NCBI RefSeq assembly: GCF_025399895.1
Contig: NZ_JAODUA010000026.1
Coordinates: 1-64,000, forward strand
Direction: 5' to 3'
From: Streptomyces sp. ASQP_92
GTDB taxonomy: Bacteria > Actinomycetota > Actinomycetes > Streptomycetales > Streptomycetaceae
Length of the DNA: 64,000 nucleotides
Part shown: piece after piece, positions 1 to 64,000 of the stretch
How positions within the stretch are numbered: the first letter of the stretch is position 1
Layout of the letters: each line of letters opens with the position of its first letter
Position numbers and translations under genes: made by a program
The notes under the pieces: generated by a model
What the model was told of the DNA's origin: nothing
What the model saw: only the letters and a program-made list of their open reading frames with translations
The model's database searches: none

Positions 1-178
1 GGGGCTTTGCCCCAGCCCCGCGGGGGGTCCGCCCGCCCACCCACCCGTGCAGCCCGTCGAACCGGCTGAGCCCCTGGGGCTGCGCCCCAGACCCCCTTCG
101 CGCCTTGAGGGCGCTCGTCCTCAAACGCCGGACGGGCTGAGGTGCCCCGCTGCGGGGCGGCACCGACCCTGCCAGGGG
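1..178. repeat. Composite intergenic repeat element, copy 1 (hairpin part)
   Basis: No gene is visible in positions 1-552. This first part holds GC-rich hairpins, for example CTGGGGC-TGC-GCCCCAG at 74-90, followed at about 100-140 by a sequence whose reverse complement recurs near 24598-24640 and 46692-46742 (key words GCGCTCGTCCTCAAACGCCG and GGACGGGCTG). It leads directly into the 56-bp array at 179. The same order of parts is found on the opposite strand at the other two loci. Function unknown; such sequences are familiar as Streptomyces intergenic repeats. Confidence 0.75.
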
Positions 179-420
179 GCGCGGGGAACTGCGCGAGAAG
201 CGGGCACGGTCCGCAGGCGGAGGGGCTTTGAGGGGCGCGGGGAACTGCGCGAAAAGCGCCCCCGTTCCGCAGGGCGAGGGGCTTTGAGGGGCGCGGGGAA
301 CTGCGCGAAAAGCGCCCCCGTTCCGCGGACGAAAGCGGGCTTAGGGGCGCGGGGAACTGCGCGAGTAGTGACCGCGGACCGCAGGCGAAAGCGGGGTTGG
401 GGGGCGCGGGGAACCCCGTG
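179..420. repeat. 56-bp-period tandem array, copy 1
   Basis: The motif GCGCGGGGAACTGCGCGA starts at 179, 235, 291 and 347, and a truncated copy starts at 404, giving spacings of 56, 56, 56 and 57 bp. Sequence between the motifs is also related (for example AGCGCCCCCGTTCCGC in two units), so these are true tandem units and not isolated words. Each motif has GCGC on both sides of GGGGAACT and could form a small hairpin. The array points towards the SDR gene that follows. Confidence 0.85.
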
Positions 421-500
421 GGGGTGATCGGCGGCGGGGTCGCAGGGCGCGAGGGGGGATGGGGGCGAACCCCCAGGGGCGTGGGGGGTTTCGGGGGGCA

Positions 501-516
501 TACCGACCGGTTAGTC
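501..516. promoter_or_regulatory. TetR-type operator upstream of the SDR/ligase/TetR operon
   Basis: TACCGACCGGTTAGTC, 37 bp upstream of the SDR start, has the dyad ACC.ACCGGT..GT. It shares GCATACCGAC with the better palindrome at 6013-6028 (read on the minus strand) at the promoter of the convergent kinase/dehydrogenase operon. The TetR gene at 3112 is the obvious candidate ligand. The assignment is an inference from matching dyads at both promoters. Confidence 0.6.
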
Positions 517-552
517 TGTCGGGGCATCCGGCACGCAGAGAGGCGGGTCTCC

Positions 553-1326
553 ATGAGCACGGGACAGACGGCCGAGGGCACCACCGTGGTGGTCACCGGC
601 GCGGGCGGCGGCATCGGAGCCGCCCTCGCCCGCAGATTCGCGGCGCAGGGCGCCCGGGTCGTCGTCAACGATCTGGACGCGGACAAGGCCCGTACCACCG
701 CCGAGGAGATCGGCGCCATCGCCGTACCGGGCGACGCCTCCACCGTGGTCGGGGCGGCCCGGGACGCCCTGGGCGGGACCATCGACATCTACTGCGCCAA
801 CGCGGGCCTGGGATCGGGGGGTTCGGAGTCCGCGCCCGAGGAGGTGTGGGCCGCCGCCTGGGACGTCAATGTGATGGCCCACGTCCGCGCGGCCCGCGAA
901 CTGCTGCCCCACTGGCTGGAGCGCGGACACGGCCGCTTCGTGTCCACCGTCTCCGCCGCCGGCCTGCTCACCATGATCGGCGCGGCGCCGTACAGCGTCA
1001 CCAAGCACGGCGCGCTGGCCTTCGCCGAATGGCTGTCGCTGACCTACCGGCACCGCGGCATCCGGGTCCACGCCATCTGCCCCCAGGGCGTGCGCACCGA
1101 CATGCTGGCCGACACCGGCACGGCCGGTGACCTCGTGCTCAAGCCGACCGCGATCGAGCCCGACGAGGTCGCCGACGCGCTGTTCGCCGCGATGGCCGAG
1201 GACCGCTTCCTGGTGCTGCCGCACCCCGAGGTCGCGGACTACTCCACCGCCCGCGCCGCCGCCCCGGACCGCTGGCTGACCAGCATGAACCACCTTCAGC
1301 AGAAGTGGGAGGCGAGCGCCGGATGA
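553..1326 (+). CDS. SDR-family oxidoreductase of a 4-hydroxyacid-type catabolic cluster
   Basis: A 257-residue short-chain dehydrogenase/reductase. The N-terminal Rossmann motif TGAGGGIG (about residues 15-22), the NAG-type motif (CANAG) and the catalytic pair Y-x3-K in PYSVTKHG are all present, with the Ser in STVSAAG. ATG 553 is preferred because it follows an AGAGAGG purine run and gives a normal SDR N terminus; the open frame upstream to 397 runs into repeat DNA. The stop codon overlaps the next start as ATGA, so translation is probably coupled to the acyl-CoA ligase. In context it may reduce a 4-oxoacyl-CoA to the 4-hydroxy form (the role of LvaD in levulinate catabolism); substrate is inferred from neighbours only. 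Confidence 0.85.
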   Translation: MSTGQTAEGTTVVVTGAGGGIGAALARRFAAQGARVVVNDLDADKARTTAEEIGAIAVPGDASTVVGAARDALGGTIDIYCANAGLGSGGSESAPEEVWAAAWDVNVMAHVRAARELLPHWLERGHGRFVSTVSAAGLLTMIGAAPYSVTKHGALAFAEWLSLTYRHRGIRVHAICPQGVRTDMLADTGTAGDLVLKPTAIEPDEVADALFAAMAEDRFLVLPHPEVADYSTARAAAPDRWLTSMNHLQQKWEASAG

Positions 1327-2975
1327 GCTCGATCTACGCGACCAGGCCCTGGCTCTCCCAGCTCAGCGCCGCCCAGCGGGCGGACATCGACCCGCCCGCG
1401 ACGGTGCTCGACTCCTTCCGCGCGGCCGTCGCCCGCGCCCCCGAACACACCGCGCTCGCCTACTTCGACGGCCGTCTCGGCTATCGCGAGGTCGACGAGC
1501 TGTCCGATTCCGTCGCCGGTCACCTCGCCGCCCGTGGCCTGGCCCGGGGCGACCGGGTCGCGCTCATGCTCCAGAACAGCCCGCACTTCGTGATCGCCCT
1601 GCTCGGCGCGTGGAAGGCCGGGGCCACCGTGGTGCCGCTCAATCCGATGTACAAGGCGGGCGAGGTCGCACACGTGCTGAACGACGCCGGGGCCGCCGCG
1701 CTGATCTGCTCGGACCGCGCCTGGGAGGGCTATCTGCGCGACACCGCGGCCGGCTCCCCGGTGCGCGTCGCGCTCACCGCCTGCGAGCTCGACTTCCAGA
1801 CCCGCCACGACGAGCGCGTCCTCGGCTTCGAGCGGCTGCCGGTCCCCGCCGACGCCGACGACCTCCTCACCGTCGCCCGGCAGGGGCTCGCCGCGCCCTC
1901 GGGACGTGAACTCTCCGGCGGGGCAACGGCGTTGATCAGTTACACCTCCGGCACCAGCGGAACCCCCAAGGGCGCGATGAACACCCATCGCGGCATCGCC
2001 TACCAGGCGGAACGGCAGCGCACCGGACATCCGATAGCGCGAGGCGCGGGCTACTTCGCGCTCGCGCCGCTCTTCCACATCACCGGCATGGTGTGCGAGC
2101 TGGCGACGTGCATCGCCAACGCGGGCACCCTGGTCCTGACCTACCGCTTCCACCCGGGCGTCGTCCTGGACGCGTTCACCGAGCACCGCCCCGCCTACAC
2201 GGTCGGGCCCTCCACGGCCTTCATGGCGCTCGCGGCGACCCCCGGCGTCACCCCGGACCACTTCGCTTCCTTCGAGCTCATCTCCTCGGGCGGCGCCCCC
2301 CTGCCGCCCGCGCTCGTGGAGAAGTTCCGCGAGGGCTTCGGACCGTACATCCGCAACGGCTACGGCCTGACCGAATGCACCGCCCCCTGCGCCTCGGTGC
2401 CGCCCGAGAAGGAGGCGCCCGTGGATCCGGTCTCCGGCACCCTCTCGGTCGGCGTGCCCGGCCCCGAGACGGTCGTACGGATCGTCGGCCCCGACGGCAA
2501 GGAGGTGCCCTTCGGGGAGCAGGGGGAGATCGTGGTGCGCGGGCCCCAGGTCGTGCCCGGCTACTGGCGCCGGCCCGAAGCCACCGAGGAGGCGTTCCCC
2601 GGCGGCGAACTGCGCACCGGCGACATCGGGTTCATGGACCGCGACGGCTGGCTCTATGTGGTCGACCGGATGAAGGACATGATCAACGCGTCCGGCTTCA
2701 AGGTCTGGCCGCGCGAGGTCGAGGACGTCCTGTACACCCACCCCGCCGTCCGCGAGGCCGCCGTCGTCGGCATCCCGGACGCCTACCGCGGGGAGAGCGT
2801 CAAGGCGTACGTCAGCCTGCGCCCGGGCGCCGAGGCGGGCCCGGCCGAACTCGCCGCGTACTGCAAGGAGCGGCTCGCCGCCTACAAATACCCGCGCGAG
2901 GTGGAGATCCTGGCGGAGCTTCCCAAGACCACGAGTGGGAAGATCCTCAGGCGGGAGCTGCGCACCCAGGCGTAG
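1323..2975 (+). CDS. AMP-forming acyl-CoA ligase (FadD-like)
   Basis: A 550-residue adenylate-forming enzyme that activates a carboxylic acid to its CoA thioester through an acyl-AMP. Visible motifs are the P-loop-like YTSGTSGTPKGA (A3), YGLTECTA (A5), RTGDIG (A7) and the C-terminal catalytic lysine region PKTTSGKILRREL (A10). Length is normal. The start at 1323 overlaps the SDR stop (ATGA), so the two are co-translated. Predicted first step of the cluster: activation of an oxo- or hydroxy-acid for the SDR, the APH-type kinase and the ACAD11-like dehydrogenase. Chain-length preference cannot be read from the sequence. Confidence 0.88.
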   Translation: MSSIYATRPWLSQLSAAQRADIDPPATVLDSFRAAVARAPEHTALAYFDGRLGYREVDELSDSVAGHLAARGLARGDRVALMLQNSPHFVIALLGAWKAGATVVPLNPMYKAGEVAHVLNDAGAAALICSDRAWEGYLRDTAAGSPVRVALTACELDFQTRHDERVLGFERLPVPADADDLLTVARQGLAAPSGRELSGGATALISYTSGTSGTPKGAMNTHRGIAYQAERQRTGHPIARGAGYFALAPLFHITGMVCELATCIANAGTLVLTYRFHPGVVLDAFTEHRPAYTVGPSTAFMALAATPGVTPDHFASFELISSGGAPLPPALVEKFREGFGPYIRNGYGLTECTAPCASVPPEKEAPVDPVSGTLSVGVPGPETVVRIVGPDGKEVPFGEQGEIVVRGPQVVPGYWRRPEATEEAFPGGELRTGDIGFMDRDGWLYVVDRMKDMINASGFKVWPREVEDVLYTHPAVREAAVVGIPDAYRGESVKAYVSLRPGAEAGPAELAAYCKERLAAYKYPREVEILAELPKTTSGKILRRELRTQA

Positions 2976-3064
2976 CACCCCCGGACCCGGCCGGCGGACC
3001 CGCCCGGCACGACCGGTACGGCACGACCAGCACACGCGGCGAGGGGCACGACCCCTCACGCGTG

Positions 3065-3099
3065 TACGAAAGACACGTACGAGAGACACGTACGAGAGA
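3065..3099. repeat. 13-bp direct repeat ahead of the tetR gene
   Basis: Two copies of TACGA(A/G)AGACACG (3065-3077 and 3078-3090) and a partial third (3091-3099) lie immediately upstream of the tetR ribosome binding site. They could be a regulatory site or recent slippage; they do not resemble the TACCGACC palindromes at 501 and 6013. Confidence 0.6.
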
Positions 3100-3111
3100 A
3101 AGGTGGCGGCG

Positions 3112-3708
3112 ATGGCCAAGGCGACGGACACGAGTGACACCACCCCCGTGCCCCAGCGGCTGCTCGCCGCCGCCACCCGCCTGTTCGCGGAGAACGGCTA
3201 CGACCGCACCTCCGTGCAGGAGATCGTCGAGGCGGCGGGCGTCACCAAGGGCGCGCTCTACCACTACTTCGGCTCCAAGGAGGACCTGCTCCAGGAGGTG
3301 TACGCCCGGGTGCTGCGCCTCCAGCAGGAGCGGCTCGACGCGTTCGCCGACGCGGACGAGCCGGTCGAGCGCAGGCTGCGCGAGGCGGCCGCCGACGTGG
3401 TGGTGACCACCATCGACAACCTCGACGACGCGGCGATCTTCTTCCGCTCGATGCACCATCTGAGCCCGGAGAAGAACAAGCAGGTCCGGGCCGAGCGCCG
3501 CCGCTACCACGAGCGTTTCCGGGCGCTCGTCGAAGAGGGCCAGAACGCCGGGGTGTTCTCCACGGCCACCCCGGCCGACCTGGTGGTGGACTACCACTTC
3601 GGTTCGGTCCACCACCTGTCCACCTGGTACCGCCCGGACGGCCCGCTCACCCAGCAGCAGGTCGCCGATCACCTGGCCGACCTGCTGCTGCGCGCTCTTC
3701 GCCCCTGA
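3112..3708 (+). CDS. TetR-family transcriptional regulator of the acyl-CoA cluster
   Basis: A 198-residue TetR protein. The N-terminal helix-turn-helix is clear (LFAENGYDRTSVQEIVEAAG followed by VTKGALYHYFGSKEDLL, residues about 22-60), then an all-helical ligand domain. ATG 3112 follows a GAGAGAAAGG purine run. The gene is 136 bp downstream of the ligase in the same orientation and ends 12 bp before the convergent dehydrogenase. Near-identical palindromes at the promoters of both operons suggest it represses both and is relieved by an acyl-CoA, as for other acyl-CoA-linked TetR proteins; the ligand is inferred. Confidence 0.88.
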   Translation: MAKATDTSDTTPVPQRLLAAATRLFAENGYDRTSVQEIVEAAGVTKGALYHYFGSKEDLLQEVYARVLRLQQERLDAFADADEPVERRLREAAADVVVTTIDNLDDAAIFFRSMHHLSPEKNKQVRAERRRYHERFRALVEEGQNAGVFSTATPADLVVDYHFGSVHHLSTWYRPDGPLTQQQVADHLADLLLRALRP

Positions 3709-3720
3709 ACGGCCCGGCCG

Positions 3721-4935
3721 CTACAGGTACTTCTTCAGCTCGCGGCGGGCCAGCGAGCGCTGGTGCACCTCGTCCGGGCCGTCCGCGAGCCTCAACGTCC
3801 TTGCGGAGGCCCACAGTTCGGCCAGCGGGAAGTCCTGGCTCACGCCGCCCGCGCCGTGCAGCTGGACCGCCTTGTCGATGATGTCGACGACGGTGCGCGG
3901 AGTGGCGATCTTGATGGCCTGGATCTCGGTGTGCGCCCCGCGGTTGCCCACCGTGTCCATCAGCCAGGCCGTCTTCAGGACGAGCAGCCGCACCTGCTCG
4001 ACCGCGACCCGGGCGTCCGCGATCCACTCCTGCACCACGCCCTGCTGAGCGATCGGCTTGCCGAAGGCCGTACGGGCCACGGCCCTGCGGCACATCAGCT
4101 CGATGGCCCGCTCGGCCATCCCGATCAGCCGCATGCAGTGGTGGATCCGGCCCGGCCCCAGGCGGGCCTGCGCGATGGCGAAGCCGCCGCCGGCCTCTCC
4201 GATCAGGTTGCTCGCGGGCACCCGGGCCCCGTGGAAGACGACCTCGGCGTGACCGCCGTGGGAGTGGTCCTCATAGCCGTACACCTGCATGGCGCGGCGG
4301 ATCTCGACGCCCGGGGTGTCGCGCGGGACCAGGATCATCGACTGCTGGCGGCGCACATCGGCGTTGCCGGGGTCGGTCTTGCCCATCACGATGAAGATCG
4401 CGCAGTCCGGGTTCATCGCGCCGGAGATGTACCACTTGCGCCCGGTGATGACGTAGTCGTCGCCGTCCCGCTCGATGCGCGTCTCGATGTTGGTGGCGTC
4501 CGAGGAGGCGACCTCGGGCTCGGTCATCGCGAACGCGGAACGGATCTCACCCGCGAGCAGCGGCTGAAGCCACCGCTTCTTCTGCTCGTCCGTGCCGAAC
4601 TGGGCCAGCACCTCCATGTTGCCGGTGTCCGGGGCCGCGCAGTTGAGGGCGGTGGGCGCCAAGTGCGGGGAGCGGCCGGTGATTTCGGCCAGCGGGGCGT
4701 ACTGGAGGTTGGTGAGGCCCGCGCCGTGCTCCGCGTCGGGCAGGAACAGGTTCCACAGGCCCTGCCGGCGCGCCTCGGCCTTGAGGTCCTCCACCACCTG
4801 GGGGGTGTCCCACGGCGAGGCGAGCTGGGCGCGCTGTTCGTGGGCGGTGACCTCGGCGGGGTGGACGTACTCGTCCATGAAGGCGAGGAGCTTGGCCCGC
4901 AGTTCTTCGGTGCGGGCGTCGTATGCGAAGTCCAT
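3721..4935 (-). CDS. Acyl-CoA dehydrogenase of the ACAD10/ACAD11 type
   Basis: A 404-residue flavin acyl-CoA dehydrogenase. Stretches such as APDTGNMEVL, MTEPEVASSDATNIE, RLGPGRIHHCMR, GVSQDFPLAELW and RLADGPDEVH are, from memory, diagnostic of the dehydrogenase half of human ACAD10/ACAD11 and of bacterial LvaC rather than of ordinary beta-oxidation enzymes. These act on a 4-phosphoacyl-CoA made by the partner kinase, eliminating phosphate to give the enoyl-CoA. The kinase gene (4945-5967) lies directly upstream, 9 bp away, reproducing the domain order of the human fusion. The start ATG at 4935 follows GAAGG. Family assignment is strong; the natural substrate is not known. Confidence 0.88.
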   Translation of the reverse strand: MDFAYDARTEELRAKLLAFMDEYVHPAEVTAHEQRAQLASPWDTPQVVEDLKAEARRQGLWNLFLPDAEHGAGLTNLQYAPLAEITGRSPHLAPTALNCAAPDTGNMEVLAQFGTDEQKKRWLQPLLAGEIRSAFAMTEPEVASSDATNIETRIERDGDDYVITGRKWYISGAMNPDCAIFIVMGKTDPGNADVRRQQSMILVPRDTPGVEIRRAMQVYGYEDHSHGGHAEVVFHGARVPASNLIGEAGGGFAIAQARLGPGRIHHCMRLIGMAERAIELMCRRAVARTAFGKPIAQQGVVQEWIADARVAVEQVRLLVLKTAWLMDTVGNRGAHTEIQAIKIATPRTVVDIIDKAVQLHGAGGVSQDFPLAELWASARTLRLADGPDEVHQRSLARRELKKYL

Positions 4936-4944
4936 GACGGGCTT

Positions 4945-5967
4945 TCAGCCTTCCTGAAGGGTGGTGAGGCCGTGCTCGATGAAGACGGGGACCAGTTCGC
5001 CGATGCGGTCGAACCCGGCGCCCACGGTCTGGCCCAGGGTGTAGCGGTAGTGGATGCCTTCGAGGATCACGGCGAGCTTGAACCACGCGAACGCCGTGTA
5101 CCAGGAGAGGGCGGAGGTGTCGCGGCCCGAGCGGGCCGCATAGCGTTCGATGAGCTCGGCGGGGGAGGGGTGTCCCGCGGCGCCCGCCGTGGTGGAGACC
5201 GGCGAGTGGGGGAGGTCCAGCTTCGCGCTGTACATCACCAGGAGGCCGAGGTCGGTCAACGGGTCGCCCAGAGTGGACATCTCCCAGTCGAGCACCGCCG
5301 TGATCCGGTCGTCGTCGCCGATGAGCACGTTGTCCAGGCGGTAGTCGCCGTGGATGACGGTGGGCGCGGGGGAGGTGGGAAGGGCGCGTCCCAGAGCGGA
5401 GTGCAGCTCGTCGATGCCGGGCAGGTCGCGGTTGCGTGAGGCGTCGAGCTGCTTGCCCCAGCGGCGCAGCTGACGGTCGAGGAAGCCCTCGGGCCGGCCG
5501 AAGTCCCCGAGCCCCACGGCCTGCGGGTCCACCGCGTGCAGCTCGACGAGCGTGTCGACCAGCGCGAGCACGGCCGCCCGGGTCCGCTCGGGGCCGAGCG
5601 GGGCGAGCTGTTCGGCGGTGCGGTAGGGCGTGCCGGCCACGTACTCCATGACGTAGAACGGCGAGCCGAGCACCGACTCGTCCTCGCAGAGCAGCACCGG
5701 CTCCGGCACCGGGACGGCCGTCGGGTGCAGGGCGCTGATGACCCGGTGCTCGCGCCGCATGTCGTGCGCGGTGGCCAGCACATGCCCCAGGGGCGGGCGG
5801 CGCACGACCCACTGACCGGTCCCGTCGGTGACGACGTACGTCAGGTTCGAGCGGCCCCCCTCGATCAGCCGGGCCCTGAGCGGTCCGCTCACAAGCCCGG
5901 GGCGCACGCGGTCGAGGTGGGCCCGCAGCGTCTCCGGGTCGAGGCCTGGCGGGGGGACTGTGCTCAT
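4945..5967 (-). CDS. APH-family phosphotransferase, partner of the ACAD11-type dehydrogenase
   Basis: A 340-residue aminoglycoside-phosphotransferase-fold kinase. The catalytic loop HGDYRLDN and the metal-binding segment LDWEMSTLGDP are intact. In ACAD10/11 and in LvaA this fold phosphorylates the 4-hydroxyl of 4-hydroxyacyl-CoA; adjacency to the matching dehydrogenase makes that role far more likely than antibiotic resistance. ATG 5967 is chosen because GGAGG lies 8 bp upstream; the in-frame GTG at 5976 overlaps that GGAGG. First gene of the minus-strand operon, with the palindrome at 6013-6028 46 bp upstream. No equivalent of the small LvaB subunit is seen in the window. Confidence 0.85.
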   Translation of the reverse strand: MSTVPPPGLDPETLRAHLDRVRPGLVSGPLRARLIEGGRSNLTYVVTDGTGQWVVRRPPLGHVLATAHDMRREHRVISALHPTAVPVPEPVLLCEDESVLGSPFYVMEYVAGTPYRTAEQLAPLGPERTRAAVLALVDTLVELHAVDPQAVGLGDFGRPEGFLDRQLRRWGKQLDASRNRDLPGIDELHSALGRALPTSPAPTVIHGDYRLDNVLIGDDDRITAVLDWEMSTLGDPLTDLGLLVMYSAKLDLPHSPVSTTAGAAGHPSPAELIERYAARSGRDTSALSWYTAFAWFKLAVILEGIHYRYTLGQTVGAGFDRIGELVPVFIEHGLTTLQEG

Positions 5968-6012
5968 CTGCGGCACCTCCGGAACGGGGCGGGCGACTGT
6001 CCGAAGACACGC

Positions 6013-6028
6013 TACCGACCAGTCGGTA
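6013..6028. promoter_or_regulatory. TetR-type operator upstream of the kinase/dehydrogenase operon
   Basis: TACCGACCAGTCGGTA is a 16-bp palindrome with a single non-pairing position at the centre. The minus strand reads GGCATACCGACTGG, matching GGCATACCGACCGG at 497-510. Its place ahead of the second operon of the cluster makes it the best candidate site for the TetR protein encoded at 3112. Similar TACCGACC dyads are known for TetR regulators of fatty-acid genes. Confidence 0.72.
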
Positions 6029-6130
6029 TGCCGTCCAGGGCGGGGTCTGGATTACGGCGTGGCGCGGGCGGCGGGGTGCCGCATCAGGGGCCGGACGCGG
6101 CCGGGCCCGATCGAGACCCGGGCCGCCGGC

Positions 6131-6451
6131 TCAGAACAGCGTGGCGACGGCGCAGCAGGCCAATGCCACCGCGCACAGGGCCGCCGCAGCGGCCGAGCGC
6201 GCCCCGAGCAGCCGGGGGCGCGTCCCCTTGCTCAGGGTCTGGATGCGGCGGTGCGCCACGGCGAGGAAGCCCAGCCACACCAGCCCGCTGAGGGCCACCG
6301 CGACCAGGGCGAGCGGTGAACTCCCTTGGTGCAGCGCCTGTTTGGCGGCGAGCACGGCCGCCACCGTGCAGGACAGGGTGGTACGCCGCCAGGCGAGCCG
6401 GGTCCGCTCCGGCTGGAGCCCGGGGTCGCGGGCGGGCGCCGCCGAGGGCAT
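6131..6451 (-). CDS. DUF202 small membrane protein (second of a pair)
   Basis: A 106-residue protein with the DUF202/YidH signature near the N terminus (LQPERTRLAWRRTTLS) and three hydrophobic helices (about residues 29-45, 49-66 and 84-105). Its ATG overlaps the stop of the upstream DUF202 gene as TGATG, so the two are made together and may form a complex in the cytoplasmic membrane. The biochemical function of the family is unknown. Confidence 0.8.
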   Translation of the reverse strand: MPSAAPARDPGLQPERTRLAWRRTTLSCTVAAVLAAKQALHQGSSPLALVAVALSGLVWLGFLAVAHRRIQTLSKGTRPRLLGARSAAAAALCAVALACCAVATLF

Positions 6452-6843
6452 CAGCCGGCCCAGCCGAAGACGACGACCACCACCATCACCACGGCCACCA
6501 CCGCGACCGCGAGGCTCAGCAGGGTGGGGAAGCGCGAGACCGGCAGATCCTCGCCGCGCCGCATGGCCCGCTCGCAGCGCACCCAGTGGTTCACCGCCCG
6601 CAGCGCGCACAGCACCCCCGCCGCCAGCAGCGCGAGGGCGAGCGCGACGCGGACGCCCCAGCGCAGGCCGGGCAGGAACTGATCGACCGCGAAACCCCCG
6701 CCGACCAGCGCGAGCGAGGTCCTGATCCAGGCCAGGAAGGTGCGCTCGTTGGCGAGCGAGAACCGGTAGTCGGGGGTCTCGCCCTCCTCGCCGATGCGCT
6801 GGGGCGCGAACCACAGCCGCAGGGTCTGCACGATCGTGATCAC
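6451..6843 (-). CDS. DUF202/YidH-like membrane protein (first of a pair)
   Basis: A protein of about 130 residues with the family motif YRFSLANERTFLAWIRTSLA and three transmembrane segments, the last being a run of Val/Ala near the C terminus. GTG 6843 is preferred because GGGTAGGG lies at a suitable distance; an in-frame GTG at 6852 would sit on top of that sequence. It overlaps the second DUF202 gene by one base. Function unknown. Confidence 0.78.
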   Translation of the reverse strand: MITIVQTLRLWFAPQRIGEEGETPDYRFSLANERTFLAWIRTSLALVGGGFAVDQFLPGLRWGVRVALALALLAAGVLCALRAVNHWVRCERAMRRGEDLPVSRFPTLLSLAVAVVAVVMVVVVVFGWAG

Positions 6844-6868
6844 TCGCCGCACCCTACCCGGCGGGCCC

Positions 6869-7384
6869 TCAGGACGGCCCGAGCCCCGAGGCGCGCAGCC
6901 GCCGCCAGGCCGCGAGCCCGTCCGGCACCCACTCCCAGGTGTCGACGCGGCGCTCCAACTCCGCGAGCGGCAGGAAGGCGTGCCAGGCGACCTCCTCCAG
7001 CTGCGGGCGCACCGGCAGCTCGCAGCGCACCTCGTACACCGAGGACCACCAGCTCTGCTCCCCGTTCTCGTAGAGGAACTTGAACAGGGGCCTCGGCCGG
7101 GGCAGCCCGTGGACGCCGAGTTCCTCCTCGGCCTCGCGCAGCGCAGCGTCGTCGTACGACTCGCCCGCGCCGACCACCCCGCCCACGAACATGTCGTACA
7201 GGGAGGGGAAGACGAGCTTGTCCGGGGTGCGGCGGTGCACGAAGATCCGGCCCGCCGCGTCCCGGGCCAGGATGAACACGCAGCGGTGGCGCAGATGGCG
7301 GGCGTAGGCCTCGGCGCGCCGCGCCCGGCCGATCACGGTGTCGTTCTCGTCGACGATGTCCAGGATTTCGTCAGCCGGATTCAT
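6869..7384 (-). CDS. Nudix hydrolase
   Basis: A 171-residue Nudix protein. The Nudix box G-x5-E-x7-REAEEELG is complete (about residues 67-89, beginning GVVGAGESYDD), so metal-dependent pyrophosphohydrolase activity is expected. The N-terminal layout (EILDIVDENDTVIG, then HRCVFILARD and FVHRRTPDK) is that of the isopentenyl-diphosphate isomerase-like/YfcD branch of Nudix proteins. It is followed by a 54-bp gap from the DMT transporter on the same strand. The substrate cannot be told from sequence. Confidence 0.85.
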   Translation of the reverse strand: MNPADEILDIVDENDTVIGRARRAEAYARHLRHRCVFILARDAAGRIFVHRRTPDKLVFPSLYDMFVGGVVGAGESYDDAALREAEEELGVHGLPRPRPLFKFLYENGEQSWWSSVYEVRCELPVRPQLEEVAWHAFLPLAELERRVDTWEWVPDGLAAWRRLRASGLGPS

Positions 7385-7437
7385 GGGCCCATGAAAGCAC
7401 CGCCGCGCCGGTCGCCACCGGCCCCGGGCGGCGGGCC

Positions 7438-8334
7438 TCAGTGCGGCTGGAGGTCGCGGGACTGCTCCGGTGACGCCGTGCCCGAGGGCATCGCCGGATG
7501 CAGACCGAGCAGCACGATCCCCGTCACGATCGCCGCCAGCCCCGCCGCCTCCCAGGCCAGCGCGCCCGTGTCGGTACGCAGCCGGTCGCCCAGGAAGCCG
7601 ACCCCGCAGGCGATCCCGGCGAGCGGCTGGGCGGCCGTCAGGGCCGGCAGCGACATCCGCAGCGGCGCGGTCTCGAAGGCGCTCTGCACCAGGACGAGCC
7701 CGGTCACCCCGAGCGCGATCACCCCGTACAACTGCCAGCTCGTCAGCAGCTCCGACCAGCCACCGCCCGAGAGCCGCTGTCCGCTGATGCGGGTCAGCGC
7801 GTCCTGGAGGCCGTAGAGCAGACCCGCCGCGACGGCCAGCATGACGGGGGCCGCCACGCTGAGCCGATCGTGTTTGGCGAGGCCCGCCAGGAGCAGCGCG
7901 ATCCCGACCACCAGACCCACGATCAGCCAGTGGCGCAGCGCCCCCGCCTCCGAGACGCCGCCGTGCGGCTGGCCCGCGACGATGAAGGCGGTCACCCCGC
8001 CCGCGAGCAGGGCCAGCCCCGCCCAGCCCTGGCGGCCCAGCGGCTGGCGGGTCTGGAGCCGCGACAGCCACATGGCGAAGAACAGATTGGTCGCCACCAG
8101 CGGCTCGACCAGCGAGACCTCGCCGGAGCCGAGGGCGAGCGCGCTGAGCACCATCCCCGCCACCATCAGGCCTATCCCGGCCAGCCAGCGCGGCATGCGC
8201 ACCAGGTCGAGCAGCAGCCGGGGCGACAGGAAGTCGCTGATCGGGGCGTGCTGCGCCGCGTTCTGTTGCAGCACGAAGCCGGAGCCCAGACAACAGGCTG
8301 CGCTCACGGCGAGGACGAGGACCAGGACCGACAC
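7438..8334 (-). CDS. DMT (EamA-type) membrane transporter
   Basis: A 298-residue protein with about ten hydrophobic segments and the duplicated helix pattern of drug/metabolite transporters; QNAAQHAP and GSGEVSLVEPLVATNLFFA mark the first EamA repeat and QSAFETAPLRMSLPALTAAQPL the second. GTG 8334 is chosen because GAGG is 8 bp upstream. It probably exports a small metabolite, but nothing nearby indicates which. Confidence 0.82.
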   Translation of the reverse strand: MSVLVLVLAVSAACCLGSGFVLQQNAAQHAPISDFLSPRLLLDLVRMPRWLAGIGLMVAGMVLSALALGSGEVSLVEPLVATNLFFAMWLSRLQTRQPLGRQGWAGLALLAGGVTAFIVAGQPHGGVSEAGALRHWLIVGLVVGIALLLAGLAKHDRLSVAAPVMLAVAAGLLYGLQDALTRISGQRLSGGGWSELLTSWQLYGVIALGVTGLVLVQSAFETAPLRMSLPALTAAQPLAGIACGVGFLGDRLRTDTGALAWEAAGLAAIVTGIVLLGLHPAMPSGTASPEQSRDLQPH

Positions 8335-8500
8335 GACGTGCACCTCAAGTACGGCCGGGGGTAGCCGACTTGGCCGACGATAGCGCCCCTGGGGGGCGGC
8401 TGCCTCCCGGGCGCCCCGGTCCGGGCGGTTGACGCCGGGTGAGCGCCCACCCAAGATCTGACGCACGAGTAACGTGCCGGACGAGCGGAGTGACGGGCCC

Positions 8501-10156
8501 ATGGCGTACGACGCCGATGTGATCGTGATCGGGGCCGGCCTCGCGGGCCTGGCGGCCACGGCCGAGCTGGCGGACGCCGGCAAGAAGGTGATCCTGCTCG
8601 ACCAGGAGCCCGAGCAGTCGCTCGGCGGCCAGGCCCACTGGTCGTTCGGCGGGCTCTTCCTCGTGGACTCGCCCGAACAGCGCCGTATGCGGATCAAGGA
8701 CAGCCGGGCGCTCGCGCTCCAGGACTGGTACGGGACGGCCGGCTTCGACCGGGACGAGGACCGGTGGCCGCGCGAGTGGGCCGAGGCCTACGTCGACTTC
8801 GCCTCCGGCGAGAAGCGGGCGTGGCTGCACGCCCAGGGGGTCCGGTTCTTCCCGGTAGTGGGCTGGGCCGAGCGGGGCGGCTACGACGCCAACGGGCATG
8901 GCAACTCCGTTCCCCGCTTCCACATCACCTGGGGCACCGGGCCCGGCATAGTGGCGCCGTTCGAGCGGCGGGTGCGGGAGGCCGCCGCCCGGGGGCTCGT
9001 CCGGTTCAAGTTCCGCCATCGGGTGACCGGGCTCGGCCGCAGTGCCGGGGCCGTCGACACCGTGAGCGGCGAGATCCTCGAACCGTCCGGCGCCGAGCGC
9101 GGGACGGCGTCCACCCGGACCGTCACCGGATCCTTCGAGCTTACGGCGCAGGCCGTCATCGTGACCAGCGGCGGCATCGGGGGCAACCACGACCTCGTAC
9201 GGGCCCAGTGGCCCGATCGGCTCGGCACCCCGCCGGAGCAGATGCTCTGCGGAGTGCCCGCCCATGTCGACGGGCTCATGCTCGGCATCGCCGAGGCGGC
9301 CGGCGCCCACCACATCAACCGCGACCGGATGTGGCACTACACCGAGGGCATCCAGAACTGGAACCCGATCTGGGCCCGGCACGGCATCCGCATCCTGCCC
9401 GGCCCCTCCTCGCTCTGGCTGGACGCGCGCGGCAACCGGCTGCCCGTGCCGCTCTTCCCCGGCTTCGACACGCTCGGCACGCTCGACCACATCATGAAGA
9501 CCGGATACGGCCACACGTGGTTCGTGCTCGACCAGAAGATCATCGGCAAGGAGTTCGCCCTGTCGGGCTCCGAGCAGAACCCCGACCTGACGGGGAAGTC
9601 CGTGCGCGGGGTCATCGGGCGGGCCCGGGCCGATGTGCCCGGCCCGGTGCGGGCGTTCATGGACCACGGCGCCGACTTCGTCGTCGAGAAGGACCTCGCC
9701 GCCCTGGTGCGCGGCATGAACGCGCTCACCGGGGAGCCCCTCATCGACGAGGCCGCGCTGCGCCGCGAGATCGTGGCCCGGGACCGCGAGATCGCCAACC
9801 CGTTCACCAAGGACCTCCAGGTCACCGCCATCCGGGGAGCGCGCAATTACCTCGGCGACAAGCTCATCCGCACCGCGGCCCCGCACCGCATCCTCGACCC
9901 GAAGGCCGGTCCGCTGATCGCGGTCAAGCTGCACATCCTGACGCGCAAGTCGCTCGGCGGCCTGGAGACCGACCTGTCCTCGCGCGTGCTCACCGCGTCC
10001 GGCGAGCCCCTGCCTGGCGTGTACGCGGCGGGGGAGGCGGCCGGGTTCGGCGGTGGAGGCGTGCACGGCTACCGCTCACTCGAAGGCACCTTCCTCGGCG
10101 GCTGCCTCTTCTCGGGCCGGACCGCGGGCCGCGCGGCGGCGAAGGCCGTCTCCTAG
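8501..10156 (+). CDS. FAD-binding dehydrogenase (KstD/fumarate-reductase-like flavoprotein)
   Basis: A 551-residue flavoprotein. The N-terminal dinucleotide fold DVIVIGAGLAGLAATAELADAG and the C-terminal FAD motif GEAAGFGGGGVHGYRSLEG are intact. The layout and length fit the actinobacterial FAD-binding dehydrogenases related to 3-ketosteroid delta-1-dehydrogenase and fumarate reductase flavoprotein. It stands alone: the DMT gene is divergent and the ASCH gene convergent, so context does not give the substrate. ATG 8501 has GGAG 10 bp upstream. Confidence 0.82.
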   Translation: MAYDADVIVIGAGLAGLAATAELADAGKKVILLDQEPEQSLGGQAHWSFGGLFLVDSPEQRRMRIKDSRALALQDWYGTAGFDRDEDRWPREWAEAYVDFASGEKRAWLHAQGVRFFPVVGWAERGGYDANGHGNSVPRFHITWGTGPGIVAPFERRVREAAARGLVRFKFRHRVTGLGRSAGAVDTVSGEILEPSGAERGTASTRTVTGSFELTAQAVIVTSGGIGGNHDLVRAQWPDRLGTPPEQMLCGVPAHVDGLMLGIAEAAGAHHINRDRMWHYTEGIQNWNPIWARHGIRILPGPSSLWLDARGNRLPVPLFPGFDTLGTLDHIMKTGYGHTWFVLDQKIIGKEFALSGSEQNPDLTGKSVRGVIGRARADVPGPVRAFMDHGADFVVEKDLAALVRGMNALTGEPLIDEAALRREIVARDREIANPFTKDLQVTAIRGARNYLGDKLIRTAAPHRILDPKAGPLIAVKLHILTRKSLGGLETDLSSRVLTASGEPLPGVYAAGEAAGFGGGGVHGYRSLEGTFLGGCLFSGRTAGRAAAKAVS

Positions 10157-10194
10157 GCACCCGAGGGGGCCCGCGATCCGTGCCCCGCCACCGG

Positions 10195-10626
10195 TCAGTC
10201 GTGCGGCGGGGACTCCACCAGGCGGAACCGGGTGGCGACGACCGGGGTGTCGTCGGTGACCTCGAACGCGGGGTCACCGAGCGCCTCCACCATCTCGGGG
10301 CTGCTCCAGTACGCCTCGTGGTGGGCGCGCCAGCCGGCCACGCTCTCGTCGCCCTCCCCCTCGTCGATCGCGTGCTGAAGATCGACCTCGGACAGCGGCA
10401 GCACCCGTACCCCGGTCACCTCGATCACGGCGACCGGCGCGCCCGCCGAGTCGATGACGCGGCTGCGTTCCCCCACGCGCGGCAGCGGGTCGCCCGCGTG
10501 CTCGTAGTCGGCGAGCAGGCCGGTCGTCGAGGTCTTCGCCCCGCTGAGGACCGCCACGACGAGCCGGTCACGCAGCGGCCCCGGAAAGGCAAACGCGAAG
10601 TCGGGCAGCGGCTGTTGATCGTTCAT
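10195..10626 (-). CDS. ASCH-domain protein
   Basis: A 143-residue protein with the ASCH beta-barrel pattern: GAKTSTTGLL near residue 30, RVIDSAGAPVAVIEVT in the middle and HHEAYW towards the end. ASCH domains bind RNA or nucleosides; E. coli YqfB of this family is an amidohydrolase of N4-acetylcytidine. The conserved Lys and Thr of that active site may correspond to AKTST here. It is monocistronic; exact role unknown. Confidence 0.8.
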   Translation of the reverse strand: MNDQQPLPDFAFAFPGPLRDRLVVAVLSGAKTSTTGLLADYEHAGDPLPRVGERSRVIDSAGAPVAVIEVTGVRVLPLSEVDLQHAIDEGEGDESVAGWRAHHEAYWSSPEMVEALGDPAFEVTDDTPVVATRFRLVESPPHD

Positions 10627-10845
10627 GCCGCCAGCCTACGGTGCCCGCCTGAGCCCCAACACCTGTGCGTGGGGCCCCGGTTCACCGGGCGGACAAGAGG
10701 CGAACGGCCTTGACGTGCGGCGGCGGCCACCGCTTTGCTGGCGGGGCCATCGCGCCCGCGTTCAGGGAACGCCGCCCACGCCCCGGCGACCCCCCGACGC
10801 CCAGGGGCGGTCCGCTCCGGACAGCACCGAAAGGGCACACCCCGC

Positions 10846-12375
10846 ATGTCGAGCCGGACCAGCGAGACCGAGACCAGCACGGACCACGGACCGGACCGGG
10901 CGCTGCGCCCCGGCCGACTCGGCACCCCCGGGCTGCTGTTCTCGGTCCTCCCGGCGAGCGCGCCCCTGATGGTGATGGCCGCCGTGATGCCCGCCGCGTT
11001 CGCCACGGTGGGCATCGTCGGGCAGCCACTGATCTTCCTCGTGCTCGGCGCGGTGTCCGCTTTGTTCGCGGTGGGCTATGCCGAGCTGAGCCGCCGGGTG
11101 CACCACGCGGGCGCGTTCTACGCCCATATCGCGCGCGGCCTCGGCCCGACCGCCGGCGCCGCGGCCTCCCATGTGGCGCTCGCGGCCTACACCGCGCTCC
11201 AGGCGGGCCTCGGCGGCCTGGTCGGCTTCGAGGTCTCCGACCTGCTCGACCACCGCTTCGGCGTCACCATCGACTGGTGGGTGCCCGCGCTGCTCGCGGT
11301 GGCACTGGCCGGCGGGATCGCCCGGCTGCGGGTCGACCTCAACGCCAAGGTGCTCGGGGCGCTCCTGCTCGTCGAGGTCGCCCTCGTCCTCGTCTTCGAC
11401 GGCGCGGCGCTGGCCCAGCCGGCCGCCGAGCGGCTCTCGCCGCACGCCTTCAACCCGCACACACTGGCCCGGGGCGGCGTCGGCACCGCCCTGTGCCTGT
11501 GCGCCGCCGCGTTCACCGGCTTCGCGCAGGCACCGGCGTACGCGGAGGAGACCAGGCGCCCCCAGGTCACCGTCCGACGCGTCCTGTTCCTCGCCGTCGG
11601 CTGTGTGACGGTCCTGCTGGTGCTCGGCTCCTGGGCGCTGACCCTCGCGGCAGGCCCGCAGGACGTCGTGGACTCGGCTCAGAAGCAGGGCCCCGGGCTG
11701 CTGTTCGCCCTCGCCGGGAACACCCTGGGCGCCACCTTCACCGATGTGCTCCACATCCTGTACGTGACCGGCGTCTTCGCGGCGCTGCTCGCCTTCCACA
11801 ACGTGGCCGCCCGGTACGCCTTCGCGATGGGGCGCGAGGGCCTGCTGCCCGCCGGCTTCGGCCGCACCCGCGCGGCCGGCGGGGCCCCGCTCGCCGGCTC
11901 GCTGCTCCAGACCGCGCTCTCGGTGGCCCTCGTCGCGGCCTTCGCGCTCACCGACCACGGGCCGCCCGGCGACCCGACCGCCCCGGTCACCCGTCTGTGC
12001 GCCTGGACGGGCGCCTTCGGTGCGCTCGGCGTGGTGCTGCTGATGGCCGCCGCCTGCCTCTCCGTGATCGTCTACTTCCTGCGCCGTGGTGAGGCCGCGG
12101 ACCAGCGGTGGCGGCTGCTCGCCGCGGGCCTCGCGGGTTTCGCCCTGCTCGGCATCGCCGCGTACACCGTCAGACGCCTTCCCGTGCTCATCGGCGCGGG
12201 CCCGCACAGTGTTGCCGGCCGGGTGCTGCCCGGGCTGCTCGTCCTCGTGCTGCTGGGGGGCCTGGTCCACGGGTTGGTGCTGCGGGCGCGCAGGCCCGAG
12301 GCGCACGCCGGGATCGGCCGGGGCAATGAGGCCCGCCGCCCGGGGCCGGCGCCGAGCGGGTCACGGGATTTCTGA
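10846..12375 (+). CDS. APC-superfamily amino-acid permease
   Basis: A 509-residue membrane protein with about twelve to fourteen hydrophobic helices. The segment PGLLFSVLPASAPLMVMAAV is the first helix pair and FTGFAQAPAYAEETRRPQ matches the conserved E(E)xxxPxR loop of APC permeases after helix 6. The N terminus is hydrophilic. It is followed after 63 bp by the molybdopterin oxidoreductase gene on the same strand. Substrate not predictable. Confidence 0.83.
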   Translation: MSSRTSETETSTDHGPDRALRPGRLGTPGLLFSVLPASAPLMVMAAVMPAAFATVGIVGQPLIFLVLGAVSALFAVGYAELSRRVHHAGAFYAHIARGLGPTAGAAASHVALAAYTALQAGLGGLVGFEVSDLLDHRFGVTIDWWVPALLAVALAGGIARLRVDLNAKVLGALLLVEVALVLVFDGAALAQPAAERLSPHAFNPHTLARGGVGTALCLCAAAFTGFAQAPAYAEETRRPQVTVRRVLFLAVGCVTVLLVLGSWALTLAAGPQDVVDSAQKQGPGLLFALAGNTLGATFTDVLHILYVTGVFAALLAFHNVAARYAFAMGREGLLPAGFGRTRAAGGAPLAGSLLQTALSVALVAAFALTDHGPPGDPTAPVTRLCAWTGAFGALGVVLLMAAACLSVIVYFLRRGEAADQRWRLLAAGLAGFALLGIAAYTVRRLPVLIGAGPHSVAGRVLPGLLVLVLLGGLVHGLVLRARRPEAHAGIGRGNEARRPGPAPSGSRDF

Positions 12376-12438
12376 CGGAACGGTGACGTACGGCCGCGGC
12401 CCCTGGCAGGACCGGCCCCCGGGTGTTCGAATCGACGC

Positions 12439-13170
12439 GTGACACCAGAACCAGCACCGCCGCCCCCGCGCGGCACACCCGTGGGCCGCCGGCTCGTACT
12501 CGGCATGCTCGGCCTCGGCGTGGCGGGGGTCGCCTCGGCGCGCTATGTGCAGAGCGGCCTCGAATCCTTCCTCGGCGCCGCCGCCGACAAGGACCCCACG
12601 GGCCTCACCAATCTGCTGCCCAACGGCGGCGGCTTCCGCTACTACTCGGTCGCCTCCTCGGTGCCGGACAAGAGCGCCGCCGACTACCGGCTCACCGTCG
12701 ACGGCCTGGTCACCAAGCCGGCCACGTACACCCTGGACGCGCTGCGCGCGCTGCCGCGGACACGGCTGGTGCGCGATGTGCAGTGCGTGACCGGATGGCG
12801 CGTGCCGGCCACCCCCTTCGCGGGGGTCCGGCTCTCCCGTCTGCTGGACGCGGCGGGCGTGCGCCCGGGCGCCGGCGCGGTCCGCTTCACCTGCTTCGAC
12901 GGGGCGTACAGCGAGAGCCTCACCCTCGAACAGGCGCGCCGCGACGATGTGTTGATCGCGCTGAGCATGCAGGACAAGCCGGTCAGCCACGCGCACGGCG
13001 GACCGGTCCGGCTCTATGTGGCGCCCATGTACTTCTACAAGTCGGCGAAATGGCTGTCCGGGATCACCGTGACACACAAGGTCGAGCGGGGATTCTGGGA
13101 GGAGCGAGGCTATGACACCGACGCCTGGGTCGGCCGGTCCAATGGACGCGAGGACACCCCCACCACCTGA
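12439..13170 (+). CDS. Molybdopterin-dependent oxidoreductase, sulfite-oxidase fold
   Basis: A 243-residue protein with a twin-arginine or membrane-anchor N terminus (VGRRLVLGMLGLGVAGVA, residues about 15-32) and a single sulfite-oxidase-type Mo-cofactor domain. The likely Mo-ligand cysteine is in VRDVQCVTGW. No dimerisation domain follows, as in MsrP/YedY-type enzymes. The overlapping downstream gene encodes a haem-b membrane protein that would pass electrons, so the pair resembles MsrPQ or a related periplasmic reductase/oxidase. GTG 12439 is the only start that retains the RR motif close to the N terminus. The substrate is unknown. Confidence 0.8.
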   Translation: MTPEPAPPPPRGTPVGRRLVLGMLGLGVAGVASARYVQSGLESFLGAAADKDPTGLTNLLPNGGGFRYYSVASSVPDKSAADYRLTVDGLVTKPATYTLDALRALPRTRLVRDVQCVTGWRVPATPFAGVRLSRLLDAAGVRPGAGAVRFTCFDGAYSESLTLEQARRDDVLIALSMQDKPVSHAHGGPVRLYVAPMYFYKSAKWLSGITVTHKVERGFWEERGYDTDAWVGRSNGREDTPTT

Positions 13171-13777
13171 ACTCCCGCGCACCGTACGGAGGTTCACGCC
13201 GGGCCAGCGCTGGGTGCACCGGGCCACGGCCTGGCTGATGGGTGCCTGTGTGGTCACCGCGGCGATCCTCTACGTCCCCCAGTTCGCCGAGGCGGTCGGC
13301 CGGCGCGAGCTGGTGGTGCGGGTGCACGAGATCTGCGGGACGCTGCTGCCCGTGCCGGTCCTGCTCGGCCTGGCCTCACGGGCCTTCCGCGCGGACCTGG
13401 GCCGCCTCAACCGCTTCCACCCCTACGACCGCACCTGGCTGCGCACCGCGCTGCGCAGGGAGCGGGAGCCGCGGCCGGCGGGGAAGTTCAACGCCGGGCA
13501 GAAGGTGTACGCGGGCTGGATCGCGGGGGCCGCCCTGGTGATGCTGGGCACGGGCCTGCTCATGTGGTTCACCCATCTCGCGCCCATCGAGGTGCGGATC
13601 GGGTCCACGTTCGTGCACGACTGGCTGTCGCTGGCCGTCGGTATCGTCGTCGCCGGGCATGTGTGGATGGCGATCGGCGACCCGGAGGCACGCCGTGGCA
13701 TGCGCACCGGGTCGGTCGAGCGGTCCTGGGCGAAACGCGAACACCCGTTGTGGGAGCGGGAGTTGGACAAGGAGTGA
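13112..13777 (+). CDS. Cytochrome b561-like membrane subunit of the Mo-oxidoreductase
   Basis: A 221-residue protein with four hydrophobic helices and well-placed histidines (RWVHRATAW, VRVHEICG, WFTHLAP, FVHDWLS, AGHVWMA), as in di-haem cytochrome b domains. ATG 13112 follows a strong GGGAGGAG, which makes it overlap the oxidoreductase gene by 59 bp; a second ATG at 13142 would cut the overlap to 29 bp but has no good ribosome binding site. The long overlap implies co-translation and a stable two-protein unit at the membrane. Confidence 0.78.
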   Translation: MTPTPGSAGPMDARTPPPPELPRTVRRFTPGQRWVHRATAWLMGACVVTAAILYVPQFAEAVGRRELVVRVHEICGTLLPVPVLLGLASRAFRADLGRLNRFHPYDRTWLRTALRREREPRPAGKFNAGQKVYAGWIAGAALVMLGTGLLMWFTHLAPIEVRIGSTFVHDWLSLAVGIVVAGHVWMAIGDPEARRGMRTGSVERSWAKREHPLWERELDKE

Positions 13778-13802
13778 CAGGGACGGGCGAGGCGTGGCAG
13801 GG

Positions 13803-15209
13803 CTAGACGAGGAGTGAGAGGAGCAGCACGAAGCCGAGCGCCACCACCGAGATGATCGTCTCCATCACCGACCAGGTCTTGACCGTCTGGCCGACGTCCA
13901 TCCCGAAGTACTCCTTCACCAGCCAGAACCCGGCGTCGTTCACATGGCTGAAGAACAGCGAACCGGCGCCCACGGCGAGCACCAGCAGGGCCGCGTGCGC
14001 GGTCGACATGTCGGCCGCCAGCGGTGCCACCAGGCCCGCCGCGGAGATCGTCGCCACCGTCGCGGATCCCGTCGCCAGCCGGATCGCCACCGCGATCAGC
14101 CAGGCCAGGAGCAGCGAGGGGATCGCCCAGTCCTTGGAGAGGTCAAGGATCATCCGGCCGACGCCCACGTCGATGAGGGTCTGCTTGAAGCCGCCGCCCG
14201 CGCCCACGATCAGCAGGATGCCCGCGATCGGGGCGAGGGACTTCTCGACGGTGGTCGAGAGCCGCTCCTTGGTGAAACCGGCCGCCCGGCCCAGCGTGAA
14301 CAGGGCGACCAGGACGGCCGCGAGCAGGGCGATGAGCGGCGAGCCGACGACGTCGGTGACCTGCTGGAGGTGGCTCTTCGGGTCGTCGACCACGATGTCG
14401 ACCAGTGCCTTGGCCAGCATCAGGACGACGGGAAGCAGCACCGTGGCGAGGGTCGCGCCGAAGCTCGGCCGCTTCTGGAGGTCCTCCGAGGGGCGGGTGG
14501 GGACCATCTTGTCCGGGGCCGGGATGTCGACCCAGCGGGCCGCGTACCGGGAGAACAGCGGGCCCGCGATGATCACCGTCGGGACGGCCACGACGACACC
14601 GAGCGCGAGGGTCACCCCGAGGTTGGCGCCGATCGCGTCGATGGCGACGAGCGGCCCCGGGTGCGGCGGGATCAGGCCGTGCATGACGGACAGGCCCGCC
14701 AGCGCGGGGATGCCGATCCGCATGAGCGAGAAGTTGCCGCGCTTGGCGACGAGCAGCACCACGGGGATCAGCAGCACGATGCCGACCTCGAAGAAGAGCG
14801 GGAGCCCGATGATCGAGGCGATGGCCACCATCGCCCAGGGCATCGCCCGCCCGCCGGACTTGCCGGCCTTGGCCAGGATGGTGTCGACGATCTGGTCGGC
14901 GCCGCCGGAGTCGGCGAGCAGCTTGCCGAGGATCGCGCCGAGCGCGATCAGGACGCCCACTCCGGCGACCGTGCTGCCGAGCCCGGCGGTGAAGCTGGTG
15001 ATGGTCTTGTCGAGCGGGGCGCCCGCGAAGGCGCCGAGCGCGAGCGAGCCGATGGTCAGGGCCAGGAAGGCGTGCAGCTTGAACCGGGTGATGAGCAGGA
15101 CGATGACGGCGATGCCCGCGAGTACGGCGATGCCCAGCTGGGCGTTGCCGGCCGAGGTGATCGGCTGCGTGGCGTCCGCTGCCAGGAACTCGACGCTGAG
15201 TCTGGTCAC
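13803..15209 (-). CDS. gntP: Gluconate permease (GntP family)
   Basis: A 468-residue GntP-family transporter with about twelve to fourteen helices; the conserved stretch GLSVMHGLIPPHPGPLVA and the later LATGSATVATI are visible. It imports D-gluconate or a close aldonate by proton symport. GTG 15209 has AAGGAA 8 bp upstream. It lies 12 bp after gntK and should be co-transcribed with it. Confidence 0.9.
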   Translation of the reverse strand: MTRLSVEFLAADATQPITSAGNAQLGIAVLAGIAVIVLLITRFKLHAFLALTIGSLALGAFAGAPLDKTITSFTAGLGSTVAGVGVLIALGAILGKLLADSGGADQIVDTILAKAGKSGGRAMPWAMVAIASIIGLPLFFEVGIVLLIPVVLLVAKRGNFSLMRIGIPALAGLSVMHGLIPPHPGPLVAIDAIGANLGVTLALGVVVAVPTVIIAGPLFSRYAARWVDIPAPDKMVPTRPSEDLQKRPSFGATLATVLLPVVLMLAKALVDIVVDDPKSHLQQVTDVVGSPLIALLAAVLVALFTLGRAAGFTKERLSTTVEKSLAPIAGILLIVGAGGGFKQTLIDVGVGRMILDLSKDWAIPSLLLAWLIAVAIRLATGSATVATISAAGLVAPLAADMSTAHAALLVLAVGAGSLFFSHVNDAGFWLVKEYFGMDVGQTVKTWSVMETIISVVALGFVLLLSLLV

Positions 15210-15221
15210 GGTGGGGATTCC

Positions 15222-15731
15222 TTAGCTGGTGAGCGGTCGCAGGGCGGCGGCGGCCCGCTCCGCGATGTCCTCGGGGGTGCCGGACACGTCGACGGCGACG
15301 CCCGCCTCGTCGGGGCCGAGCGGCTGGAGGGTGGCGAACTGCGAGTCGAGCAGCGCGGTCGGCATGAAGTGGCCCTTGCGCTCGGCCATCCGCTGCTCGA
15401 TGAGCGCGCGCTCGCCCGTCAGATGCAGGAAGACGATCCCGGGGGCGGCGGCCCGCAGCCGGTCGCGGTAGCTCCGCTTGAGCGCGGAGCTGCTGACGAC
15501 TCCGCCGAGGCCCGCCCGGTCGTGCGCCCAGGCGCCGATCGCGTCGAGCCAGGGCCACCGGTCGTCGTCGTCCAGCGGGACGCCCGCGGACATCTTCGCG
15601 ACGTTGGCCGCGGGGTGGAAGTCGTCGCCCTCGGCATAGGGAACGCCGAGGCGCTCGGCGACCAGCGGCCCGATGGTGGTCTTGCCGGTCCCGGCGACAC
15701 CCATCACGACGATGGTCAGGGGGGAGTTCAT
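15222..15731 (-). CDS. gntK: Gluconokinase
   Basis: A 169-residue thermoresistant-type gluconokinase that makes 6-phosphogluconate from gluconate and ATP. The Walker A loop is GVAGTGKTT (residues about 10-18) and the substrate-binding segment EGDDFHPAANVAKMSAGVPLDD is typical, as is LKRSYRD. ATG 15731 is chosen over upstream in-frame ATGs because they lie in the promoter/operator region. It is the first gene of a gntK-gntP operon divergent from gntR. Confidence 0.93.
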   Translation of the reverse strand: MNSPLTIVVMGVAGTGKTTIGPLVAERLGVPYAEGDDFHPAANVAKMSAGVPLDDDDRWPWLDAIGAWAHDRAGLGGVVSSSALKRSYRDRLRAAAPGIVFLHLTGERALIEQRMAERKGHFMPTALLDSQFATLQPLGPDEAGVAVDVSGTPEDIAERAAAALRPLTS

Positions 15732-15821
15732 GCGGGTGGTGCCTCGCTGTCCTCTTCGACATCGATGTCCGTCGCGCACACTCAAACCCATTAGGTACGA
15801 CATATTCAAGAGCTCGTGATG

Positions 15822-15838
15822 TAAAAGTCATACTTTTA
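15822..15838. promoter_or_regulatory. Palindromic operator between gntK and gntR
   Basis: TAAAAGT-CAT-ACTTTTA is a perfect inverted repeat with 7-bp arms and a 3-bp spacer, AT-rich in an otherwise GC-rich region. It sits 91 bp upstream of gntK and 32 bp upstream of gntR, where it would cover the -35 region of the gntR promoter. The divergent GntR-family regulator is the natural ligand. Confidence 0.75.
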
Positions 15839-15857
15839 TGCGTCCGACGGTGACCCG

Positions 15858-15863
15858 TAGGCT
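15858..15863 (+). promoter_or_regulatory. Probable -10 box for a leaderless gntR transcript
   Basis: TAGGCT lies six bases before the gntR ATG at 15870 and there is no Shine-Dalgarno sequence between them. This is the expected layout of a leaderless mRNA beginning at or next to the start codon. The palindrome at 15822-15838 is just upstream, so binding there would block the promoter. Confidence 0.5.
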
Positions 15864-15869
15864 TGGCCC

Positions 15870-16571
15870 ATGACGACTCAGGCGCGGGGGCTCCACACGC
15901 ATGTGCTCACCAGCCTGGGTCTCGCGATCACCGCGGGCGAGTACCCGCCCGGCAGCGTGCTGCGCACCGACGAGCTGGCCCAGCGCTTCGACGTCTCGCG
16001 CACCGTGGTCCGCGAAGTGGTCCGGGTCCTCGAATCCATGCATCTGGTCGAGTCCCGGCGCCGGGTCGGGGTGACCGTCCGCCCGGCCGAACAGTGGAAC
16101 GTCTACGACCCCCAGGTCATCCGGTGGCGCCTCGCGGGCGCCGACCGGCCGCGCCAGCTCCGCTCGCTGACCGTGCTGCGCTCCGCGGTCGAGCCGGTCG
16201 CCGCAGGGCTCGCGGCCCGGCGGGCCACCCCCGCCCAGTGCGCCGACCTCACCGAGCAGGCCCTCGGCATGGTCGCCACCTCACGCGGGCGCCAGCTGGA
16301 GGCGTACCTGGTGCATGACGTCGCGTTCCACCGGATCGTGCTCAACGCCTCCGGCAACGAGATGTTCGCCCGGCTCGGGGACGTGGTCGCCGAGGTCCTC
16401 GCCGGGCGCACCCACCACCAGGTGATGTTCCCCGACCCCGACCCGGCCGCCGTCACTTTGCACGTGCGGGTGGCCGAGGCGGTCCGCGAACGCGACGCGG
16501 AGAAGGCCGAGCGGCTGACCCGCGAGATCGCGGTCGGCGCCCTCCAGGAGCTGGACGTCCTCGCACCCTAG
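15870..16571 (+). CDS. gntR: GntR-family (FadR/FCD) regulator of gluconate genes
   Basis: A 233-residue regulator with an N-terminal winged helix (ITAGEYPPGSVLRTDELAQRF and DVSRTVVREVVRVLESMHLV, about residues 20-62) and a C-terminal helical FCD domain (HDVAFHRIVLNASGN carries the conserved D/H ligands). It is divergent from gntK and very probably represses gntKP through the palindrome between them, with gluconate or 6-phosphogluconate as inducer. The start has no ribosome binding site and may be leaderless. Confidence 0.88.
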   Translation: MTTQARGLHTHVLTSLGLAITAGEYPPGSVLRTDELAQRFDVSRTVVREVVRVLESMHLVESRRRVGVTVRPAEQWNVYDPQVIRWRLAGADRPRQLRSLTVLRSAVEPVAAGLAARRATPAQCADLTEQALGMVATSRGRQLEAYLVHDVAFHRIVLNASGNEMFARLGDVVAEVLAGRTHHQVMFPDPDPAAVTLHVRVAEAVRERDAEKAERLTREIAVGALQELDVLAP

Positions 16572-16779
16572 GTACCCTGAGCAACAAAAACCGCTCACCG
16601 GATACCTTTCGGTTACCTCAGAAACAGCTCAAATCTGCCCGTACGTGACATTGGCCACTGCCAAACTGTGCCGACAGCCGGGACTATGGGCCGCCGGCCC
16701 GCGCCAAGGTGACGACCTGCATCACCAGGACGGCCGGTCCCGCACGACCGCATGACCCCTCACAAAGGCGAACTACTCC
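16572..16779. promoter_or_regulatory. Upstream region of the amino-acid permease gene
   Basis: No gene is visible here. The region contains the perfect inverted repeat TTGGC-CACT-GCCAA at 16651-16664 and a cluster of GTTAC/GAAAC-like words at 16599-16625. The latter recall nitrogen-regulator (GlnR) half-sites but the spacing is four rather than six bases. No ribosome binding site stronger than AAAGG (about 16763-16767) precedes ATG 16780. Confidence 0.4.
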
Positions 16780-18240
16780 ATGAGTGACCGCACCATGCCT
16801 GCGGCGGCCGAGCCCCAGAGTGCCCCCGCGGGGGCGACACCGGGCACCCCCCACATCGACGCCGGTGATGCCGGTTACAGCAAGGACCTCAAGTCCCGCC
16901 ACATCAACATGATCGCCATCGGCGGCGCGATAGGCACCGGCCTCTTCCTCGGTGCCGGCGGCCGCATGGCGGGCGCCGGACCCTCGCTCGCGATCGCCTA
17001 CGCGGTCTGCGGCGTCTTCGCCTTCTTCGTCGTCAGGGCCCTCGGCGAGCTCGTGCTCTACCGCCCCTCCTCGGGCGCCTTCGTCTCCTACGCCCGTGAG
17101 TTCATGGGGGAGAAGGGCGCCTACACGGCGGGCTGGCTGTACTTCCTGAACTGGTCGACCACCGCCGTCGCCGACATCACCGCGGCCGCGACCTACGCCC
17201 ACTTCTGGGCCATGTTCAGCAGCGTTCCGCAGTGGGTCTGCGCCCTGGTCGCGCTCGCGGTCGTCCTGACCGCCAACCTCATCTCGGTGAAGTACTTCGG
17301 CGAGATGGAGTTCTGGTTCGCGATCATCAAGGTCGTCGCCCTGGTCGCCTTCATGCTGGTCGGCATCTACCTGGTGGTCACCCAGCACGACGTGGACGGC
17401 TCCACCCCGGGCTTCGCCAACATCACCAACCACGGCGGCATCTTCCCGATGGGCATGCTGCCCATGCTGCTCGTCATCCAGGGCGTCGTCTTCGCGTACG
17501 CCTCGGTCGAACTGTGCGGCGTCGCCGCGGGCGAGACGGAGAACCCGCAGAAGATCCTGCCCAAGGCGATCAACTCGATCATGTGGCGGGTCGGCGTCTT
17601 CTACGTCGGCTCGGTGGTGCTGCTCGCGCTGCTGCTGCCGTACACCGAGTACTCCGAGGGCCAGAGCCCCTTCGTCACCGTCCTCGACAAGATCGGCGTT
17701 CCGGGCGCGGCCGGCGTGATGAACCTCGTGGTCCTCACCGCGGCCCTCTCCAGCCTCAACTCGGGCCTGTACTCCACCGGCCGCATCCTGCGCTCGATGT
17801 CGCTCTCGGGCTCCGCGCCCAAGTTCGTCGGCGTGATGAACAAGGGCAAGGTGCCCTACGGCGGCGTGCTCTTCACCGCCTTCTTCGGTGTCCTCGGCGT
17901 CGCCCTGAACGGCTTCGTGCCCGACGACGCCTTCGAGATCGTGCTGAACTTCGCCTCCATCGGCATCCTCGGCACCTGGGCGATGATCATGATCTGCTCG
18001 CTGCTGTTCTGGCGCCGCGCGCAGGAAGGCGCCCTGGAGCGTCCCTCCTACCGGCTCCCCTGGGCGCCCTACACGCAGATCGTGACGCTGGTCTTCCTCG
18101 CGAGCGTGGCGTTCTTGATGTGGTACGGCGGGGGAGTGGGCCGCACCACGATCTACTGCCTGCCGATCATCGCGGCGCTGCTCGTCGGCGGCTGGTACGT
18201 CGTGCGCAAGCGGGTCGGCGCGATCGCCTCGGCCAAGTAG
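16780..18240 (+). CDS. Amino-acid permease (AAT family; asparagine/lysine-permease-like)
   Basis: A 486-residue permease with twelve transmembrane helices. The AAT-family N-terminal signature is plain: LKSRHINMIAIGGAIGTGLF (residues about 36-55), then PSSGAFVSYAREFMG, GVAAGETENPQKILPKAINS and a hydrophilic C terminus. From memory the closest relatives are AnsP-like L-asparagine permeases, but related proteins carry other amino acids. It is transcribed alone and followed by a strong terminator. Confidence 0.87.
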   Translation: MSDRTMPAAAEPQSAPAGATPGTPHIDAGDAGYSKDLKSRHINMIAIGGAIGTGLFLGAGGRMAGAGPSLAIAYAVCGVFAFFVVRALGELVLYRPSSGAFVSYAREFMGEKGAYTAGWLYFLNWSTTAVADITAAATYAHFWAMFSSVPQWVCALVALAVVLTANLISVKYFGEMEFWFAIIKVVALVAFMLVGIYLVVTQHDVDGSTPGFANITNHGGIFPMGMLPMLLVIQGVVFAYASVELCGVAAGETENPQKILPKAINSIMWRVGVFYVGSVVLLALLLPYTEYSEGQSPFVTVLDKIGVPGAAGVMNLVVLTAALSSLNSGLYSTGRILRSMSLSGSAPKFVGVMNKGKVPYGGVLFTAFFGVLGVALNGFVPDDAFEIVLNFASIGILGTWAMIMICSLLFWRRAQEGALERPSYRLPWAPYTQIVTLVFLASVAFLMWYGGGVGRTTIYCLPIIAALLVGGWYVVRKRVGAIASAK

Positions 18241-18256
18241 GCGCGAAGCCCCCAGA

Positions 18257-18290
18257 GGGCGGCACCCCCGGCGACGGGGGTGCCGCCCTT
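18257..18290 (+). terminator. Intrinsic terminator after the permease
   Basis: A perfect 14-bp stem (18257-18270 with 18275-18288) closes a GCGA tetraloop and is followed by only two T residues, as is usual for Streptomyces terminators. It lies between convergent genes and may serve the TetR gene as well. Confidence 0.85.
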
Positions 18291-18333
18291 CAGCATGCCG
18301 GGGCCCGGCCCGGCACGCGCAGGCACGCGGTGC

Positions 18334-19041
18334 TCAGGCCCGTACGTGCCGCAAGCGGGCCGCGGCCGCCGCGAGCATCATGTCCAGGGCGGCCGGATAG
18401 GCGCTGCGGCCCATCTCCGCCACCAGCGTCGGCGCGGTCGCGGCCACATGCGGATGGGTGTCCGCGGGAAGCCGCGCATAGCGGTCCCGCCAGGTCCGCT
18501 CCTCCAGCGCCCGGGACTCCTCGGGCAGCGTGAGCACGGCGGCGTCGAGCGCCGCGAACGACAGCGTCTGGTCGACGAACACGTGGTAGATCCGCACCGC
18601 CTCGGCGTCCGGGAACCCGGCGTCGCGCAGGATTCCCAGGATCGTCTCCACCGACCGCATCTCGTGCGCCCGACCGGTCACCCGGGTGCAGGTGAGCATC
18701 GCCGCCTGTGGATGGGCCTGGTAGTCGGCGTGGATGCGCAGCCCGAGCGAGCGCAGATCCGCCCGCCACTCGCCGGTCGGCCGCCAGGTCCGCAGGGTGC
18801 GGCCGATGAGCTCGTCCGCCACCGCGAGCAACAGGTCGTCGGTGTCCTGGAAGTACCGGTAGAGGGCGCTGGGATCCGCGCCGAGGGCCGTGCCGAGCCG
18901 GCGCACGGTCAGGGCCGCCGCGCCGTGCTCGCCGATCAGCCGCAGCGCGGTCTCCACGATCAGCTCCTCGGACAGGACCGTGCCCCGCTTGGTGGGCCGC
19001 CGCCGGCGCCGCTGCCCGTCCGCCACGACTCGCTCGTTCAT
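18334..19041 (-). CDS. TetR-family regulator, divergent from permease/amidohydrolase
   Basis: A 235-residue TetR protein. The DNA-binding region is in residues about 20-65 (IVETALRLIGEHGAAALTVRR, then ALGADPSALYRYFQDTDDLL), preceded by a basic arm RRRRRPTKRG. The C-terminal half resembles TetR_C proteins. ATG 19041 is favoured over GTG 19050, which overlaps the GTAGGG ribosome binding site. It is divergent from the permease/amidohydrolase genes and probably controls them. Confidence 0.85.
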   Translation of the reverse strand: MNERVVADGQRRRRRPTKRGTVLSEELIVETALRLIGEHGAAALTVRRLGTALGADPSALYRYFQDTDDLLLAVADELIGRTLRTWRPTGEWRADLRSLGLRIHADYQAHPQAAMLTCTRVTGRAHEMRSVETILGILRDAGFPDAEAVRIYHVFVDQTLSFAALDAAVLTLPEESRALEERTWRDRYARLPADTHPHVAATAPTLVAEMGRSAYPAALDMMLAAAAARLRHVRA

Positions 19042-19072
19042 GGGCGGCACCCTACGAACCGGGCGCCCTTAT

Positions 19073-19087
19073 GACAACAGCGTTGAC
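19073..19087. promoter_or_regulatory. Candidate TetR operator between divergent genes
   Basis: GACAACAGCGTTGAC is a 15-bp imperfect palindrome with GNCAAC/GTTGNC arms, midway between the divergent TetR (start 19041) and permease (start 19160) genes. Similar GTTG-containing dyads are common for TetR repressors in Streptomyces. Confidence 0.5.
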
Positions 19088-19159
19088 GCATCCGCCGCAT
19101 CCGGAGTTCGATGTGCCGCCATCGGGGCCGAAGCGCCCCCCTCGGCGAAGGAGCCCCTT

Positions 19160-20665
19160 GTGCGCACTCCCTACGGCAGCGGCCCGCCACCCGTTCTGCG
19201 CAAGAGCCTCGGCCTCGTCGACGGGGTCGCCATCGCCGCCTCCTCCACGGCGGCCACCACCAGCATCGGCATCGGACTCGGCGTCACCGCGGGCGCCGTG
19301 GGACTGCATCTGCCGATCGTCATGATCCTCGCGTTCCTGCCGATCCTGGGCATCGCGAGCGCCTACACCCGGCTCAACAAGGTCGAGCCCAACATGGGCA
19401 GCGGCTATGTGTGGGTGGGCCGGTCGCTCAGCCCCTGGCTCGGCTTCCTGACCGGCTGGATCGGCATCGTCTCGACCGTCGTCTTCCTCGCCTACACCAC
19501 GGCCGTCACCGGCTCCGCCCTGCTCCAACTGGCGGGCGAGGCACGCCTGGACAGCGTGGGCGGGCTGCGCCTCGACCCCGACTCGACGGCCCAGTCCACC
19601 GCCCTCGGCATCGTCGTCCTGATCGCCGTCACCTTCACCGCGGTCGTCGGAACCCGCTCGGCCGCCACCCTCCAGAAGTGGCTCCTCGTCTTCGAGTACG
19701 CCGTGCTCCTCGGCTTCTGCGGCTACGGACTGATCGAGGGCCCCCACCCCTTCAGCCTCGACTGGCTGAACCCCTTCACCATCCCCTCCGGCCACGACCT
19801 CGCCCAGGGGCTGCTGCTCTCCGTCTTCTGTTACTGGGGCTTCGAGTCCACCTTCAGCGTGAACGAGGAGGTCAAGGATCCCGAGGACGCCTCCAGAGCC
19901 GGTCTCATCACCCTGTTCACCATGCTCGGCCTTTTCCTGCTCGGCTCGTTCGCCTTCCAACGGGTGCTCTCCGTCGAGGAGTTGACCGGCCACGGCGCCC
20001 AGGGCCTCACCTTCTTCGGCGACCGGCTCGCCGCCCAGCCGCTCGCCGCCCTCCCCCTGGTGGCTCTGACCTTCTCGGCCGTCGCCTCACTCCAGTCCGG
20101 CGTGATCCCCACCGTGCGCGGCATGTTCGCGATGAGCCGCGACCGCACACTCGGCCCGCTCTGGCTCAAGGTCAGCCCCCGATACGGAACCCCGGCGGCG
20201 GGCACGGTCGCGATCGGCTGCGCGGCGGCGGCCATCGCCGTCCTCTCGCTGCTGATCCCCAGGATCGGCGACCTGATCCTGGCCTCCGTCAACGCCATCG
20301 GGATCGTGGTGTCGCTCTACTACGCGCTGACGGCGCTGGCCGCCGCGAGCCGTTTCCGCGGTGCGCTGCGTGAGGGGGCGGCCGAGGCCGCGCGGGCGGT
20401 GGTGATCCCGGCCCTGAGCGCGCTGTTCCTGCTCGGCCTCGGCGGCTATCTCGCCTGGACCTTCTACACCTCCGCCGACCACTTCGAAGTCAGCCCCGAC
20501 AATGGGTGGTTCATGCTCCTGTGCCCCACGGCGATGCTGCTCAGCGGCTTCGCCGTCGCGGCCTGGGCCAAGTGGGTGCGGAAGTCCCCCTACTTCGTCA
20601 CCGGCCGCCCGACCCCGCCCACGGAATCGGCGCCCCCGCCCGCCACCGCTCCCGAAACCGTTTGA
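19160..20665 (+). CDS. APC-superfamily permease paired with an amidohydrolase
   Basis: A 501-residue transporter with about twelve helices. SLGLVDGVAIAASSTAATTS is the first helix and ESTFSVNEEVKDPEDASRAG is the conserved loop after helix 6. GTG 19160 is preceded by AAGGAG at a spacing of six bases; the open frame upstream crosses the divergent promoter and is not used. The amidohydrolase begins 72 bp downstream, so this permease probably imports its amide-containing substrate or an amine/amino acid released by it. Confidence 0.85.
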   Translation: MRTPYGSGPPPVLRKSLGLVDGVAIAASSTAATTSIGIGLGVTAGAVGLHLPIVMILAFLPILGIASAYTRLNKVEPNMGSGYVWVGRSLSPWLGFLTGWIGIVSTVVFLAYTTAVTGSALLQLAGEARLDSVGGLRLDPDSTAQSTALGIVVLIAVTFTAVVGTRSAATLQKWLLVFEYAVLLGFCGYGLIEGPHPFSLDWLNPFTIPSGHDLAQGLLLSVFCYWGFESTFSVNEEVKDPEDASRAGLITLFTMLGLFLLGSFAFQRVLSVEELTGHGAQGLTFFGDRLAAQPLAALPLVALTFSAVASLQSGVIPTVRGMFAMSRDRTLGPLWLKVSPRYGTPAAGTVAIGCAAAAIAVLSLLIPRIGDLILASVNAIGIVVSLYYALTALAAASRFRGALREGAAEAARAVVIPALSALFLLGLGGYLAWTFYTSADHFEVSPDNGWFMLLCPTAMLLSGFAVAAWAKWVRKSPYFVTGRPTPPTESAPPPATAPETV

Positions 20666-20737
20666 AAAACCGCCAGTACGGGGCGCCACCGGGCCCGTAC
20701 CGAACCGACCGAACCCGATTCGCCCCTCCCGCACAGA

Positions 20738-22393
20738 ATGGATCCGCGCATGCGCCACGACCCCGCCGACCTCGTCTTCACCGGCGGTCCGGTCCTCACC
20801 CTGGACGCCGCCCGCTCCCGCGCCACCACGGTGGCCGTCACCGGGGACCGGATCACCGCCGTCGGCCACGACGAGGTGCGCGAACTGATCGGCCCGAAGA
20901 CCGAAGTCGTCGACCTGGGCGGCAAGTTGCTGATCCCCGGCTTCCAGGACGCCCATGTCCACCCGGTGTCCGCGGGCATCGAGCTGGCCCGCTGCGACCT
21001 CACGGGCCTGCGTACGGCCACCGACACCGTGGCCGCCGTGCGGGCCTACGCCGACGCCCACCCGGACCAGGAGTGGATCACCGGCGGCGGTTGGTCCATG
21101 GAGGCCTTCGAAGGGGGCAGCCCCACGCGCGAACTGCTCGACCGCGTACTGCCCGACCGTCCCGTCTACCTCCCCAACCGGGACCACCACGGCGCCTGGG
21201 TCAACTCCCGCGCCCTGGAACTCGCCGGGATCACCCGGGACACCCCCGACCCGGCCGACGGCCGCATCGAACGCGACGCCTCGGGCGAGCCCAACGGGCT
21301 GCTCCAGGAGGGCGCCATGGACCTGGTCGGCCGGCTCACCCCCCGCTCCACCCCGGCCGAGCGGCTCGCCGCCCTGCTGCGCGCCCAGGCGCATCTGCAC
21401 GCGTACGGCATCACCGCCTGGCAGGACGCGATCGTCGGGCGCTTCGGCTCGATGGACGACCCCGCCGACGCCTATGTGACGGCCGCCCGCGACGGCTCGC
21501 TGACCGCCCGGGTCGTCGGCGCCCTGTGGTGGGACCGCGACCGCGGCGCCGAACAGATACCCGAACTGGTCGAGCGGCGACGGGAGTTGAGCGTGGGCCG
21601 CTTCCGCGCGGGCGCCGTGAAGATCATGCAGGACGGGGTCGCGGAGACCGGCACCGCGGCGCTGCTCGGCCCCTACCTCGACAGCTGCGGCTGCGCCACC
21701 GCCAACACCGGCACCAGCTTCGTCGACCCGGCCCAACTGCGCTCGTACGTCTCCGAGTTGGACGCGCTCGGCTTCCAGGCCCACTTCCACGCGCTCGGCG
21801 ACCGGGCCGTGCGCGAGGCGCTCGACGCGGTGCAGGCGGCCCGCGAGAAGAACGGCTGGAGCGACACCCGGCCGCATCTCGCCCACCTCCAGATCGTCCA
21901 TCCCGATGACATCGGCCGCTTCCGCGCCCTGGGCGCCACCGCCAACATCCAGCCCCTGTGGGCCTCTCATGAACCCCAGATGGACGAGTTGACCATCCCC
22001 TTCCTGGGGGCGGAGCGCGCGGGATGGCAGTACCCGTTCGCGGCGCTGCTGCGCTCCGGGGCGACGGTGGCGGCGGGCTCGGACTGGCCGGTGAGCAGCC
22101 CCGACCCGATGCAGGGCATCCACACGGCCGTCAACCGGATCGCGCCCGGCGAGAACGGCCCGGTGTTCCTGCCGGAGCAGCGCATCGGCCTGACCGCCGC
22201 CTTCGCCGCGTACACCTCGGGCACGGCGTATGTGAACCACCTCGACGACACGGGGTCGATCCGCGCGGGCGCGCTCGCCGACCTCGCGGTGCTCGACCGG
22301 GACCCATACGCGGGGCCCGCGCAGGAGATCGGGGAGACGCGGGTCCTGGCGACCTACGTCGGCGGCCGACGGGTGCACGATGCCACCTCATAG
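20738..22393 (+). CDS. Metal-dependent amidohydrolase (YtcJ / N-substituted-formamide deformylase type)
   Basis: A 551-residue amidohydrolase. The metal-binding H-x-H is in GFQDAHVHP, the later metal ligands in HFHALGDRA and HLQIVHPDD, and the catalytic Asp in [13 protein letters not shown]. The C-terminal beta-sandwich ends with [14 protein letters not shown]. This branch (YtcJ, NfdA, LAF3) hydrolyses amide or formamide bonds; the precise substrate is unknown. ATG 20738 and ATG 20750 are both possible and neither has a clear ribosome binding site, so coupling to or leader-mediated expression with the permease is possible. Likely controlled by the TetR gene at 18334. Confidence 0.82.
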
Positions 22394-22411
22394 GGTGTAT
22401 TCCTGATTCAT

Positions 22412-22422
22412 CCGACGGTCGG
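22412..22422. promoter_or_regulatory. Inverted repeat upstream of mscR
   Basis: CCGAC-G-GTCGG is a perfect inverted repeat 22 bp before the mscR start, followed by TAC. The arms equal those of the TetR-type site at 6013-6028, but the spacer is one base instead of two, so it may belong to another regulator or be part of the core promoter. Confidence 0.35.
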
Positions 22423-22443
22423 TACGGAACAGGGAGTGGCGGT

Positions 22444-23532
22444 ATGGCGCAGCAGGTCCAAGGGGTCATCGCACCGGGAAAGAACCAGCCCCTACGGGTG
22501 GAGACCATCGTGGTGCCCGACCCGGGCCCCGGCGAGGCGGTGGTGAAGATCCAGGCCTGCGGCGTCTGCCACACCGACCTGCACTACAAGCAGGGCGGCA
22601 TCAACGACGACTTCCCGTTCCTGCTCGGCCATGAGGCCTCCGGAATCGTGGAGTCGGTGGGCGAGGGCGTCACCGACGTCGCGCCCGGCGACTTCGTGAT
22701 CCTCAACTGGCGTGCGGTGTGCGGAAGTTGCCGCGCCTGTCTGCGCGGCCGTCCGCAGTACTGCTTCAACACGCACAACGCGCGTCAGAAGATGACGCTC
22801 CTCGACGGAGGGGCCGAGCTGTCGCCCGCGCTCGGCATCGGCGCGTTCGCCGAGAAGACCCTGGTCGCGGCCGGCCAGTGCACCAAGGTCGACCCGACGG
22901 TCTCGCCGGCCGTGGCGGGTCTGCTCGGCTGCGGGGTGATGGCGGGCATCGGCGCGGCCATCAACACCGGCAACGTCGGCCGGGGCGACTCCGTCGCGGT
23001 CATCGGCTGCGGCGGCGTCGGCGACGCGGCGATCGTGGGCGCCCGGCTCGCGGGCGCGGCCCGGATCATCGCCGTCGACATCGACGACCGCAAACTGGCG
23101 ACGGCCCAGGCCATGGGCGCCACCCACACGGTCAACTCCCGCGCCCAGGACGCCGTCGAGACGATCCGCGAACTGACCGGGGGCCATGGCGCGGACGTCG
23201 TCATCGAGGCGGTGGGCCACCCCGAGACGTACAAGCAGGCGTTCTACGCGCGCGACCTGGCGGGCACGGTCGTCCTGGTCGGCGTGCCGACCCCCGAGAT
23301 GACCCTGGAGCTCCCCCTCCTGGACGTCTTCGGCCGGGGCGGCGCCCTGAAGTCCTCCTGGTACGGCGACTGTCTGCCCTCCCGGGACTTCCCGATGCTG
23401 ATCGACCTGCACCAGCAGGGCCGGATCGACCTGGGAGCGTTCGTCACGGAGACGATCGCGCTCGACGAGGTCGAGAAGGCCTTCGAGCGGATGCACGAAG
23501 GGGATGTGCTGCGTTCGGTGGTGGTGTTCTGA
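22444..23532 (+). CDS. mscR: S-(hydroxymethyl)mycothiol dehydrogenase (mycothiol-dependent formaldehyde dehydrogenase)
   Basis: A 362-residue zinc alcohol dehydrogenase. Catalytic zinc Cys is in [12 protein letters not shown] and His in [10 protein letters not shown]; the structural zinc site is the four-cysteine lobe [15 protein letters not shown]; the NAD site is [17 protein letters not shown]. From memory the sequence, including [16 protein letters not shown] and [17 protein letters not shown], is that of the actinobacterial MscR/AdhE2 family, which oxidises the formaldehyde-mycothiol adduct (and S-nitrosomycothiol). The metallo-beta-lactamase-fold partner follows, as in mycobacteria. GGGAG precedes ATG 22444. 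Confidence 0.9.
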
Positions 23533-23615
23533 TGTCGCCTCGCGCAGGTGGGGGGAGTTCTGACGGCGGTGGAGTTCCGACTTCGCCCATTCGCACACGT
23601 ATGAGGAATTTCTGA
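23532..23615 (+). CDS. 27-residue mini-ORF coupled to both neighbours
   Basis: An ATG that shares its A with the mscR stop (TGATG) opens a frame of 27 codons whose stop TGA shares its A with the ATG of the next gene (again TGATG). The predicted peptide is rich in Gly, Ser, Arg and Pro, begins MSPRAGGG and ends RTRMRNF. Third codon positions are far less G/C-rich than in neighbours, which argues against a long-conserved protein. TTCTGATGTC occurs at both ends, so the segment may be an 83-bp insertion or tandem duplication that kept ribosomes moving from mscR to the hydrolase gene. Confidence 0.4.
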   Translation: MSPRAGGGSSDGGGVPTSPIRTRMRNF

Positions 23616-24250
23616 TGTCAGTTCGCGCGCGTATCGATCATCTGGTCACGTCAGGCACGTTCGCTCTCGACGGCGGTACGTGGGACGTCGACAACAACGT
23701 ATGGATCGTCGGGGACGACGAGGAAGCCGTCGTCATCGACGCGGCGCACGACGCCGAGGCGATCCTGGCGGCGCTCGGCGGCCGCACGCTCCGGGCGATC
23801 GTGTGCACCCACGCCCACAACGACCACATCGACGCGGCGCCGGCGCTTGCGGAGGCGACGGGTGCGCCGATCCTCCTCCACCCGGCGGACCTCCCGCTGT
23901 GGAAGCTGACCCATCCGGACCGGCTTCTCGACGGTGAACTCGCCGACGGCGAGGCCGTGTTGGTCGCGGACGTGGTCCTGAAGGTCCTGCACACCCCCGG
24001 CCACGCCCCCGGCGCGGTCTGCCTCCACGCCCCGGCCCTCGGCACGGTCTTCACGGGCGACACCCTGTTCGCGGGGGGCCCGGGAGCGACGGGCCGCTCG
24101 TTCTCCCACTTCCCGACGATCATCGACTCGATCAGGGAGCGGTTGCTGACGCTGCCGGGAGAGACGGTGGTCCTCACGGGGCATGGGGACGGGACGACGA
24201 TCGGCGCGGAGGCGGGGGGTTTGGAGGGGTGGGTGGCTCGGGGGCACTGA
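23615..24250 (+). CDS. Metallo-beta-lactamase-fold hydrolase, partner of MscR
   Basis: A 211-residue MBL-fold protein with the dinuclear zinc signature THAHNDHIDAAP (H-x-H-x-D-H), the later His in TPGHAPGAVC, Asp in FTGDTLF and a terminal His in VLTGHGDGTT: glyoxalase-II-like. The neighbour MscR makes S-formylmycothiol, so a thioesterase releasing formate and mycothiol is an attractive role; this is inference from conserved adjacency in actinobacteria. GAGG lies about 10 bp upstream of ATG 23615. Confidence 0.83.
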   Translation: MSVRARIDHLVTSGTFALDGGTWDVDNNVWIVGDDEEAVVIDAAHDAEAILAALGGRTLRAIVCTHAHNDHIDAAPALAEATGAPILLHPADLPLWKLTHPDRLLDGELADGEAVLVADVVLKVLHTPGHAPGAVCLHAPALGTVFTGDTLFAGGPGATGRSFSHFPTIIDSIRERLLTLPGETVVLTGHGDGTTIGAEAGGLEGWVARGH

Positions 24251-24828
24251 CGCGTCCCTGGGCGGTGCGGTTGCGTCCCGGGGGCGGGGGGTCCTCTTGC
24301 CGTTCCGGCCGGCTTTCCTTTGGTCCGCCGGGTGGCCCCCCTCTGGCCTTCGGGCCGGGTGCGGGGCCGCCCTTCGGGCGGGGGAGGGGGGTGGGTGCCT
24401 CGGCTGAGGGGGGGGGGGGTACGTCTTGCGCAGTTCCCCGCGCCCCTTGGGGTCGTTTTCGTCCTCGGGTTGTGGTGGGCTGGTCGCGCAGTTCCCCGCG
24501 CCCCCAAAACCCTATGTCCGCCTCGCGCCGTGGTCGCTTCTCGCGCAGTTCCCCGCGCCCCTTAGCGGTACTGGTGCTGGCCCGCATCGGGCAACCTCAG
24601 CCCGTCCGGCGTTTGAGGACGAGCGCCCTTAAGGCGCGAACGGGGTCTGGGGCGGAGCCCCAGGAGGGCCGGAACGAACCAACCCGCTGCACGGGCGGGT
24701 GGGTGGGCGAGGCGCCTCGGGGTCTGGGGCGGAGCCCCAGAGGGCCCGGAACCGACCAACCCCGCTGCACGGGCGGGTGGGTGGGCGAAGGTGCCCGGGG
24801 CCTGGGGCGGAGCCTCAGGAAGTCCACC
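24251..24828. repeat. Composite intergenic repeat element, copy 2
   Basis: No gene is seen in these 578 bases between convergent operons. The minus-strand form of the array motif (GCGCAGTTCCCCGCGCC) starts at 24428, 24486 and 24543, spacings 58 and 57. It is followed by the conserved word cluster at 24598-24640 and then by a 77-78-bp tandem repeat (24641-24717, 24718-24795, partial from 24796), each unit carrying the hairpin CTGGGGC-GGA-GCCCCAG and GCACGGGCGGGTGGGTGGGC. The order of parts, read on the minus strand, is the same as at 1-420. Confidence 0.85.
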
Positions 24829-25842
24829 TCAGCCGCCCACACCCCCGGAGGGTTTCGGGGAGGGGCGGGGAGGGGCAACCCCCGCCGAAGGCGACAACCC
24901 GTACACCCCCCGAGCCGTCCCCCCGAACACCGCCCGCCGCTCACCCACCCCCAACCCCGCCACCAACCCCCGCCCCGCCCCCAACACCCCCTCGTACGAC
25001 GCCGCCAGCCGGCACACGGGCCAGTCCGACCCCCACATCACCCGCCCAGGCCCGAACGCGTCCAGCACCACCTCCGCGTACGGCCGAAGATCCGCGAGCG
25101 TCCAGCGCGTCCAGGACGCCTCCGTCACCATCCCGGACAGCTTGCACACCGTGTTCGGCAGCGCCGCAAGCGCGCGCACGTCCGAGGCCCAGGGCTCAAG
25201 GGCCCCCGAGGCGATCGGCGGCTTCCCCAAGTGGTCGAGGACGAGGGTGAGTCCGGGATGGAGCGCGGCGGCCCGGACGCACGCGGGCAGCTGACCGGGG
25301 AGGACCACCAGGTCGTAGACGAGCCCCGCGTCCGCCACGGCCCCCAGCCCCCGCGCCACATCGGGACGCAGCAGCCACGAGGGGTCCCGCTCGCCCTGCA
25401 CCTGGTGCCGGATCCCGACCAGGCGGTCGCCGCCGGGAAGCTCCCGGAGCCGGGCCAGCTCGTCGGCGACGCCCGGCGCGGTGAGGTCGGTCCAGCCGAC
25501 GACCCCCGCCACGAGATCGCTGCCGTCCGCGAGGGCCAGGAGTTCGGGGGTCTCCTCCGCCACGGTCACGGTCTGCACGAGCACGGTCGCCCCGACACCG
25601 GCGGCCCTCGCCTCGGTCCGCAGGTCGTCGAGCGTGAAGTCCCGTCGCAGCGGGGCGAGTTCGGGGCCGTTGATCCAGTCCTGATCACGCACCCCGAGCT
25701 CCCACACATGGTGATGCGCATCGACGGCCTCCGCGAGTTCGACGGCTTCCGCGACTTCGACGGCCTCTGCGACTTCGGAGACGTCGGCGGCCACGTCGGA
25801 CACGTCGGACACGTCGGCCACGGCGACCTCGGCGGGGCTCAC
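24829..25842 (-). CDS. Amidohydrolase_2 family lactonase (probable L-fuconolactonase)
   Basis: A 337-residue amidohydrolase. The core begins with VDAHHHVWELG (H-x-H-type metal site) and contains LVLDHLGKPPI and MWGSDWPVC with the catalytic Asp, the pattern of L-fucono-1,5-lactone and L-rhamnono-lactone hydrolases. GTG 25842 overlaps the mutarotase stop as GTGA and is therefore chosen, although it gives an unusual 40-residue lead made of repeating AEAVE and DVSDV units encoded by 18-bp and 9-bp DNA repeats. The C terminus is Pro/Ser-rich and runs to the edge of repeat element 2. Third gene of a coupled three-gene L-fucose operon. Confidence 0.82.
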   Translation of the reverse strand: MSPAEVAVADVSDVSDVAADVSEVAEAVEVAEAVELAEAVDAHHHVWELGVRDQDWINGPELAPLRRDFTLDDLRTEARAAGVGATVLVQTVTVAEETPELLALADGSDLVAGVVGWTDLTAPGVADELARLRELPGGDRLVGIRHQVQGERDPSWLLRPDVARGLGAVADAGLVYDLVVLPGQLPACVRAAALHPGLTLVLDHLGKPPIASGALEPWASDVRALAALPNTVCKLSGMVTEASWTRWTLADLRPYAEVVLDAFGPGRVMWGSDWPVCRLAASYEGVLGAGRGLVAGLGVGERRAVFGGTARGVYGLSPSAGVAPPRPSPKPSGGVGG

Positions 25843-26150
25843 AGCTCCCACACCACCGGAAGCCCCGCCCCCGCCCCCTCGCCCGAATAGTCGTGCACGA
25901 CATCGAGCAGTTCGCTCATACGAACCTGCCACGCCGCGTTCACCGGCAGGTCCGCCAATTCGCTCAGCAACCGTGCGTAATCCGTGCATTCGATCACGTG
26001 GAACAACTCGGTCCCGCTGCGCCAGATCGTCCATGAGGTGGCCCCGGCGGCCCTGATGGCGGCGGTGAGTTCCGGGGGCACCTCGCGGTGCGCGGCCTCG
26101 TACTCCTCGATCCGGTCGGCCCGGACCCGGGTGTGCAGTGCCACCCTCAC
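25839..26150 (-). CDS. L-rhamnose/L-fucose mutarotase (RhaU/FucU-like, DUF718)
   Basis: A 103-residue protein of the RhaM/RhaU fold: LHTRVRADRIEEYEAAHREV at the N terminus with the conserved His and Tyr, GATSWTIWRSGTELFHVIEC in the middle, and a C-terminal VVWEL. These enzymes interconvert sugar anomers so that the dehydrogenase receives its preferred form. GTG 26150 overlaps the stop of the aldo/keto reductase (GTGA) and its own stop overlaps the lactonase start in the same way. Confidence 0.86.
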   Translation of the reverse strand: MRVALHTRVRADRIEEYEAAHREVPPELTAAIRAAGATSWTIWRSGTELFHVIECTDYARLLSELADLPVNAAWQVRMSELLDVVHDYSGEGAGAGLPVVWEL

Positions 26151-27094
26151 AGACCCAGCTCCTCCCAGAGCGCGTCGGGTATGGACGTCTCGAACTGGGC
26201 GGCGGCGTCGATGACTTCGGCGGGCGAGCGCGCGCCGACCAGGACGCCGGCCACCGCGGGATGCCGCAGCGGAAAGGCCAGCGCGGCCGCCCGCAGCGGG
26301 ACGCCGTGGGCCGCGCAGACCGCCTTGATCCTCAGCGCCCGCTCCACGAGCTCCGGGGGAGCGGCCGCGTAGTCGTAGGTCGCGCCGGGGCGGGGGTCGG
26401 CGAGCAGGCCCGAGTTGAAGACCCCGCCGACCACCACGCTCCTGCCGCGCGCGGCGGCCTCCGGCAGCAGTTCGTCGGCCGCTTCCTGGTCGAGGAGCGA
26501 GTAGCGCCCCGCGCACAGCACGGCGTCCACGTCCGTCTCGCGCAGGAACCGCGTCAGCAGCGCCGTCCGGTTCATGCCCGCGCCTATGGCCCGTACGACG
26601 CCCTCCGAGCGCAGCCGTTCGAGTGCGGGGTACGCCTCGCGCAGCGCCTGTTCGGCGTGGTCGTCCGGGTCGTGCAGATAGACGATGTCGACCCGGTCGA
26701 GCCCGAGGCGTTCCAGACTGGACTCGATGCTCCGGCGCACCCCGTCCGCGCTGAAGTCCCAGCGGCGCCGGTGGGTGGCGGGGACGGCGAAGCCGGCGGC
26801 GAGGTCGTCGCCGCCGCCGCCGTCCCGGGGCTCAAGGATCCTGCCCACCTTGGTGGAGAGCGTGTACGCATCCCGGGGCCGTTCGCGCAGCGCCCGCCCC
26901 ATCCGGCGCTCCGAGAGGCCGAGGCCGTAGTGCGGGGCGGTGTCGAAGGAGCGGATGCCCGCGTCCCAGGCGGCGTCGACCGCACCCCAGGCCGTCGCGT
27001 CGGACAGCGGCGAGAAGAGGTTGCCGAGGGCGGCGCCGCCCAGGGACAGAGCGGTCACGAGGCAGTGACTCGCGCCCAGCGAGGTAGCACGCAT
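26147..27094 (-). CDS. Aldo/keto reductase, probable L-fucose (6-deoxyhexose) 1-dehydrogenase
   Basis: A 315-residue aldo/keto reductase. The catalytic Asp/Tyr are in FDTAPHYGLGLSERRMG; YLHDPDDH carries the active-site His and GVLVGARSPAEV lines the cofactor site. The sequence type and its mutarotase and lactonase partners match the L-fucose/D-threo-aldose dehydrogenase (AKR family) route, giving L-fuconolactone. There is no clear ribosome binding site before ATG 27094, but an AT-rich TGATAAATAT (27100-27109 on the minus strand) could be a -10 region for a very short leader. First gene of the operon. Confidence 0.84.
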   Translation of the reverse strand: MRATSLGASHCLVTALSLGGAALGNLFSPLSDATAWGAVDAAWDAGIRSFDTAPHYGLGLSERRMGRALRERPRDAYTLSTKVGRILEPRDGGGGDDLAAGFAVPATHRRRWDFSADGVRRSIESSLERLGLDRVDIVYLHDPDDHAEQALREAYPALERLRSEGVVRAIGAGMNRTALLTRFLRETDVDAVLCAGRYSLLDQEAADELLPEAAARGRSVVVGGVFNSGLLADPRPGATYDYAAAPPELVERALRIKAVCAAHGVPLRAAALAFPLRHPAVAGVLVGARSPAEVIDAAAQFETSIPDALWEELGL

Positions 27095-27164
27095 GCCCGC
27101 ATATTTATCAGACCTTTGCGGGGTTCAGGCACCCCTCAGGCCCCAATTTCCGTACAGGAAGCCC

Positions 27165-28115
27165 CTATTGATCCGATGTCTGAGGGTCGGGCCACTCCGC
27201 GAGCCGGAGCCGGCTCTCGAACCTGTGCGCCCGGCCGTCCACCGGATCGGTGAACTCGAGGGCCTTAGCGAGCAGTTGCAGGGGCCGCTCGAAGACCTCC
27301 GGCTCGGGCTCCGGCAGGACCACCGGATACACCGGATCGTGGAGGATCGGCAGGCCGAGCCGGTGCATATGGACCCGTAGTTGGTGGGTACGGCCGGTCG
27401 TGGGCAGCAGACGGTAGCGGCCGAGGGCGCCACGCCGTTCGGCCAGCTCGATCCGGCTCTCGGCGTTGGGCTCGCCCGCTTCCTCGCGGGCGGCGATGAC
27501 CCCGCGCTCCTTCACGATCCGGCTCCGCACGGTCACGGGCAGCCCCACGCCAGGGTCGTACGCGGCCACCGCCTCGTACTCCTTGCGCACCCGGCGCCCG
27601 CTGAACAGATTCTGGTAGGCACCCCGGTCCTCGGGCCGCACCACGAACAGGGCCAGGCCGGCCGTCAGGCGGTCGAGGCGGTGGGCCGGCTGGAGTGCGG
27701 GCAGGCCGAGGTCGCGCCGCAGCCGGGCCAGCGCCGTCTCGGTGATGTGCCGGCCGCGCGGGGTGACGGCCAGGAAGTGCGGCTTGTCCGCGATCACGAT
27801 GCGCTCGTCCCGGTACACGACGCCCACCTCGAACGGCACCGGCACCTCCGGCGCGAAGTCCCGGTGGAACCAGACGAACGCCCCCGCCCGGTACGCCTCC
27901 GCCCCGCTCAACGCCCCCTCGGAGCCGACGAAGCGTCCCTCGCGCAGCATCGCCTCCACCCGCTCGGCGCCGATCGCCCCCGCGAACCGGCCCAGGAGAT
28001 GGTCACCGATCGTCACCCAGGTCCCCTCCGGGTCGGCGGGCAGCCGCACACGTACCGGATCGATGCCGTCGCGCTGTGCGAGCGGGGCGGCCGGGGTCCT
28101 GGATCTGCGTCTCAC
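27165..28115 (-). CDS. RluA-family pseudouridine synthase
   Basis: A protein of about 316 residues. The RluA catalytic motif is PAHRLDRLTAGLALF, with Asp as the nucleophile; LLPTTGRTHQLRVHM and LPILHDPVYP are the other family motifs. It modifies uridines in rRNA or tRNA; the exact target cannot be assigned. Several starts are possible (TTG 28151, GTG 28133, GTG 28115); GTG 28115 gives the usual Arg-rich actinobacterial N terminus but has a weak ribosome binding site. Confidence 0.85.
   Translation of the reverse strand: MRRRSRTPAAPLAQRDGIDPVRVRLPADPEGTWVTIGDHLLGRFAGAIGAERVEAMLREGRFVGSEGALSGAEAYRAGAFVWFHRDFAPEVPVPFEVGVVYRDERIVIADKPHFLAVTPRGRHITETALARLRRDLGLPALQPAHRLDRLTAGLALFVVRPEDRGAYQNLFSGRRVRKEYEAVAAYDPGVGLPVTVRSRIVKERGVIAAREEAGEPNAESRIELAERRGALGRYRLLPTTGRTHQLRVHMHRLGLPILHDPVYPVVLPEPEPEVFERPLQLLAKALEFTDPVDGRAHRFESRLRLAEWPDPQTSDQ
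27171..27179. promoter_or_regulatory. ACATCGGAT motif upstream of the L-fucose dehydrogenase operon
   Basis: On the minus strand this reads ACATCGGAT, identical to the core of the sequences at 53982-53993 (fuconate dehydratase promoter) and 62692-62703 (promoter of the FadR/GntR-type regulator). It lies 77 bp upstream of the operon start, over the last codons of the pseudouridine synthase gene. The right half of the dyad is weaker than at the other sites. Confidence 0.4.
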
Positions 28116-28313
28116 GGAACCAGAGAACCCCACCGCACCCACCGGAGGCAAGAGAAGCCCAGGTCAGCCCCGGTGTCTCGGGACGCCCCGCGCACTTTTC
28201 GAGGGCGGGACGAAACTCCCTGGCCTGCTTTCTTCCCGCTCCGGAGGCATGCTGCCAGAGGGGATTAACCCCGTAATGTTTCGAATCCGTCGCGAATGAG
28301 GCAAAGGTTCACG

Positions 28314-29840
28314 ATGAGCGAAGAGTCGGTCATGGGCGGCAAGTGCTGTCTGCTCACCACGGGCGAGCTCGTGCCCGGGGACGTCATCGCCACGGATCCG
28401 GACGGCCCCTGGCTGGTGGTGGTGCGCACCGCGCCCGCGACCGAGACCAGGACGCGGCTGCAACTGCGCCCGATGACCGGCGGCCCCGACCTGGAACGCG
28501 TACTGCCGCGCTACGAACGTCAGGTGGTCCGCACCACGCGGGTGGACCCGGCCGAAATCCCTGACCCGGTGAGTCCGGCCGTCCCCGAGCGCCGCCGGGT
28601 GGTGGTGACCGGCCTCGGCGCGGTGAGCCCGCTCGGCGGCGATGTGCCCGAGCTGTGGCACGGCCTGCTCGAAGGCCGCTGCGGGATCTCGGTGATGGAG
28701 GGCCCGGGCTTCGACGGGCTTCCGGTACGCCTCGCGGCCCGCGCCGCCGTCGACCCCGCGGAGCTGCTGCCGAGGCCGATGGCGCGGCGGATGAACCGCT
28801 CGGCCCAGTTCGCCCTGGTCGCGGCCCGCGAGGCCTGGCTGGACGCGGGACTCGACCCCGCCGGGACCGTGGCCAGCGGGCTGCGCCCGACCCGTACCGG
28901 AGTCTCCATGGGCACGATCATCGGCGGTGCGCCGGTCATGGTCGAGAGCCGGCTCACGCTCATCGAACGCGGGCCGCGAGCCATTTCCCCGTACACCACC
29001 CCCATGACCGTGCCGTCCGCCTCGGCCGCCCAGATATCCAAGGACCTGGACATCCGCGGCGAGGCCCGGACCTTCGTGTCCGCCTGTGCCTCGGGAACCG
29101 AGGCGATCGGGCAGGCCATCGACGCCATCCGCACCGGACGGGTCGACCTCGTGGTCGCGGGCGGCACCGAAGCGGTGATCACCCCGGAGATCCTCGCCGC
29201 GTTCGCCGCGATGCGGGCCGTCTCGACACGCAACGACCAGCCCGAACACGCGTCGAGGCCCTTCGACGACGCCCGCGACGGATTCGTCCTGGGCGAGGGC
29301 GCCGGCATCCTGGTCCTGGAGGACGAGGAGCACGCCCGGGCACGCGGGGCCCGCATCTACTGCGAGGCGGCCGGCTGGGGACTGTCCGCGGACGCCTTCC
29401 ACATGGCGGCCCCGGAACCGGGCGGCCGGGGCGTCGAGGCCGCGCTGCGCTCCGCCCTCGCGGACGCCGGGGCGACACCCGCCGACGTCGCCCACGTCAA
29501 CGCGCACGCCACGGCGACCATCGAAGGCGACCGCACCGAGGCCCTCGCACTCGGCCGGCTCTTCGGCAGCCACGTCCGGGACATCCCCGTCACCGCGAAC
29601 AAGGGAGCCCTGGGCCACCTCCAGGGCGGGGCGGGCGCGGTGGAGGCCGTCGCCGCGATCCTCACCCTGCGGGACGGCCTGATCCCCCCGACCGTCGGCT
29701 GCGACCACCCCGAGGAAGCCCTGGGCCTGGACATCGTCCGCGACACCCCCCGCCCGCTGCCACCCTGCGGCGACATCGTCCTGAGCAACTCCTTCGGCTT
29801 CGGCGGCCACAACGCGGTCCTCGCCTTCCGGCGCGCGTGA
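28314..29840 (+). CDS. Stand-alone beta-ketoacyl synthase with a novel N-terminal extension
   Basis: A 508-residue protein. The ketosynthase part starts near residue 94 (RRVVVTGLGAVSPLG) and keeps the FabF-type active site: Cys258 in SACASGTEA, His398 in VNAHATAT, Lys430 and His435 in NKGALGHLQGGAG. The first 93 residues are not part of the normal fold; MGGKCCLLTTGELVPGDVIA followed by GPWLVVVRT and ARG-rich strands look like a small beta domain, distantly reminiscent of EF-P/KOW N-terminal domains. There is no acyl carrier protein, chain-length factor or reductase next to it. ATG 28314 is preceded by AAAGG and GAGG. Confidence 0.82.
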   Translation: MSEESVMGGKCCLLTTGELVPGDVIATDPDGPWLVVVRTAPATETRTRLQLRPMTGGPDLERVLPRYERQVVRTTRVDPAEIPDPVSPAVPERRRVVVTGLGAVSPLGGDVPELWHGLLEGRCGISVMEGPGFDGLPVRLAARAAVDPAELLPRPMARRMNRSAQFALVAAREAWLDAGLDPAGTVASGLRPTRTGVSMGTIIGGAPVMVESRLTLIERGPRAISPYTTPMTVPSASAAQISKDLDIRGEARTFVSACASGTEAIGQAIDAIRTGRVDLVVAGGTEAVITPEILAAFAAMRAVSTRNDQPEHASRPFDDARDGFVLGEGAGILVLEDEEHARARGARIYCEAAGWGLSADAFHMAAPEPGGRGVEAALRSALADAGATPADVAHVNAHATATIEGDRTEALALGRLFGSHVRDIPVTANKGALGHLQGGAGAVEAVAAILTLRDGLIPPTVGCDHPEEALGLDIVRDTPRPLPPCGDIVLSNSFGFGGHNAVLAFRRA

Positions 29841-30303
29841 GCCGACGGGGATGGCGGCGTACCGACTGGCCCACCGGTCGGCGGGCGCACGGAGGTGCAG
29901 CACATGAGGTCGCCTGGTGCGCCGTGCGTACGCCGAGGACGGCTCGGTTGCCACGCCGCCCCAGAAACGCAGAAAACCCCAGACCGACTGGGGTTCTCAC
30001 TGGTGCCTCTCCGCTCGGGCACCAGCACTTTAGAGGGCTGACCTGCAAGAACACGGCCGACACGGCAGAGAGTTGACGGCCCCTGTTGGTCATGCGTTCC
30101 TGCCGTTTCGGGCGTTTCGGACCGCTGTTGGTCATGCGCTGGTCACGTAGCCAACCCTCACGCGCACCTGACTGGTCAGGATGCCCTCAAGATCGTCTAC
30201 CCGACAACGCGAATATTGGCGAAGTGCCATAGACCTGGCATGCGGGCCCGGCCTACCGTCCTCCTGGCGGCAGGGAACGCCCCTGCGCCCGAGGAGGGGA
30301 ATC
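29841..30303. other. Left boundary of the tRNA-Leu island: att-like repeat and arm-type repeats
   Basis: No gene is visible. Positions 29952-30005 are an imperfect copy (about 50 of 55 positions) of 32987-33041, the CCA end and terminator of tRNA-Leu; the shared hairpin is AACCCCAG-ACCGA-CTGGGGTT here. Next to it (30006-30040) the minus strand reads AAGTGCTGGTGCCC, resembling AGGTGCTAGTGCCC of the tRNA anticodon arm. CTGTTGGTCATGCG is repeated at 30083-30096 and 30125-30138, with GGTCACG at 30141, and an inverted repeat CCTGAC-TG-GTCAGG at 30167-30180 lies before the first island gene. Confidence 0.65.
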
Positions 30304-30513
30304 ATGGCGCGTGAGGAACTGACCCGCCTTACCGGCAACGTCGGCGGACCCAACTGTGACGACGACGATTGTCCGAACGTCTACCGGGCGAAGGGCGGTT
30401 CGATCGTCGTCCAGGGCGACGTGTCCGATGCGTTCACTCCGCCCTCGGGCGAGGGACTGGTGGAGATCCCGGAGCACGTTTTGCGGGAGGCCGTCCGTGC
30501 TCTTGGATGGTGA
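30304..30513 (+). CDS. Small acidic protein of the island (partner of DUF6879)
   Basis: A 69-residue protein with a strong GAGGAGGGG ribosome binding site. The middle part (CDDDDCPNVYRAKGGSIVVQG) is the recurring core of small Streptomyces proteins found directly before DUF6879 and Xre/DUF5753 genes. The two cysteines and four aspartates could bind metal. It overlaps the next gene by 17 bases. Function unknown; a role as antitoxin or accessory of the regulator has been guessed for such cassettes but is unproven. Confidence 0.72.
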   Translation: MAREELTRLTGNVGGPNCDDDDCPNVYRAKGGSIVVQGDVSDAFTPPSGEGLVEIPEHVLREAVRALGW

Positions 30514-31021
30514 CGACTGGCGCCGCTTCTTCGACGCCTTCGAGCGCGAAGCGTGGCGGTTCGAGGCGCAGCCCACATACGCCATGCCCAAGGAGCAGGA
30601 GAACGTAGCCCGCTTCCTGCACGGTGAGGACAAGCCCACCGGCCACAATGCCCGCTGGCACGAACGAGTGCGCGGATACATCGAATCCGGCAAGCACATC
30701 GGACGTGTCCGCATCGTGCGTCAGCCGCTCACTGACTACCAGCTGTATCAATTCGCCTGGGGCATCCCCGGAAACATCTCTGCTGGAGAAGACATTCGCA
30801 TCTTGGATGTGACGTTCGGCGACTTCGGGTTGCCGCTCTCAGGTCGAGACTGGTGGATGTTCGACGATTCCCGCATCGCCCACCTGAACTTCCGCCCGGA
30901 CGGAACTCAGATAAATCGTGAAGCGTACGAAGGCGATCCGGCCCCCTATCGGGAGTGGAAGCGGGTCGCCCTGGAGCACGCAGTATCTTTCGAGGAGTAC
31001 GTGAGGGGCCTTGACGCTTGA
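30497..31021 (+). CDS. DUF6879 family protein
   Basis: A 174-residue protein beginning with the typical LLDGDDWRRFFDAFEREAWR and containing RVRIVRQPLTDYQLYQF and WWMFDDSRIAHLNF. GTG 30497 follows GGGAGG at six bases. Families of this type are widespread in Streptomyces, nearly always beside Xre/DUF5753 regulators, but have no known activity. Codon use (many A/T-ending codons) differs from flanking core genes. It overlaps the Xre gene by 11 bases. Confidence 0.82.
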   Translation: MLLDGDDWRRFFDAFEREAWRFEAQPTYAMPKEQENVARFLHGEDKPTGHNARWHERVRGYIESGKHIGRVRIVRQPLTDYQLYQFAWGIPGNISAGEDIRILDVTFGDFGLPLSGRDWWMFDDSRIAHLNFRPDGTQINREAYEGDPAPYREWKRVALEHAVSFEEYVRGLDA

Positions 31022-31844
31022 CCCTGACCAGCTAGGCCAGTCGAAAGCTGACCTGGCAGAAACACTCCGCAGCATGCGAAAGCGAGCCGGGCGTACTCAA
31101 GTCTGGCTCGCTCAGCGCTGCAATATTTCTCAGACCAAGCTGAGCAATATCGAGACTGGTCGAGTCACCCCTGGTCTTGTTGATGTTGAGTTGATTCTTA
31201 GAGCCCTCGATGCGCCTCCGGCACTCTTGGCCGAAGTTACTGCCCTGGCGCGGCTAGCTCATACAGAGTGGCAAGGTAAGCGGGCGTCGTGGCGAAGAGG
31301 GCTGGAGAAGCGACAAGCAGAGCTGGCCAGCCTTGAAGGGGAAGCCTCGACGCTCCGCTACTTCCTGCCTGCAATGGTGACGGGGCTCCTCGCCACACCT
31401 GAATACATCAGGTCCAGCCTCAGCAACTCTCCAGTGGACACAACCAAGACGGTCGCTAGGAAGCTGGAACGGCAAGCAGTCCTCTACGAAAGCACGAAAC
31501 ATTTCACGTTCCTGCTGACAGAACAAGCTGTCAGGTGGGCCGTTGTCCCGCCTGTAGCCATGGCCGTCCAGATGGATCGGCTCGCCTCAATTTCCCACCT
31601 GTCCAATGTGCGTGTCGGGGTCATCCCTACAGGGACGGTTGTGGGTCGTGGGCCCATGAACACCTTCACCGTCTATGACCAACGGCTAGTGACTGTCGAG
31701 ACATTCACCGGCCGTATCGTTTTTCAGGACGCCAGGGATATTGCGGAACACCTCGAAGTTTTCCGCACGTATGAGCGTTATGCATTGTTCGGCGACGAAG
31801 TCAGAGCTTTGCTCGGCCGGTGGGCCGCAGACTGCCGCGCGTGA
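31011..31844 (+). CDS. Xre-family regulator with C-terminal DUF5753
   Basis: A 277-residue protein: helix-turn-helix at residues about 16-72 (LRSMRKRAGRTQVWLAQRCN and ISQTKLSNIETGRVTPGL) and a DUF5753 sensor/effector domain for the rest (LPAMVTGLLATPEYIR, ERQAVLYE, VGVIPTG, FTGRIVFQD). TTG 31011 is the only start that keeps the whole helix-turn-helix and overlaps the previous gene. G+C in third positions is visibly low, with AGA, ATT and CTT codons, which points to foreign origin. It probably controls its own cassette. Confidence 0.87.
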   Translation: MTLDPDQLGQSKADLAETLRSMRKRAGRTQVWLAQRCNISQTKLSNIETGRVTPGLVDVELILRALDAPPALLAEVTALARLAHTEWQGKRASWRRGLEKRQAELASLEGEASTLRYFLPAMVTGLLATPEYIRSSLSNSPVDTTKTVARKLERQAVLYESTKHFTFLLTEQAVRWAVVPPVAMAVQMDRLASISHLSNVRVGVIPTGTVVGRGPMNTFTVYDQRLVTVETFTGRIVFQDARDIAEHLEVFRTYERYALFGDEVRALLGRWAADCRA

Positions 31845-31934
31845 TCATTTACCTCACAACGCCAATAAGTGCGAGTTCCATGCAGCATCGGGTCGACACT
31901 TGTCGGGCGCCAAAGACGCCGACGAGAGGAAGCC

Positions 31935-32150
31935 ATGACTAGTCCGCTCAATTATCCGCAACCACCGGTGGAGTTGGCCGGGGCGGTGGAGGCCTATCTC
32001 TACGACTGCACTCCGGCCGACGGCTGCGGAGTCTGCGCGGCACTCGTGAGGGAGTTGGAGGAGGCCAAGACGGCCAAGAGGTGGAGTGACGCATACGACG
32101 CTGCGGCGGAGGTGCGGAACCACCCGCATGCGAGGCGGAGGCAGCGGTGA
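31935..32150 (+). CDS. Small hypothetical island protein
   Basis: A 71-residue protein with a good ribosome binding site (GAGAGGAAG). It contains YDCTPADGCGVCAALVRELE, with Cys-x2-Cys, followed by a charged helical tail. It is the first of four overlapping small genes; its stop overlaps the next start (TGATG). I do not recognise a family. The 90-base gap before it holds a weak hairpin and no gene. Confidence 0.7.
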   Translation: MTSPLNYPQPPVELAGAVEAYLYDCTPADGCGVCAALVRELEEAKTAKRWSDAYDAAAEVRNHPHARRRQR

Positions 32151-32383
32151 TGGACATGCAGGAGTGGCGCGGGGCGTGGGATCGCGCTCAGGATGCCACG
32201 GACGCTCTCACAGCTGCTCTGTCCGACATGGGGGCGGGACAGACGCGGGTGTCCCACTTGCGGCCCGTGGTGTCCCGCAGGGGAACGGCGTGGGTCGATG
32301 TGGGTCAGTTGCCCGCGACCGTGGCGGAAAGGCTCGCTGAGATCATTCGGGTCGGCAGTCTCGACACCATCGACCGCTCGTGA
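32150..32383 (+). CDS. Small hypothetical island protein
   Basis: A 77-residue protein. ATG 32150 shares its A with the preceding stop and has GGAGG 8 bases upstream; GTG 32147 directly before it is an alternative. The sequence (MDMQEWRGAWDRAQDATDAL, then a basic middle and an acidic C terminus) has no motif I recognise. Its stop overlaps the next GTG as GTGA. Confidence 0.68.
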   Translation: MDMQEWRGAWDRAQDATDALTAALSDMGAGQTRVSHLRPVVSRRGTAWVDVGQLPATVAERLAEIIRVGSLDTIDRS

Positions 32384-32583
32384 GCCAGGATGCGGCGTAC
32401 ACGCCCCAGGAGCTGAGTCCGGACGAAGCACTGGCCTCGTTGTACCGGTTGGCCATGAGCGTGGCTGCGGAGAACGGGGCGACGATCACAACCGGCGCCC
32501 GAGGGCTGGGCCCCTACGCGTTCATGGCCGAGGCCCGGCGTCGGGGAGTCATCATCCGTTTCCTCGACCATCGTGAGCCGTGA
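32380..32583 (+). CDS. Small hypothetical island protein
   Basis: A 67-residue protein starting at GTG within GTGA of the preceding gene and ending at GTGA of the following one. It has a helical N-terminal half (DEALASLYRLAMSVAAENGA) and a basic C terminus. No family is recognised. The strict chain of overlaps suggests the four small proteins are made in fixed proportion. Confidence 0.66.
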   Translation: MSQDAAYTPQELSPDEALASLYRLAMSVAAENGATITTGARGLGPYAFMAEARRRGVIIRFLDHREP

Positions 32584-32771
32584 CCGAATGGGTTGATCCG
32601 CGCTACGCGGACATCGTGGAGTTCTTCGATAAGGCGTACATCGGGGGCTCACTCCACTGCCCGAAGTGCTACGGCGTCCGCAACTGCGTGCTCATCGACA
32701 TGGCGAATGGGGGCGCATGGGACCACTGGACGTGCATGTGCATCCCGGACGCCTATCGGGGCCCCCTCTGA
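32580..32771 (+). CDS. Small zinc-ribbon-like island protein
   Basis: A 63-residue protein with HCPKCYGVRNC and a later CMC, enough cysteines for one zinc site of the ribbon type. It starts at GTG overlapping the previous stop. Small cysteine-rich proteins of this sort are common in actinobacterial integrative elements and phages. Specific function unknown. Confidence 0.66.
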   Translation: MTEWVDPRYADIVEFFDKAYIGGSLHCPKCYGVRNCVLIDMANGGAWDHWTCMCIPDAYRGPL

Positions 32772-33036
32772 TACTCCCGCTCAGATTGGTGCTCCCACTT
32801 TTCTCACGGAACGGCTCCGTCGGCCGCTGCGCAGCGTGAGGGGAATCGGGCTTCTCCCGTCGCTTCTCGGAGAGGCTCACCATGTTCGGATGCTCCCCAT
32901 GGTGCTCACGCTGGGGTGCGGGGCGACTCGGCCTCGCATCCCTGGTCTGACCAGCAACTCTCCGGGCTGTCGGTCACGTGGTTGGTCACGCCGCACCCAG
33001 AAACGCAGAAAACCCCAGGTCAACTGGGGTTCTCGC
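32772..33036. other. Right boundary of the tRNA-Leu island
   Basis: No gene is seen. Towards the tRNA the sequence has GGTCACG at 32972-32978 and 32984-32990, the same word found beside the left boundary, and then the 55-bp repeat 32987-33041 shared with 29952-30005. This repeat holds the tRNA-Leu terminator (AACCCCAG-GTCAA-CTGGGGTT, T-rich on the minus strand). Confidence 0.6.
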
Positions 33037-33124
33037 TGGTGTCCGAGGGGGGACTTGAACCCCCACGCCCGATAAAGGGCACTAGCACCTCAAGCTAGCG
33101 CGTCTGCCATTCCGCCACCCGGAC
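33037..33124 (-). tRNA. tRNA-Leu (anticodon GAG)
   Basis: On the minus strand the acceptor arms GTCCGGG and CTCGGAC pair over seven positions (one G-U), followed by A and an encoded CCA at 33037-33039. The anticodon stem CTAGC/GCTAG encloses TTGAGGT, giving anticodon GAG. A long variable arm (TGCCCTTTATCGGGCG) and the T-arm GGGGGTTCAAGTCCCCC are present, as expected of a class II tRNA. Its 3' end borders the island. Confidence 0.95.
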
Positions 33125-33310
33125 AAGGTGTCTGTCTCGCGGGCCGTGCCCGTTCCGACGTGGAAAACAATAGCAAACATCCGGGGGTGCTCGATCACCC
33201 CCCTGGCCTGCATGAACTCCGAGTGACGGCGGGAAGCCGCCCTTGGGTGGGGAGGGGGCGCGGGGGAGGATGGAGGCGGACCACACGGAGCGACAGCGGG
33301 AGGAAGCAGC

Positions 33311-34642
33311 GTGAGCGAGTCGAGCACGACCCGGACCGGCGGCGTGACCGGTGAGGACGAGGTCGTCGACCTCTGTCGCGATCTCATCAGGATCGACACC
33401 AGCAACTACGGCGACCACTCCGGCCCCGGCGAGCGCGCGGCCGCGGAGTACGTCGCGGAGAAGCTCGCCGAGGTCGGCCTGGAGCCGAAGATCTTCGAGT
33501 CGCACAAGGGCCGGGCCTCCACGGTGGCCCGGATCGCGGGCGAGGATCCCTCGCGGCCCGCGCTGCTCATCCACGGTCACACCGACGTCGTACCGGCCAA
33601 CGCCGACGACTGGACCCACGACCCCTTCGCCGGCGAGATCGCCGACGGGTGTGTCTGGGGCCGCGGCGCCGTCGACATGAAGGACATGGACGCGATGACC
33701 CTGGCGGTCGTGCGCGACCGGCTGCGCAGCGGCCGCAAGCCCCCGCGCGACATCGTGCTCGCCTTCCTGGCCGACGAGGAGGCCGGCGGCACCTATGGGG
33801 CACGCTTCCTGGTGGACAAGCACCCCGAGCTCTTCGAGGGCGTCACCGAGGCGATCAGTGAGGTCGGCGGTTTCTCGTTCACCGTCAACGAGAAGCTGCG
33901 GCTGTACCTGGTGGAGACGGCCCAGAAGGGCATGCACTGGATGAAGCTGACCGTGGACGGCACCGCCGGGCACGGCTCGATGATCCACAAGGACAACGCC
34001 ATCACCGAGCTGTCCGAGGCCGTGGCGCGGCTCGGGCGGCACAAGTTCCCGGTGCGGGTGACCAAGACGCTGCGGCACTTCCTCGACGAGCTCTCGGACG
34101 CGCTCGGCACCGAGCTCGACCCCGAGAACATGGACGACACGCTGGCCAAGCTCGGCGGCATCGCCAAGCTCATCGGCGCCTCCCTCCAGAACACCGCCAA
34201 CCCGACCCAGCTCGGCGCCGGTTACAAGGTCAACGTCATTCCCGGCCAGGCCACCGCGCACGTCGACGGGCGCTTCCTGCCGGGATACGAGGAGGAGTTC
34301 CTCGCCGACCTGGACCGGATCCTGGGGCCGCGGGTGCGGCGCGAGGACGTGCACGCGGACAAGGCCCTGGAGACGACGTTCGACGGTGCCCTGGTCGACG
34401 CGATGCAGACCGCGCTCCAGGCCGAGGACCCGATCGCCCGCGCCGTGCCGTACATGCTCTCGGCCGGCACCGACGCCAAGTCGTTCGACGACCTCGGCAT
34501 CCGCGGCTTCGGCTTCGCGCCGCTGAAGCTGCCGCCGGAGCTGGACTTCGCCGGGATGTTCCACGGCGTGGACGAGCGGGTGCCGGTCGACGGTCTGAAG
34601 TTCGGCGTACGGGTCCTGGACCGGTTCATCGACGCCTCCTGA
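33311..34642 (+). CDS. M20-family metallopeptidase (dipeptidase/deacylase type)
   Basis: A 443-residue M20 peptidase. Zinc and catalytic motifs are in order: GHTDVVPA, WGRGAVDMKD, ADEEAGG (general base Glu and ligand), and HGVDERVPVDGL near the C terminus. The dimerisation domain is inserted around residues 200-340. It probably cleaves small peptides or acyl-amino acids in the cytoplasm. GTG 33311 follows GGAGGAAGC. Position beyond the tRNA marks the return to core chromosome. Confidence 0.87.
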   Translation: MSESSTTRTGGVTGEDEVVDLCRDLIRIDTSNYGDHSGPGERAAAEYVAEKLAEVGLEPKIFESHKGRASTVARIAGEDPSRPALLIHGHTDVVPANADDWTHDPFAGEIADGCVWGRGAVDMKDMDAMTLAVVRDRLRSGRKPPRDIVLAFLADEEAGGTYGARFLVDKHPELFEGVTEAISEVGGFSFTVNEKLRLYLVETAQKGMHWMKLTVDGTAGHGSMIHKDNAITELSEAVARLGRHKFPVRVTKTLRHFLDELSDALGTELDPENMDDTLAKLGGIAKLIGASLQNTANPTQLGAGYKVNVIPGQATAHVDGRFLPGYEEEFLADLDRILGPRVRREDVHADKALETTFDGALVDAMQTALQAEDPIARAVPYMLSAGTDAKSFDDLGIRGFGFAPLKLPPELDFAGMFHGVDERVPVDGLKFGVRVLDRFIDAS

Positions 34643-34841
34643 GCCCCCTGAGCCCCCTGAGCCCGGCAAGGGCCTCCCGTATCGGCGTGTGCGACCGCGA
34701 CATTCCGTTAATCGTTTGAACGTACGGGGCGGACTGAAAAGAGTGAATGTACTCATATGCTCGTAGCCCCATAACTTCCCCCTCGTTACAGGGTGTGCGG
34801 TCCGAGGCTGAGATCGCACATATGCCAACAAGGAGGAAGTA
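34643..34841. promoter_or_regulatory. Promoter region of chpH
   Basis: This 199-bp region is noticeably AT-richer than its surroundings (for example 34710-34790) and carries no gene. chpH has an ideal ribosome binding site, AAGGAGG at 34830-34836. In S. coelicolor chpH is controlled by sigma-BldN; I could not identify a convincing match to that promoter by eye. Confidence 0.45.
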
Positions 34842-35075
34842 ATGATCAAGAAGGTCGTCGCTGCTGCGGCTGTCACTGGTGGTCTGGTTCTCGCGGGTGC
34901 GGGTCTGGCTGTCGCCGATGCGGGTGCCCAGGGTGCCGCTGTGCACTCCCCGGGTGTTCTGTCCGGCAATGTCGTCCAGGTCCCCGTGCACGTGCCGGTG
35001 AACGTGTGCGGCAACACGGTCTCCGTGATCGGGCTGCTGAACCCCGCCTTCGGCAACACCTGCGTCAACAAGTGA
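34842..35075 (+). CDS. chpH: Short chaplin ChpH
   Basis: A 77-residue secreted hydrophobin-like protein: Sec signal peptide (about residues 1-26, ending AVADA) and one chaplin domain with SPGVLSGNVVQVPVHVPVNVCG and two cysteines (VCGN and TCVN) that form the domain disulfide. Chaplins assemble into amphipathic fibrils on aerial hyphae and lower surface tension. The match to S. coelicolor ChpH is very close from memory, and the long chaplin chpC follows as in that species. Confidence 0.95.
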   Translation: MIKKVVAAAAVTGGLVLAGAGLAVADAGAQGAAVHSPGVLSGNVVQVPVHVPVNVCGNTVSVIGLLNPAFGNTCVNK

Positions 35076-35108
35076 CGTTGTGCCTCACCCCGTGAGGGTC
35101 TGAGCCGG

Positions 35109-35147
35109 GCGGCCCCGGAGTGCGCGCCATGCACTCCGGGGCCGCCG
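35109..35147 (+). terminator. Terminator after chpH
   Basis: GCGGCCCCGGAGTGC (35109-35123) pairs perfectly with 35131-35145 across a 7-base loop. It separates chpH from chpC, allowing chpH to be expressed at a much higher level. Confidence 0.85.
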
Positions 35148-35214
35148 GGCATTTCAGTCCGGGCGCAACGGCGCATCCGGGCTTTCCGGAAGGCAGAAGG
35201 CAGGGAACGAATCT

Positions 35215-36087
35215 ATGCGACAGGTCACCCGCAAGGGACTGATCACCATGGCGGCCGCGAGCGGCGTCATCGCCATGGGAAGTGGCGCGGCACACGCCGA
35301 CTCGTCGGCCCACGGGGGCGCCTCGAACTCGCCGGGCGTGCTGTCCGGCAACGCCGTCCAGGCCCCGGTGCACGTGCCGGTCAACGCCTGCGGCAACACG
35401 GTGAACGTGATCGGCGCGCTCAATCCGGCGTTCGCCAACCACTGCGCCAACCAGGGCGGCGGCACCCGGGGCGGTGGGGCGGTCGCGGCCGGCCACGCCT
35501 CCCAGTCGCCCGGGGTGGGCTCCGGCAACGTCATCCAGGCGCCCATCGACGTACCGCTGAACCTCTGCGGGAACAGCGTGAACGTGGTCGGCGTCGGCAA
35601 CCCCGTGTTCGGCAACGACTGCGTCAACGACGAAAGCGGCCACCCCGGACACCCCCAGCACCCCGGTCAGCCCCACCACCCGGGCACCCCGCACCACCCG
35701 GGCACCCCGCACCACCCCGGCACCCCGCACCATCCCGGGCATCCCGGCCAGCACCAGCCGCCCTGCACCCCCGGGCACCCCGGGCACCCGGGCCACCCCG
35801 GTCAGCCCCAGCACCCGGGCGTTCCCCAGCACCCGGGTCAGCCGCAGCACCCCGGTGTTCCCCAGCACCCGGTCGGCCCGGTGGCGCACCAGCCGGCCAA
35901 GCACGCGAAGCCCGGCGGGCCCGTCCTGGGCGGCTCTCCGGTCACCCAGGCCGTGACCGCGCCGCACGCCCCGGCCGCCGCACTCGCCAACACCGGCTCC
36001 GACGGCCTGGGCTTCGCCGGCCCGGCCGCCGCCGGGCTGCTGCTCGGAGGAGCGGTGCTCTACCGCCGGGGCCGGGCCGCGCAGTAG
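35215..36087 (+). CDS. chpC: Long chaplin ChpC with a His-Pro-Gly-rich wall linker
   Basis: A 290-residue wall-anchored chaplin. A signal peptide (1-29) is followed by two chaplin domains (about 36-79 and 95-138; cysteine pairs C59/C77 and C118/C136), a linker, and a sortase signal LANTG (257-261) with a hydrophobic segment and RRGR tail. The linker at 142-220 is made of HPG, HPGTP, HPGQP and HPGVP repeats with about thirty histidines and a lone cysteine (C184), an unusual composition that could bind metal ions or respond to pH. Sortase attaches the protein to peptidoglycan to anchor the chaplin layer. Confidence 0.93.
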   Translation: MRQVTRKGLITMAAASGVIAMGSGAAHADSSAHGGASNSPGVLSGNAVQAPVHVPVNACGNTVNVIGALNPAFANHCANQGGGTRGGGAVAAGHASQSPGVGSGNVIQAPIDVPLNLCGNSVNVVGVGNPVFGNDCVNDESGHPGHPQHPGQPHHPGTPHHPGTPHHPGTPHHPGHPGQHQPPCTPGHPGHPGHPGQPQHPGVPQHPGQPQHPGVPQHPVGPVAHQPAKHAKPGGPVLGGSPVTQAVTAPHAPAAALANTGSDGLGFAGPAAAGLLLGGAVLYRRGRAAQ

Positions 36088-36110
36088 CCGTGCCCACCCG
36101 CCGAAGCGGC

Positions 36111-36204
36111 GCGCACGGCTGTCACGACGCATGACTGTCACCACGCAGGCACAGCTGTCACCGCGCACGCATGGCTGTCACCACGCACGCACGGCTGTCA
36201 TGAC
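36111..36204. repeat. Short tandem repeat downstream of chpC
   Basis: Five units of 16-20 bp, consensus GCACGCACGGCTGTCACCAC, follow the chpC stop (starts near 36111, 36129, 36145, 36165 and 36185). The constant part is CTGTCA. The last unit runs into the terminator hairpin. Confidence 0.75.
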
Positions 36205-36241
36205 GGAGCGGGCCCCACACACGCGGGGCCCGCTCCGTCAT
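36200..36241. terminator. Bidirectional terminator between chpC and the DUF5703 gene
   Basis: A perfect 17-bp stem (36200-36216 with 36225-36241) around an 8-base loop lies between convergent genes. Confidence 0.88.
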
Positions 36242-36251
36242 GGACGCACGT

Positions 36252-36440
36252 TCACCACGTGGCTCGCACCTGGCGGATGATCCGCCTGCGCAGTCGCACT
36301 CTGCGGCTGCCGTCCCGGTGCAGACTCAGTCGGTCCAACTCCCAGTGTCCGTACTCGGCATGGTCGGTCAGCAGACGTGTGGCCTCCTTGCGGGAGACCC
36401 CGCGCGGGACGTACACGTCGACAAATTCGTATTCCGGCAT
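36252..36440 (-). CDS. DUF5703 family small protein
   Basis: A 62-residue protein (MPEYEFVDVYVPRGVSRKEA start; basic C terminus RRVRLRRRIIRQVRATW) conserved in streptomycetes and unstudied. There is no ribosome binding site before ATG 36440, and an AT-rich ATAGAT is just upstream, so a leaderless transcript is likely. It is divergent from the acidic protein gene at 36488. Confidence 0.82.
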   Translation of the reverse strand: MPEYEFVDVYVPRGVSRKEATRLLTDHAEYGHWELDRLSLHRDGSRRVRLRRRIIRQVRATW

Positions 36441-36487
36441 CGCATCTATTGTGCGGGCACGGGCCCGGTACGGATAGCGTCTGCACT

Positions 36488-37150
36488 ATGTCTGATGCTG
36501 CGCAGCCCACCGCTGCCGAGGTACGTGCCGCCGCCGAGGCGGTCAAAGCCGCGCTGGACCGTCACCTCGATGCGGTGGAACGCCGCACGGGGGACGACGA
36601 CCCCCAGGTGTACGAGGCGTTCAACGCCCTCGCGGCGGCCGCCGAGGCGTACGACGAGCGGCTCTACGACCGCTACGACGAGGTCACCCCCTTCGAGATC
36701 CCCGGCGCCGACGACTCGTTGCCGCCCTATGTGGGCCCCGAGGAACCCCATGCCCTGAGCGTCCTGATCCGGCGCGACTACGCGGTGGCCGAGCCACAGC
36801 GGCTGCTCGCCCAGGCCCAGCGGATCACCGACCTCGACCCCGACACGGACGAGAACACGGTGCCGGTCGTCGGCAGCAGCGTCCACGCGGCGCTCGGCGT
36901 GCTCTTCGGCGAGTACGAAGCCGATGAAATCGCCTCCCGGCACAAGGAGTTCGGCCTGGAGGAGGGCGACTCCACGCTGTGGGTGTCGGCCGCCGACGAG
37001 CTTCCGGAACCGGGGGAGTGGCTGAGCACGCCCTTCGACCATGCCGACCCCCAGCGCGTGGTGTGCCGTTTCGACGTGAGCGCGGTCTTCGACGAGGAGG
37101 AGCTGGAGGACGACCTCGACGAGGAGGACGGCCTGCGGGCCGCCCCCTGA
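36488..37150 (+). CDS. Conserved acidic hypothetical protein
   Basis: A 220-residue acidic protein with no recognised domain. The N-terminal 60 residues are helical and Ala/Glu-rich (AAEVRAAAEAVKAALDRHL), the middle has SVLIRRDYAVAEPQRLLAQA, and the C terminus is very acidic (FDEEELEDDLDEEDG). TAGCGT at 36475-36480 lies seven bases before the ATG and no ribosome binding site is seen, suggesting leaderless expression. Probably cytoplasmic. Confidence 0.78.
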   Translation: MSDAAQPTAAEVRAAAEAVKAALDRHLDAVERRTGDDDPQVYEAFNALAAAAEAYDERLYDRYDEVTPFEIPGADDSLPPYVGPEEPHALSVLIRRDYAVAEPQRLLAQAQRITDLDPDTDENTVPVVGSSVHAALGVLFGEYEADEIASRHKEFGLEEGDSTLWVSAADELPEPGEWLSTPFDHADPQRVVCRFDVSAVFDEEELEDDLDEEDGLRAAP

Positions 37151-37170
37151 CCCGGTCGTCATGGCCACCC

Positions 37171-37240
37171 CCTGACCCAAGCGGCCTGACCTAAGCGGCC
37201 TGACCCAAGCGTCCTGACCCAAGCGTCCTGACAGAGGCCG
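37171..37240. repeat. 14-bp tandem repeat
   Basis: Four exact-length units of CCTGACC(C/T)AAGCG(G/T) at 37171, 37185, 37199 and 37213, plus a degenerate fifth, occupy the space between the acidic protein gene and its terminator. Confidence 0.85.
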
Positions 37241-37268
37241 CGCACTCCCCGACGGGGTGCGCGGCCTC
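37234..37268 (+). terminator. Terminator after the acidic protein gene
   Basis: GAGGCCGCGCAC (37234-37245) pairs with 37257-37268; CCCC and GGG can extend the stem inside the loop. Confidence 0.82.
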
Positions 37269-37283
37269 CGTCATGGGCCTTTA

Positions 37284-37393
37284 CCGATCCGCGGACGGGC
37301 ATGGGCCGCACCGATCCGCAGGCGGGCATGGGCCCGCACTGATCCGGTGGCGGTGAAGGGCCCGCACTGACCGCGGACGGGCAGGGGCCCCTA
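37284..37393. repeat. 27-28-bp tandem repeat
   Basis: Four diverged units related to CCGATCCGCAGGCGGGCATGG plus GCCCGCA start at 37284, 37311, 37339 and 37367. The last overlaps the stop codon of the RecD-like gene, so the array has grown into the 3' end of that gene or its untranslated region. Confidence 0.72.
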
Positions 37394-39898
37394 CTGCTCC
37401 GCGGGCTTCAGAAGGCCGTGCAGCAGCGGGACGAGACGCGTCGTGCGCGGCGCCGGGAGGACCTCCGCCACGGCTCGGGGGAGCGCCTGGTCGACGCCGT
37501 GGACGACGGACAGATGCCGCTCGGCGCGGCCGAAGGCGGTGTAGACCCATGCCCGGCTGAGCCCCTGCGCCGCGTCTCCCGGCAGCACCGCGACCACGGC
37601 GGGCCAGCGCATCCCGAGCGCCTGGTGCGCGGTCAGCGCCCAGCCGTGGCGCAGCATCGACTCGACCCCGTCCTTCGGTACGAGCACGGGCGTGCCGGCG
37701 CAGTCGAGCCGGAGGCCCTCCGCGTCCGCCGCGACCACCGTACCGGTCACCGTACGGCCAGGGGTCTGGGCGTATGCGATCCGGTCGCCCGGGTCGAAGC
37801 CGCCGAAGCGGCCGGGCCCGGGGTTGAGGCGCTGCTTGAGGGCCGCGTTCAGGGCGCGGGTGCCCGCGGAGCCGCCGTGGCCCACCGTGATGACCTGGGC
37901 CTGTTCCACAGGGATGCCGAACGCGCGGGGGATCGAGTCCGCCAGGAGCTGCACACAGCGGTGCACGGCCTCTCCCGCGTCCCGCACCGGGACGATCACG
38001 ACCTCCTTGCCCGGGGCCTCGACCTGGTTCAGCTCGCCGATGCCGATCCCCGAGACCAGCTCGCCGACGGGACCGGGGTCGGGCAGTCGTGACGCCACCA
38101 CCGGGCAGATCCGGGCGGCCAGTACATCGTGGAAGACCCGGCCCGCACCGGCCGGGCCGAGCACCCCCGGGTCCCCGCTCAGTACCAGGCGGCAGCCGTC
38201 GGGCAGCGACTCCGCGAGGACGGCCGCGGTCTCCACGTCGAGCTGCGCCGCGTCCTGCACCACCAGTACGTCGAGGGCGAGCGCGCCGTCCGAGTCCCGG
38301 CCGGGGCCCTCGCCGGACAGCAGCCCCGCCACCGTGAACGCGGCCAGCGGGCCGGTCAGTTCGGCCAGGCGCCGCTGTCCGTCCGCGGTGTGCGCCGCAC
38401 CCGCGGCCCGCAGCCCCGCGGCCGCGGCCGCCGTCACCACCGCCGCCGACTCGGCGCGCGCGGCCTCGCCGCCGGTGTGCGCCACCAGGCCACTGGCCGC
38501 GACCGCGCGGACCAGCTCACTCCCTTCCGGCCACACCGAACCGTCGTCCCCCACCGGGGAGTTGAGCAGTCGCGCGAGAGCGTCGGCCAGGCTCTCCTCG
38601 GCGAGTGCGTACCGGTCGAGCCCGAGCAGTACCTCGACCGGCTCGACGGGCTCGACGGGCTCCGCCTCCTCCTCGGCCTCCTCGGCGTCCTGTGCGCCTT
38701 CCAGGCCGGCCGGATCCTGCGCGAGGCCGTCCTGGAAGACCAGCACCACGCCCTCGGCGACGGCCTGCTGCACCGCCTCGTCCGGATCGGGCACGGACCG
38801 CGCGGCCAGGGACTTGCGCACATCGTCGGCCGCAAGCGCCGTGTGCCCCTGGGCCGCCGCCTGCTCCAGGATCCAGCCCACCAGTGCGGCCGCCCTGCGC
38901 TCGTCGTCCGGCCGGCACTCGGCGCCGAGCAGCGCCCGTGCGAAGCCGTCGGCCTGCTCGGGCCGTACTCCGGGCACGGCCAGGAGCTGCCAGGGGTCCG
39001 CGCCGAGCCGCTCGGCCGCCTGCTCGCCCAGGGCGCCGGTGACCCGCACGGCCAGCGTCTCGGGCGCGCCACCCCGGGTCAGCACGTCCCGTACGGAGGC
39101 GAGGGCCTCCACCGAGGTGGTGGGCGCCTGCGCGGGCTCGGGCGCGCGGGGCCGTACCGGGGCTGCCGCCGGGGCGGGGTCGGGCGCGGGCCTGCGGGGG
39201 GCGGGCGGCGGCCCCGCGAAGAACGCGGCACCGGACTTCTCGCCGCTCTCCACGGCCCGTACCGCCGCGAGGAGGTCGGCCGCCTGCCCGCTCAGCTTGG
39301 TCCCGGCCGGGATCGGCGCCTCCTTCTCGGCCTTGCGCTGCTCGATCCTGGCCCGCAGCTCCCGCTGAGCGGCCAACTCGGCGGCGGCTTCGGTGAGTTC
39401 GGGCGCCTTGGCCTCACCCTCCAAGGGTGAGCCGTCGCCGGGTGAGCCGTTGCCCGCGCCGGCACCGGCCTCAGGATCGGCACCGGCGTCGGGGGCAGTC
39501 CCGGCATCGGCTTCAGGGTCGGCACCGGCATCGGCTTCGGCGCCGGCCTCGGGGGCGGCTTCAGGGTCGGCACCGGCATCGGCTTCGGCGCCGGCCTCGG
39601 GAGCAGTCCCGGCCTCGCCCTCGACTTCGTCCTGTGCCCCGCTGGCCTCGTCCGCGTCGTCCGCGTCGTCCGCGTCGTCCGTCTCGTCCGTCTCGTGCGC
39701 CCCGTCCGCCCCGTCCGCCCCGTCCGTGTCGGCCCCCGGGCCGGACGCCTCCGCGGCCTCCGTGGCCTCCGCGGTGGACTCGCCGACGGTGTCTGCGCCC
39801 GTGTCGGCGGTGTCCTGCGTGGGGTCGGGTGCCACCTCCGCCCCGGCGGATTCGTCGGCCGTGGATCCAGGGGCCGAGCCCTGGGGAAGCGCAGTCAC
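37391..39898 (-). CDS. RecD2-like protein with eroded helicase motifs and an acidic N-terminal tail
   Basis: An 835-residue protein. Residues about 1-165 are low-complexity Ala/Asp/Glu/Gly (ADGADGAHETDETDDADDAD-type repeats). The rest aligns in outline with RecD2/AAA_30 helicases: helix-hairpin-helix region (AERLGADPWQLLAVPGVRPEQAD), a Walker-B-like VLVVQDAAQL, GDPGVLGPAGAGRVF in the place of GDxxQLPSVGxG, TAHQALG for TIHKSQG, and YTAFGRAERHL for YTAITRAK. No Walker A GxxGxGKT is visible where expected. It is probably a catalytically dead helicase used as a scaffold. GTG 39898 overlaps the aldo/keto reductase stop (GTGA). Confidence 0.75.
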   Translation of the reverse strand: MTALPQGSAPGSTADESAGAEVAPDPTQDTADTGADTVGESTAEATEAAEASGPGADTDGADGADGAHETDETDDADDADDADEASGAQDEVEGEAGTAPEAGAEADAGADPEAAPEAGAEADAGADPEADAGTAPDAGADPEAGAGAGNGSPGDGSPLEGEAKAPELTEAAAELAAQRELRARIEQRKAEKEAPIPAGTKLSGQAADLLAAVRAVESGEKSGAAFFAGPPPAPRRPAPDPAPAAAPVRPRAPEPAQAPTTSVEALASVRDVLTRGGAPETLAVRVTGALGEQAAERLGADPWQLLAVPGVRPEQADGFARALLGAECRPDDERRAAALVGWILEQAAAQGHTALAADDVRKSLAARSVPDPDEAVQQAVAEGVVLVFQDGLAQDPAGLEGAQDAEEAEEEAEPVEPVEPVEVLLGLDRYALAEESLADALARLLNSPVGDDGSVWPEGSELVRAVAASGLVAHTGGEAARAESAAVVTAAAAAGLRAAGAAHTADGQRRLAELTGPLAAFTVAGLLSGEGPGRDSDGALALDVLVVQDAAQLDVETAAVLAESLPDGCRLVLSGDPGVLGPAGAGRVFHDVLAARICPVVASRLPDPGPVGELVSGIGIGELNQVEAPGKEVVIVPVRDAGEAVHRCVQLLADSIPRAFGIPVEQAQVITVGHGGSAGTRALNAALKQRLNPGPGRFGGFDPGDRIAYAQTPGRTVTGTVVAADAEGLRLDCAGTPVLVPKDGVESMLRHGWALTAHQALGMRWPAVVAVLPGDAAQGLSRAWVYTAFGRAERHLSVVHGVDQALPRAVAEVLPAPRTTRLVPLLHGLLKPAEQ

Positions 39899-40878
39899 AG
39901 CGTGCTCCAGTCCTGATCGGGATAGCGGTGCACGGGCGCCGACACATCGTCGAGCGCCTGGCAGATCTCGTCAGGAAGACTAAGGGCCTCCACTGACAAT
40001 GCCGCCGCGAGCTGGTGTGCGTTGCGCGCGCCGACGATCGGCGCCACCACTCCCGGCCGGTCCCTCACCCATGCCAGCGCCACCTGAAGGGGTGTCGTGG
40101 CGAGGCCGTCCGCGGCTATCGAGACCGCGTCGACGATCCGGCTCGCCGCGTCGTCGAGGTAGGGCGCGACGAACGCCGAAAGACCCTCCGAGGCACCCCG
40201 CGAGTCGGCCGGTGTGCCATGCCGGTACTTCCCCGTCAGCACGCCCCGCCCCAGCGGTGACGAGGGCAGCAGCCCCACCCCCAGGTCCACCGCGGCCGGC
40301 AGAACCTCGCGTTCCACCCCGCGCTGCAGCAGCGAATACTCCATCTGGGTGCTGGCGAGCCGGGTCCGTACACCGGGCGCGGCGAGTTGCCACGTGGCGG
40401 CCTTGGCGAGCTGCCAGCCGCTGAAGTTGGAGATGCCCGCATAGCGCGCCCGTCCGCTGCTGACCGCGATGTCGAGGGCTTGCAGGGTCTCCTCCAGGGG
40501 CGTCCCGCAGTCGAAGGCATGCACCTGCCAGAGGTCCACGTGATCGGTGCCCAGACGCTGGAGGGAGGCGTCCAGGGCGCTCAGCAGATGGCCGCGCGAG
40601 CCGTCGAAGCGGCGGTCGGGATCGGGCACGCTGCCCGCCTTGGTGGCGATCACTAGATCGCGGCGCGGCACGAGCCGCTCCATCAACTGGCCGAGCAGAT
40701 ACTCCGCGTCCCCGCCGCCGTACACGTCCGCCGTGTCGATCAGCGTGCCGCCCGCCTCCCAGAACGCCTTCAGGAGATCGGCGGCGTCCTGCTCGCCGAC
40801 GTCCCGGCCCCATGTCAGGGTGCCGAGCCCGATCCGGGATACGCGCAGGCCCGTGCGGCCGAGATGCCTCTGCTCCAT
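39895..40878 (-). CDS. Aldo/keto reductase
   Basis: A 327-residue aldo/keto reductase of the YajO/Tas-like group. LIDTADVYGGGDAE holds the catalytic Asp and Tyr, VIATKAG the Lys, and LWQVHAFDCGTP the His; cofactor-binding VAPIVGARNAHQL is at the C terminus. ATG 40878 gives the family start MEQRHLGRTGLRVSRIGLGT. It is translationally coupled to the RecD-like gene, an odd pairing whose meaning is unclear. Confidence 0.86.
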   Translation of the reverse strand: MEQRHLGRTGLRVSRIGLGTLTWGRDVGEQDAADLLKAFWEAGGTLIDTADVYGGGDAEYLLGQLMERLVPRRDLVIATKAGSVPDPDRRFDGSRGHLLSALDASLQRLGTDHVDLWQVHAFDCGTPLEETLQALDIAVSSGRARYAGISNFSGWQLAKAATWQLAAPGVRTRLASTQMEYSLLQRGVEREVLPAAVDLGVGLLPSSPLGRGVLTGKYRHGTPADSRGASEGLSAFVAPYLDDAASRIVDAVSIAADGLATTPLQVALAWVRDRPGVVAPIVGARNAHQLAAALSVEALSLPDEICQALDDVSAPVHRYPDQDWSTL

Positions 40879-41047
40879 GGGCGCGAGATTACTGGCCGGG
40901 GGCGCGGGGGGTGAGAGCCTGTGGACAACTCGACCCTGCCGCATCGCGCCCCCGCGCGCTAGAGTCCCCGGCACAGGAACGTTACTCATGAGTAAGACGC
41001 GGGAGTGGACGCGTGCGTACGCGTCACGACGAGTAAGGGGATCGGCC

Positions 41048-42103
41048 ATGCGGCTCGGCATCAACCTCGGCTACTGGGGCGCGGGAATGGACGGCGACAA
41101 CCTCGCCGTCGCCAAGGAAGCGGACAAGCTCGGCTACGACGTCTGCTGGGCGGCCGAGGCCTACGGTTCGGACGCGCCGACGGTGCTCGCCTGGGTCGCC
41201 GCGCAGACCGAGCGCATCGACGTCGGCTCCGCCATCCTCCAGATCCCCGCCCGCCAGCCCGCCATGACCGCGATGACGGCCGCCACCCTGGACTCGCTCT
41301 CCGGCGGCCGCTTCCGGCTCGGCCTCGGCGTCTCCGGGCCGCAGGTCTCCGAGGGCTGGTACGGCGTCAAGTTCGACAAGCCGCTGGCCCGCACCCGCGA
41401 GTACGTCGAGATCGTCCGCAAGGCCATGACCCGCGAGCGGCTCTCCTACGAGGGCGAGCACTGGACGCTGCCGCTGCCCGGCGGCCCCGGCAAGCCCCTC
41501 AAGCTGACCGTGCACCCCGAGCGCGAGCACATTCCGCTCTACATCGCCGCGATCGGCCCCAAGAACCTGGAGCAGACCGGCGAGATCGCCGACGGCGCGC
41601 TGCTGATCTTCCCGGCCGCCGAGCACATCGAGGCCACCGCGATCTCCCACATCCGCGCGGGCCGCGAGAAGGCCGGTCTGACGATGGACGGCTTCGACGT
41701 CTGCCCGACGCTGCCGATCGCCCTCGGCGCCGACGCGGACGTCCCGGCCCTCGCCGACGTGTTCCGCCCGTACACCGCGCTGTACGTCGGCGGCATGGGC
41801 AGCCGCAAGCAGAACTTCTACAACCAGCTCGCACAGCGCATGGGGTACGAGAAGGAAGCCGCCGAGATCCAGGACAAGTACCTGTCCGGCGACAAGGCCG
41901 GGGCGGGCGCGGCGGTGCCGCAGCAGCTCATCGACTCGACCACGCTGCTCGGCTCGGTGGAGCGGATCGCCGACCGGATGGGGGCCTACGCCGCGGCCGG
42001 TGTCACCACGCTCACGCTGGCCCCGGCCGGCTTCACGCTCGACGAGCGGCTGGCCTCGCTGCGCGCGGGCACCGAGGCGCTGGAGCGCGCGGGCCTCGCG
42101 TAA
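41048..42103 (+). CDS. F420-dependent LLM-class oxidoreductase
   Basis: A 351-residue luciferase-like TIM-barrel protein. MRLGINLGYWGAG, SAILQIPARQPAMTAMTAAT and GGRFRLGLGVSGPQV are characteristic of F420-dependent LLM enzymes in actinobacteria; LGSVERIADRMGAYAAAGVT is the usual C-terminal block. Substrate unknown. ATG 41048 has AAGGGG upstream. Confidence 0.86.
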   Translation: MRLGINLGYWGAGMDGDNLAVAKEADKLGYDVCWAAEAYGSDAPTVLAWVAAQTERIDVGSAILQIPARQPAMTAMTAATLDSLSGGRFRLGLGVSGPQVSEGWYGVKFDKPLARTREYVEIVRKAMTRERLSYEGEHWTLPLPGGPGKPLKLTVHPEREHIPLYIAAIGPKNLEQTGEIADGALLIFPAAEHIEATAISHIRAGREKAGLTMDGFDVCPTLPIALGADADVPALADVFRPYTALYVGGMGSRKQNFYNQLAQRMGYEKEAAEIQDKYLSGDKAGAGAAVPQQLIDSTTLLGSVERIADRMGAYAAAGVTTLTLAPAGFTLDERLASLRAGTEALERAGLA

Positions 42104-42324
42104 GGGGTGATTGGTCTCAGCGGCCGTGGTGGGGGCTCGGGGGGTCTTCCCCGCCACGGCCGTCATGCCCTACAACGCCCGGCCGCCGCGGGCGGTTACG
42201 GCGGCGGGGGCACCGCACATTCCTTCGTTCGGCCCAGTGGGGCCCGACCCCTGTTGCCGGGGCCGGTTCGCCGCATTTGACTCGGTTGCGCAGAGTCCTG
42301 CGCGCACCCGGAGGTACGGCAACG

Positions 42325-43113
42325 ATGCTCTCGGCCAAGAGTCTGTTCCAGGAGATCCTCGACAACGACGAGTCGTTCCGCCTCTTCTGCTCCATCGCGG
42401 CCGGCGGCGAGTCCCAGGGCGGCTGGGAGAACGGCCGGATCGCCGCCCTCCTGCCCCCGGAGTGCCGCGCCCTCGCTCCCAAGGTGGCCCGGCACGGCGC
42501 CGACGAGGACAAGCACGGGCGGATCTTCCACGCGCTGATGAAGAAGCGCGGCCTGAGCGCCGTCGACGTACCCGACGACACCAACTACACGATGCTGCTC
42601 GAACGGCTCGGCATCGGACTCGGCCACGCGCGGCTCAGGAGCGAGGAGCCGCTCACCGAACGGGATGTCGTGGTCTACCTCGCACACAGCCGCGTCACCG
42701 AGCAGCGCGCCTCGGAACAGATGGAGCTGCTGTGCAAGCACTTCGGCACCGATCCCGACCTGGGGCGCGCGGTGCGGATGATCTCCGCCGACGAGGACAA
42801 CCATCTGGCGTACTGCCACGAGGAGTTGCTGCGGCTGGCCCGCGCCGGACATGGGCCCGCGATCCAGCGGGCGCTGCGCCGCTGCGCGCTCGCCGAGATC
42901 CGCGTGTACCGCGATGTCAGCCTCGCCGTCATGGCCCACATGGGCCGCATCCTCGGCTGGCCGAGCTCCAGGGCGAGGCTCCTGGCAGCGGGCATCCACG
43001 CCGTGTACGCCTACGAACGCCTCGCGGGGTGGCGGCGGATGGTGAGCCTCGCCATGCCGCAGCGGCGCGACGCGCTCGGCGGCCCGCCCCTGCCCGCGCC
43101 CGGCTTCGCGTGA
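42325..43113 (+). CDS. Ferritin-like di-iron protein
   Basis: A 262-residue four-helix-bundle protein. Two helices carry ExxH-like motifs, HGADEDKHGRIF and ISADEDNHLAYCHEE, with further Glu in SRVTEQRASEQMELL, as in ferritin-like/rubrerythrin folds. Function is unknown; members in Streptomyces are core genes. A good GGAGG precedes ATG 42325. Its stop codon directly abuts the stop of the convergent corA. Confidence 0.82.
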   Translation: MLSAKSLFQEILDNDESFRLFCSIAAGGESQGGWENGRIAALLPPECRALAPKVARHGADEDKHGRIFHALMKKRGLSAVDVPDDTNYTMLLERLGIGLGHARLRSEEPLTERDVVVYLAHSRVTEQRASEQMELLCKHFGTDPDLGRAVRMISADEDNHLAYCHEELLRLARAGHGPAIQRALRRCALAEIRVYRDVSLAVMAHMGRILGWPSSRARLLAAGIHAVYAYERLAGWRRMVSLAMPQRRDALGGPPLPAPGFA

Positions 43114-44100
43114 CTACAGCCAGCCGCGCCGCTTGAACAGGCCGTACAGACCGGCTTCCAGGAGCACCATCAGCACGATCAGCGCCGGATAGCTCCATGC
43201 CCAGTGCAGTTCGGGCATGTGGTCGAAGTTCATGCCGTAGACGCCGGCCAGCATCGTGGGGACCGCCGCCATCGCCGCCCACGCCGAAATCTTCCGCATG
43301 TCGTCGTTCTGGCGGACGCTCACCTGCGCCAGATGTGCCGAGAGGATGTCCGAGAGCAGCCGGTCCAGGCCCTCCACCGCCTCGTTGGTCCGCATCAGAT
43401 GGTCGTCCACGTCACGGAAGAACGGCTGGGACTCGGCGTTCACGAACGGCACGCCCGCACTCGCGAGGCGCTGCACCGGCTGCGCCAGCGGGCCGGTCGC
43501 CCGGCGGAACTCCTGGAGCTGCCGCTTGAACGTGTAGATCCGCGACGCGGTGTCCTTCGTGTCGCGGCCGCCCGAGGGCGAGAAGATCTGCGCCTCCAGC
43601 TCCTCCAGGTCGTTCTGGAGCTCGGCCGCCACCTCCGTGTAGTGGTCGACGACCGCGTCGCTCACCGCGTACAGGACCGTCGTGGGCCCGTGCTTGAGCA
43701 GCTCGGGCTCCGACTCCAGGCGTCGGCGCACCGCCTTGAGCGGCGCGCCCTCACCATGCCGCACGGTCACCACGAAACCGTCGCCGACGAACAGCATCAG
43801 CTCGCCGGAGGAGACGGTGTCGCTCTGCGGCTCGTACACGACCGGCTTGAGGACCATGAACAGCGAGTCGTCGTAGACCTCCAGCTTGGGCCTCTGGTGG
43901 GCCTTGAGGGCGTCCTCCACGGCCAGCGGGTGCAGCCCGAACTCGGTGCTGACCAGCTCGAACTCCTCCTCCGTCGGCTCATGGAGTCCCACCCAGAGGA
44001 AGCTGTCACCTTCGGCGCGCGCCTGGCGGAGGGCGTCCGAGAAATCCTCCGGGCCCTCGGTGCGGCGGCCGCCGTGGTAGATGGCGCAGTCAACGATCAT
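43114..44100 (-). CDS. corA: CorA-family magnesium/divalent-cation channel
   Basis: A 328-residue CorA protein: soluble N-terminal funnel, long helix, and two C-terminal transmembrane helices with the selectivity motif YGMNFDHMPEL between them. ATG 44100 is preferred to ATG 44109 because GGGAG lies 10 bases upstream of the former and only one base from the latter. The tail ends FKRRGWL. Confidence 0.92.
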   Translation of the reverse strand: MIVDCAIYHGGRRTEGPEDFSDALRQARAEGDSFLWVGLHEPTEEEFELVSTEFGLHPLAVEDALKAHQRPKLEVYDDSLFMVLKPVVYEPQSDTVSSGELMLFVGDGFVVTVRHGEGAPLKAVRRRLESEPELLKHGPTTVLYAVSDAVVDHYTEVAAELQNDLEELEAQIFSPSGGRDTKDTASRIYTFKRQLQEFRRATGPLAQPVQRLASAGVPFVNAESQPFFRDVDDHLMRTNEAVEGLDRLLSDILSAHLAQVSVRQNDDMRKISAWAAMAAVPTMLAGVYGMNFDHMPELHWAWSYPALIVLMVLLEAGLYGLFKRRGWL

Positions 44101-44168
44101 TGCGCGCATTCTCCCGTGAAAGGGAGCCGCCCGCACCCGAGGGAGACCGGCCGCCTAGGCTGACGACC

Positions 44169-44855
44169 ATGGCCACGCTGATCCTCGTACGTCACGGACG
44201 TTCCACCGCCAACACGGCGGGGGTGCTGGCCGGCTGGACGCCGGGCGTCGCCCTCGACGAGCGCGGCAACGCCCAGGCCGCCGCCCTGCCCGGCCGGCTC
44301 GCGGGGGTGCCGCTCGCCGCCGTCGTCACCAGCCCCCTGCAACGCTGCCGGGAGACCGTGCGGCCGCTCCTCGACGCCCGCCCCGGCCTGCCGCTGCACC
44401 CCGAGGACCTGATCGGCGAGTGCCACTACGGCGACTGGTCGGGCCGCCCGCTCGCCGAGCTCTCCACCGAACCGCTGATGGAGGTCGTGCAGCAGCACCC
44501 CTCCCACGCGGCCTTCCCGGGCGGCGAGTCGATGCGCGCGATGCAGTCCCGCGCGGTCGGTGCCGTACGGGACTGGAACGAGCGGATCGAGACCGAGCAC
44601 GGTCCCGACGCGGTCTACGCCATGTGCTCGCACGGCGACATCATCAAGTCCGTGGTGGCGGACGCCCTCGGTATGCATCTCGACCTCTTTCAGCGCATCT
44701 CGGTGGAACCGTGTTCCCTCACCGTGATCCGCTACACCCGTCTGCGGCCCTACCTGGTCCGCCTCGGCGACACCGGGGACCTCGCCTCGCTGATGCCGCG
44801 CGCGACCCCCGCGGAGGAACAGGCCGAGGTCGGTGGCGGTGCGGGAGCACCGTGA
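44169..44855 (+). CDS. Histidine phosphatase superfamily protein (MSMEG_4193-type phosphomutase)
   Basis: A 228-residue protein with the RHG motif LILVRHGRSTANTAG, Arg in SPLQRCRET and the second His in MCSHGDIIKSV. In actinobacteria this family is regularly linked to the DUF3090 and HipA-like genes that follow here and to mshC; the physiological substrate is unknown. No good ribosome binding site is seen before ATG 44169. Confidence 0.87.
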   Translation: MATLILVRHGRSTANTAGVLAGWTPGVALDERGNAQAAALPGRLAGVPLAAVVTSPLQRCRETVRPLLDARPGLPLHPEDLIGECHYGDWSGRPLAELSTEPLMEVVQQHPSHAAFPGGESMRAMQSRAVGAVRDWNERIETEHGPDAVYAMCSHGDIIKSVVADALGMHLDLFQRISVEPCSLTVIRYTRLRPYLVRLGDTGDLASLMPRATPAEEQAEVGGGAGAP

Positions 44856-44938
44856 TCGCTCGGCGCAGTAGGGTGGACGCGCCGAAAACCGCTGCTCCAA
44901 CTCCGCCTGCTCCAACTCCGAACTAGGGAGACCAGAAC

Positions 44939-45529
44939 GTGTCCCGTCAGGTGTTCTTCTACGACCCGCCGGACCGTTTCGTGGCCGGCACGGTCGGGCT
45001 CCCCGGGCGCCGGACGTTCTTCCTCCAGGCGTCCGCGGGCAGTCGCACCACCAGCGTCGCCCTGGAGAAGACCCAGGTCGCCGCGCTCGCCGAGCGCATC
45101 GACGAGCTCCTCGACGAGGTCGTGCGCCGGACCGGAGGAAACGCTCCTGTGCCCGCGGTGGCCCCGCCGGACGTCACCGACAGCGCGCCGCTCGACTCTC
45201 CCGTCGAGGAGGAGTTCCGGGTCGGCACCATGGCGCTGGCCTGGGACGGCGACGAGCAGCGCATGATCATCGAGGCGCAGGCCCTGGTCGAGCTGGACGC
45301 CGACACCGAGGACGACCTCGCCGAGGCCGAGGAGCGGATGCTCCAGGACGAGGAGAACGGCCCGCCGATGCTGCGGGTGCGCCTGACCGGAGCCCAGGCC
45401 CGGGCCTTCGCCAAGCGGGCCCTCGACGTCGTGAACGCGGGCCGCCCGCCCTGCCCGCTGTGCAGCCTCCCGCTCGACCCGGAAGGACACGTATGCCCGC
45501 GCCAGAACGGATACCGCCGCGGAGCCTGA
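44939..45529 (+). CDS. DUF3090 family protein
   Basis: A 196-residue protein starting MSRQVFFYDPPDRFVAGTVG, with a C-terminal zinc-ribbon-like CPLCSLPLDPEGHVC. It is a conserved actinobacterial family always near the phosphatase and the HipA-like protein; no activity is known. GTG 44939 follows TAGGGAG. Its end overlaps the next gene by 37 bases. Confidence 0.87.
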   Translation: MSRQVFFYDPPDRFVAGTVGLPGRRTFFLQASAGSRTTSVALEKTQVAALAERIDELLDEVVRRTGGNAPVPAVAPPDVTDSAPLDSPVEEEFRVGTMALAWDGDEQRMIIEAQALVELDADTEDDLAEAEERMLQDEENGPPMLRVRLTGAQARAFAKRALDVVNAGRPPCPLCSLPLDPEGHVCPRQNGYRRGA

Positions 45530-46314
45530 CCGCGACCGAGCTCCTCACCCGGGGTGAGCTCACCGTCCTCGGGCAGATCCGTGAGGCGTCCAACGCGGTC
45601 CTGTACTGCTCGGTGGCGTACGGGGACGAGAGCGCGGAGTGCGTCTACAAGCCCGTCGCGGGGGAGCGGCCCCTGTGGGACTTCCCCGACGGCACGCTCG
45701 CCCAGCGCGAGGTCGCCGCGTACGAGGTATCGCGCGCGATCGGCTGGGACCTCGTGCCCCCCACCGTGCTGCGGGACGGGCCCTACGGCGAGGGCATGGT
45801 CCAGCTCTGGATCGAGACGGCGGAGGGCGACTCCGGGCTGCTGGCTCTCGTCGAGGACGAGGAGCCGGCCGAGGGCTGGAAGGCCGTGGGGTTCGCGGAG
45901 GTCGGCGAGGGCCGCACCGCGCTGCTCGTGCACGCCGACGACGAGCGGCTGCGGCGGCTCGCCGTGCTCGACGCGGTGATCAACAACGGGGATCGCAAGG
46001 GCGGGCATCTGCTTCCCGCGCCCGACGGGCGGCTGTACGGGATCGACCACGGGGTCACGTTCAACGTGGACGACAAGTTGCGGACGCTGCTGTGGGGGTG
46101 GGCGGGTGAGCCGCTCACCTCGGAGGCGGTGGGCGCCCTGAAGGGCCTGGCCGAGGCCCTTCGACCCCGGGAGCCGTTGGCGGTGCGGCTTGCTTCGCTG
46201 ATCACGGGGGCGGAGGTCGAGGCGGTGCGGGCGCGGGTTTCGACCCTGCTGTCCTCCGGGGCCCACCCCGTCCCCTCGGGCGACTGGCCCCCCATCCCCT
46301 GGCCACCCATCTAG
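45493..46314 (+). CDS. HipA/PI3-4-kinase-like protein (SCO1664 family)
   Basis: A 273-residue protein kinase-like fold. The catalytic-loop equivalent is LDAVINNGDRKGGHLL and the metal-binding equivalent is YGIDHGVTFN; CVYKPVAGERPLWDFP near residue 50 holds the ATP-binding Lys. It shares a 37-bp overlap with the DUF3090 gene, and GGAAGGA precedes ATG 45493. It may phosphorylate a protein or a lipid-like substrate; nothing in the sequence fixes this. Confidence 0.84.
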   Translation: MPAPERIPPRSLTATELLTRGELTVLGQIREASNAVLYCSVAYGDESAECVYKPVAGERPLWDFPDGTLAQREVAAYEVSRAIGWDLVPPTVLRDGPYGEGMVQLWIETAEGDSGLLALVEDEEPAEGWKAVGFAEVGEGRTALLVHADDERLRRLAVLDAVINNGDRKGGHLLPAPDGRLYGIDHGVTFNVDDKLRTLLWGWAGEPLTSEAVGALKGLAEALRPREPLAVRLASLITGAEVEAVRARVSTLLSSGAHPVPSGDWPPIPWPPI

Positions 46315-46829
46315 CCCACCGGTGCGGCGGCGGGCCTTCGGGTGCGGGCCGTGCTCGCCTTTTGCGCAGTTCCCCGCGCCCCTGAACCCCCGGTCGTGTG
46401 CGGACCGTGGTCGCTTTTCGCGCAGTTCCCCGTGCCCCTGGACGGCCTTCGGTCTGCGGACCGTGCGCGCTTGCTCGCGCAGTTCCCCGCGCCCCCAAAC
46501 CCCCGGTCGTGTGCGGACCGTGCCCGCCTCTCGCGCAGTTCCCCGCGCCCCCAAGGAAGGCCTTCGTCTGCGAGCTGTGCCCGCCTCTCGCGCAGTTCCC
46601 CGCGCCCCCAAGAACGGCCTTCGTGTGCGGGCTGTGGTCGCTTCTCGCGCAGTTCCCCGCGCCCCTTGGCGGCGCTGGTGCTGGGCCGCATCGGGCCAGC
46701 CAGCCCGTCCGGCGATTGAGGACGAGCGCCCTTGAGGCGCGATACGGGGGCTGGGGCGAAAGCCCCAGGATTTGGCCAAGAGCGGGATCCGGTTCGTATC
46801 CGGAACGTGCGTCCGGTTACGCTCAAGGC
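46315..46829. repeat. Composite intergenic repeat element, copy 3 (largest array)
   Basis: No gene is seen. GCGCAGTTCCCCGCGCC-type motifs start at 46364, 46420, 46477, 46533, 46590 and 46647, spacings 56, 57, 56, 57, 57. They are followed by the conserved cluster at 46692-46742 (CAGCCCGTCCGGCG and GAGGACGAGCGCCCTTGAGG) and a tetraloop hairpin CTGGGGC-GAAA-GCCCCAG at 46751-46768, i.e. the same order as copies 1 and 2. A -10-like TACGCT at 46818-46823 is six bases from the mshC ATG. Confidence 0.87.
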
Positions 46830-48059
46830 ATGCATGCCTGGCCCGCTTCTGAGGTCCCCGCCCTGCCCGGCAAGGGCCGCGACCTCCGGATCCACGACAC
46901 CGCGACCGGCGGACTGGTCTCCCTCGACCCCGGTCCCGTCGCCCGTATCTACGTCTGCGGGATCACCCCGTACGACGCGACCCATATGGGTCACGCGGCG
47001 ACTTACAACGCGTTCGACCTCGTTCAGCGCGTGTGGCTCGACACCAAGCGGCAGGTTCACTATGTCCAGAACGTGACGGACGTGGACGACCCCCTCCTGG
47101 AGCGAGCCATCCGCGATGGCAAGGACTGGGTCGAGCTCGCCGAGGGCGAGACCGCGCTGTTCCGCGAGGACATGACCGCCCTGCGCCTGCTCCCCCCGCA
47201 GCACTACATCGGCGCCGTCGAGGCGATACCCGGAATCGTCCCGCTCGTCGAGCGGCTCCGGGACGCGGGCGCGGCGTACGAGCTCGAAGGGGACGTGTAC
47301 TTCTCCGTCGAGAGCGACCCGCACTTCGGCGGTGTCTCGCACTACGACACCGAGGTCATGAGGGCGCTGTCCGCCGAGCGCGGCGGCGACCCCGAGCGGC
47401 CCGGCAAGAAGAACCCGCTGGACCCGATGTTGTGGATGGCCGCCCGCGAGGGCGAGCCGAGCTGGGACGGCGCCTCGCTCGGCCGCGGCCGCCCCGGCTG
47501 GCACATCGAGTGCGTCGCCATCGCCCTCGACCACCTCGGGATGGGCTTCGACGTGCAGGGCGGCGGCTCCGACCTCGTCTTCCCGCACCACGAGATGGGC
47601 GCCTCGCACGCCCAGGCGCTGACCGGCGAGCACCCCTTCGCCAAGGCGTACGTACACGCCGGCATGGTCGCTCTGGACGGCGAGAAGATGTCCAAGTCCA
47701 AGGGCAACCTCGTATTCGTCTCGAAGCTGCGCCGCGACGGCGTCGACCCGGCCGCCATCCGCCTCTCGCTGCTCGCCCACCACTACCGGGCGGACTGGGA
47801 GTGGACCGACCAGGTGCTCCAGGACGCCGTCGAGCGCCTCGGACGCTGGCGGGCCGCCGTGTCCCGGCCCGACGGTCCGTCCGCTGACGCGCTCGTCGAG
47901 GAGGTCCGCGAGGCCCTCGCCAACGACCTGGACGCCCCCGCGGCGCTCGCCGCCGTCGACCGCTGGGCCGCGCGGCAGGACGCGGAGGGCGGTACGGACG
48001 AGGCCGCCCCCGGACTCGTGTCCCGCACGGTCGACGCCCTGCTCGGCGTCGCCCTGTAG
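46830..48059 (+). CDS. mshC: Cysteine:glucosaminyl-inositol ligase MshC (mycothiol synthesis)
   Basis: A 409-residue class-I-tRNA-synthetase-like ligase that joins cysteine to GlcN-inositol with ATP in the third step of mycothiol synthesis. The zinc ligand Cys43 in YVCGITPYD, the HIGH motif HMGH (52-55), the second zinc Cys in GWHIECVA with the HH of FPHHEMG, and KMSKS (286-290) are all present. The short C terminus lacks the anticodon-binding domain of cysteinyl-tRNA synthetase. ATG 46830 has only AAGG two bases away, so a leaderless transcript is likely. Confidence 0.94.
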
Positions 48060-48078
48060 CGCCAACGCGCCGACCCCG

Positions 48079-48123
48079 AACCGCCCTTGGACTTCTCGTG
48101 AGTCCGGGGGCGGTTTCGTTTTT
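48079..48123 (+). terminator. Terminator after mshC
   Basis: AACCGCCC (48079-48086) and GGACT (48089-48093) pair with AGTCC (48101-48105) and GGGCGGTT (48108-48115); TTTCGTTTTT follows, an unusually U-rich tail for this genome. Confidence 0.9.
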
Positions 48124-48173
48124 CCTGGGCCCACCCCATGGTCCGATGCTCGTTCATGCGCTAAACACGCTCT

Positions 48174-51100
48174 ATGCAATCACCAATACGCACGAGAGCG
48201 GCTCTCGTCGGAGCGGCCGTGCTCGGTCTGCTCGCGGTGTTCGCGGGTCCCGGCAGCGCCCGGGCCGACGTCGCGACCGACCCGCCGACCGATACCTCCG
48301 TGGGTGACGTGACCGGCTTCGAGGCCACGTCCGGCTCCGTCTTCACGCTGCGCGCGGGCGCGGCCGAGGCGCGCGTCAGCTTCGTCACGGACGACACCTT
48401 CCGCATCGAACTCGCCCCGGACGGCGACTTCACCGACCCGGCCGGCGCCGACATCGTCCTGCCGCAGGGCACGCCGCCCGCCACCCGCTGGAAGGACAGG
48501 GGAGACCGCTATGAGCTGAGTACCGCCAAGGTCACCCTGCGCGCCTTCAAGTCCCCGCTGCGCTTCGCCCTGTCCAAGGCGGACGGCACCCTGCTCTGGT
48601 CCGAGACCAATCCGCTGAGCTGGACCAAGGACACCACCACCCAGACCCTGTCCCGGGGCGCCACCGAGCAGTTCTTCGGCGCCGGCATGCAGAACGGCCG
48701 CGGCAACACCTCGCACCGCGACCACACGGTCCAGGTCGGCGTCGACGACAACTGGAACGACGGCGGCCACCCCAACTCGGTGCCGTTCTACCTCTCGACG
48801 GCCGGATACGGCGTCTTCCGCAACACGTACGCCCCCAATACGTACGTCTTCGGGCAGCCCGTCACCGCGAGCGCCAGGGAACACCGCTTCGACGCCTACT
48901 ACTTCGCGGGCGATGCCAAGCATGTCGTCGGGGACTACACCCAGTTGACGGGGAAGCCGTTCCTGCCGCCGGTGTACGGACTCGAACCCGGCGACTCGGA
49001 CTGCTATCTGCACAACGCCAACCGCGGTGAGCGTCACACCCTGGACGCGGTCGCGATCGCTGACGCGTACAAGGCCCAGGACATGCCCAACGGCTGGATG
49101 CTGGTCAACGACGGCTACGGCTGCGGCTACGAGAACCTTCCCGAGACCAGTGCCGGTCTCCAGAAGGACGCCATGCACATGGGTCTGTGGACCGAGGACG
49201 GCCTCGACAAGCTCGCCGACCAGGTCAAGGCGGGCCAGCGCGTCGCCAAGCTCGACGTCGCCTGGGTCGGCGACGGGTACAAGCACGCCCTCGACGGCTG
49301 CAAGGCGGCCTACCAGGGCATCGAGGCCAACAGCGGCGCCCGCGGCTTCACGTGGGCGCCGGAGAGCTGGGCGGGCGCCCAGCGCTGCGGCGTCCAGTGG
49401 TCCGGCGACCAGTCGGGCAGCTGGGACTACATCCGCTGGCAGATCCCGACCTACGCGGGCGCGACGCTCTCCGGGTTCGCCTACACCAGCGGTGACATCG
49501 ACGGCATCTTCGGCGGCAGCGCCAGGACGTACACCCGCGACCTCCAGTGGAAGTCGTTCCTGCCCGCCGTGATGACCATGGACGGCTGGGCCGCGAGCGA
49601 CAAGCAGCCCTACCGGAACGGCGAGCCCTACACGTCGATCAACCGGAGCTATCTGAAGCTCAAGGAGTCGCTGCTGCCGTACATGTACTCCTACGCCCAC
49701 GAGGCCACCACCACCGGCGTGGGGCCGGTCCGCCCCCTGGCGCTCGAATACCCCGACGACCCGAAGGCGGCGACCGACGCCGCCAAGTACGAGTTCCTGA
49801 CCGGCGAGGACTTCCTCGTCGCGCCCGTCTACCAGGACACGACCGTACGCGACGGGATCTATCTGCCGCAGGGCACCTGGATCGACTACTGGAGCGGGCG
49901 CACCTACCAGGGCCCGACCACCGTCAACGGCTACAGCGCGCCGCTCGACACCCTGCCCCTGTTCGTGAAGGCCGGGGCCGCCGTGCCGATGTGGCCCGGC
50001 ATCCGCTCCTATCAGGACCGCACCAGTGACTCGTCGTTGGCCTGGGACATCTATCCCCAGGGTCGCTCGTCCTTCCAGCTGTACGAGGACGACGGGGTGA
50101 CCCGCGCCCATCGGACCGGCGCCTTCGCCACCCAGCGCGCCGACGTCGTCGCGCCGTTGCGGGGGCCGGGCGATGTGAGCGTCCAACTCGGGGCATCTCA
50201 AGGGCAGTTCACCGGAAAGCAGAGCACGCGGCCGTACCGGTTCACGGTGCACACCGGGAGCGCGCCCGCCTCGGTGGAGGTCCAGGGGCGCAAGCTCGGG
50301 CGCCTCGCGTCGAAGGCCGCGTACGACAAGGCCACCACGGGCTGGTTCTACGACGCGGGCGACCGGGGCGGCGTGGTCCAGGTGAAGACCGCGAGCCTGC
50401 GCACGGACCGGGCGTTCGAGGTGCGGCTCAAGGACACCAGCGCCGTGGGCGGCAGGACTCCCGGCGCCGCCCTCACGCTCGCCGCGCCCGCCGGGCAGGA
50501 ACTCGCGGCGGGCGCCCCCGCAACGGTGGCCGTGGACGTCACCGCCGGGAGTGCGGACGCCACCGGCGTGCGGGTGTCCCTCGCCGCGCCGGCCGGGTGG
50601 ACCGTCACCCCGCCACCCGCGCTCGACCGGATCCCGGCCGGGACCACCCGGCGCGTCGAGGTGGCAGTGACCCCCGCCAAGGACGCCACGCCGGGCGAGA
50701 CAACCCTGACCGTCAACTCCGCGTACGGGGGCGGCAGTTCAGAGCAACGGATCGCGGTCTCCGTGATGCCCGCGCCACCCTCGGGCGACAGCTGGGCCAG
50801 TGACCTGGTGTGGCTGACGTCGGCCAACGGATACGGGCCGCCCGAACGCGACCGCTCCAACGGCGAGTGGGGGGCCGCCGACGGCCATCCCCTCACGCTC
50901 GCGGGCACCACCTACGCCAAGGGCATCGGGGCCCACGCCGACTCCGACATCGAGGTCTACACCGGCGGCCGGTGCGGCGCCTTCACCGCCGACGTCGGCA
51001 TCGACGACGAGATCAACGGCTACGGGGAGGTGGCGTTCTCCGTCGAGGCGGACGGCAAGGTGCTGTGGACCTCGCCGAAGGTGACCGGGGCCTCGGCGAC

Positions 51101-51221
51101 GGTGGCGGTGAACGTTCCGCTCGGCGGGGCGCGCCATGTCCATCTGCGGGTCACCGACACCAACAACTCCAAGTCAGGGGACCACGGCGACTGGGCCGGT
51201 GCGACGTTCCACTGCGCCTAG
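48174..51221 (+). CDS. Secreted GH31 glycosidase with NPCBM domain
   Basis: A 1015-residue exported enzyme. A signal peptide ends near residue 33 (GSARADV). The GH31 barrel follows: nucleophile Asp361 in KLDVAWVGDGY and acid/base Asp412 in WSGDQSGSW, then TSGDIDGIFGG. After residue 680 come a beta-sandwich, a NEW1-type domain (DVTAGSADATGVRVSLAAPA) and a C-terminal NPCBM domain (GIGAHADSDIEVY, ending FHCA). The nucleophile context and the accessory domains favour alpha-galactosidase- or alpha-glucosidase-type activity on plant or glycoprotein sugars. It sits between core genes mshC and the PAC2 gene and looks like a later addition. Confidence 0.86.
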   Translation: MQSPIRTRAALVGAAVLGLLAVFAGPGSARADVATDPPTDTSVGDVTGFEATSGSVFTLRAGAAEARVSFVTDDTFRIELAPDGDFTDPAGADIVLPQGTPPATRWKDRGDRYELSTAKVTLRAFKSPLRFALSKADGTLLWSETNPLSWTKDTTTQTLSRGATEQFFGAGMQNGRGNTSHRDHTVQVGVDDNWNDGGHPNSVPFYLSTAGYGVFRNTYAPNTYVFGQPVTASAREHRFDAYYFAGDAKHVVGDYTQLTGKPFLPPVYGLEPGDSDCYLHNANRGERHTLDAVAIADAYKAQDMPNGWMLVNDGYGCGYENLPETSAGLQKDAMHMGLWTEDGLDKLADQVKAGQRVAKLDVAWVGDGYKHALDGCKAAYQGIEANSGARGFTWAPESWAGAQRCGVQWSGDQSGSWDYIRWQIPTYAGATLSGFAYTSGDIDGIFGGSARTYTRDLQWKSFLPAVMTMDGWAASDKQPYRNGEPYTSINRSYLKLKESLLPYMYSYAHEATTTGVGPVRPLALEYPDDPKAATDAAKYEFLTGEDFLVAPVYQDTTVRDGIYLPQGTWIDYWSGRTYQGPTTVNGYSAPLDTLPLFVKAGAAVPMWPGIRSYQDRTSDSSLAWDIYPQGRSSFQLYEDDGVTRAHRTGAFATQRADVVAPLRGPGDVSVQLGASQGQFTGKQSTRPYRFTVHTGSAPASVEVQGRKLGRLASKAAYDKATTGWFYDAGDRGGVVQVKTASLRTDRAFEVRLKDTSAVGGRTPGAALTLAAPAGQELAAGAPATVAVDVTAGSADATGVRVSLAAPAGWTVTPPPALDRIPAGTTRRVEVAVTPAKDATPGETTLTVNSAYGGGSSEQRIAVSVMPAPPSGDSWASDLVWLTSANGYGPPERDRSNGEWGAADGHPLTLAGTTYAKGIGAHADSDIEVYTGGRCGAFTADVGIDDEINGYGEVAFSVEADGKVLWTSPKVTGASATVAVNVPLGGARHVHLRVTDTNNSKSGDHGDWAGATFHCA

Positions 51222-51289
51222 CCGTCGGCGGGCGCCGGGCGGGGTCGTCCCCGTCCGGCGCCCGCCGTGCGGGAGCGCGAGCCGGCGTG

Positions 51290-52693
51290 TCAGTCCGAGG
51301 GCTCGGCTCCGTGCCACACCGTCGTCGCGTTGCAGAACTCCTCGATGCCGTGGCCGGAGAGTTCGCGGCCGTAGCCGGAGCGCTTGACGCCGCCGAAGGG
51401 GAGGGCCGGGTGGGAGGCGGTCATGCCGTTGAAGAACACCCCGCCCGCCTGGAGGTCGCGTACACAGCGCTCGACTTCGGTGTCGTCACGGGTCCAGACG
51501 TTGGAACTCAGCCCGAACGGCGTGTCGTTGGCGACCGCCAGGGCCTCGTCGAGGTCGCGCACCCGGTAGAGCGTGGCGACCGGGCCGAACGTCTCCTCGT
51601 GGTGGATGCGCATGTCGGCGGTGACACCCGCCAGCACGGTCGGCAGATAGAACCAGCCCCGGTCCATGCCCTCGGGCCGGCTTCCACCGCACAGGGCGGT
51701 CGCGCCCTTGCGTACGGCGTCCTCGACGAGCTCCTCCAAGTCGGCCCGGCCGCGCTCGCTGGCCAGCGGGCCGATGGCCGTGCGCTCGTCCAGGGGGTCG
51801 CCGACCTTCAACTCCCGCATTCCCGCGGTGAATTGCTCGGCGAAGGCGTCGTAGACGTCCGCGTGGACGATGAAGCGCTTGGCGGCGATGCAGGACTGGC
51901 CGTTGTTCTGGGTGCGGGCGGTCACCGCGGTCACCGCGGCCCGCTCCACATCGGCGGAGGCGAGGACGAGATAGGGGTCGCTGCCGCCCAGTTCGAGCAC
52001 GGTCTTCTTGATCTCGTCGCCGCAGATCGCCGCGACCGAGCGGCCCGCGGGTTCGCTGCCGGTCAGCGTGGCCGCCGCCACCCGCCGGTCGCGCAGCACC
52101 TTCTCGACGCCGTCGGAACCGATCAGCAGGGTCTGGAAGCAGCCGTCGGGGAACCCGGCCCGGCGGAACAGGTCCTCCAGGTACAGCGCGGTCTGCGGCA
52201 CGTTCGAGGCGTGCTTGAGCAGGGCGACGTTGCCCGCCATCAGCGCCGGCGCCGCGAACCGGACGACCTGCCAGAGCGGGAAGTTCCACGGCATCACGGC
52301 CAGGACCACGCCCAGCGGCCGGTAGTGGACCCGGGCCCGCTCGGCCCCCGAGTCGCGCACGTCGTCCGCCGAGGGCTCCTCGTCGGCGAGCAGCCCGGCC
52401 GCGTGCTCGGCGTACCAGCGCAGCGCCTTCGCACACTTCGCCGCCTCGGCCCGGGCCGCCACGACCGGCTTGCCCATCTCCACTGTCATGGTGCGCGCGA
52501 TGTCGTCCCGGTCGGCGTCGAGCAGGTCGGCCGCGCGCAGTACGAGCCGGGCGCGCTCCTCGAAGCTGGTCGTGCGGTGGGCGCCGAAGGCGGTCTCGGC
52601 CGCGGCCAGGCGCCGCTCGACCTCCTCGGGCCCCATGACACCGAAGCTCTTGAGCGTCTCACCGGTAGCCGGATTCACCGTGGCGATGGCCAT
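51290..52693 (-). CDS. NAD(P)-dependent aldehyde dehydrogenase
   Basis: A 467-residue aldehyde dehydrogenase. Catalytic Cys is in [11 protein letters not shown] and the general base Glu in [22 protein letters not shown] and ETFGPVA are further signatures. The type (succinate-semialdehyde-dehydrogenase-like) also oxidises lactaldehyde in some bacteria, which would suit an aldolase branch of fucose catabolism, but no shared operator was found. ATG 52693 is chosen because the upstream GTG 52705 overlaps the AGGAGG ribosome binding site. Confidence 0.87.
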
Positions 52694-52782
52694 GACGTAC
52701 GACACCTCCTGAAGGCACTGGTCCCTCGACCTTCCCGCGCGTCAGGAGGCGCCGCAACGCGAACGGCGGCCGGTCCCCGGGG

Positions 52783-53793
52783 CTACTCCTCGGGGGACTC
52801 CTCGCCCGGGTCGTCCGTCTTGGGGGGCTTGGGCGGGCGGGTGCGCCCGCTGGAGGTGTCCCGCAGATAGGACCCGTCGGCCTCGGTGGCGGGGCCGCCC
52901 GCGGTGGCCTGCCCCGGACCCGGGCCGCCGTCGCGCCGGCGCAGATACCGCTCGAATTCACGGGCGATGGCCTCGCCGGACGCCTCGGGCAGATCCGCGG
53001 TGTCCCGCGCCTCCTCCAGCGTCTGGACGTACTCGGCCACCTCGCTGTCCTCGGCGGCCAGTTGGTCGACGCCGAGCTGCCAGGCGCGGGCGTCCTCGGC
53101 CAGTTCACCGAGCGGAATCCTGAGGTCGATCAGGTCCTCCAGGCGGTTGAGCAGGGCGAGCGTGGCCTTCGGGTTGGGCGGCTGGGACACGTAGTGCGGC
53201 ACCGCGGCCCACAGGCTGACCGCCGGGACGCCCGCGTGGGTGCACGCCTCCTGGAGGATGCCGACGATGCCCGTGGGGCCCTCGTACCGGGTCTCCTCCA
53301 GATCCATGGTGCGCGCCAGGTCCGGGTCGGAGGTCACGCCGCTGACCGGCACCGGCCGGGTGTGCGGGGTGTCGCCGAGCAGCGCGCCCAGGACCACCAC
53401 CATCTCCACGCCCAGTTCATGGGCGAAGCCCAGGATCTCGTTGCAGAACGAGCGCCAGCGCATCGACGGCTCGATGCCGCGCACCAGCACCAGGTCGCGC
53501 GGCTTGTCGCCGCCGACCCGCACCACGGAGAGCCGGGTGGTGGGCCATGTCACCTTGCGGACTCCGCCGTCCAGCCACACCGTGGGCCGGTTGACCTGGA
53601 AGTCGTAGTAGTCCTCCGCGTCCAGCGCGGCGAAGACCTCGCCCTTCCATACCCCGTCCAGGTGCGCGACCGCGGAGGAGGCGGCATCGCCCGCGTCGTT
53701 CCAGCCCTCGAACGCAGCGATCATGACCGGGTCGACCAGCTCGGGAACGCCCTCCAGCTCGATCACCCAGTGCCTCCCTACGAAGTTCCCCAT
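52783..53793 (-). CDS. PAC2-family protein
   Basis: A 336-residue member of the PAC2 (proteasome assembly chaperone 2-like) family: [32 protein letters not shown] and [20 protein letters not shown] are the family blocks. The C-terminal 50 residues are Pro/Gly/Asp-rich and probably disordered. In actinobacteria it is a core gene near mshC; a link to the proteasome is suggested only by the fold. Confidence 0.88.
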
Positions 53794-54149
53794 GCGTACG
53801 CCCCAACCTTACGGCTTCAGACCTACCCTGCCGCAGCCCCGTGCACAGCCCTCCCCGGTCCGAAGGGGCCGGGGAAGGGGGAGGCGGCGTACGGGACGGA
53901 GGCGGCACCAGCCCCGCATTCATCCGAGCTGTGGCTCGAAAATCTCGGCACGACCCTGGACGGTGGCGCCGGGACGGGGATATACATCGGATGACCGCTG
54001 GAGATCCGATTCCATACGGGTGCTTCCGCGGACGGTTTCGCGGACGTTCGTTCAGCGGTTCATCCGGGCGTCGGTCCACGTGCGGATCCAACGCGCGGAT
54101 CCAGGTGCGGATCCATCTCCAGTTCCATGCGTTCATCCAGGGGGCGTGC
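53794..54149. promoter_or_regulatory. Promoter/operator region of the L-fuconate operon
   Basis: No gene is seen. At 53982-53993 ATACATCGGATG matches the regulator promoter at 62692-62703 base for base; TCATCCGA at 53920-53927 is inverted relative to TCGGATGA at 53987-53994. TATACAT (53981-53987) could be a -10 box. GCGGATCCA is directly repeated at 54082, 54095 and 54107, and GCGGACG twice near 54028-54048, in the presumed leader. AGGGGG precedes ATG 54150. Confidence 0.6.
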
Positions 54150-55469
54150 ATGAGGCCGAGCGTCACGGCGTTCGAGGTACACGACATCCGCTTTCCCACC
54201 TCGGAACGGCTCGACGGTTCGGACGCCATGAACCCCGACCCCGACTACTCGGCCGCCTATGTCGTGCTGCGCGCCGAGGACGGGCGCGAGGGCCACGGCT
54301 TCGTGTTCACCATCGGCCGCGGCAACGAGGTGACCGCCGCCGCCATCGAGGCGCTGCGGCCCTACGTCGTGGGCCGCCCCGCACCGGTCGGCGCGGCCGA
54401 CCTCGCGGCCCTGCACCGCGATCTCACCCACGACTCCCAACTCCGTTGGCTGGGGCCGGAGAAGGGGGTGATCCACATGGCGGCGGGCGCCGTCGTCAAC
54501 GCCGCCTGGGACCTGGCGGCCACCACCGCGGGGTTGCCGGTGTGGGAGTTCCTCGCCGCCATGACACCCGAGGAACTGGTCTCGCTCGTCGACTTCCGCT
54601 ATCTGACGGACGTACTGACCCGGCAGGAGGCCCTCGCCATCCTGCGCGCTGCCGAGCCCGGGCGCGCGGAGCGGGCCCGGCTGCTGCGCGCCGAGGGCTA
54701 CCCCGCGTACACCACCTCGCCCGGCTGGCTCGGGTACGACGACGACAAGCTGGTCCGCCTCGCCAAGGAGGCCGTCGCGGACGGCTTCGTCCAGATCAAG
54801 CTGAAGGTGGGCGCCGACCTCGACGACGACGTCCGCAGACTGGGCCTCGCCCGCGCCGCCGTCGGCCCCGGCATCCGCATCGCCGTCGACGCCAACCAGC
54901 GCTGGGACGTCCCGGACGCGATCCGCTGGATGGCGGCGCTCGCCCCGTACCAGCCGCACTGGATCGAGGAGCCGACCAGCCCCGACGACATCCTCGGCCA
55001 CGCCGCCGTGCGGGCCGGTCAGCCCGTCAAGGTCGCCACCGGCGAACACGCCGCCAACCGCGTGGTGTTCAAGCAGCTCCTCCAGGCGGGCGCGGTCGAC
55101 TTCGTCCAGATCGACGCGGCCCGGGTGGCCGGGGTCAACGAGAACCTGGCGATCCTGCTGCTCGCCGCGAAGTACGGCGTGCCGGTCTGCCCGCACGCCG
55201 GCGGGGTCGGCCTGTGCGAACTCGTCCAGCATCTGGCCATGTTCGACTTCGTGGCGGTCTCGGCCAGCCGCGAGGACCGGGTCATCGAGTACGTCGACCA
55301 TCTGCACGAACACTTCGTGACCCCCGCCGTCGTCGAGGCCGGGCGCTACCGCGCCCCCACCGCCCCGGGCTTCTCCGCCCGGATGCACCCCGCCAGCATC
55401 GCCACCCACCGCTACCCGGACGGGCCCCTGTGGCGGGCCCGCCGACCGGCCCAGGAGGTCATCTCATGA
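54150..55469 (+). CDS. fucD: L-fuconate dehydratase (enolase superfamily)
   Basis: A 439-residue enolase-superfamily acid-sugar dehydratase that converts L-fuconate to 2-keto-3-deoxy-L-fuconate. The opening [24 protein letters not shown] is characteristic of L-fuconate dehydratases. Active-site residues: Lys217 and Lys219 in QIKLKVG, metal ligands Asp247 (VDANQRW), Glu273 (IEEPTSP) and Glu299 (ATGEHAANR), and base His349 (CPHAGGV). Its stop overlaps the SDR start (ATGA). First gene of a five-gene operon with an ABC transporter. Confidence 0.9.
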
Positions 55470-56242
55470 GCTCTGCCCAGGACTTCGGCGGCATGGCGGC
55501 GCTCGTCACCGGCGGCGCCTCGGGCATCGGCGCCGCCGTCGCCGAGCTCCTCATGGCGCGCGGCGCACGCGTCGCCGTCCTCGACCGGGACGTCGAGGGC
55601 GCCCCGGACGGCGCCCTCGCCCTGGAGGCCGACGTCACCGACGACGCGGGCGTAGGGGACGCGGTCGCACGGGCCGTCGCCGCGTTCGGCGCCCTGCACA
55701 CCGTGGTCTCCAACGCGGGCATCGGCGCCGTCGGCACCGTCGAGGACAACGACGACGCCGAATGGCACCGGGTCCTGGACGTCAACGTCCTCGGCATGGT
55801 CAGGGTCGCCCGGCACACGCTGCCCCATCTACGACGCGCGGCCGGGGAGCGGCCCGGCCGCGCGTCCCTGACCCAGACCTGTTCCATCGCCGCCACCGCC
55901 GGGCTTCCCCAGCGCGCCCTGTACAGCGCCGCCAAGGGCGCCGTCCTCTCCCTCACCCTCGCGATGGCCGCCGACCACGTACGCGAGGGAGTACGGGTGA
56001 ACTGCGTCAACCCCGGCACGGCGGACACGCCCTGGGTCGCCCGGCTGCTCGACGGGGCCGACGACCCCGAGGCCGAGCGCGCCGCGCTGCGGGCCCGCCA
56101 GCCCATGGGCCGCCTGGTCTCGGCGGCCGAGGTCGCCGCCGCCATCGCCTATCTCGCGAGCCCCGCCGCGGCCGCCGTCACCGGCACGGCCCTCGCGGTC
56201 GACGGCGGCATGCAGGGCCTGCGCCTGCGCCCCAGTACCTGA
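55466..56242 (+). CDS. SDR dehydrogenase, probable 2-keto-3-deoxy-L-fuconate dehydrogenase
   Basis: A 258-residue SDR with VTGGASGIG cofactor loop, NAG motif (SNAGIG), catalytic Tyr/Lys in LYSAAKGAV and Ser in TCSIAATAG. The C-terminal [15 protein letters not shown] matches KDF dehydrogenases. It is coupled to the fuconate dehydratase by ATGA, which supports the next step of the non-phosphorylating L-fucose route (oxidation to 2,4-diketo-3-deoxy-L-fuconate). The final diketo-acid hydrolase is not in the window. Confidence 0.85.
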
Positions 56243-56275
56243 GAGCTCCGCCGTGAATCCACCAAGGACGGAACC

Positions 56276-57310
56276 ATGAGAGTGCGTACGACAACCGCCG
56301 CCGCCTGCGCCGCACTTGTCGCGCTGGGCCTGCTCACCGGCTGCAACCGCGAATCCGGCGGCGGTACGGGCAGCCAGAAGGTCGGCATCGATCTGCCGCG
56401 CAGCGACAGCGACTTCTGGAACTCCTACCAGCGCTACATCGAACAGGGCGTCAAGGCCGGCGAGGTCTCCGCGCTGCCGCCCACCGACTCCCAGAACGAC
56501 GTCGGCAAGCTGGTCTCCGACGTCACCGCCCTGACCGACCTGGGCGCCAAGGCGATCGTGATGGCCCCGCAGGACACCGGCGCGATCGCCTCGACCCTGG
56601 AGAACCTCAAGCGGCGCAAGATCCCGGTCATCAGCGTCGACACCCGCCCCGACAAGGGCGACGTCTACATGGTGGTGCGCGCCGACAACAAGGCGTACGG
56701 CGAGAAGGCCTGCAAGTACCTGGGCGAGCAGCTCAAGGGAAAGGGCGAAGTGGCCGAATTCCAGGGCGACCTGAGCTCCATCAACGGCCGCGACCGCTCC
56801 GAGGCCTTCAAGGCCTGCATGGACAAGGACTTCCCCGGCATCAAGGTCTACGAGCTCGCCACCGACTGGAAGGGCGACATCGCCTCCGCCAAGCTCCAGT
56901 CCACCCTCGCCGGCCACCCCGGACTCAACGGCATCTACATGCAGGCCGGTGGCGTCTTCCTCCAGCCGACCCTGGCCCTGCTCCAGCAGAAGGGTCGGCT
57001 GTTGCCGCCGGGCAGCGCCGGGCACATCACGATCGTCTCCAACGACGGCATCCCCGAGGAGTTCGACGCGATCAAGGCCGGGAAGATCGACGCGACCATC
57101 TCCCAGCCCGCCGACCTCTACGCCAAGTACGCCCTCTTCTACGCCAAGGCCGCGCTGGACGGCAAGACGTTCAAGGAGGGCCCCACCGACCACGGCTCCA
57201 CCATCGTCAAGATCCCGAACGGATACGAGGACCAGCTGCCCGCCCCGCTGGTCACCAAGGCCAACGTCGACGACGCCTCGCTGTGGGCCAACCAGCTGAA
57301 GAAGAGCTGA
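56276..57310 (+). CDS. Sugar ABC transporter substrate-binding lipoprotein
   Basis: A 344-residue periplasmic-binding-protein type lipoprotein: signal peptide with lipobox LLTGC (Cys at 23), then a type-1 sugar-binding fold (VGIDLPRSDSDFWNSYQRYI, VMAPQDTGAIASTLENLKRR, ISVDTRP). Ribose/fucose-class by similarity of layout. In context it should bind L-fucose or an L-fucose-containing sugar. Followed 2 bp later by the ATPase gene. Confidence 0.89.
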   Translation: MRVRTTTAAACAALVALGLLTGCNRESGGGTGSQKVGIDLPRSDSDFWNSYQRYIEQGVKAGEVSALPPTDSQNDVGKLVSDVTALTDLGAKAIVMAPQDTGAIASTLENLKRRKIPVISVDTRPDKGDVYMVVRADNKAYGEKACKYLGEQLKGKGEVAEFQGDLSSINGRDRSEAFKACMDKDFPGIKVYELATDWKGDIASAKLQSTLAGHPGLNGIYMQAGGVFLQPTLALLQQKGRLLPPGSAGHITIVSNDGIPEEFDAIKAGKIDATISQPADLYAKYALFYAKAALDGKTFKEGPTDHGSTIVKIPNGYEDQLPAPLVTKANVDDASLWANQLKKS

Positions 57311-57312
57311 CC

Positions 57313-58917
57313 ATGGCACCCGATCCCCACGCACCGGCACCCCACGCGCCGGACGGCGAACCCGCGGCCGCGCTGCACGCCCAGGGCATCGTCAAACGCT
57401 TCGGCCCCACCCGCGCCCTGGACGGGGTGGGCCTGACGGTCCTGCCCGGGCAGTCGCACGCGCTCGTCGGCCGCAACGGCGCCGGGAAGTCCACCCTGGT
57501 CGGCGTCGTCACCGGACTGCACCGGCCGGACGCGGGCACCGTCACCTTCGGCGGCGCGCCCGCGCCCGCCTTCGGCGACCGGGCCGGCTGGCAGTCCAAG
57601 GTCGCCTGCGTCTACCAGAAGTCCATGGTCGTCCCGGACCTGACCGTCGCCGAGAACCTCTTCCTCAACCGCTTCGAGGGGGAGCGCATCCGCTGGAGCC
57701 GGCTGCGCCGCCGCGCCGCGGACCTCCTCGCCGAGTACGGGGTGAAGGTCGACCCGGACGCCCGGGCACGTGAACTGCCGGTGGAACAGCGCCAGTTCGT
57801 AGAGATCGCCCGGGCCCTGTCGTTCGGCGCCCGGCTCATCGTCCTGGACGAACCGACCGCCCAGCTCGACGCCCGGGGCATCCAGCGCCTGTTCACCAAG
57901 CTCCGCGAACTCCAGTCCCAGGGCGTGGCGTTCCTGTTCATCTCGCACCACCTCCAGGAGGTGTACGACCTGTGCACCGCGGTCACCGTCTACCGCGACG
58001 CCCGCCAGATCCTGACGGCCTCCGTCACCGACCTCCCCAAGGACGAGCTGGTCGCCGCGATGACGGGGGAGCGGCCCGGCGCGAGCACCTCCTCCTGGCG
58101 GGCCACCACCCGGGCCGCGACGGCGGCGGAACCGGTCCTGGTGACCGAAGGGCTGGCCCTGGCAGGGGAGTTCGAGACGCTCGACCTCGCGGTGCGCCCC
58201 GGTGAGGTGCTCGGCGTGGCCGGCGCCGCGGCCAGCGGGAACACCGCGCTCGGCGAGACCCTCGTCGGGATGCGTCGGGCCACCGCCGGCCGGGTCACCG
58301 TGCACGGCCGGGCGGTGAGACCGGGCAGCGTGCCGCACGCCCTGGACGCGGGCATCGGCTACATCCCCGAGGACCGGCACCGCCAGGGCCTGGTCCCCGA
58401 GCGCTCGGTCGCCGAGAACGCCACGCTCACCGTCACCGATCAGCTCGGGCCGTGGGGGACCGTACTGCCCTCGAAGACAAGGGAGTTCGCCCGCTCGATG
58501 ATCACCTCGCTCGACATCAGGACCCAGGGCCCCGAGCAACCCGTCTCGGGTCTGTCGGGCGGCAATCAGCAGAAGGTCGTGGTCGCCCGCGCCCTGGCCC
58601 GCAAGCCGGCCGTGCTGGTCGCGGTACGGCCCACGGCGGGCGTGGACGTGAAGTCCAAGGACGCGCTCCTCGGCGTGGTGCGCCAGGTCGCCGACCGGGG
58701 CAGCGCGGCAGTGATCATCTCGGACGAGCTCGACGACCTGAGGGTGTGCGACCGGGTGCTGGCCCTGTTCCACGGGCGGGTCGTGGCCCAGTACGACAGC
58801 GGATGGAGCGACGGCGAGCTCGTCGCGGCGATGGAAGGCATGCGGGGCATGGAGGGCACGGCGGGTGTGGACGGCATGAACGAGGCGGACGCCATGGACG
58901 GCAAGGGGGAGCGGTGA
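57313..58917 (+). CDS. Sugar ABC transporter ATPase (tandem RbsA/MglA type)
   Basis: A 534-residue protein with two ATPase domains. The first is canonical (Walker A GRNGAGKST, Walker B LIVLDEPTAQLD). The second has the usual degenerate Walker A (GAAASGNTALGE), a signature VSGLSGGNQQK, and a Walker B in which the expected LDEPT is VAVRPT, so hydrolysis is probably limited to the first domain. The last 35 residues are Met/Gly/Asp-rich. Its stop overlaps the permease start (TGATG). Confidence 0.9.
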   Translation: MAPDPHAPAPHAPDGEPAAALHAQGIVKRFGPTRALDGVGLTVLPGQSHALVGRNGAGKSTLVGVVTGLHRPDAGTVTFGGAPAPAFGDRAGWQSKVACVYQKSMVVPDLTVAENLFLNRFEGERIRWSRLRRRAADLLAEYGVKVDPDARARELPVEQRQFVEIARALSFGARLIVLDEPTAQLDARGIQRLFTKLRELQSQGVAFLFISHHLQEVYDLCTAVTVYRDARQILTASVTDLPKDELVAAMTGERPGASTSSWRATTRAATAAEPVLVTEGLALAGEFETLDLAVRPGEVLGVAGAAASGNTALGETLVGMRRATAGRVTVHGRAVRPGSVPHALDAGIGYIPEDRHRQGLVPERSVAENATLTVTDQLGPWGTVLPSKTREFARSMITSLDIRTQGPEQPVSGLSGGNQQKVVVARALARKPAVLVAVRPTAGVDVKSKDALLGVVRQVADRGSAAVIISDELDDLRVCDRVLALFHGRVVAQYDSGWSDGELVAAMEGMRGMEGTAGVDGMNEADAMDGKGER

Positions 58918-59948
58918 TGACCGACACGGTGACCGAGGCACCGGCCGGAGTGCGGGACACGAACCCGCTCGGACGCTTCTCCCACATCCGCTGGAGCGAC
59001 TTCTCCCTGGTCCCCGTGATCCTCGTCCTGATGGTGATCGGCTTCGTCGTCTCGCCGGTGTTCCTCACCTCGGGCAATCTGATCAGCGTCGTCCAGCAGT
59101 CCTCGGAGCTGAGCCTGCTCGTCCTGGGGCAGGCCCTGATCCTGATCTGCGGCCGCATGGACCTGTCCCTGGAGTCGACGATCGGCATCGCGCCAGTCAT
59201 CGCGATGTGGCTGGTGCTTCCGTCCTCGACGGCGGCCGGGCGCTTCACCGGGGTCGGTCTGCTGCCCGGCTGGACGGCGATCCCGGTGTGCCTCCTGGTC
59301 GGCCTGGCGATCGGCGCGTTCAACGGCTTCCTCATGCTGAGGCTGAACGTGAACGGGTTCATCGCCACGCTCGGGATGCTCACGATGCTGCGCGGACTGC
59401 ACATCGGCATCACCGGCGGCCGCTCCATCATCGACATGCCGCCGTCCTTCCGCTACCTCGGGATGACGGACTGGTTCGGCGTGCCCGCCGCGGTCTGGAT
59501 CTGCCTCGCGCTCTTCGCGATCGGCGGGGCGGCGCTGGCGTGGCTGCGGCACGGGCGGTCGCTGTACGCGATCGGAGGCAACCCGGAGGCGGCCCGCGCG
59601 GCGGGCATCCGGGTCGACCGGGTCACCTGGATCGTGCTGGGCGTCGGCGGCCTGCTGGCCGCGTTCGCGGGGATCCTCTACACCGGGCACTACGGCTCGG
59701 TGGCGGCCAACCAGGGCAACGGCTGGATCTTCCAGGTGTTCGCGGCCGCGGTGATCGGCGGTATCTCCCTCAAGGGAGGCCGGGGCACCCTCTTCGGCGC
59801 TCTGACGGGCGTCCTCACCCTCCAACTGGTGGTCAATGTCATGACCTTGGGCGGCGTCCCCGCGCTCTGGAACCAGTTCCTCAACGGAGCGATCATCATC
59901 GTGGCCCTGGTGATCAGCCGCTTCGCGAGCGGCGAGAAGCAGGATTAG
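58917..59948 (+). CDS. Sugar ABC transporter permease (RbsC type)
   Basis: A 343-residue membrane protein with about nine helices. GQALILICGRMDLSLESTIG, LNVNGFIATLGMLTMLRG and AAAVIGGISLKGGRGTLFGALTG are the RbsC-family motifs. It forms the channel of the presumed L-fucose importer with the ATPase and lipoprotein encoded just upstream. Confidence 0.9.
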   Translation: MTDTVTEAPAGVRDTNPLGRFSHIRWSDFSLVPVILVLMVIGFVVSPVFLTSGNLISVVQQSSELSLLVLGQALILICGRMDLSLESTIGIAPVIAMWLVLPSSTAAGRFTGVGLLPGWTAIPVCLLVGLAIGAFNGFLMLRLNVNGFIATLGMLTMLRGLHIGITGGRSIIDMPPSFRYLGMTDWFGVPAAVWICLALFAIGGAALAWLRHGRSLYAIGGNPEAARAAGIRVDRVTWIVLGVGGLLAAFAGILYTGHYGSVAANQGNGWIFQVFAAAVIGGISLKGGRGTLFGALTGVLTLQLVVNVMTLGGVPALWNQFLNGAIIIVALVISRFASGEKQD

Positions 59949-60075
59949 AGCCGCTGAGCGGCGGTGTGCGGGGCGGTGGGCGGCCGACGGCCGGAACGCG
60001 CCACGGAGTTGGGTACCCTCTCGGTTGACTTCGGGGCGCCGGCGGGCCGAACCGCCGTGACAGGGGATGGATTTC

Positions 60076-61956
60076 ATGAGTGCACCTTCCAGCGACCTTT
60101 TCCAGCCGCTCAGGCCCGACGACCCGGACGCGGTGGGCGGTTACCGGCTGACCGCGGTCCTCGGCGCGGGCGGCATGGGCAAGGTGTACCTCTCCTACAC
60201 GCCGGGCGGCCGGCCCATCGCCCTCAAGGTGATCCGGCCCGAGTTCAGCGAGGACCCCGAGTTCCGGCGGCGCTTCCAGCAGGAGGTGCGGGCGGCCCAG
60301 CGGGTGCAGGGCCTGTACACCGCCCCCGTCATCGACTTCGACACCGAGGGCTCCCAGCCCTGGCTGGCCACGGCCTACGTGCCGGGCCCCTCCCTCGCGC
60401 ACGCGGTGGCCGGGCACGGGCGGCTTCCGCTGCGCAGCGTGCTGCTGCTGACCGTGGGCGTCGCCGAGGCGCTGCACATCATTCACGGCGCGGGCATCGT
60501 CCACCGTGACCTGAAGCCCGCGAACGTACTGCTGGCCGGCGACGGCCCGCGCGTCATCGACTTCGGCATCGCCCGCGCCGCGGACGCCACCGCCCTGACC
60601 GGCAGCGGCGTCAGCGTGGGCACGCCCGCCTTCATGGCGCCCGAACAGGCCGCGGCCGGCACGGTCACCGCGGCCACCGACATCTTCGCGCTGGGCCAGA
60701 TCGTGGCGTACGCGGCGATCGGGGCGCCCGCCTACGGCGAGGGGTCCTCGCACGCCGTGCTGTACCGCATCGTGCACGAGGACCCCGACCTCAGCGCGCT
60801 GCCGGCGGAGCTGGAGCCCCTGGTGAAGCGGTGCCTCAGCCGCGACCCGGCGGACCGGCCCTCCCTGACCGAGGTCATCCAGCTCTGCCACGAACTCTCC
60901 CCGGTCCCGCTGCGCCAGGGCGAGGACTGGCTTCCGCAGGCGGTCGCGGGCTCCATCACCGAACGCCTCCACCTGCCGGAACCGGCGAAGACACCGCCGC
61001 CGCGGCCCGTCGTGGCGCCGACGCCCACCGAAGTCTCCGCGCAGCCCCCGACGCAGGGCGCGCATCCGAACGCGTACCTGCCGACCAGTCACGGCGTGGC
61101 CGCAGCCCCGACGCAGGGCGTCCCCGCGGCCCCGCCGCACGCCCCCATGGCTCCGAACGCGACGGGGCCCGGCTACCCGACGCCGCCGCCCGGCTACCAG
61201 ACCCATCCCGGCCACCAGCCACAGCCCGGCTATCAGACGCCGCCTCCCGGGTACGGTCCGGGCTACCCGGCGCCTCCGCAGGGGCACCACCCCGGCCACC
61301 CGGCCCCCGCGCCGAACGGGAAACGAAAGGGCCTGATCATCGCCGGGTCCATCGTGGCGGCGGTGGCCGGCCTGGTGATCATCGGCGCGCTGCTGCCGAA
61401 GGGCGGCTCCCACGACAAGGCCAAGGGCAGCTCGGCCGCGACCGGCTCCTCATCGGGCGCGCAGCGCAGCGGGAGCGCCGGCAGCGGGAGCAGCGGAAGC
61501 GGCTCCAAGGGCAGCGGGCAGCAGCGTTCCGACCCCAAGCCGGCCTCCTATCAGGGCATCAATCTGACGGCCAACTACCAGCTCATGCTGGCCGACAACC
61601 CGCCGCGCCCCGCCTCCGGCGGCAACGCCGGGGTGATGTACAACCACGGCGATCTCTACTTCTACCGGGACTCCCTCTTCGGGGACACCAAGCTCGGCAC
61701 CGACAACGGCAAGCTGGTCGTGCTGAACAACTCGGAGAAGGGCTCGCTGGCGACCTGCCGGGCCGAGACCCGCTACACCGACAAGATCGGCCTGGACCAG
61801 CTCACGGACGGGTCGGAGGTCTGTGTGCTCAGCGACGCGGGCCACATCGCGGTGATGACGTACCGCGGCACATCGGGCGCCAAGGACCCGAGCACCTACA
61901 TCACGCTCGACCTCACGGTCTGGCGCAACGCGGAGGAGCCCAAGAGGTCCTCCTGA
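60076..61956 (+). CDS. Membrane Ser/Thr protein kinase (PknB-like) with C-terminal sensor
   Basis: A 626-residue kinase: ATP loop LGAGGMGKVY, Lys51, catalytic Asp145 in HRDLKPAN, DFG Asp162, APE as APEQ. Residues about 300-415 are a Pro/Gln/Gly/Tyr-rich linker (PGYQTHPGHQPQPGYQ), a transmembrane helix spans about 419-440, and an extracytoplasmic domain of about 120 residues (LTANYQLMLADNPP to LDLTVWRN) follows a Ser/Gly spacer. ATG 60076 is favoured over 60067 because AGGGGA is properly spaced. It is 127 bp beyond the sugar permease and probably a separate unit. Confidence 0.88.
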   Translation: MSAPSSDLFQPLRPDDPDAVGGYRLTAVLGAGGMGKVYLSYTPGGRPIALKVIRPEFSEDPEFRRRFQQEVRAAQRVQGLYTAPVIDFDTEGSQPWLATAYVPGPSLAHAVAGHGRLPLRSVLLLTVGVAEALHIIHGAGIVHRDLKPANVLLAGDGPRVIDFGIARAADATALTGSGVSVGTPAFMAPEQAAAGTVTAATDIFALGQIVAYAAIGAPAYGEGSSHAVLYRIVHEDPDLSALPAELEPLVKRCLSRDPADRPSLTEVIQLCHELSPVPLRQGEDWLPQAVAGSITERLHLPEPAKTPPPRPVVAPTPTEVSAQPPTQGAHPNAYLPTSHGVAAAPTQGVPAAPPHAPMAPNATGPGYPTPPPGYQTHPGHQPQPGYQTPPPGYGPGYPAPPQGHHPGHPAPAPNGKRKGLIIAGSIVAAVAGLVIIGALLPKGGSHDKAKGSSAATGSSSGAQRSGSAGSGSSGSGSKGSGQQRSDPKPASYQGINLTANYQLMLADNPPRPASGGNAGVMYNHGDLYFYRDSLFGDTKLGTDNGKLVVLNNSEKGSLATCRAETRYTDKIGLDQLTDGSEVCVLSDAGHIAVMTYRGTSGAKDPSTYITLDLTVWRNAEEPKRSS

Positions 61957-61965
61957 GGCCCGGCG

Positions 61966-62003
61966 GGCCCGCGCCCCGGGGGAAGCCCCCTGGGCGCGGG
62001 GCC
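61966..62003. terminator. Bidirectional terminator
   Basis: GGCCCGCGCCCCGGGGG pairs with CCCCCTGGGCGCGGGGCC across a 3-base loop, with one or two bulges. It lies between convergent kinase and regulator genes. Confidence 0.78.
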
Positions 62004-62005
62004 GG

Positions 62006-62677
62006 TCAGAGCGTCGACCTCAGCCACTGCTCCACGCTCGCGATGTGCACCGTCGCCCAGGACCGGGCCGCCTCGGCGTCCCGGTCCCGCAGCGCCGCCA
62101 GGATCGCCCGGTGCTCGCGCAGGGTCCGTCCCACCGCGTCCTCCTGGGTCAGGCCCCGCCAGATGCGGGCCCGGGTGGTGGGCCCGGAGAGACCGTCGAG
62201 CAGCGAGCACAGCACCGAGTTCCCGGAGCCCGCCACGATGCCCCGGTGGAATTCGAGGTCCGCGAGGACCAGCTCCTCCACCGAGGGGGCGTCCCCCAGC
62301 GCCTCCAACTGCGCGTCCAGCGCGTCCAGTTCGGGCTCGGTGATCCGGGGCGCCGCCATCGCCGTGGCGGCCGGCTCCAGGATGCGGCGTACCGCGAGGA
62401 ACTCCAGGACCGTGTCGTCGCGGTGGAAGTCGACGACGAAGCTCATCGCCTCCAGCAGGACCTGGGGGTCCAGGCTGGTGACATAGGTGCCGTCGCCCTG
62501 GCGGACGTCCAGGATGCGGATGAGGGAGAGCGCCCGCACCGCCTCGCGCAGGGAGTTGCGCGACAGGCCGAGCTCCGCCGCCAGTTCGCTCTCCTTGGGG
62601 AGCCGGTCGCCCGGCCGCAGCGCACCGGAGACGATCATTTCCTTGATCTTCTCGATGGCCTCGTCGGTGACAGCCAT
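62006..62677 (-). CDS. FadR/GntR-family regulator, candidate L-fucose regulator
   Basis: A 223-residue FCD-type GntR regulator. Winged helix at residues about 3-70 (IKEMIVSGALRPGDRLPKES, ELAAELGLSRNSLREAVRAL, RQGDGTYV) and a helical metal-dependent FCD domain (LVLADLEFHRGIVAGSGN, LREHRAILAAL). GGAGGTCGCCC precedes ATG 62677. Its own promoter contains the palindrome at 62691-62701 that also occurs ahead of the fuconate operon, so autoregulation plus control of fucose genes is the simplest reading. It is not next to glycerol regulator features, although glpD follows. Confidence 0.87.
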   Translation of the reverse strand: MAVTDEAIEKIKEMIVSGALRPGDRLPKESELAAELGLSRNSLREAVRALSLIRILDVRQGDGTYVTSLDPQVLLEAMSFVVDFHRDDTVLEFLAVRRILEPAATAMAAPRITEPELDALDAQLEALGDAPSVEELVLADLEFHRGIVAGSGNSVLCSLLDGLSGPTTRARIWRGLTQEDAVGRTLREHRAILAALRDRDAEAARSWATVHIASVEQWLRSTL

Positions 62678-62690
62678 GGGCGACCTCCAG

Positions 62691-62703
62691 ACATCCGATG
62701 TAT
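62691..62703. promoter_or_regulatory. Operator of the FadR/GntR-type regulator
   Basis: ACATC-C-GATGT (62691-62701) is a perfect 11-bp palindrome 14 bp before the regulator gene. The minus strand reads ATACATCGGATG (62692-62703), identical over 12 bp to 53982-53993. Confidence 0.68.
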
Positions 62704-62769
62704 CGGCCCCCATTATGCGCGCCCCGGACCCGTCGCGGCCCGTACTCCCCGAGAGTGCCCGGCGCACGC

Positions 62770-62804
62770 CGAAGGGGCGGCCCCTCGCGGGAGCCGCCCC
62801 TTCG
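62770..62804 (-). terminator. Terminator of glpD
   Basis: CGAAGGGGCGGC (62770-62781) pairs perfectly with 62793-62804 across an 11-base loop, 19 bp past the glpD stop. Confidence 0.85.
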
Positions 62805-62822
62805 CCGGTATGTGACGAACCG

Positions 62823-64000
62823 TCAGTTCTTCTCGCCGAGCAGATCCTCGACCTTGGCCCGGATCTCGTCCGTGGCCAGACCCCGGATCGTCAGGGTCGT
62901 ACGGCGGCGCAGCACGTCGTCCGCGGTCTCGGCCCACTCGTGGTCACGCGCGTAGGCGACCTGCGCCCAGATCTCGGGGGCGTCGGGGTGGACGCGCTCG
63001 GCCAGCGCCGGGTCCTCGACGGCCAGACGGGCGATGTCGAAGGACAGCGAACCGTAGTGCGTGGCCAGGTGCTTGGCGGTGTCGGCGGTCATGCGCGGGC
63101 CGGACGACGAGCCGTCCACCATCAGGCGGTGGGCGACGGCGCGCGGGTTGGCGATGCCGGGCAGCGGCATCTTGCCGGGGAGCTCCGAGATGGGCTCGAA
63201 GTCGTTGCCCAGCGGGTGGCCCGGGAGCTGCTCCAGCTTCTTCATCACCGTACGGCCGATGTGGCGGAACGTCGTCCACTTGCCGCCGGCCACCGACAGC
63301 ATGCCGCCGCGGCCCTCGGTGACGACCGTCTCGCGCTTGGCCTTGGAGGTGTCGCCCGGACCGCCGGGCAGGACCCGCAGACCGGCGAAGGAGTAGGTGA
63401 TCAGATCGCGGGAGAGCTGCTGGTCACGGATCGAGAACGCGGCCTCGTCGAGGATCTGCGCGGTGTCCGCCTCGGTGACCCGCACATCCGCCGGATCGCC
63501 CTCGAACTCCTCGTCGGTGGTGCCGAGCAGGAGCATGTCCTCCCACGGCAGCGCGAAGGTGATCCGGTACTTGTCGATCGGGGTGGCCAGCGCCGCCTTC
63601 CAGGGAGCGGTGCGCTTGAGCACCAGGTGCGCGCCCTTGGACAGGCGTATGGAGGGAGCCGAGGCGGGGTCCTCCATCTTGCGCAGGTGGTCGACCCAGG
63701 GGCCGGTGGCGTTGAGGACGAGCCGCGCGTCGACGCCGAACTCCTCACCGTCCATACGGTCCTTGAGGTCGGCGCCCGTGACCCGGCCCTTGGTGAAGCG
63801 CAGCCCGGTGACCTCGGCGTGGTTGAGCACGACGGCGCCGGCCTCGACGGCGGCACGTACCGTCATCAGGGCCATGCGGGCGTCGTTCATCTGGTCGTCG
63901 CCGTACACGGCGACGGCCTTGAGGTTGTCCGTCCGCAGCTCCGGCACGTCCGCCGAGGCCTTGGCGGGGGAGAGCAGGTGCCCGACGCCGTCGCCGAAGG
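62823..64000 (-). CDS. glpD: FAD-dependent glycerol-3-phosphate dehydrogenase, C-terminal part (cut by window edge)
   Basis: The last 392 codons of GlpD, open to the right edge; the N-terminal FAD motif is outside. ARLVLNATGPWVDHLR, KGAHLVLKR, PWEDMLLLGTTDEEFEGDP and GGKWTTFRHIGRTVMKKLE are GlpD signatures, followed by the DAO_C domain. It oxidises glycerol 3-phosphate to dihydroxyacetone phosphate and passes electrons to quinone. In S. coelicolor glpD lies with glpF and glpK, which would be expected just beyond the window. Confidence 0.94.
   Translation of the reverse strand, partial: FGDGVGHLLSPAKASADVPELRTDNLKAVAVYGDDQMNDARMALMTVRAAVEAGAVVLNHAEVTGLRFTKGRVTGADLKDRMDGEEFGVDARLVLNATGPWVDHLRKMEDPASAPSIRLSKGAHLVLKRTAPWKAALATPIDKYRITFALPWEDMLLLGTTDEEFEGDPADVRVTEADTAQILDEAAFSIRDQQLSRDLITYSFAGLRVLPGGPGDTSKAKRETVVTEGRGGMLSVAGGKWTTFRHIGRTVMKKLEQLPGHPLGNDFEPISELPGKMPLPGIANPRAVAHRLMVDGSSSGPRMTADTAKHLATHYGSLSFDIARLAVEDPALAERVHPDAPEIWAQVAYARDHEWAETADDVLRRRTTLTIRGLATDEIRAKVEDLLGEKN

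Follow-up and report, generated by a model that had tools for sequence, protein, structure and literature searches.

It was not until 2024-2025 that the reaction of mammalian ACAD10 and ACAD11 was explained. In vitro, a bacterial kinase and a bacterial acyl-CoA dehydrogenase (ACAD) that are separate proteins can substitute for the ACAD10 domains (excerpts of PMC11342911), and the excerpts of PMC12440821 give D220 and N225 as the catalytic residues of the ACAD11 kinase, R626, H634 and R637 as contacts of the phosphate in mouse ACAD11, and R631 and D753 as further signature residues. In the case of bacteria, the lva operon is described in excerpts of PMC6692424 as a single operon with LvaB and the sigma54-type regulator LvaR; according to the same excerpts, the P. 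citronellolis cluster likewise has no lvaB, and a P. putida strain mutated in lvaE remains able to grow on levulinate. No Streptomyces ACAD10/11-like or 4-hydroxy acid pathway was found among the open-licence PMC titles listed (at most 20 per search), and the gene arrangement reported here, whose chemistry is known elsewhere, was not found in the literature searched (open-licence PMC). This arrangement comprises five genes that would act together as a single regulon for the breakdown of 4-hydroxy fatty acids, perhaps also of 4-oxo or gamma-lactone-derived ones, a reading to which we give a probability of about 0.8, and its new element is a 17-base operator upstream of both halves of the cluster, which recurs across the genus.

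The window, that is, the whole stretch of 64,000 nucleotides of Streptomyces sp. ASQP_92 that was analysed, begins at a contig end, where the view upstream of the short-chain dehydrogenase/reductase (SDR) gene in this strain stops. Its features are the following:

499-515, + strand: operator A, CATACCGACCGGTTAGT, 37 nt 5′ of the SDR start codon; putative control of SDR-ligase-TetR
553-1326, + strand: SDR oxidoreductase, 257 aa (PF00106, motifs, and the same subfamily adjoining APH/ACAD in other genera)
1323-2975, + strand: acyl-CoA ligase (AMP-binding), 550 aa (PF00501, 288 bits)
3112-3708, + strand: TetR-family regulator (TetR_C_24), putative repressor of both units (PF00440, PF17932)
3721-4935, − strand: ACAD10/11-type acyl-CoA dehydrogenase, proposed to convert 4-phosphoacyl-CoA to 2-enoyl-CoA (homology, residues, tree)
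4945-5967, − strand: APH-fold kinase, proposed 4-hydroxyacyl-CoA kinase (PF01636, 200 bits; ACAD11 kinase match; tree)
6014-6030, − strand: operator B, CATACCGACTGGTCGGT, 46 nt 5′ of the kinase start codon

The Pfam models for all five proteins exceed the cut-off with each fold as named, in agreement with the place and identity that the first-pass annotation had given to these genes. Its two convergent operons are likewise borne out, with the SDR-ligase-TetR unit (+) facing the kinase-ACAD unit (−), the ligase start codon overlapping the SDR stop and 12 nt separating the stop codons of the TetR and ACAD genes. The term TetR-bracketed has to be corrected, since the sole TetR gene sits mid-cluster, as the last gene of its unit.

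A search of the PDB with the dehydrogenase gave 149 bits for the top ordinary ACAD and 455 bits for 4hr3, a putative ACAD that is presumably an M. abscessus protein. The best solved match was ACAD11 (8v3u; 460 bits, E 3.7e-137), an entry that we take to be the mouse enzyme studied in PMC12440821. Scores of 460 and 455 bits, as against 149 for ordinary ACADs, indicate that the three sequence blocks quoted at the outset, DTGNMEVL, RLGPGRIHHCMR (residues 258-269) and RLADGPDEVH (382-391), all of which are present in the protein, are not a matter of chance. The mouse residues R626, H634, R637, R631 and D753 correspond here to R258, H266, R269, R263 and D385, the Arg, His and Arg of the RLGPGRIHHCMR helix being R258, H266 and R269, and in the alignment all 41 clusters keep these signature residues. 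Of the 11 other ACADs extracted from the same genome, in which 26 further ACAD matches exist, none has the complete set. In the column of D385, the catalytic Asp (D753) that replaces Glu, all 41 clusters have Asp, although a residue near the catalytic block varies and a regular expression matches in only 32/41, whereas the 11 other ACADs have Asp in no case (Glu in seven, then P, A, G and G). A helix-breaking proline (P463 of human ACAD11) is found as P94, placed through a renumbered pairwise alignment, in 41/41 clusters. In the phylogeny, 37 ACAD11-type rows including mouse ACAD11 split with 100/100 support from 11 ordinary ACAD rows, which are the other ACADs of the same genome, so that the dehydrogenase groups with ACAD11; the first-pass annotation had named a grouping with ordinary ACADs as refuting its reading, and the tree does not show one. 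The ACAD10/11-type assignment made from the sequence blocks is thus confirmed by the best solved match and by the signature residues, and the dehydrogenase is, by its sequence, of the ACAD11 type.

The kinase matches the ACAD11 kinase domain, with D208 and N213 at the positions of D220 and N225 and with D227 in the DWE motif; the HGD motif with Asn is found in 41/41 clusters and the stricter pattern DWE.STLGDPL in 40/41. Taken together, the kinase and the dehydrogenase are supported, at the level of sequence, as bacterial counterparts of the two ACAD11 domains, which makes the processing of 4-hydroxyacids via a 4-phospho intermediate, as suggested initially, the best reading; matches, residues and trees all favour it. 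We take LvaB to be DUF6285 (PF19802), for which a whole-genome profile search gave 0 matches; on that assumption the reported absence of an LvaB homologue holds. All 20 DUF6285 loci fetched adjoin an APH gene, and in the kinase tree, which has two branches, both the window kinase and the ACAD11 kinase fall outside the DUF6285-associated clade, which fits the missing LvaB and suggests why LvaB is required in certain bacterial clusters but dispensed with in others.

The same 17-base palindrome lies upstream of both halves of the cluster (499-515 and 6014-6030), these being the only exact copies in the 8.1-Mb genome. It was found 5′ of the kinase in 41/41 clusters and 5′ of the SDR in all 39 clusters with an SDR gene found, and directly upstream of the TetR gene in 0 of 41. 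The dehydrogenase is present in 115 of 121 same-genus genomes, and operator and dehydrogenase are inherited jointly, with exact sites in 114 of these 115 and in none of the six genomes that lack the enzyme; a TetR match was found in 40/40 same-genus loci fetched. Judging from these sequences, the shared operator likely links the two facing gene sets to one TetR repressor. Two observations speak against this link: a palindrome of this kind also serves other TetR proteins, such as PaaR of B. cenocepacia (PMC9493321), and a 1-mismatch operator-like site adjoins another TetR-like gene in the same genome. Allowing up to 2 mismatches, the operator was not found at locus L118, with a 72% identical ACAD and a 56% identical TetR, nor in SDR-sharing loci of Winogradskya, Virgisporangium, Prauserella, Nocardioides and Aeromicrobium, nor in the plasmid clusters other than that of Azoarcus (L207, L208 and L211). 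No kinase match (tblastn, E up to 1e-8) was seen at 45 of 80 named ACAD loci, among the matches listed and with some contigs short, and no kinase within about 9 kb of the ACAD in 19 of 20 loci of other actinobacteria (L138-L157), which indicates that the ACAD is not always paired with such a kinase.

By homology to ACAD10/11, the pathway would start with an acyl-CoA made by the local ligase or by another one in the cell, whose 4-hydroxyl would be phosphorylated by the APH-fold kinase. The ACAD11-type dehydrogenase, aided by FAD, would then remove the phosphate to yield a 2-enoyl-CoA for beta-oxidation. The TetR protein would bind the palindrome before both promoters and repress them until an intermediate, probably an acyl-CoA, frees it from the DNA. 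The SDR has its Tyr/Lys and Gly-rich motifs intact, and the Asp after beta-2 suggests an NAD(H) type; its subfamily is also found beside APH/ACAD genes in other genera (Tsukamurella, 55% identity; Deinococcus, 46%). This enzyme may interconvert 4-oxo- and 4-hydroxyacyl-CoA or oxidize a downstream 3-hydroxyacyl-CoA. For that step alone, a (3R)-hydroxyacyl-CoA dehydrogenase has a chance not far below even: the best solved relative, 2et6, bears that name (114 bits), and LvaC and ACAD10 also yield some 3-hydroxyacyl-CoA (excerpts of PMC11342911), but SDR sequence similarity predicts substrates poorly and the predicted model (mean pLDDT 67.7) is too weak for use.

A true levulinate pathway as in P. 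putida, with the ligase as LvaE, the SDR as LvaD, the kinase as LvaA and the ACAD as LvaC, is improbable. In its favour, the same four enzyme types adjoin, the P. citronellolis cluster also lacks lvaB, and the P. putida lvaE mutant grows on levulinate. Against it, the genome has no DUF6285, the regulator is a TetR and not a sigma54-type LvaR, and the SDR is 25-26% identical to that of Azoarcus, which served as proxy for P. putida LvaD, and 25-28% over the Azoarcus and Caballeronia clusters, which have the P. citronellolis lva gene complement. Moreover, the ligase is missing in 10 of 40 relatives and partial in four, in one of which the fetched stretch ends within the gene; it is dispensable in the genus. 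The P. putida lva genes themselves were not among the 80 named ACAD loci, among the matches listed. With the two-unit layout also differing, the label levulinate-type in the first-pass annotation is not supported, and levulinate as the specific substrate is set aside as unproven. Of the broader proposal of levulinate, gamma-hydroxy or gamma-lactone acid degradation, the 4-hydroxyacid route is the part that ACAD11 homology supports.

A role in the turnover or synthesis of gamma-butyrolactone-type signals of Streptomyces seems very improbable. On a plasmid of Streptomyces sp. NBC_00388, a 73% identical ACAD and its kinase have an AfsA-related gene at a distance of about 5 kb and ScbA- and ScbR-type genes at about 14 kb, but this copy is a different, more distant one, the window operator was not found there (up to 2 mismatches; L209, L243), and none of the five window genes is of AfsA type by Pfam. 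The closest solved structure to the TetR protein is 3vpr, presumably T. thermophilus PaaR. The TetR-family PaaR of B. cenocepacia uses the palindrome ACCGACCGGTCGGTT (excerpts of PMC9493321), and the two window sites have 2 and 1 mismatches over 14 bases to the PaaR palindrome ACCGACCGGTCGGT. That the regulator is itself PaaR, with the cluster in phenylacetate catabolism, is nevertheless scarcely credible and was dropped on target sites, as the exact 17-mers occur at this cluster only and Pfam finds no phenylacetate genes among the five. Finally, an ordinary fatty-acid ACAD adjoining an antibiotic-type APH, conceivable because both superfamilies are large, has a negligible chance and is refuted as far as sequence allows by the ACAD11 matches, the signature residues, the tree, and NCBIfam aminoglycoside models at 36.6 of 205 bits, far under the cut-off.

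Beyond the preferred 4-hydroxy fatty acid regulon, an F420-dependent LLM oxidoreductase gene carries the operator in 28 of 90 cases, in part of the genus: 24 of the 31 most query-like genes, own genome included, have a site (≤2 mismatches), as do four of the remaining 59, which makes it a lineage-restricted member at most and not a general one. A wider scheme, tentative and rather unlikely as a whole, would have a genus-wide Streptomyces TetR regulon sense a 4-hydroxyacyl-type CoA ester and couple the kinase/dehydrogenase with an SDR of its own and, in a subset of the genus, with this oxidoreductase, whose gene adjoins a probable FO synthase gene. The result would be an F420-linked branch in the degradation of 4-hydroxy fatty acids, possibly of 4-hydroxyalkenals or gamma-lactones, that differs from the routes of mammals and Pseudomonas. 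In any case, a regulon with its dehydrogenase in 115/121 genomes and a putative operator offers a tractable genetic system, in which an inducer assay would reveal the natural substrate and which could serve as a sensor for 4-hydroxy acids.

Compared with known systems, the plasmid APH-ACAD-SDR clusters of Tsukamurella, Deinococcus, Rhodococcus and Azoarcus likewise hold a kinase, an ACAD11-type ACAD and SDRs together, but in other gene orders and with additional beta-oxidation genes. The palindromic operator resembles ACCGACCGGTCGGT of B. cenocepacia PaaR, whereas the targets here are 4-hydroxyacid-type genes. As in the lva cluster, including that of P. citronellolis LA18T (excerpts of PMC6692424), kinase, ACAD, SDR and acyl-CoA ligase occur together; unlike the lva operon of that source, this cluster has no LvaB, a TetR in place of LvaR, two convergent units and a dispensable ligase, and, by proxy comparison, its SDR appears to be of a different subfamily from those of lva-like proteobacterial clusters. 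In the case of mammalian ACAD11/ACAD10, the differences are two proteins instead of one, operons with SDR, ligase and TetR genes, and a cluster without the HAD domain, whereas the kinase and ACAD domains are homologous, the published active-site residues are retained, and the expected chemistry would be the same, kinase and then ACAD acting on a 4-hydroxyacyl-CoA.

The cluster is most likely a regulon for 4-hydroxyacyl-CoA degradation under TetR control. Its five genes lie where the first-pass annotation had placed them, in two convergent units whose stop codons are separated by 12 nt, but the term "TetR-bracketed" does not hold, as TetR only terminates the forward unit.

Genes of the cluster (coordinates in the window)
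553-1326, + strand: SDR (P0001), its stop overlapping the ligase start
1323-2975, + strand: acyl-CoA ligase, its start overlapping the SDR stop
3112-3708, + strand: TetR (P0003), end of the forward unit
3721-4935, - strand: acyl-CoA dehydrogenase (ACAD, P0004)
4945-5967, - strand: APH-fold kinase (P0005)

The genome measures 8.13 Mb, and the window comprises the initial 64 kb of its contig C26. The dehydrogenase was found in 115 of 121 same-genus genomes (E up to 1e-100), one of which (G079) has a sole copy 60% identical. Among the named matches listed, the closest cluster is that of Streptomyces sp. CB01201 (kinase 94% and TetR 95% identical), and on this basis the host and the other 120 same-genus genomes are taken to be Streptomyces. 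In the 40 fetched loci of this main copy, the kinase and ACAD genes are always adjacent and TetR is always present, convergent in 39 and rearranged in L114. The SDR is at least 68% identical in 38 loci, but was not found in L114 or in L100, whose stretch ends inside the ligase, whilst the ligase itself is full in 26, partial in 4 (including L100) and absent in 10. In 16 of the 40 loci the TetR and ACAD starts are over 2.5 kb apart, with additional DNA between the two halves, yet the halves remain together. The intervening content was inspected in L085 (10479-14909), with a large reading frame of 1476 aa, and in L100 (1801-7728), with two of 1305 and 615 aa. Near the contig end, window positions 176-414 hold direct repeats around GGGGCGCGGGGAACTGCGCGA spaced by 56-57 nt, possibly the reason why the assembly stops there.

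In phmmer searches of the PDB, the top matches of P0004 were ACAD11 (8v3u, 460 bits; 8v3v, 458), 4hr3 (455), presumably an M. abscessus protein, and again ACAD11 (2wbi, 450), versus 149 bits downwards for ordinary ACADs. According to PMC12440821, mouse ACAD11 contacts the phosphate through R626, H634 and R637, absent from conventional ACADs, whilst R631 is conserved across ACADs and D753 is catalytic; human P463 is a further signature residue (PMC11342911). Their counterparts in P0004 (in the same order R258, H266, R269, R263, D385 and P94) are kept in all 41 clusters, the window's plus the 40 fetched. The 11 ACADs extracted from the 26 other ACAD matches of the same genome all share the general Arg (column of R263), but only one has Arg at 269, and their catalytic column holds no Asp (Glu in seven; P, A, G and G in the remaining four). 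A 48-row tree, with a bootstrap not fully settled and long branches on several rows, splits 37 ACAD11-type proteins, ACAD11 included, from these 11 with support 100/100. P0004 thus does not group with ordinary ACADs, the placement that the first-pass annotation had named as refuting its reading. In many other bacteria, ACAD11-type ACADs have intact signature residues and no kinase match nearby (L138-L157 and the named loci listed); one of the 20 in L138-L157, L141, carries Lys instead of the last signature Arg. A further subgroup (L128, L130, L131, L132, L137, L211) shows Tyr instead of the phosphate-contact His, and most of its members adjoin a second ACAD and a divergent kinase that shares 30-33% identity with P0005.

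PMC11342911 reports that the domains of ACAD10 can be replaced in vitro by a separate bacterial kinase and ACAD, and that its kinase prefers R-4-hydroxyacyl-CoA. P0005 matches 9o56 (244 bits), 3dxp (188) and the ACAD11 kinase domain (179), and retains the HGD....N and DWE residues; NCBIfam aminoglycoside models scored far under their cut-offs. DUF6285 (PF19802), which we take to be LvaB, has no match in the whole genome, and on this assignment the reported lack of an LvaB homologue stands. Of 149 sampled genomes of the phylum, 18 contain DUF6285 (17 above the cut-off), with none among the four same-genus genomes in the rows listed. In all 20 loci returned (18 places, two met twice) the match adjoins an APH gene whose product shares 25-34% identity with P0005. 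The 18 DUF6285-linked kinases form one group (SH-aLRT 99), with P0005 and the ACAD11 kinase on the other side, in a 74-kinase tree made by a quick method with no bootstrap, without P. putida LvaA among its rows, and whose other 56 rows were mostly collected for their resemblance to P0005 or to the adjacent ACAD, a choice that favours the split. The P. citronellolis cluster likewise lacks lvaB (PMC6692424). The absence of LvaB thus fits the kinase branch of P0005. In a Sulfitobacter plasmid (L210, 3897-4370), a 157-aa protein with no Pfam match is encoded between the gene of a divergent kinase and a ligase gene, a position like that of LvaB.

The P0001 subfamily also accompanies the kinase-ACAD pair in Tsukamurella (55% identical), in Deinococcus (46%) and in a second Streptomyces copy (45-48%, three compared). 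Among the 80 named loci listed, seven outside Streptomyces (Aeromicrobium, Winogradskya, a Pirellulales MAG, Prauserella, Virgisporangium, an actinomycete MAG and Nocardioides) encode such an SDR close to the ACAD; its identity to whichever of three subfamily queries matched best is 48-61%. In contrast, P0001 is just 25-28% identical to the SDRs of Azoarcus and Caballeronia, whose clusters comprise histidine phosphatase, kinase, SDR and ACAD; a Burkholderia cluster has an SDR 75% identical to that of Azoarcus. These SDRs served as proxies in place of LvaD itself.

Reading of the upstream DNA revealed that both units are preceded by the same palindrome. A pattern derived from the window alone, ACCGACNNGTCGGT, searched over 260 nt of upstream DNA plus 30 nt with at most 2 mismatches allowed, occurs before the kinase in 41/41 clusters and before the SDR in all 39 where an SDR was found, as against 0/41 before TetR and 0/30 usable upstream stretches before the ligase (omitting that of L100, an artefact). 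The 17-mer refined from the kinase and SDR sites, CATACCGACYRGTYRGY, occurs exactly twice in the 8.1-Mb genome, both times at the cluster (0.02 expected from base composition). Across 121 genomes, the 115 that have the dehydrogenase carry exact sites in 114 cases, against none of the six that lack it (Fisher 1.8e-9, ignoring relatedness), and a reversed control pattern gave 5 matches. This co-inheritance suggests that TetR binds the operator. In two Microbispora loci (TetR 69-71% identical), an exact site lies just before TetR and the kinase is preceded by a site with 1 mismatch, and a Nonomuraea contig (TetR 70%) has two 1-mismatch sites. At up to 2 mismatches, no site was found in L118 (ACAD 72% and TetR 56% identical), nor in the Winogradskya, Virgisporangium, Prauserella, Nocardioides, Amycolatopsis and Aeromicrobium loci. 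In a plasmid cassette of S. cathayae (L248, 6915-10779), the TetR gene is broken and the ligase reduced to a 21-aa remnant, yet both operators are kept (exact before the kinase, 1 mismatch before the SDR). IS3-family transposase genes lie near this cassette, with F420 reductase and LLM genes within about 5 kb downstream. By eye, similar palindromes adjoin another TetR-like gene in L160 (C19:20883-20902 of the same genome) and L199; this palindrome probably serves at least two TetR proteins.

Of 12 additional exact sites fetched from among those listed, nine precede an LLM-class oxidoreductase gene, another belongs to the kinase itself on a different contig, and two lie elsewhere. The G032 LLM protein is TIGR03619, F420-dependent (224 bits, cut-off 167), and at eight of the nine sites the LLM gene has a neighbour of 861-871 aa, presumably FO synthase. 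In a survey of 90 LLM genes, counting sites with at most 2 mismatches in the 200 nt before the gene, the first 31 examined (the own genome's and the 30 closest to the query) had a site in 24 cases versus 4 of the 59 others, mononucleotide shuffles giving 0/620 and 0.2% of 1180, respectively. By these counts, the LLM gene is a lineage-restricted member at most; in the window's genome, where the site has 2 mismatches and lies 20 nt before the start, its membership is borderline.

The second Streptomyces copy (L119-L127 and L129, by our assignment) has an ACAD 59-62% identical and an exact operator in 5 of its 10 loci (L120-L124). The neighbourhood in L121 holds two ligase genes together with genes for an HAD protein, an SDR, an ACAD, a kinase and a thioesterase; a thiolase gene was recognised by eye. 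The separate HAD proteins of L121 (2749-3396; TIGR02247 epoxide-hydrolase-N-like, 93 bits, under the cut-off of 125) and L123 (2585-3232, by eye) mean that the three domain types of ACAD10 (HAD, ACAD11-type ACAD and kinase) occur there as three genes. On a plasmid of Streptomyces sp. NBC_00388 (L209, L243), a 73% identical ACAD and a kinase lie amid AfsA-related, KAS III, ScbA- and ScbR-type genes; a biosynthetic use of this pair is possible.

In the literature searched, no earlier description of the regulon, the operator or the SDR partner was found, and the chemistry is already known from ACAD10/11 and Lva. As to the effector, the operator of B. cenocepacia PaaR is a nearly identical palindrome, from which, according to PMC9493321, PaaR is released by the CoA ester of its own pathway; by analogy, this suggests an acyl-CoA as the effector of TetR.
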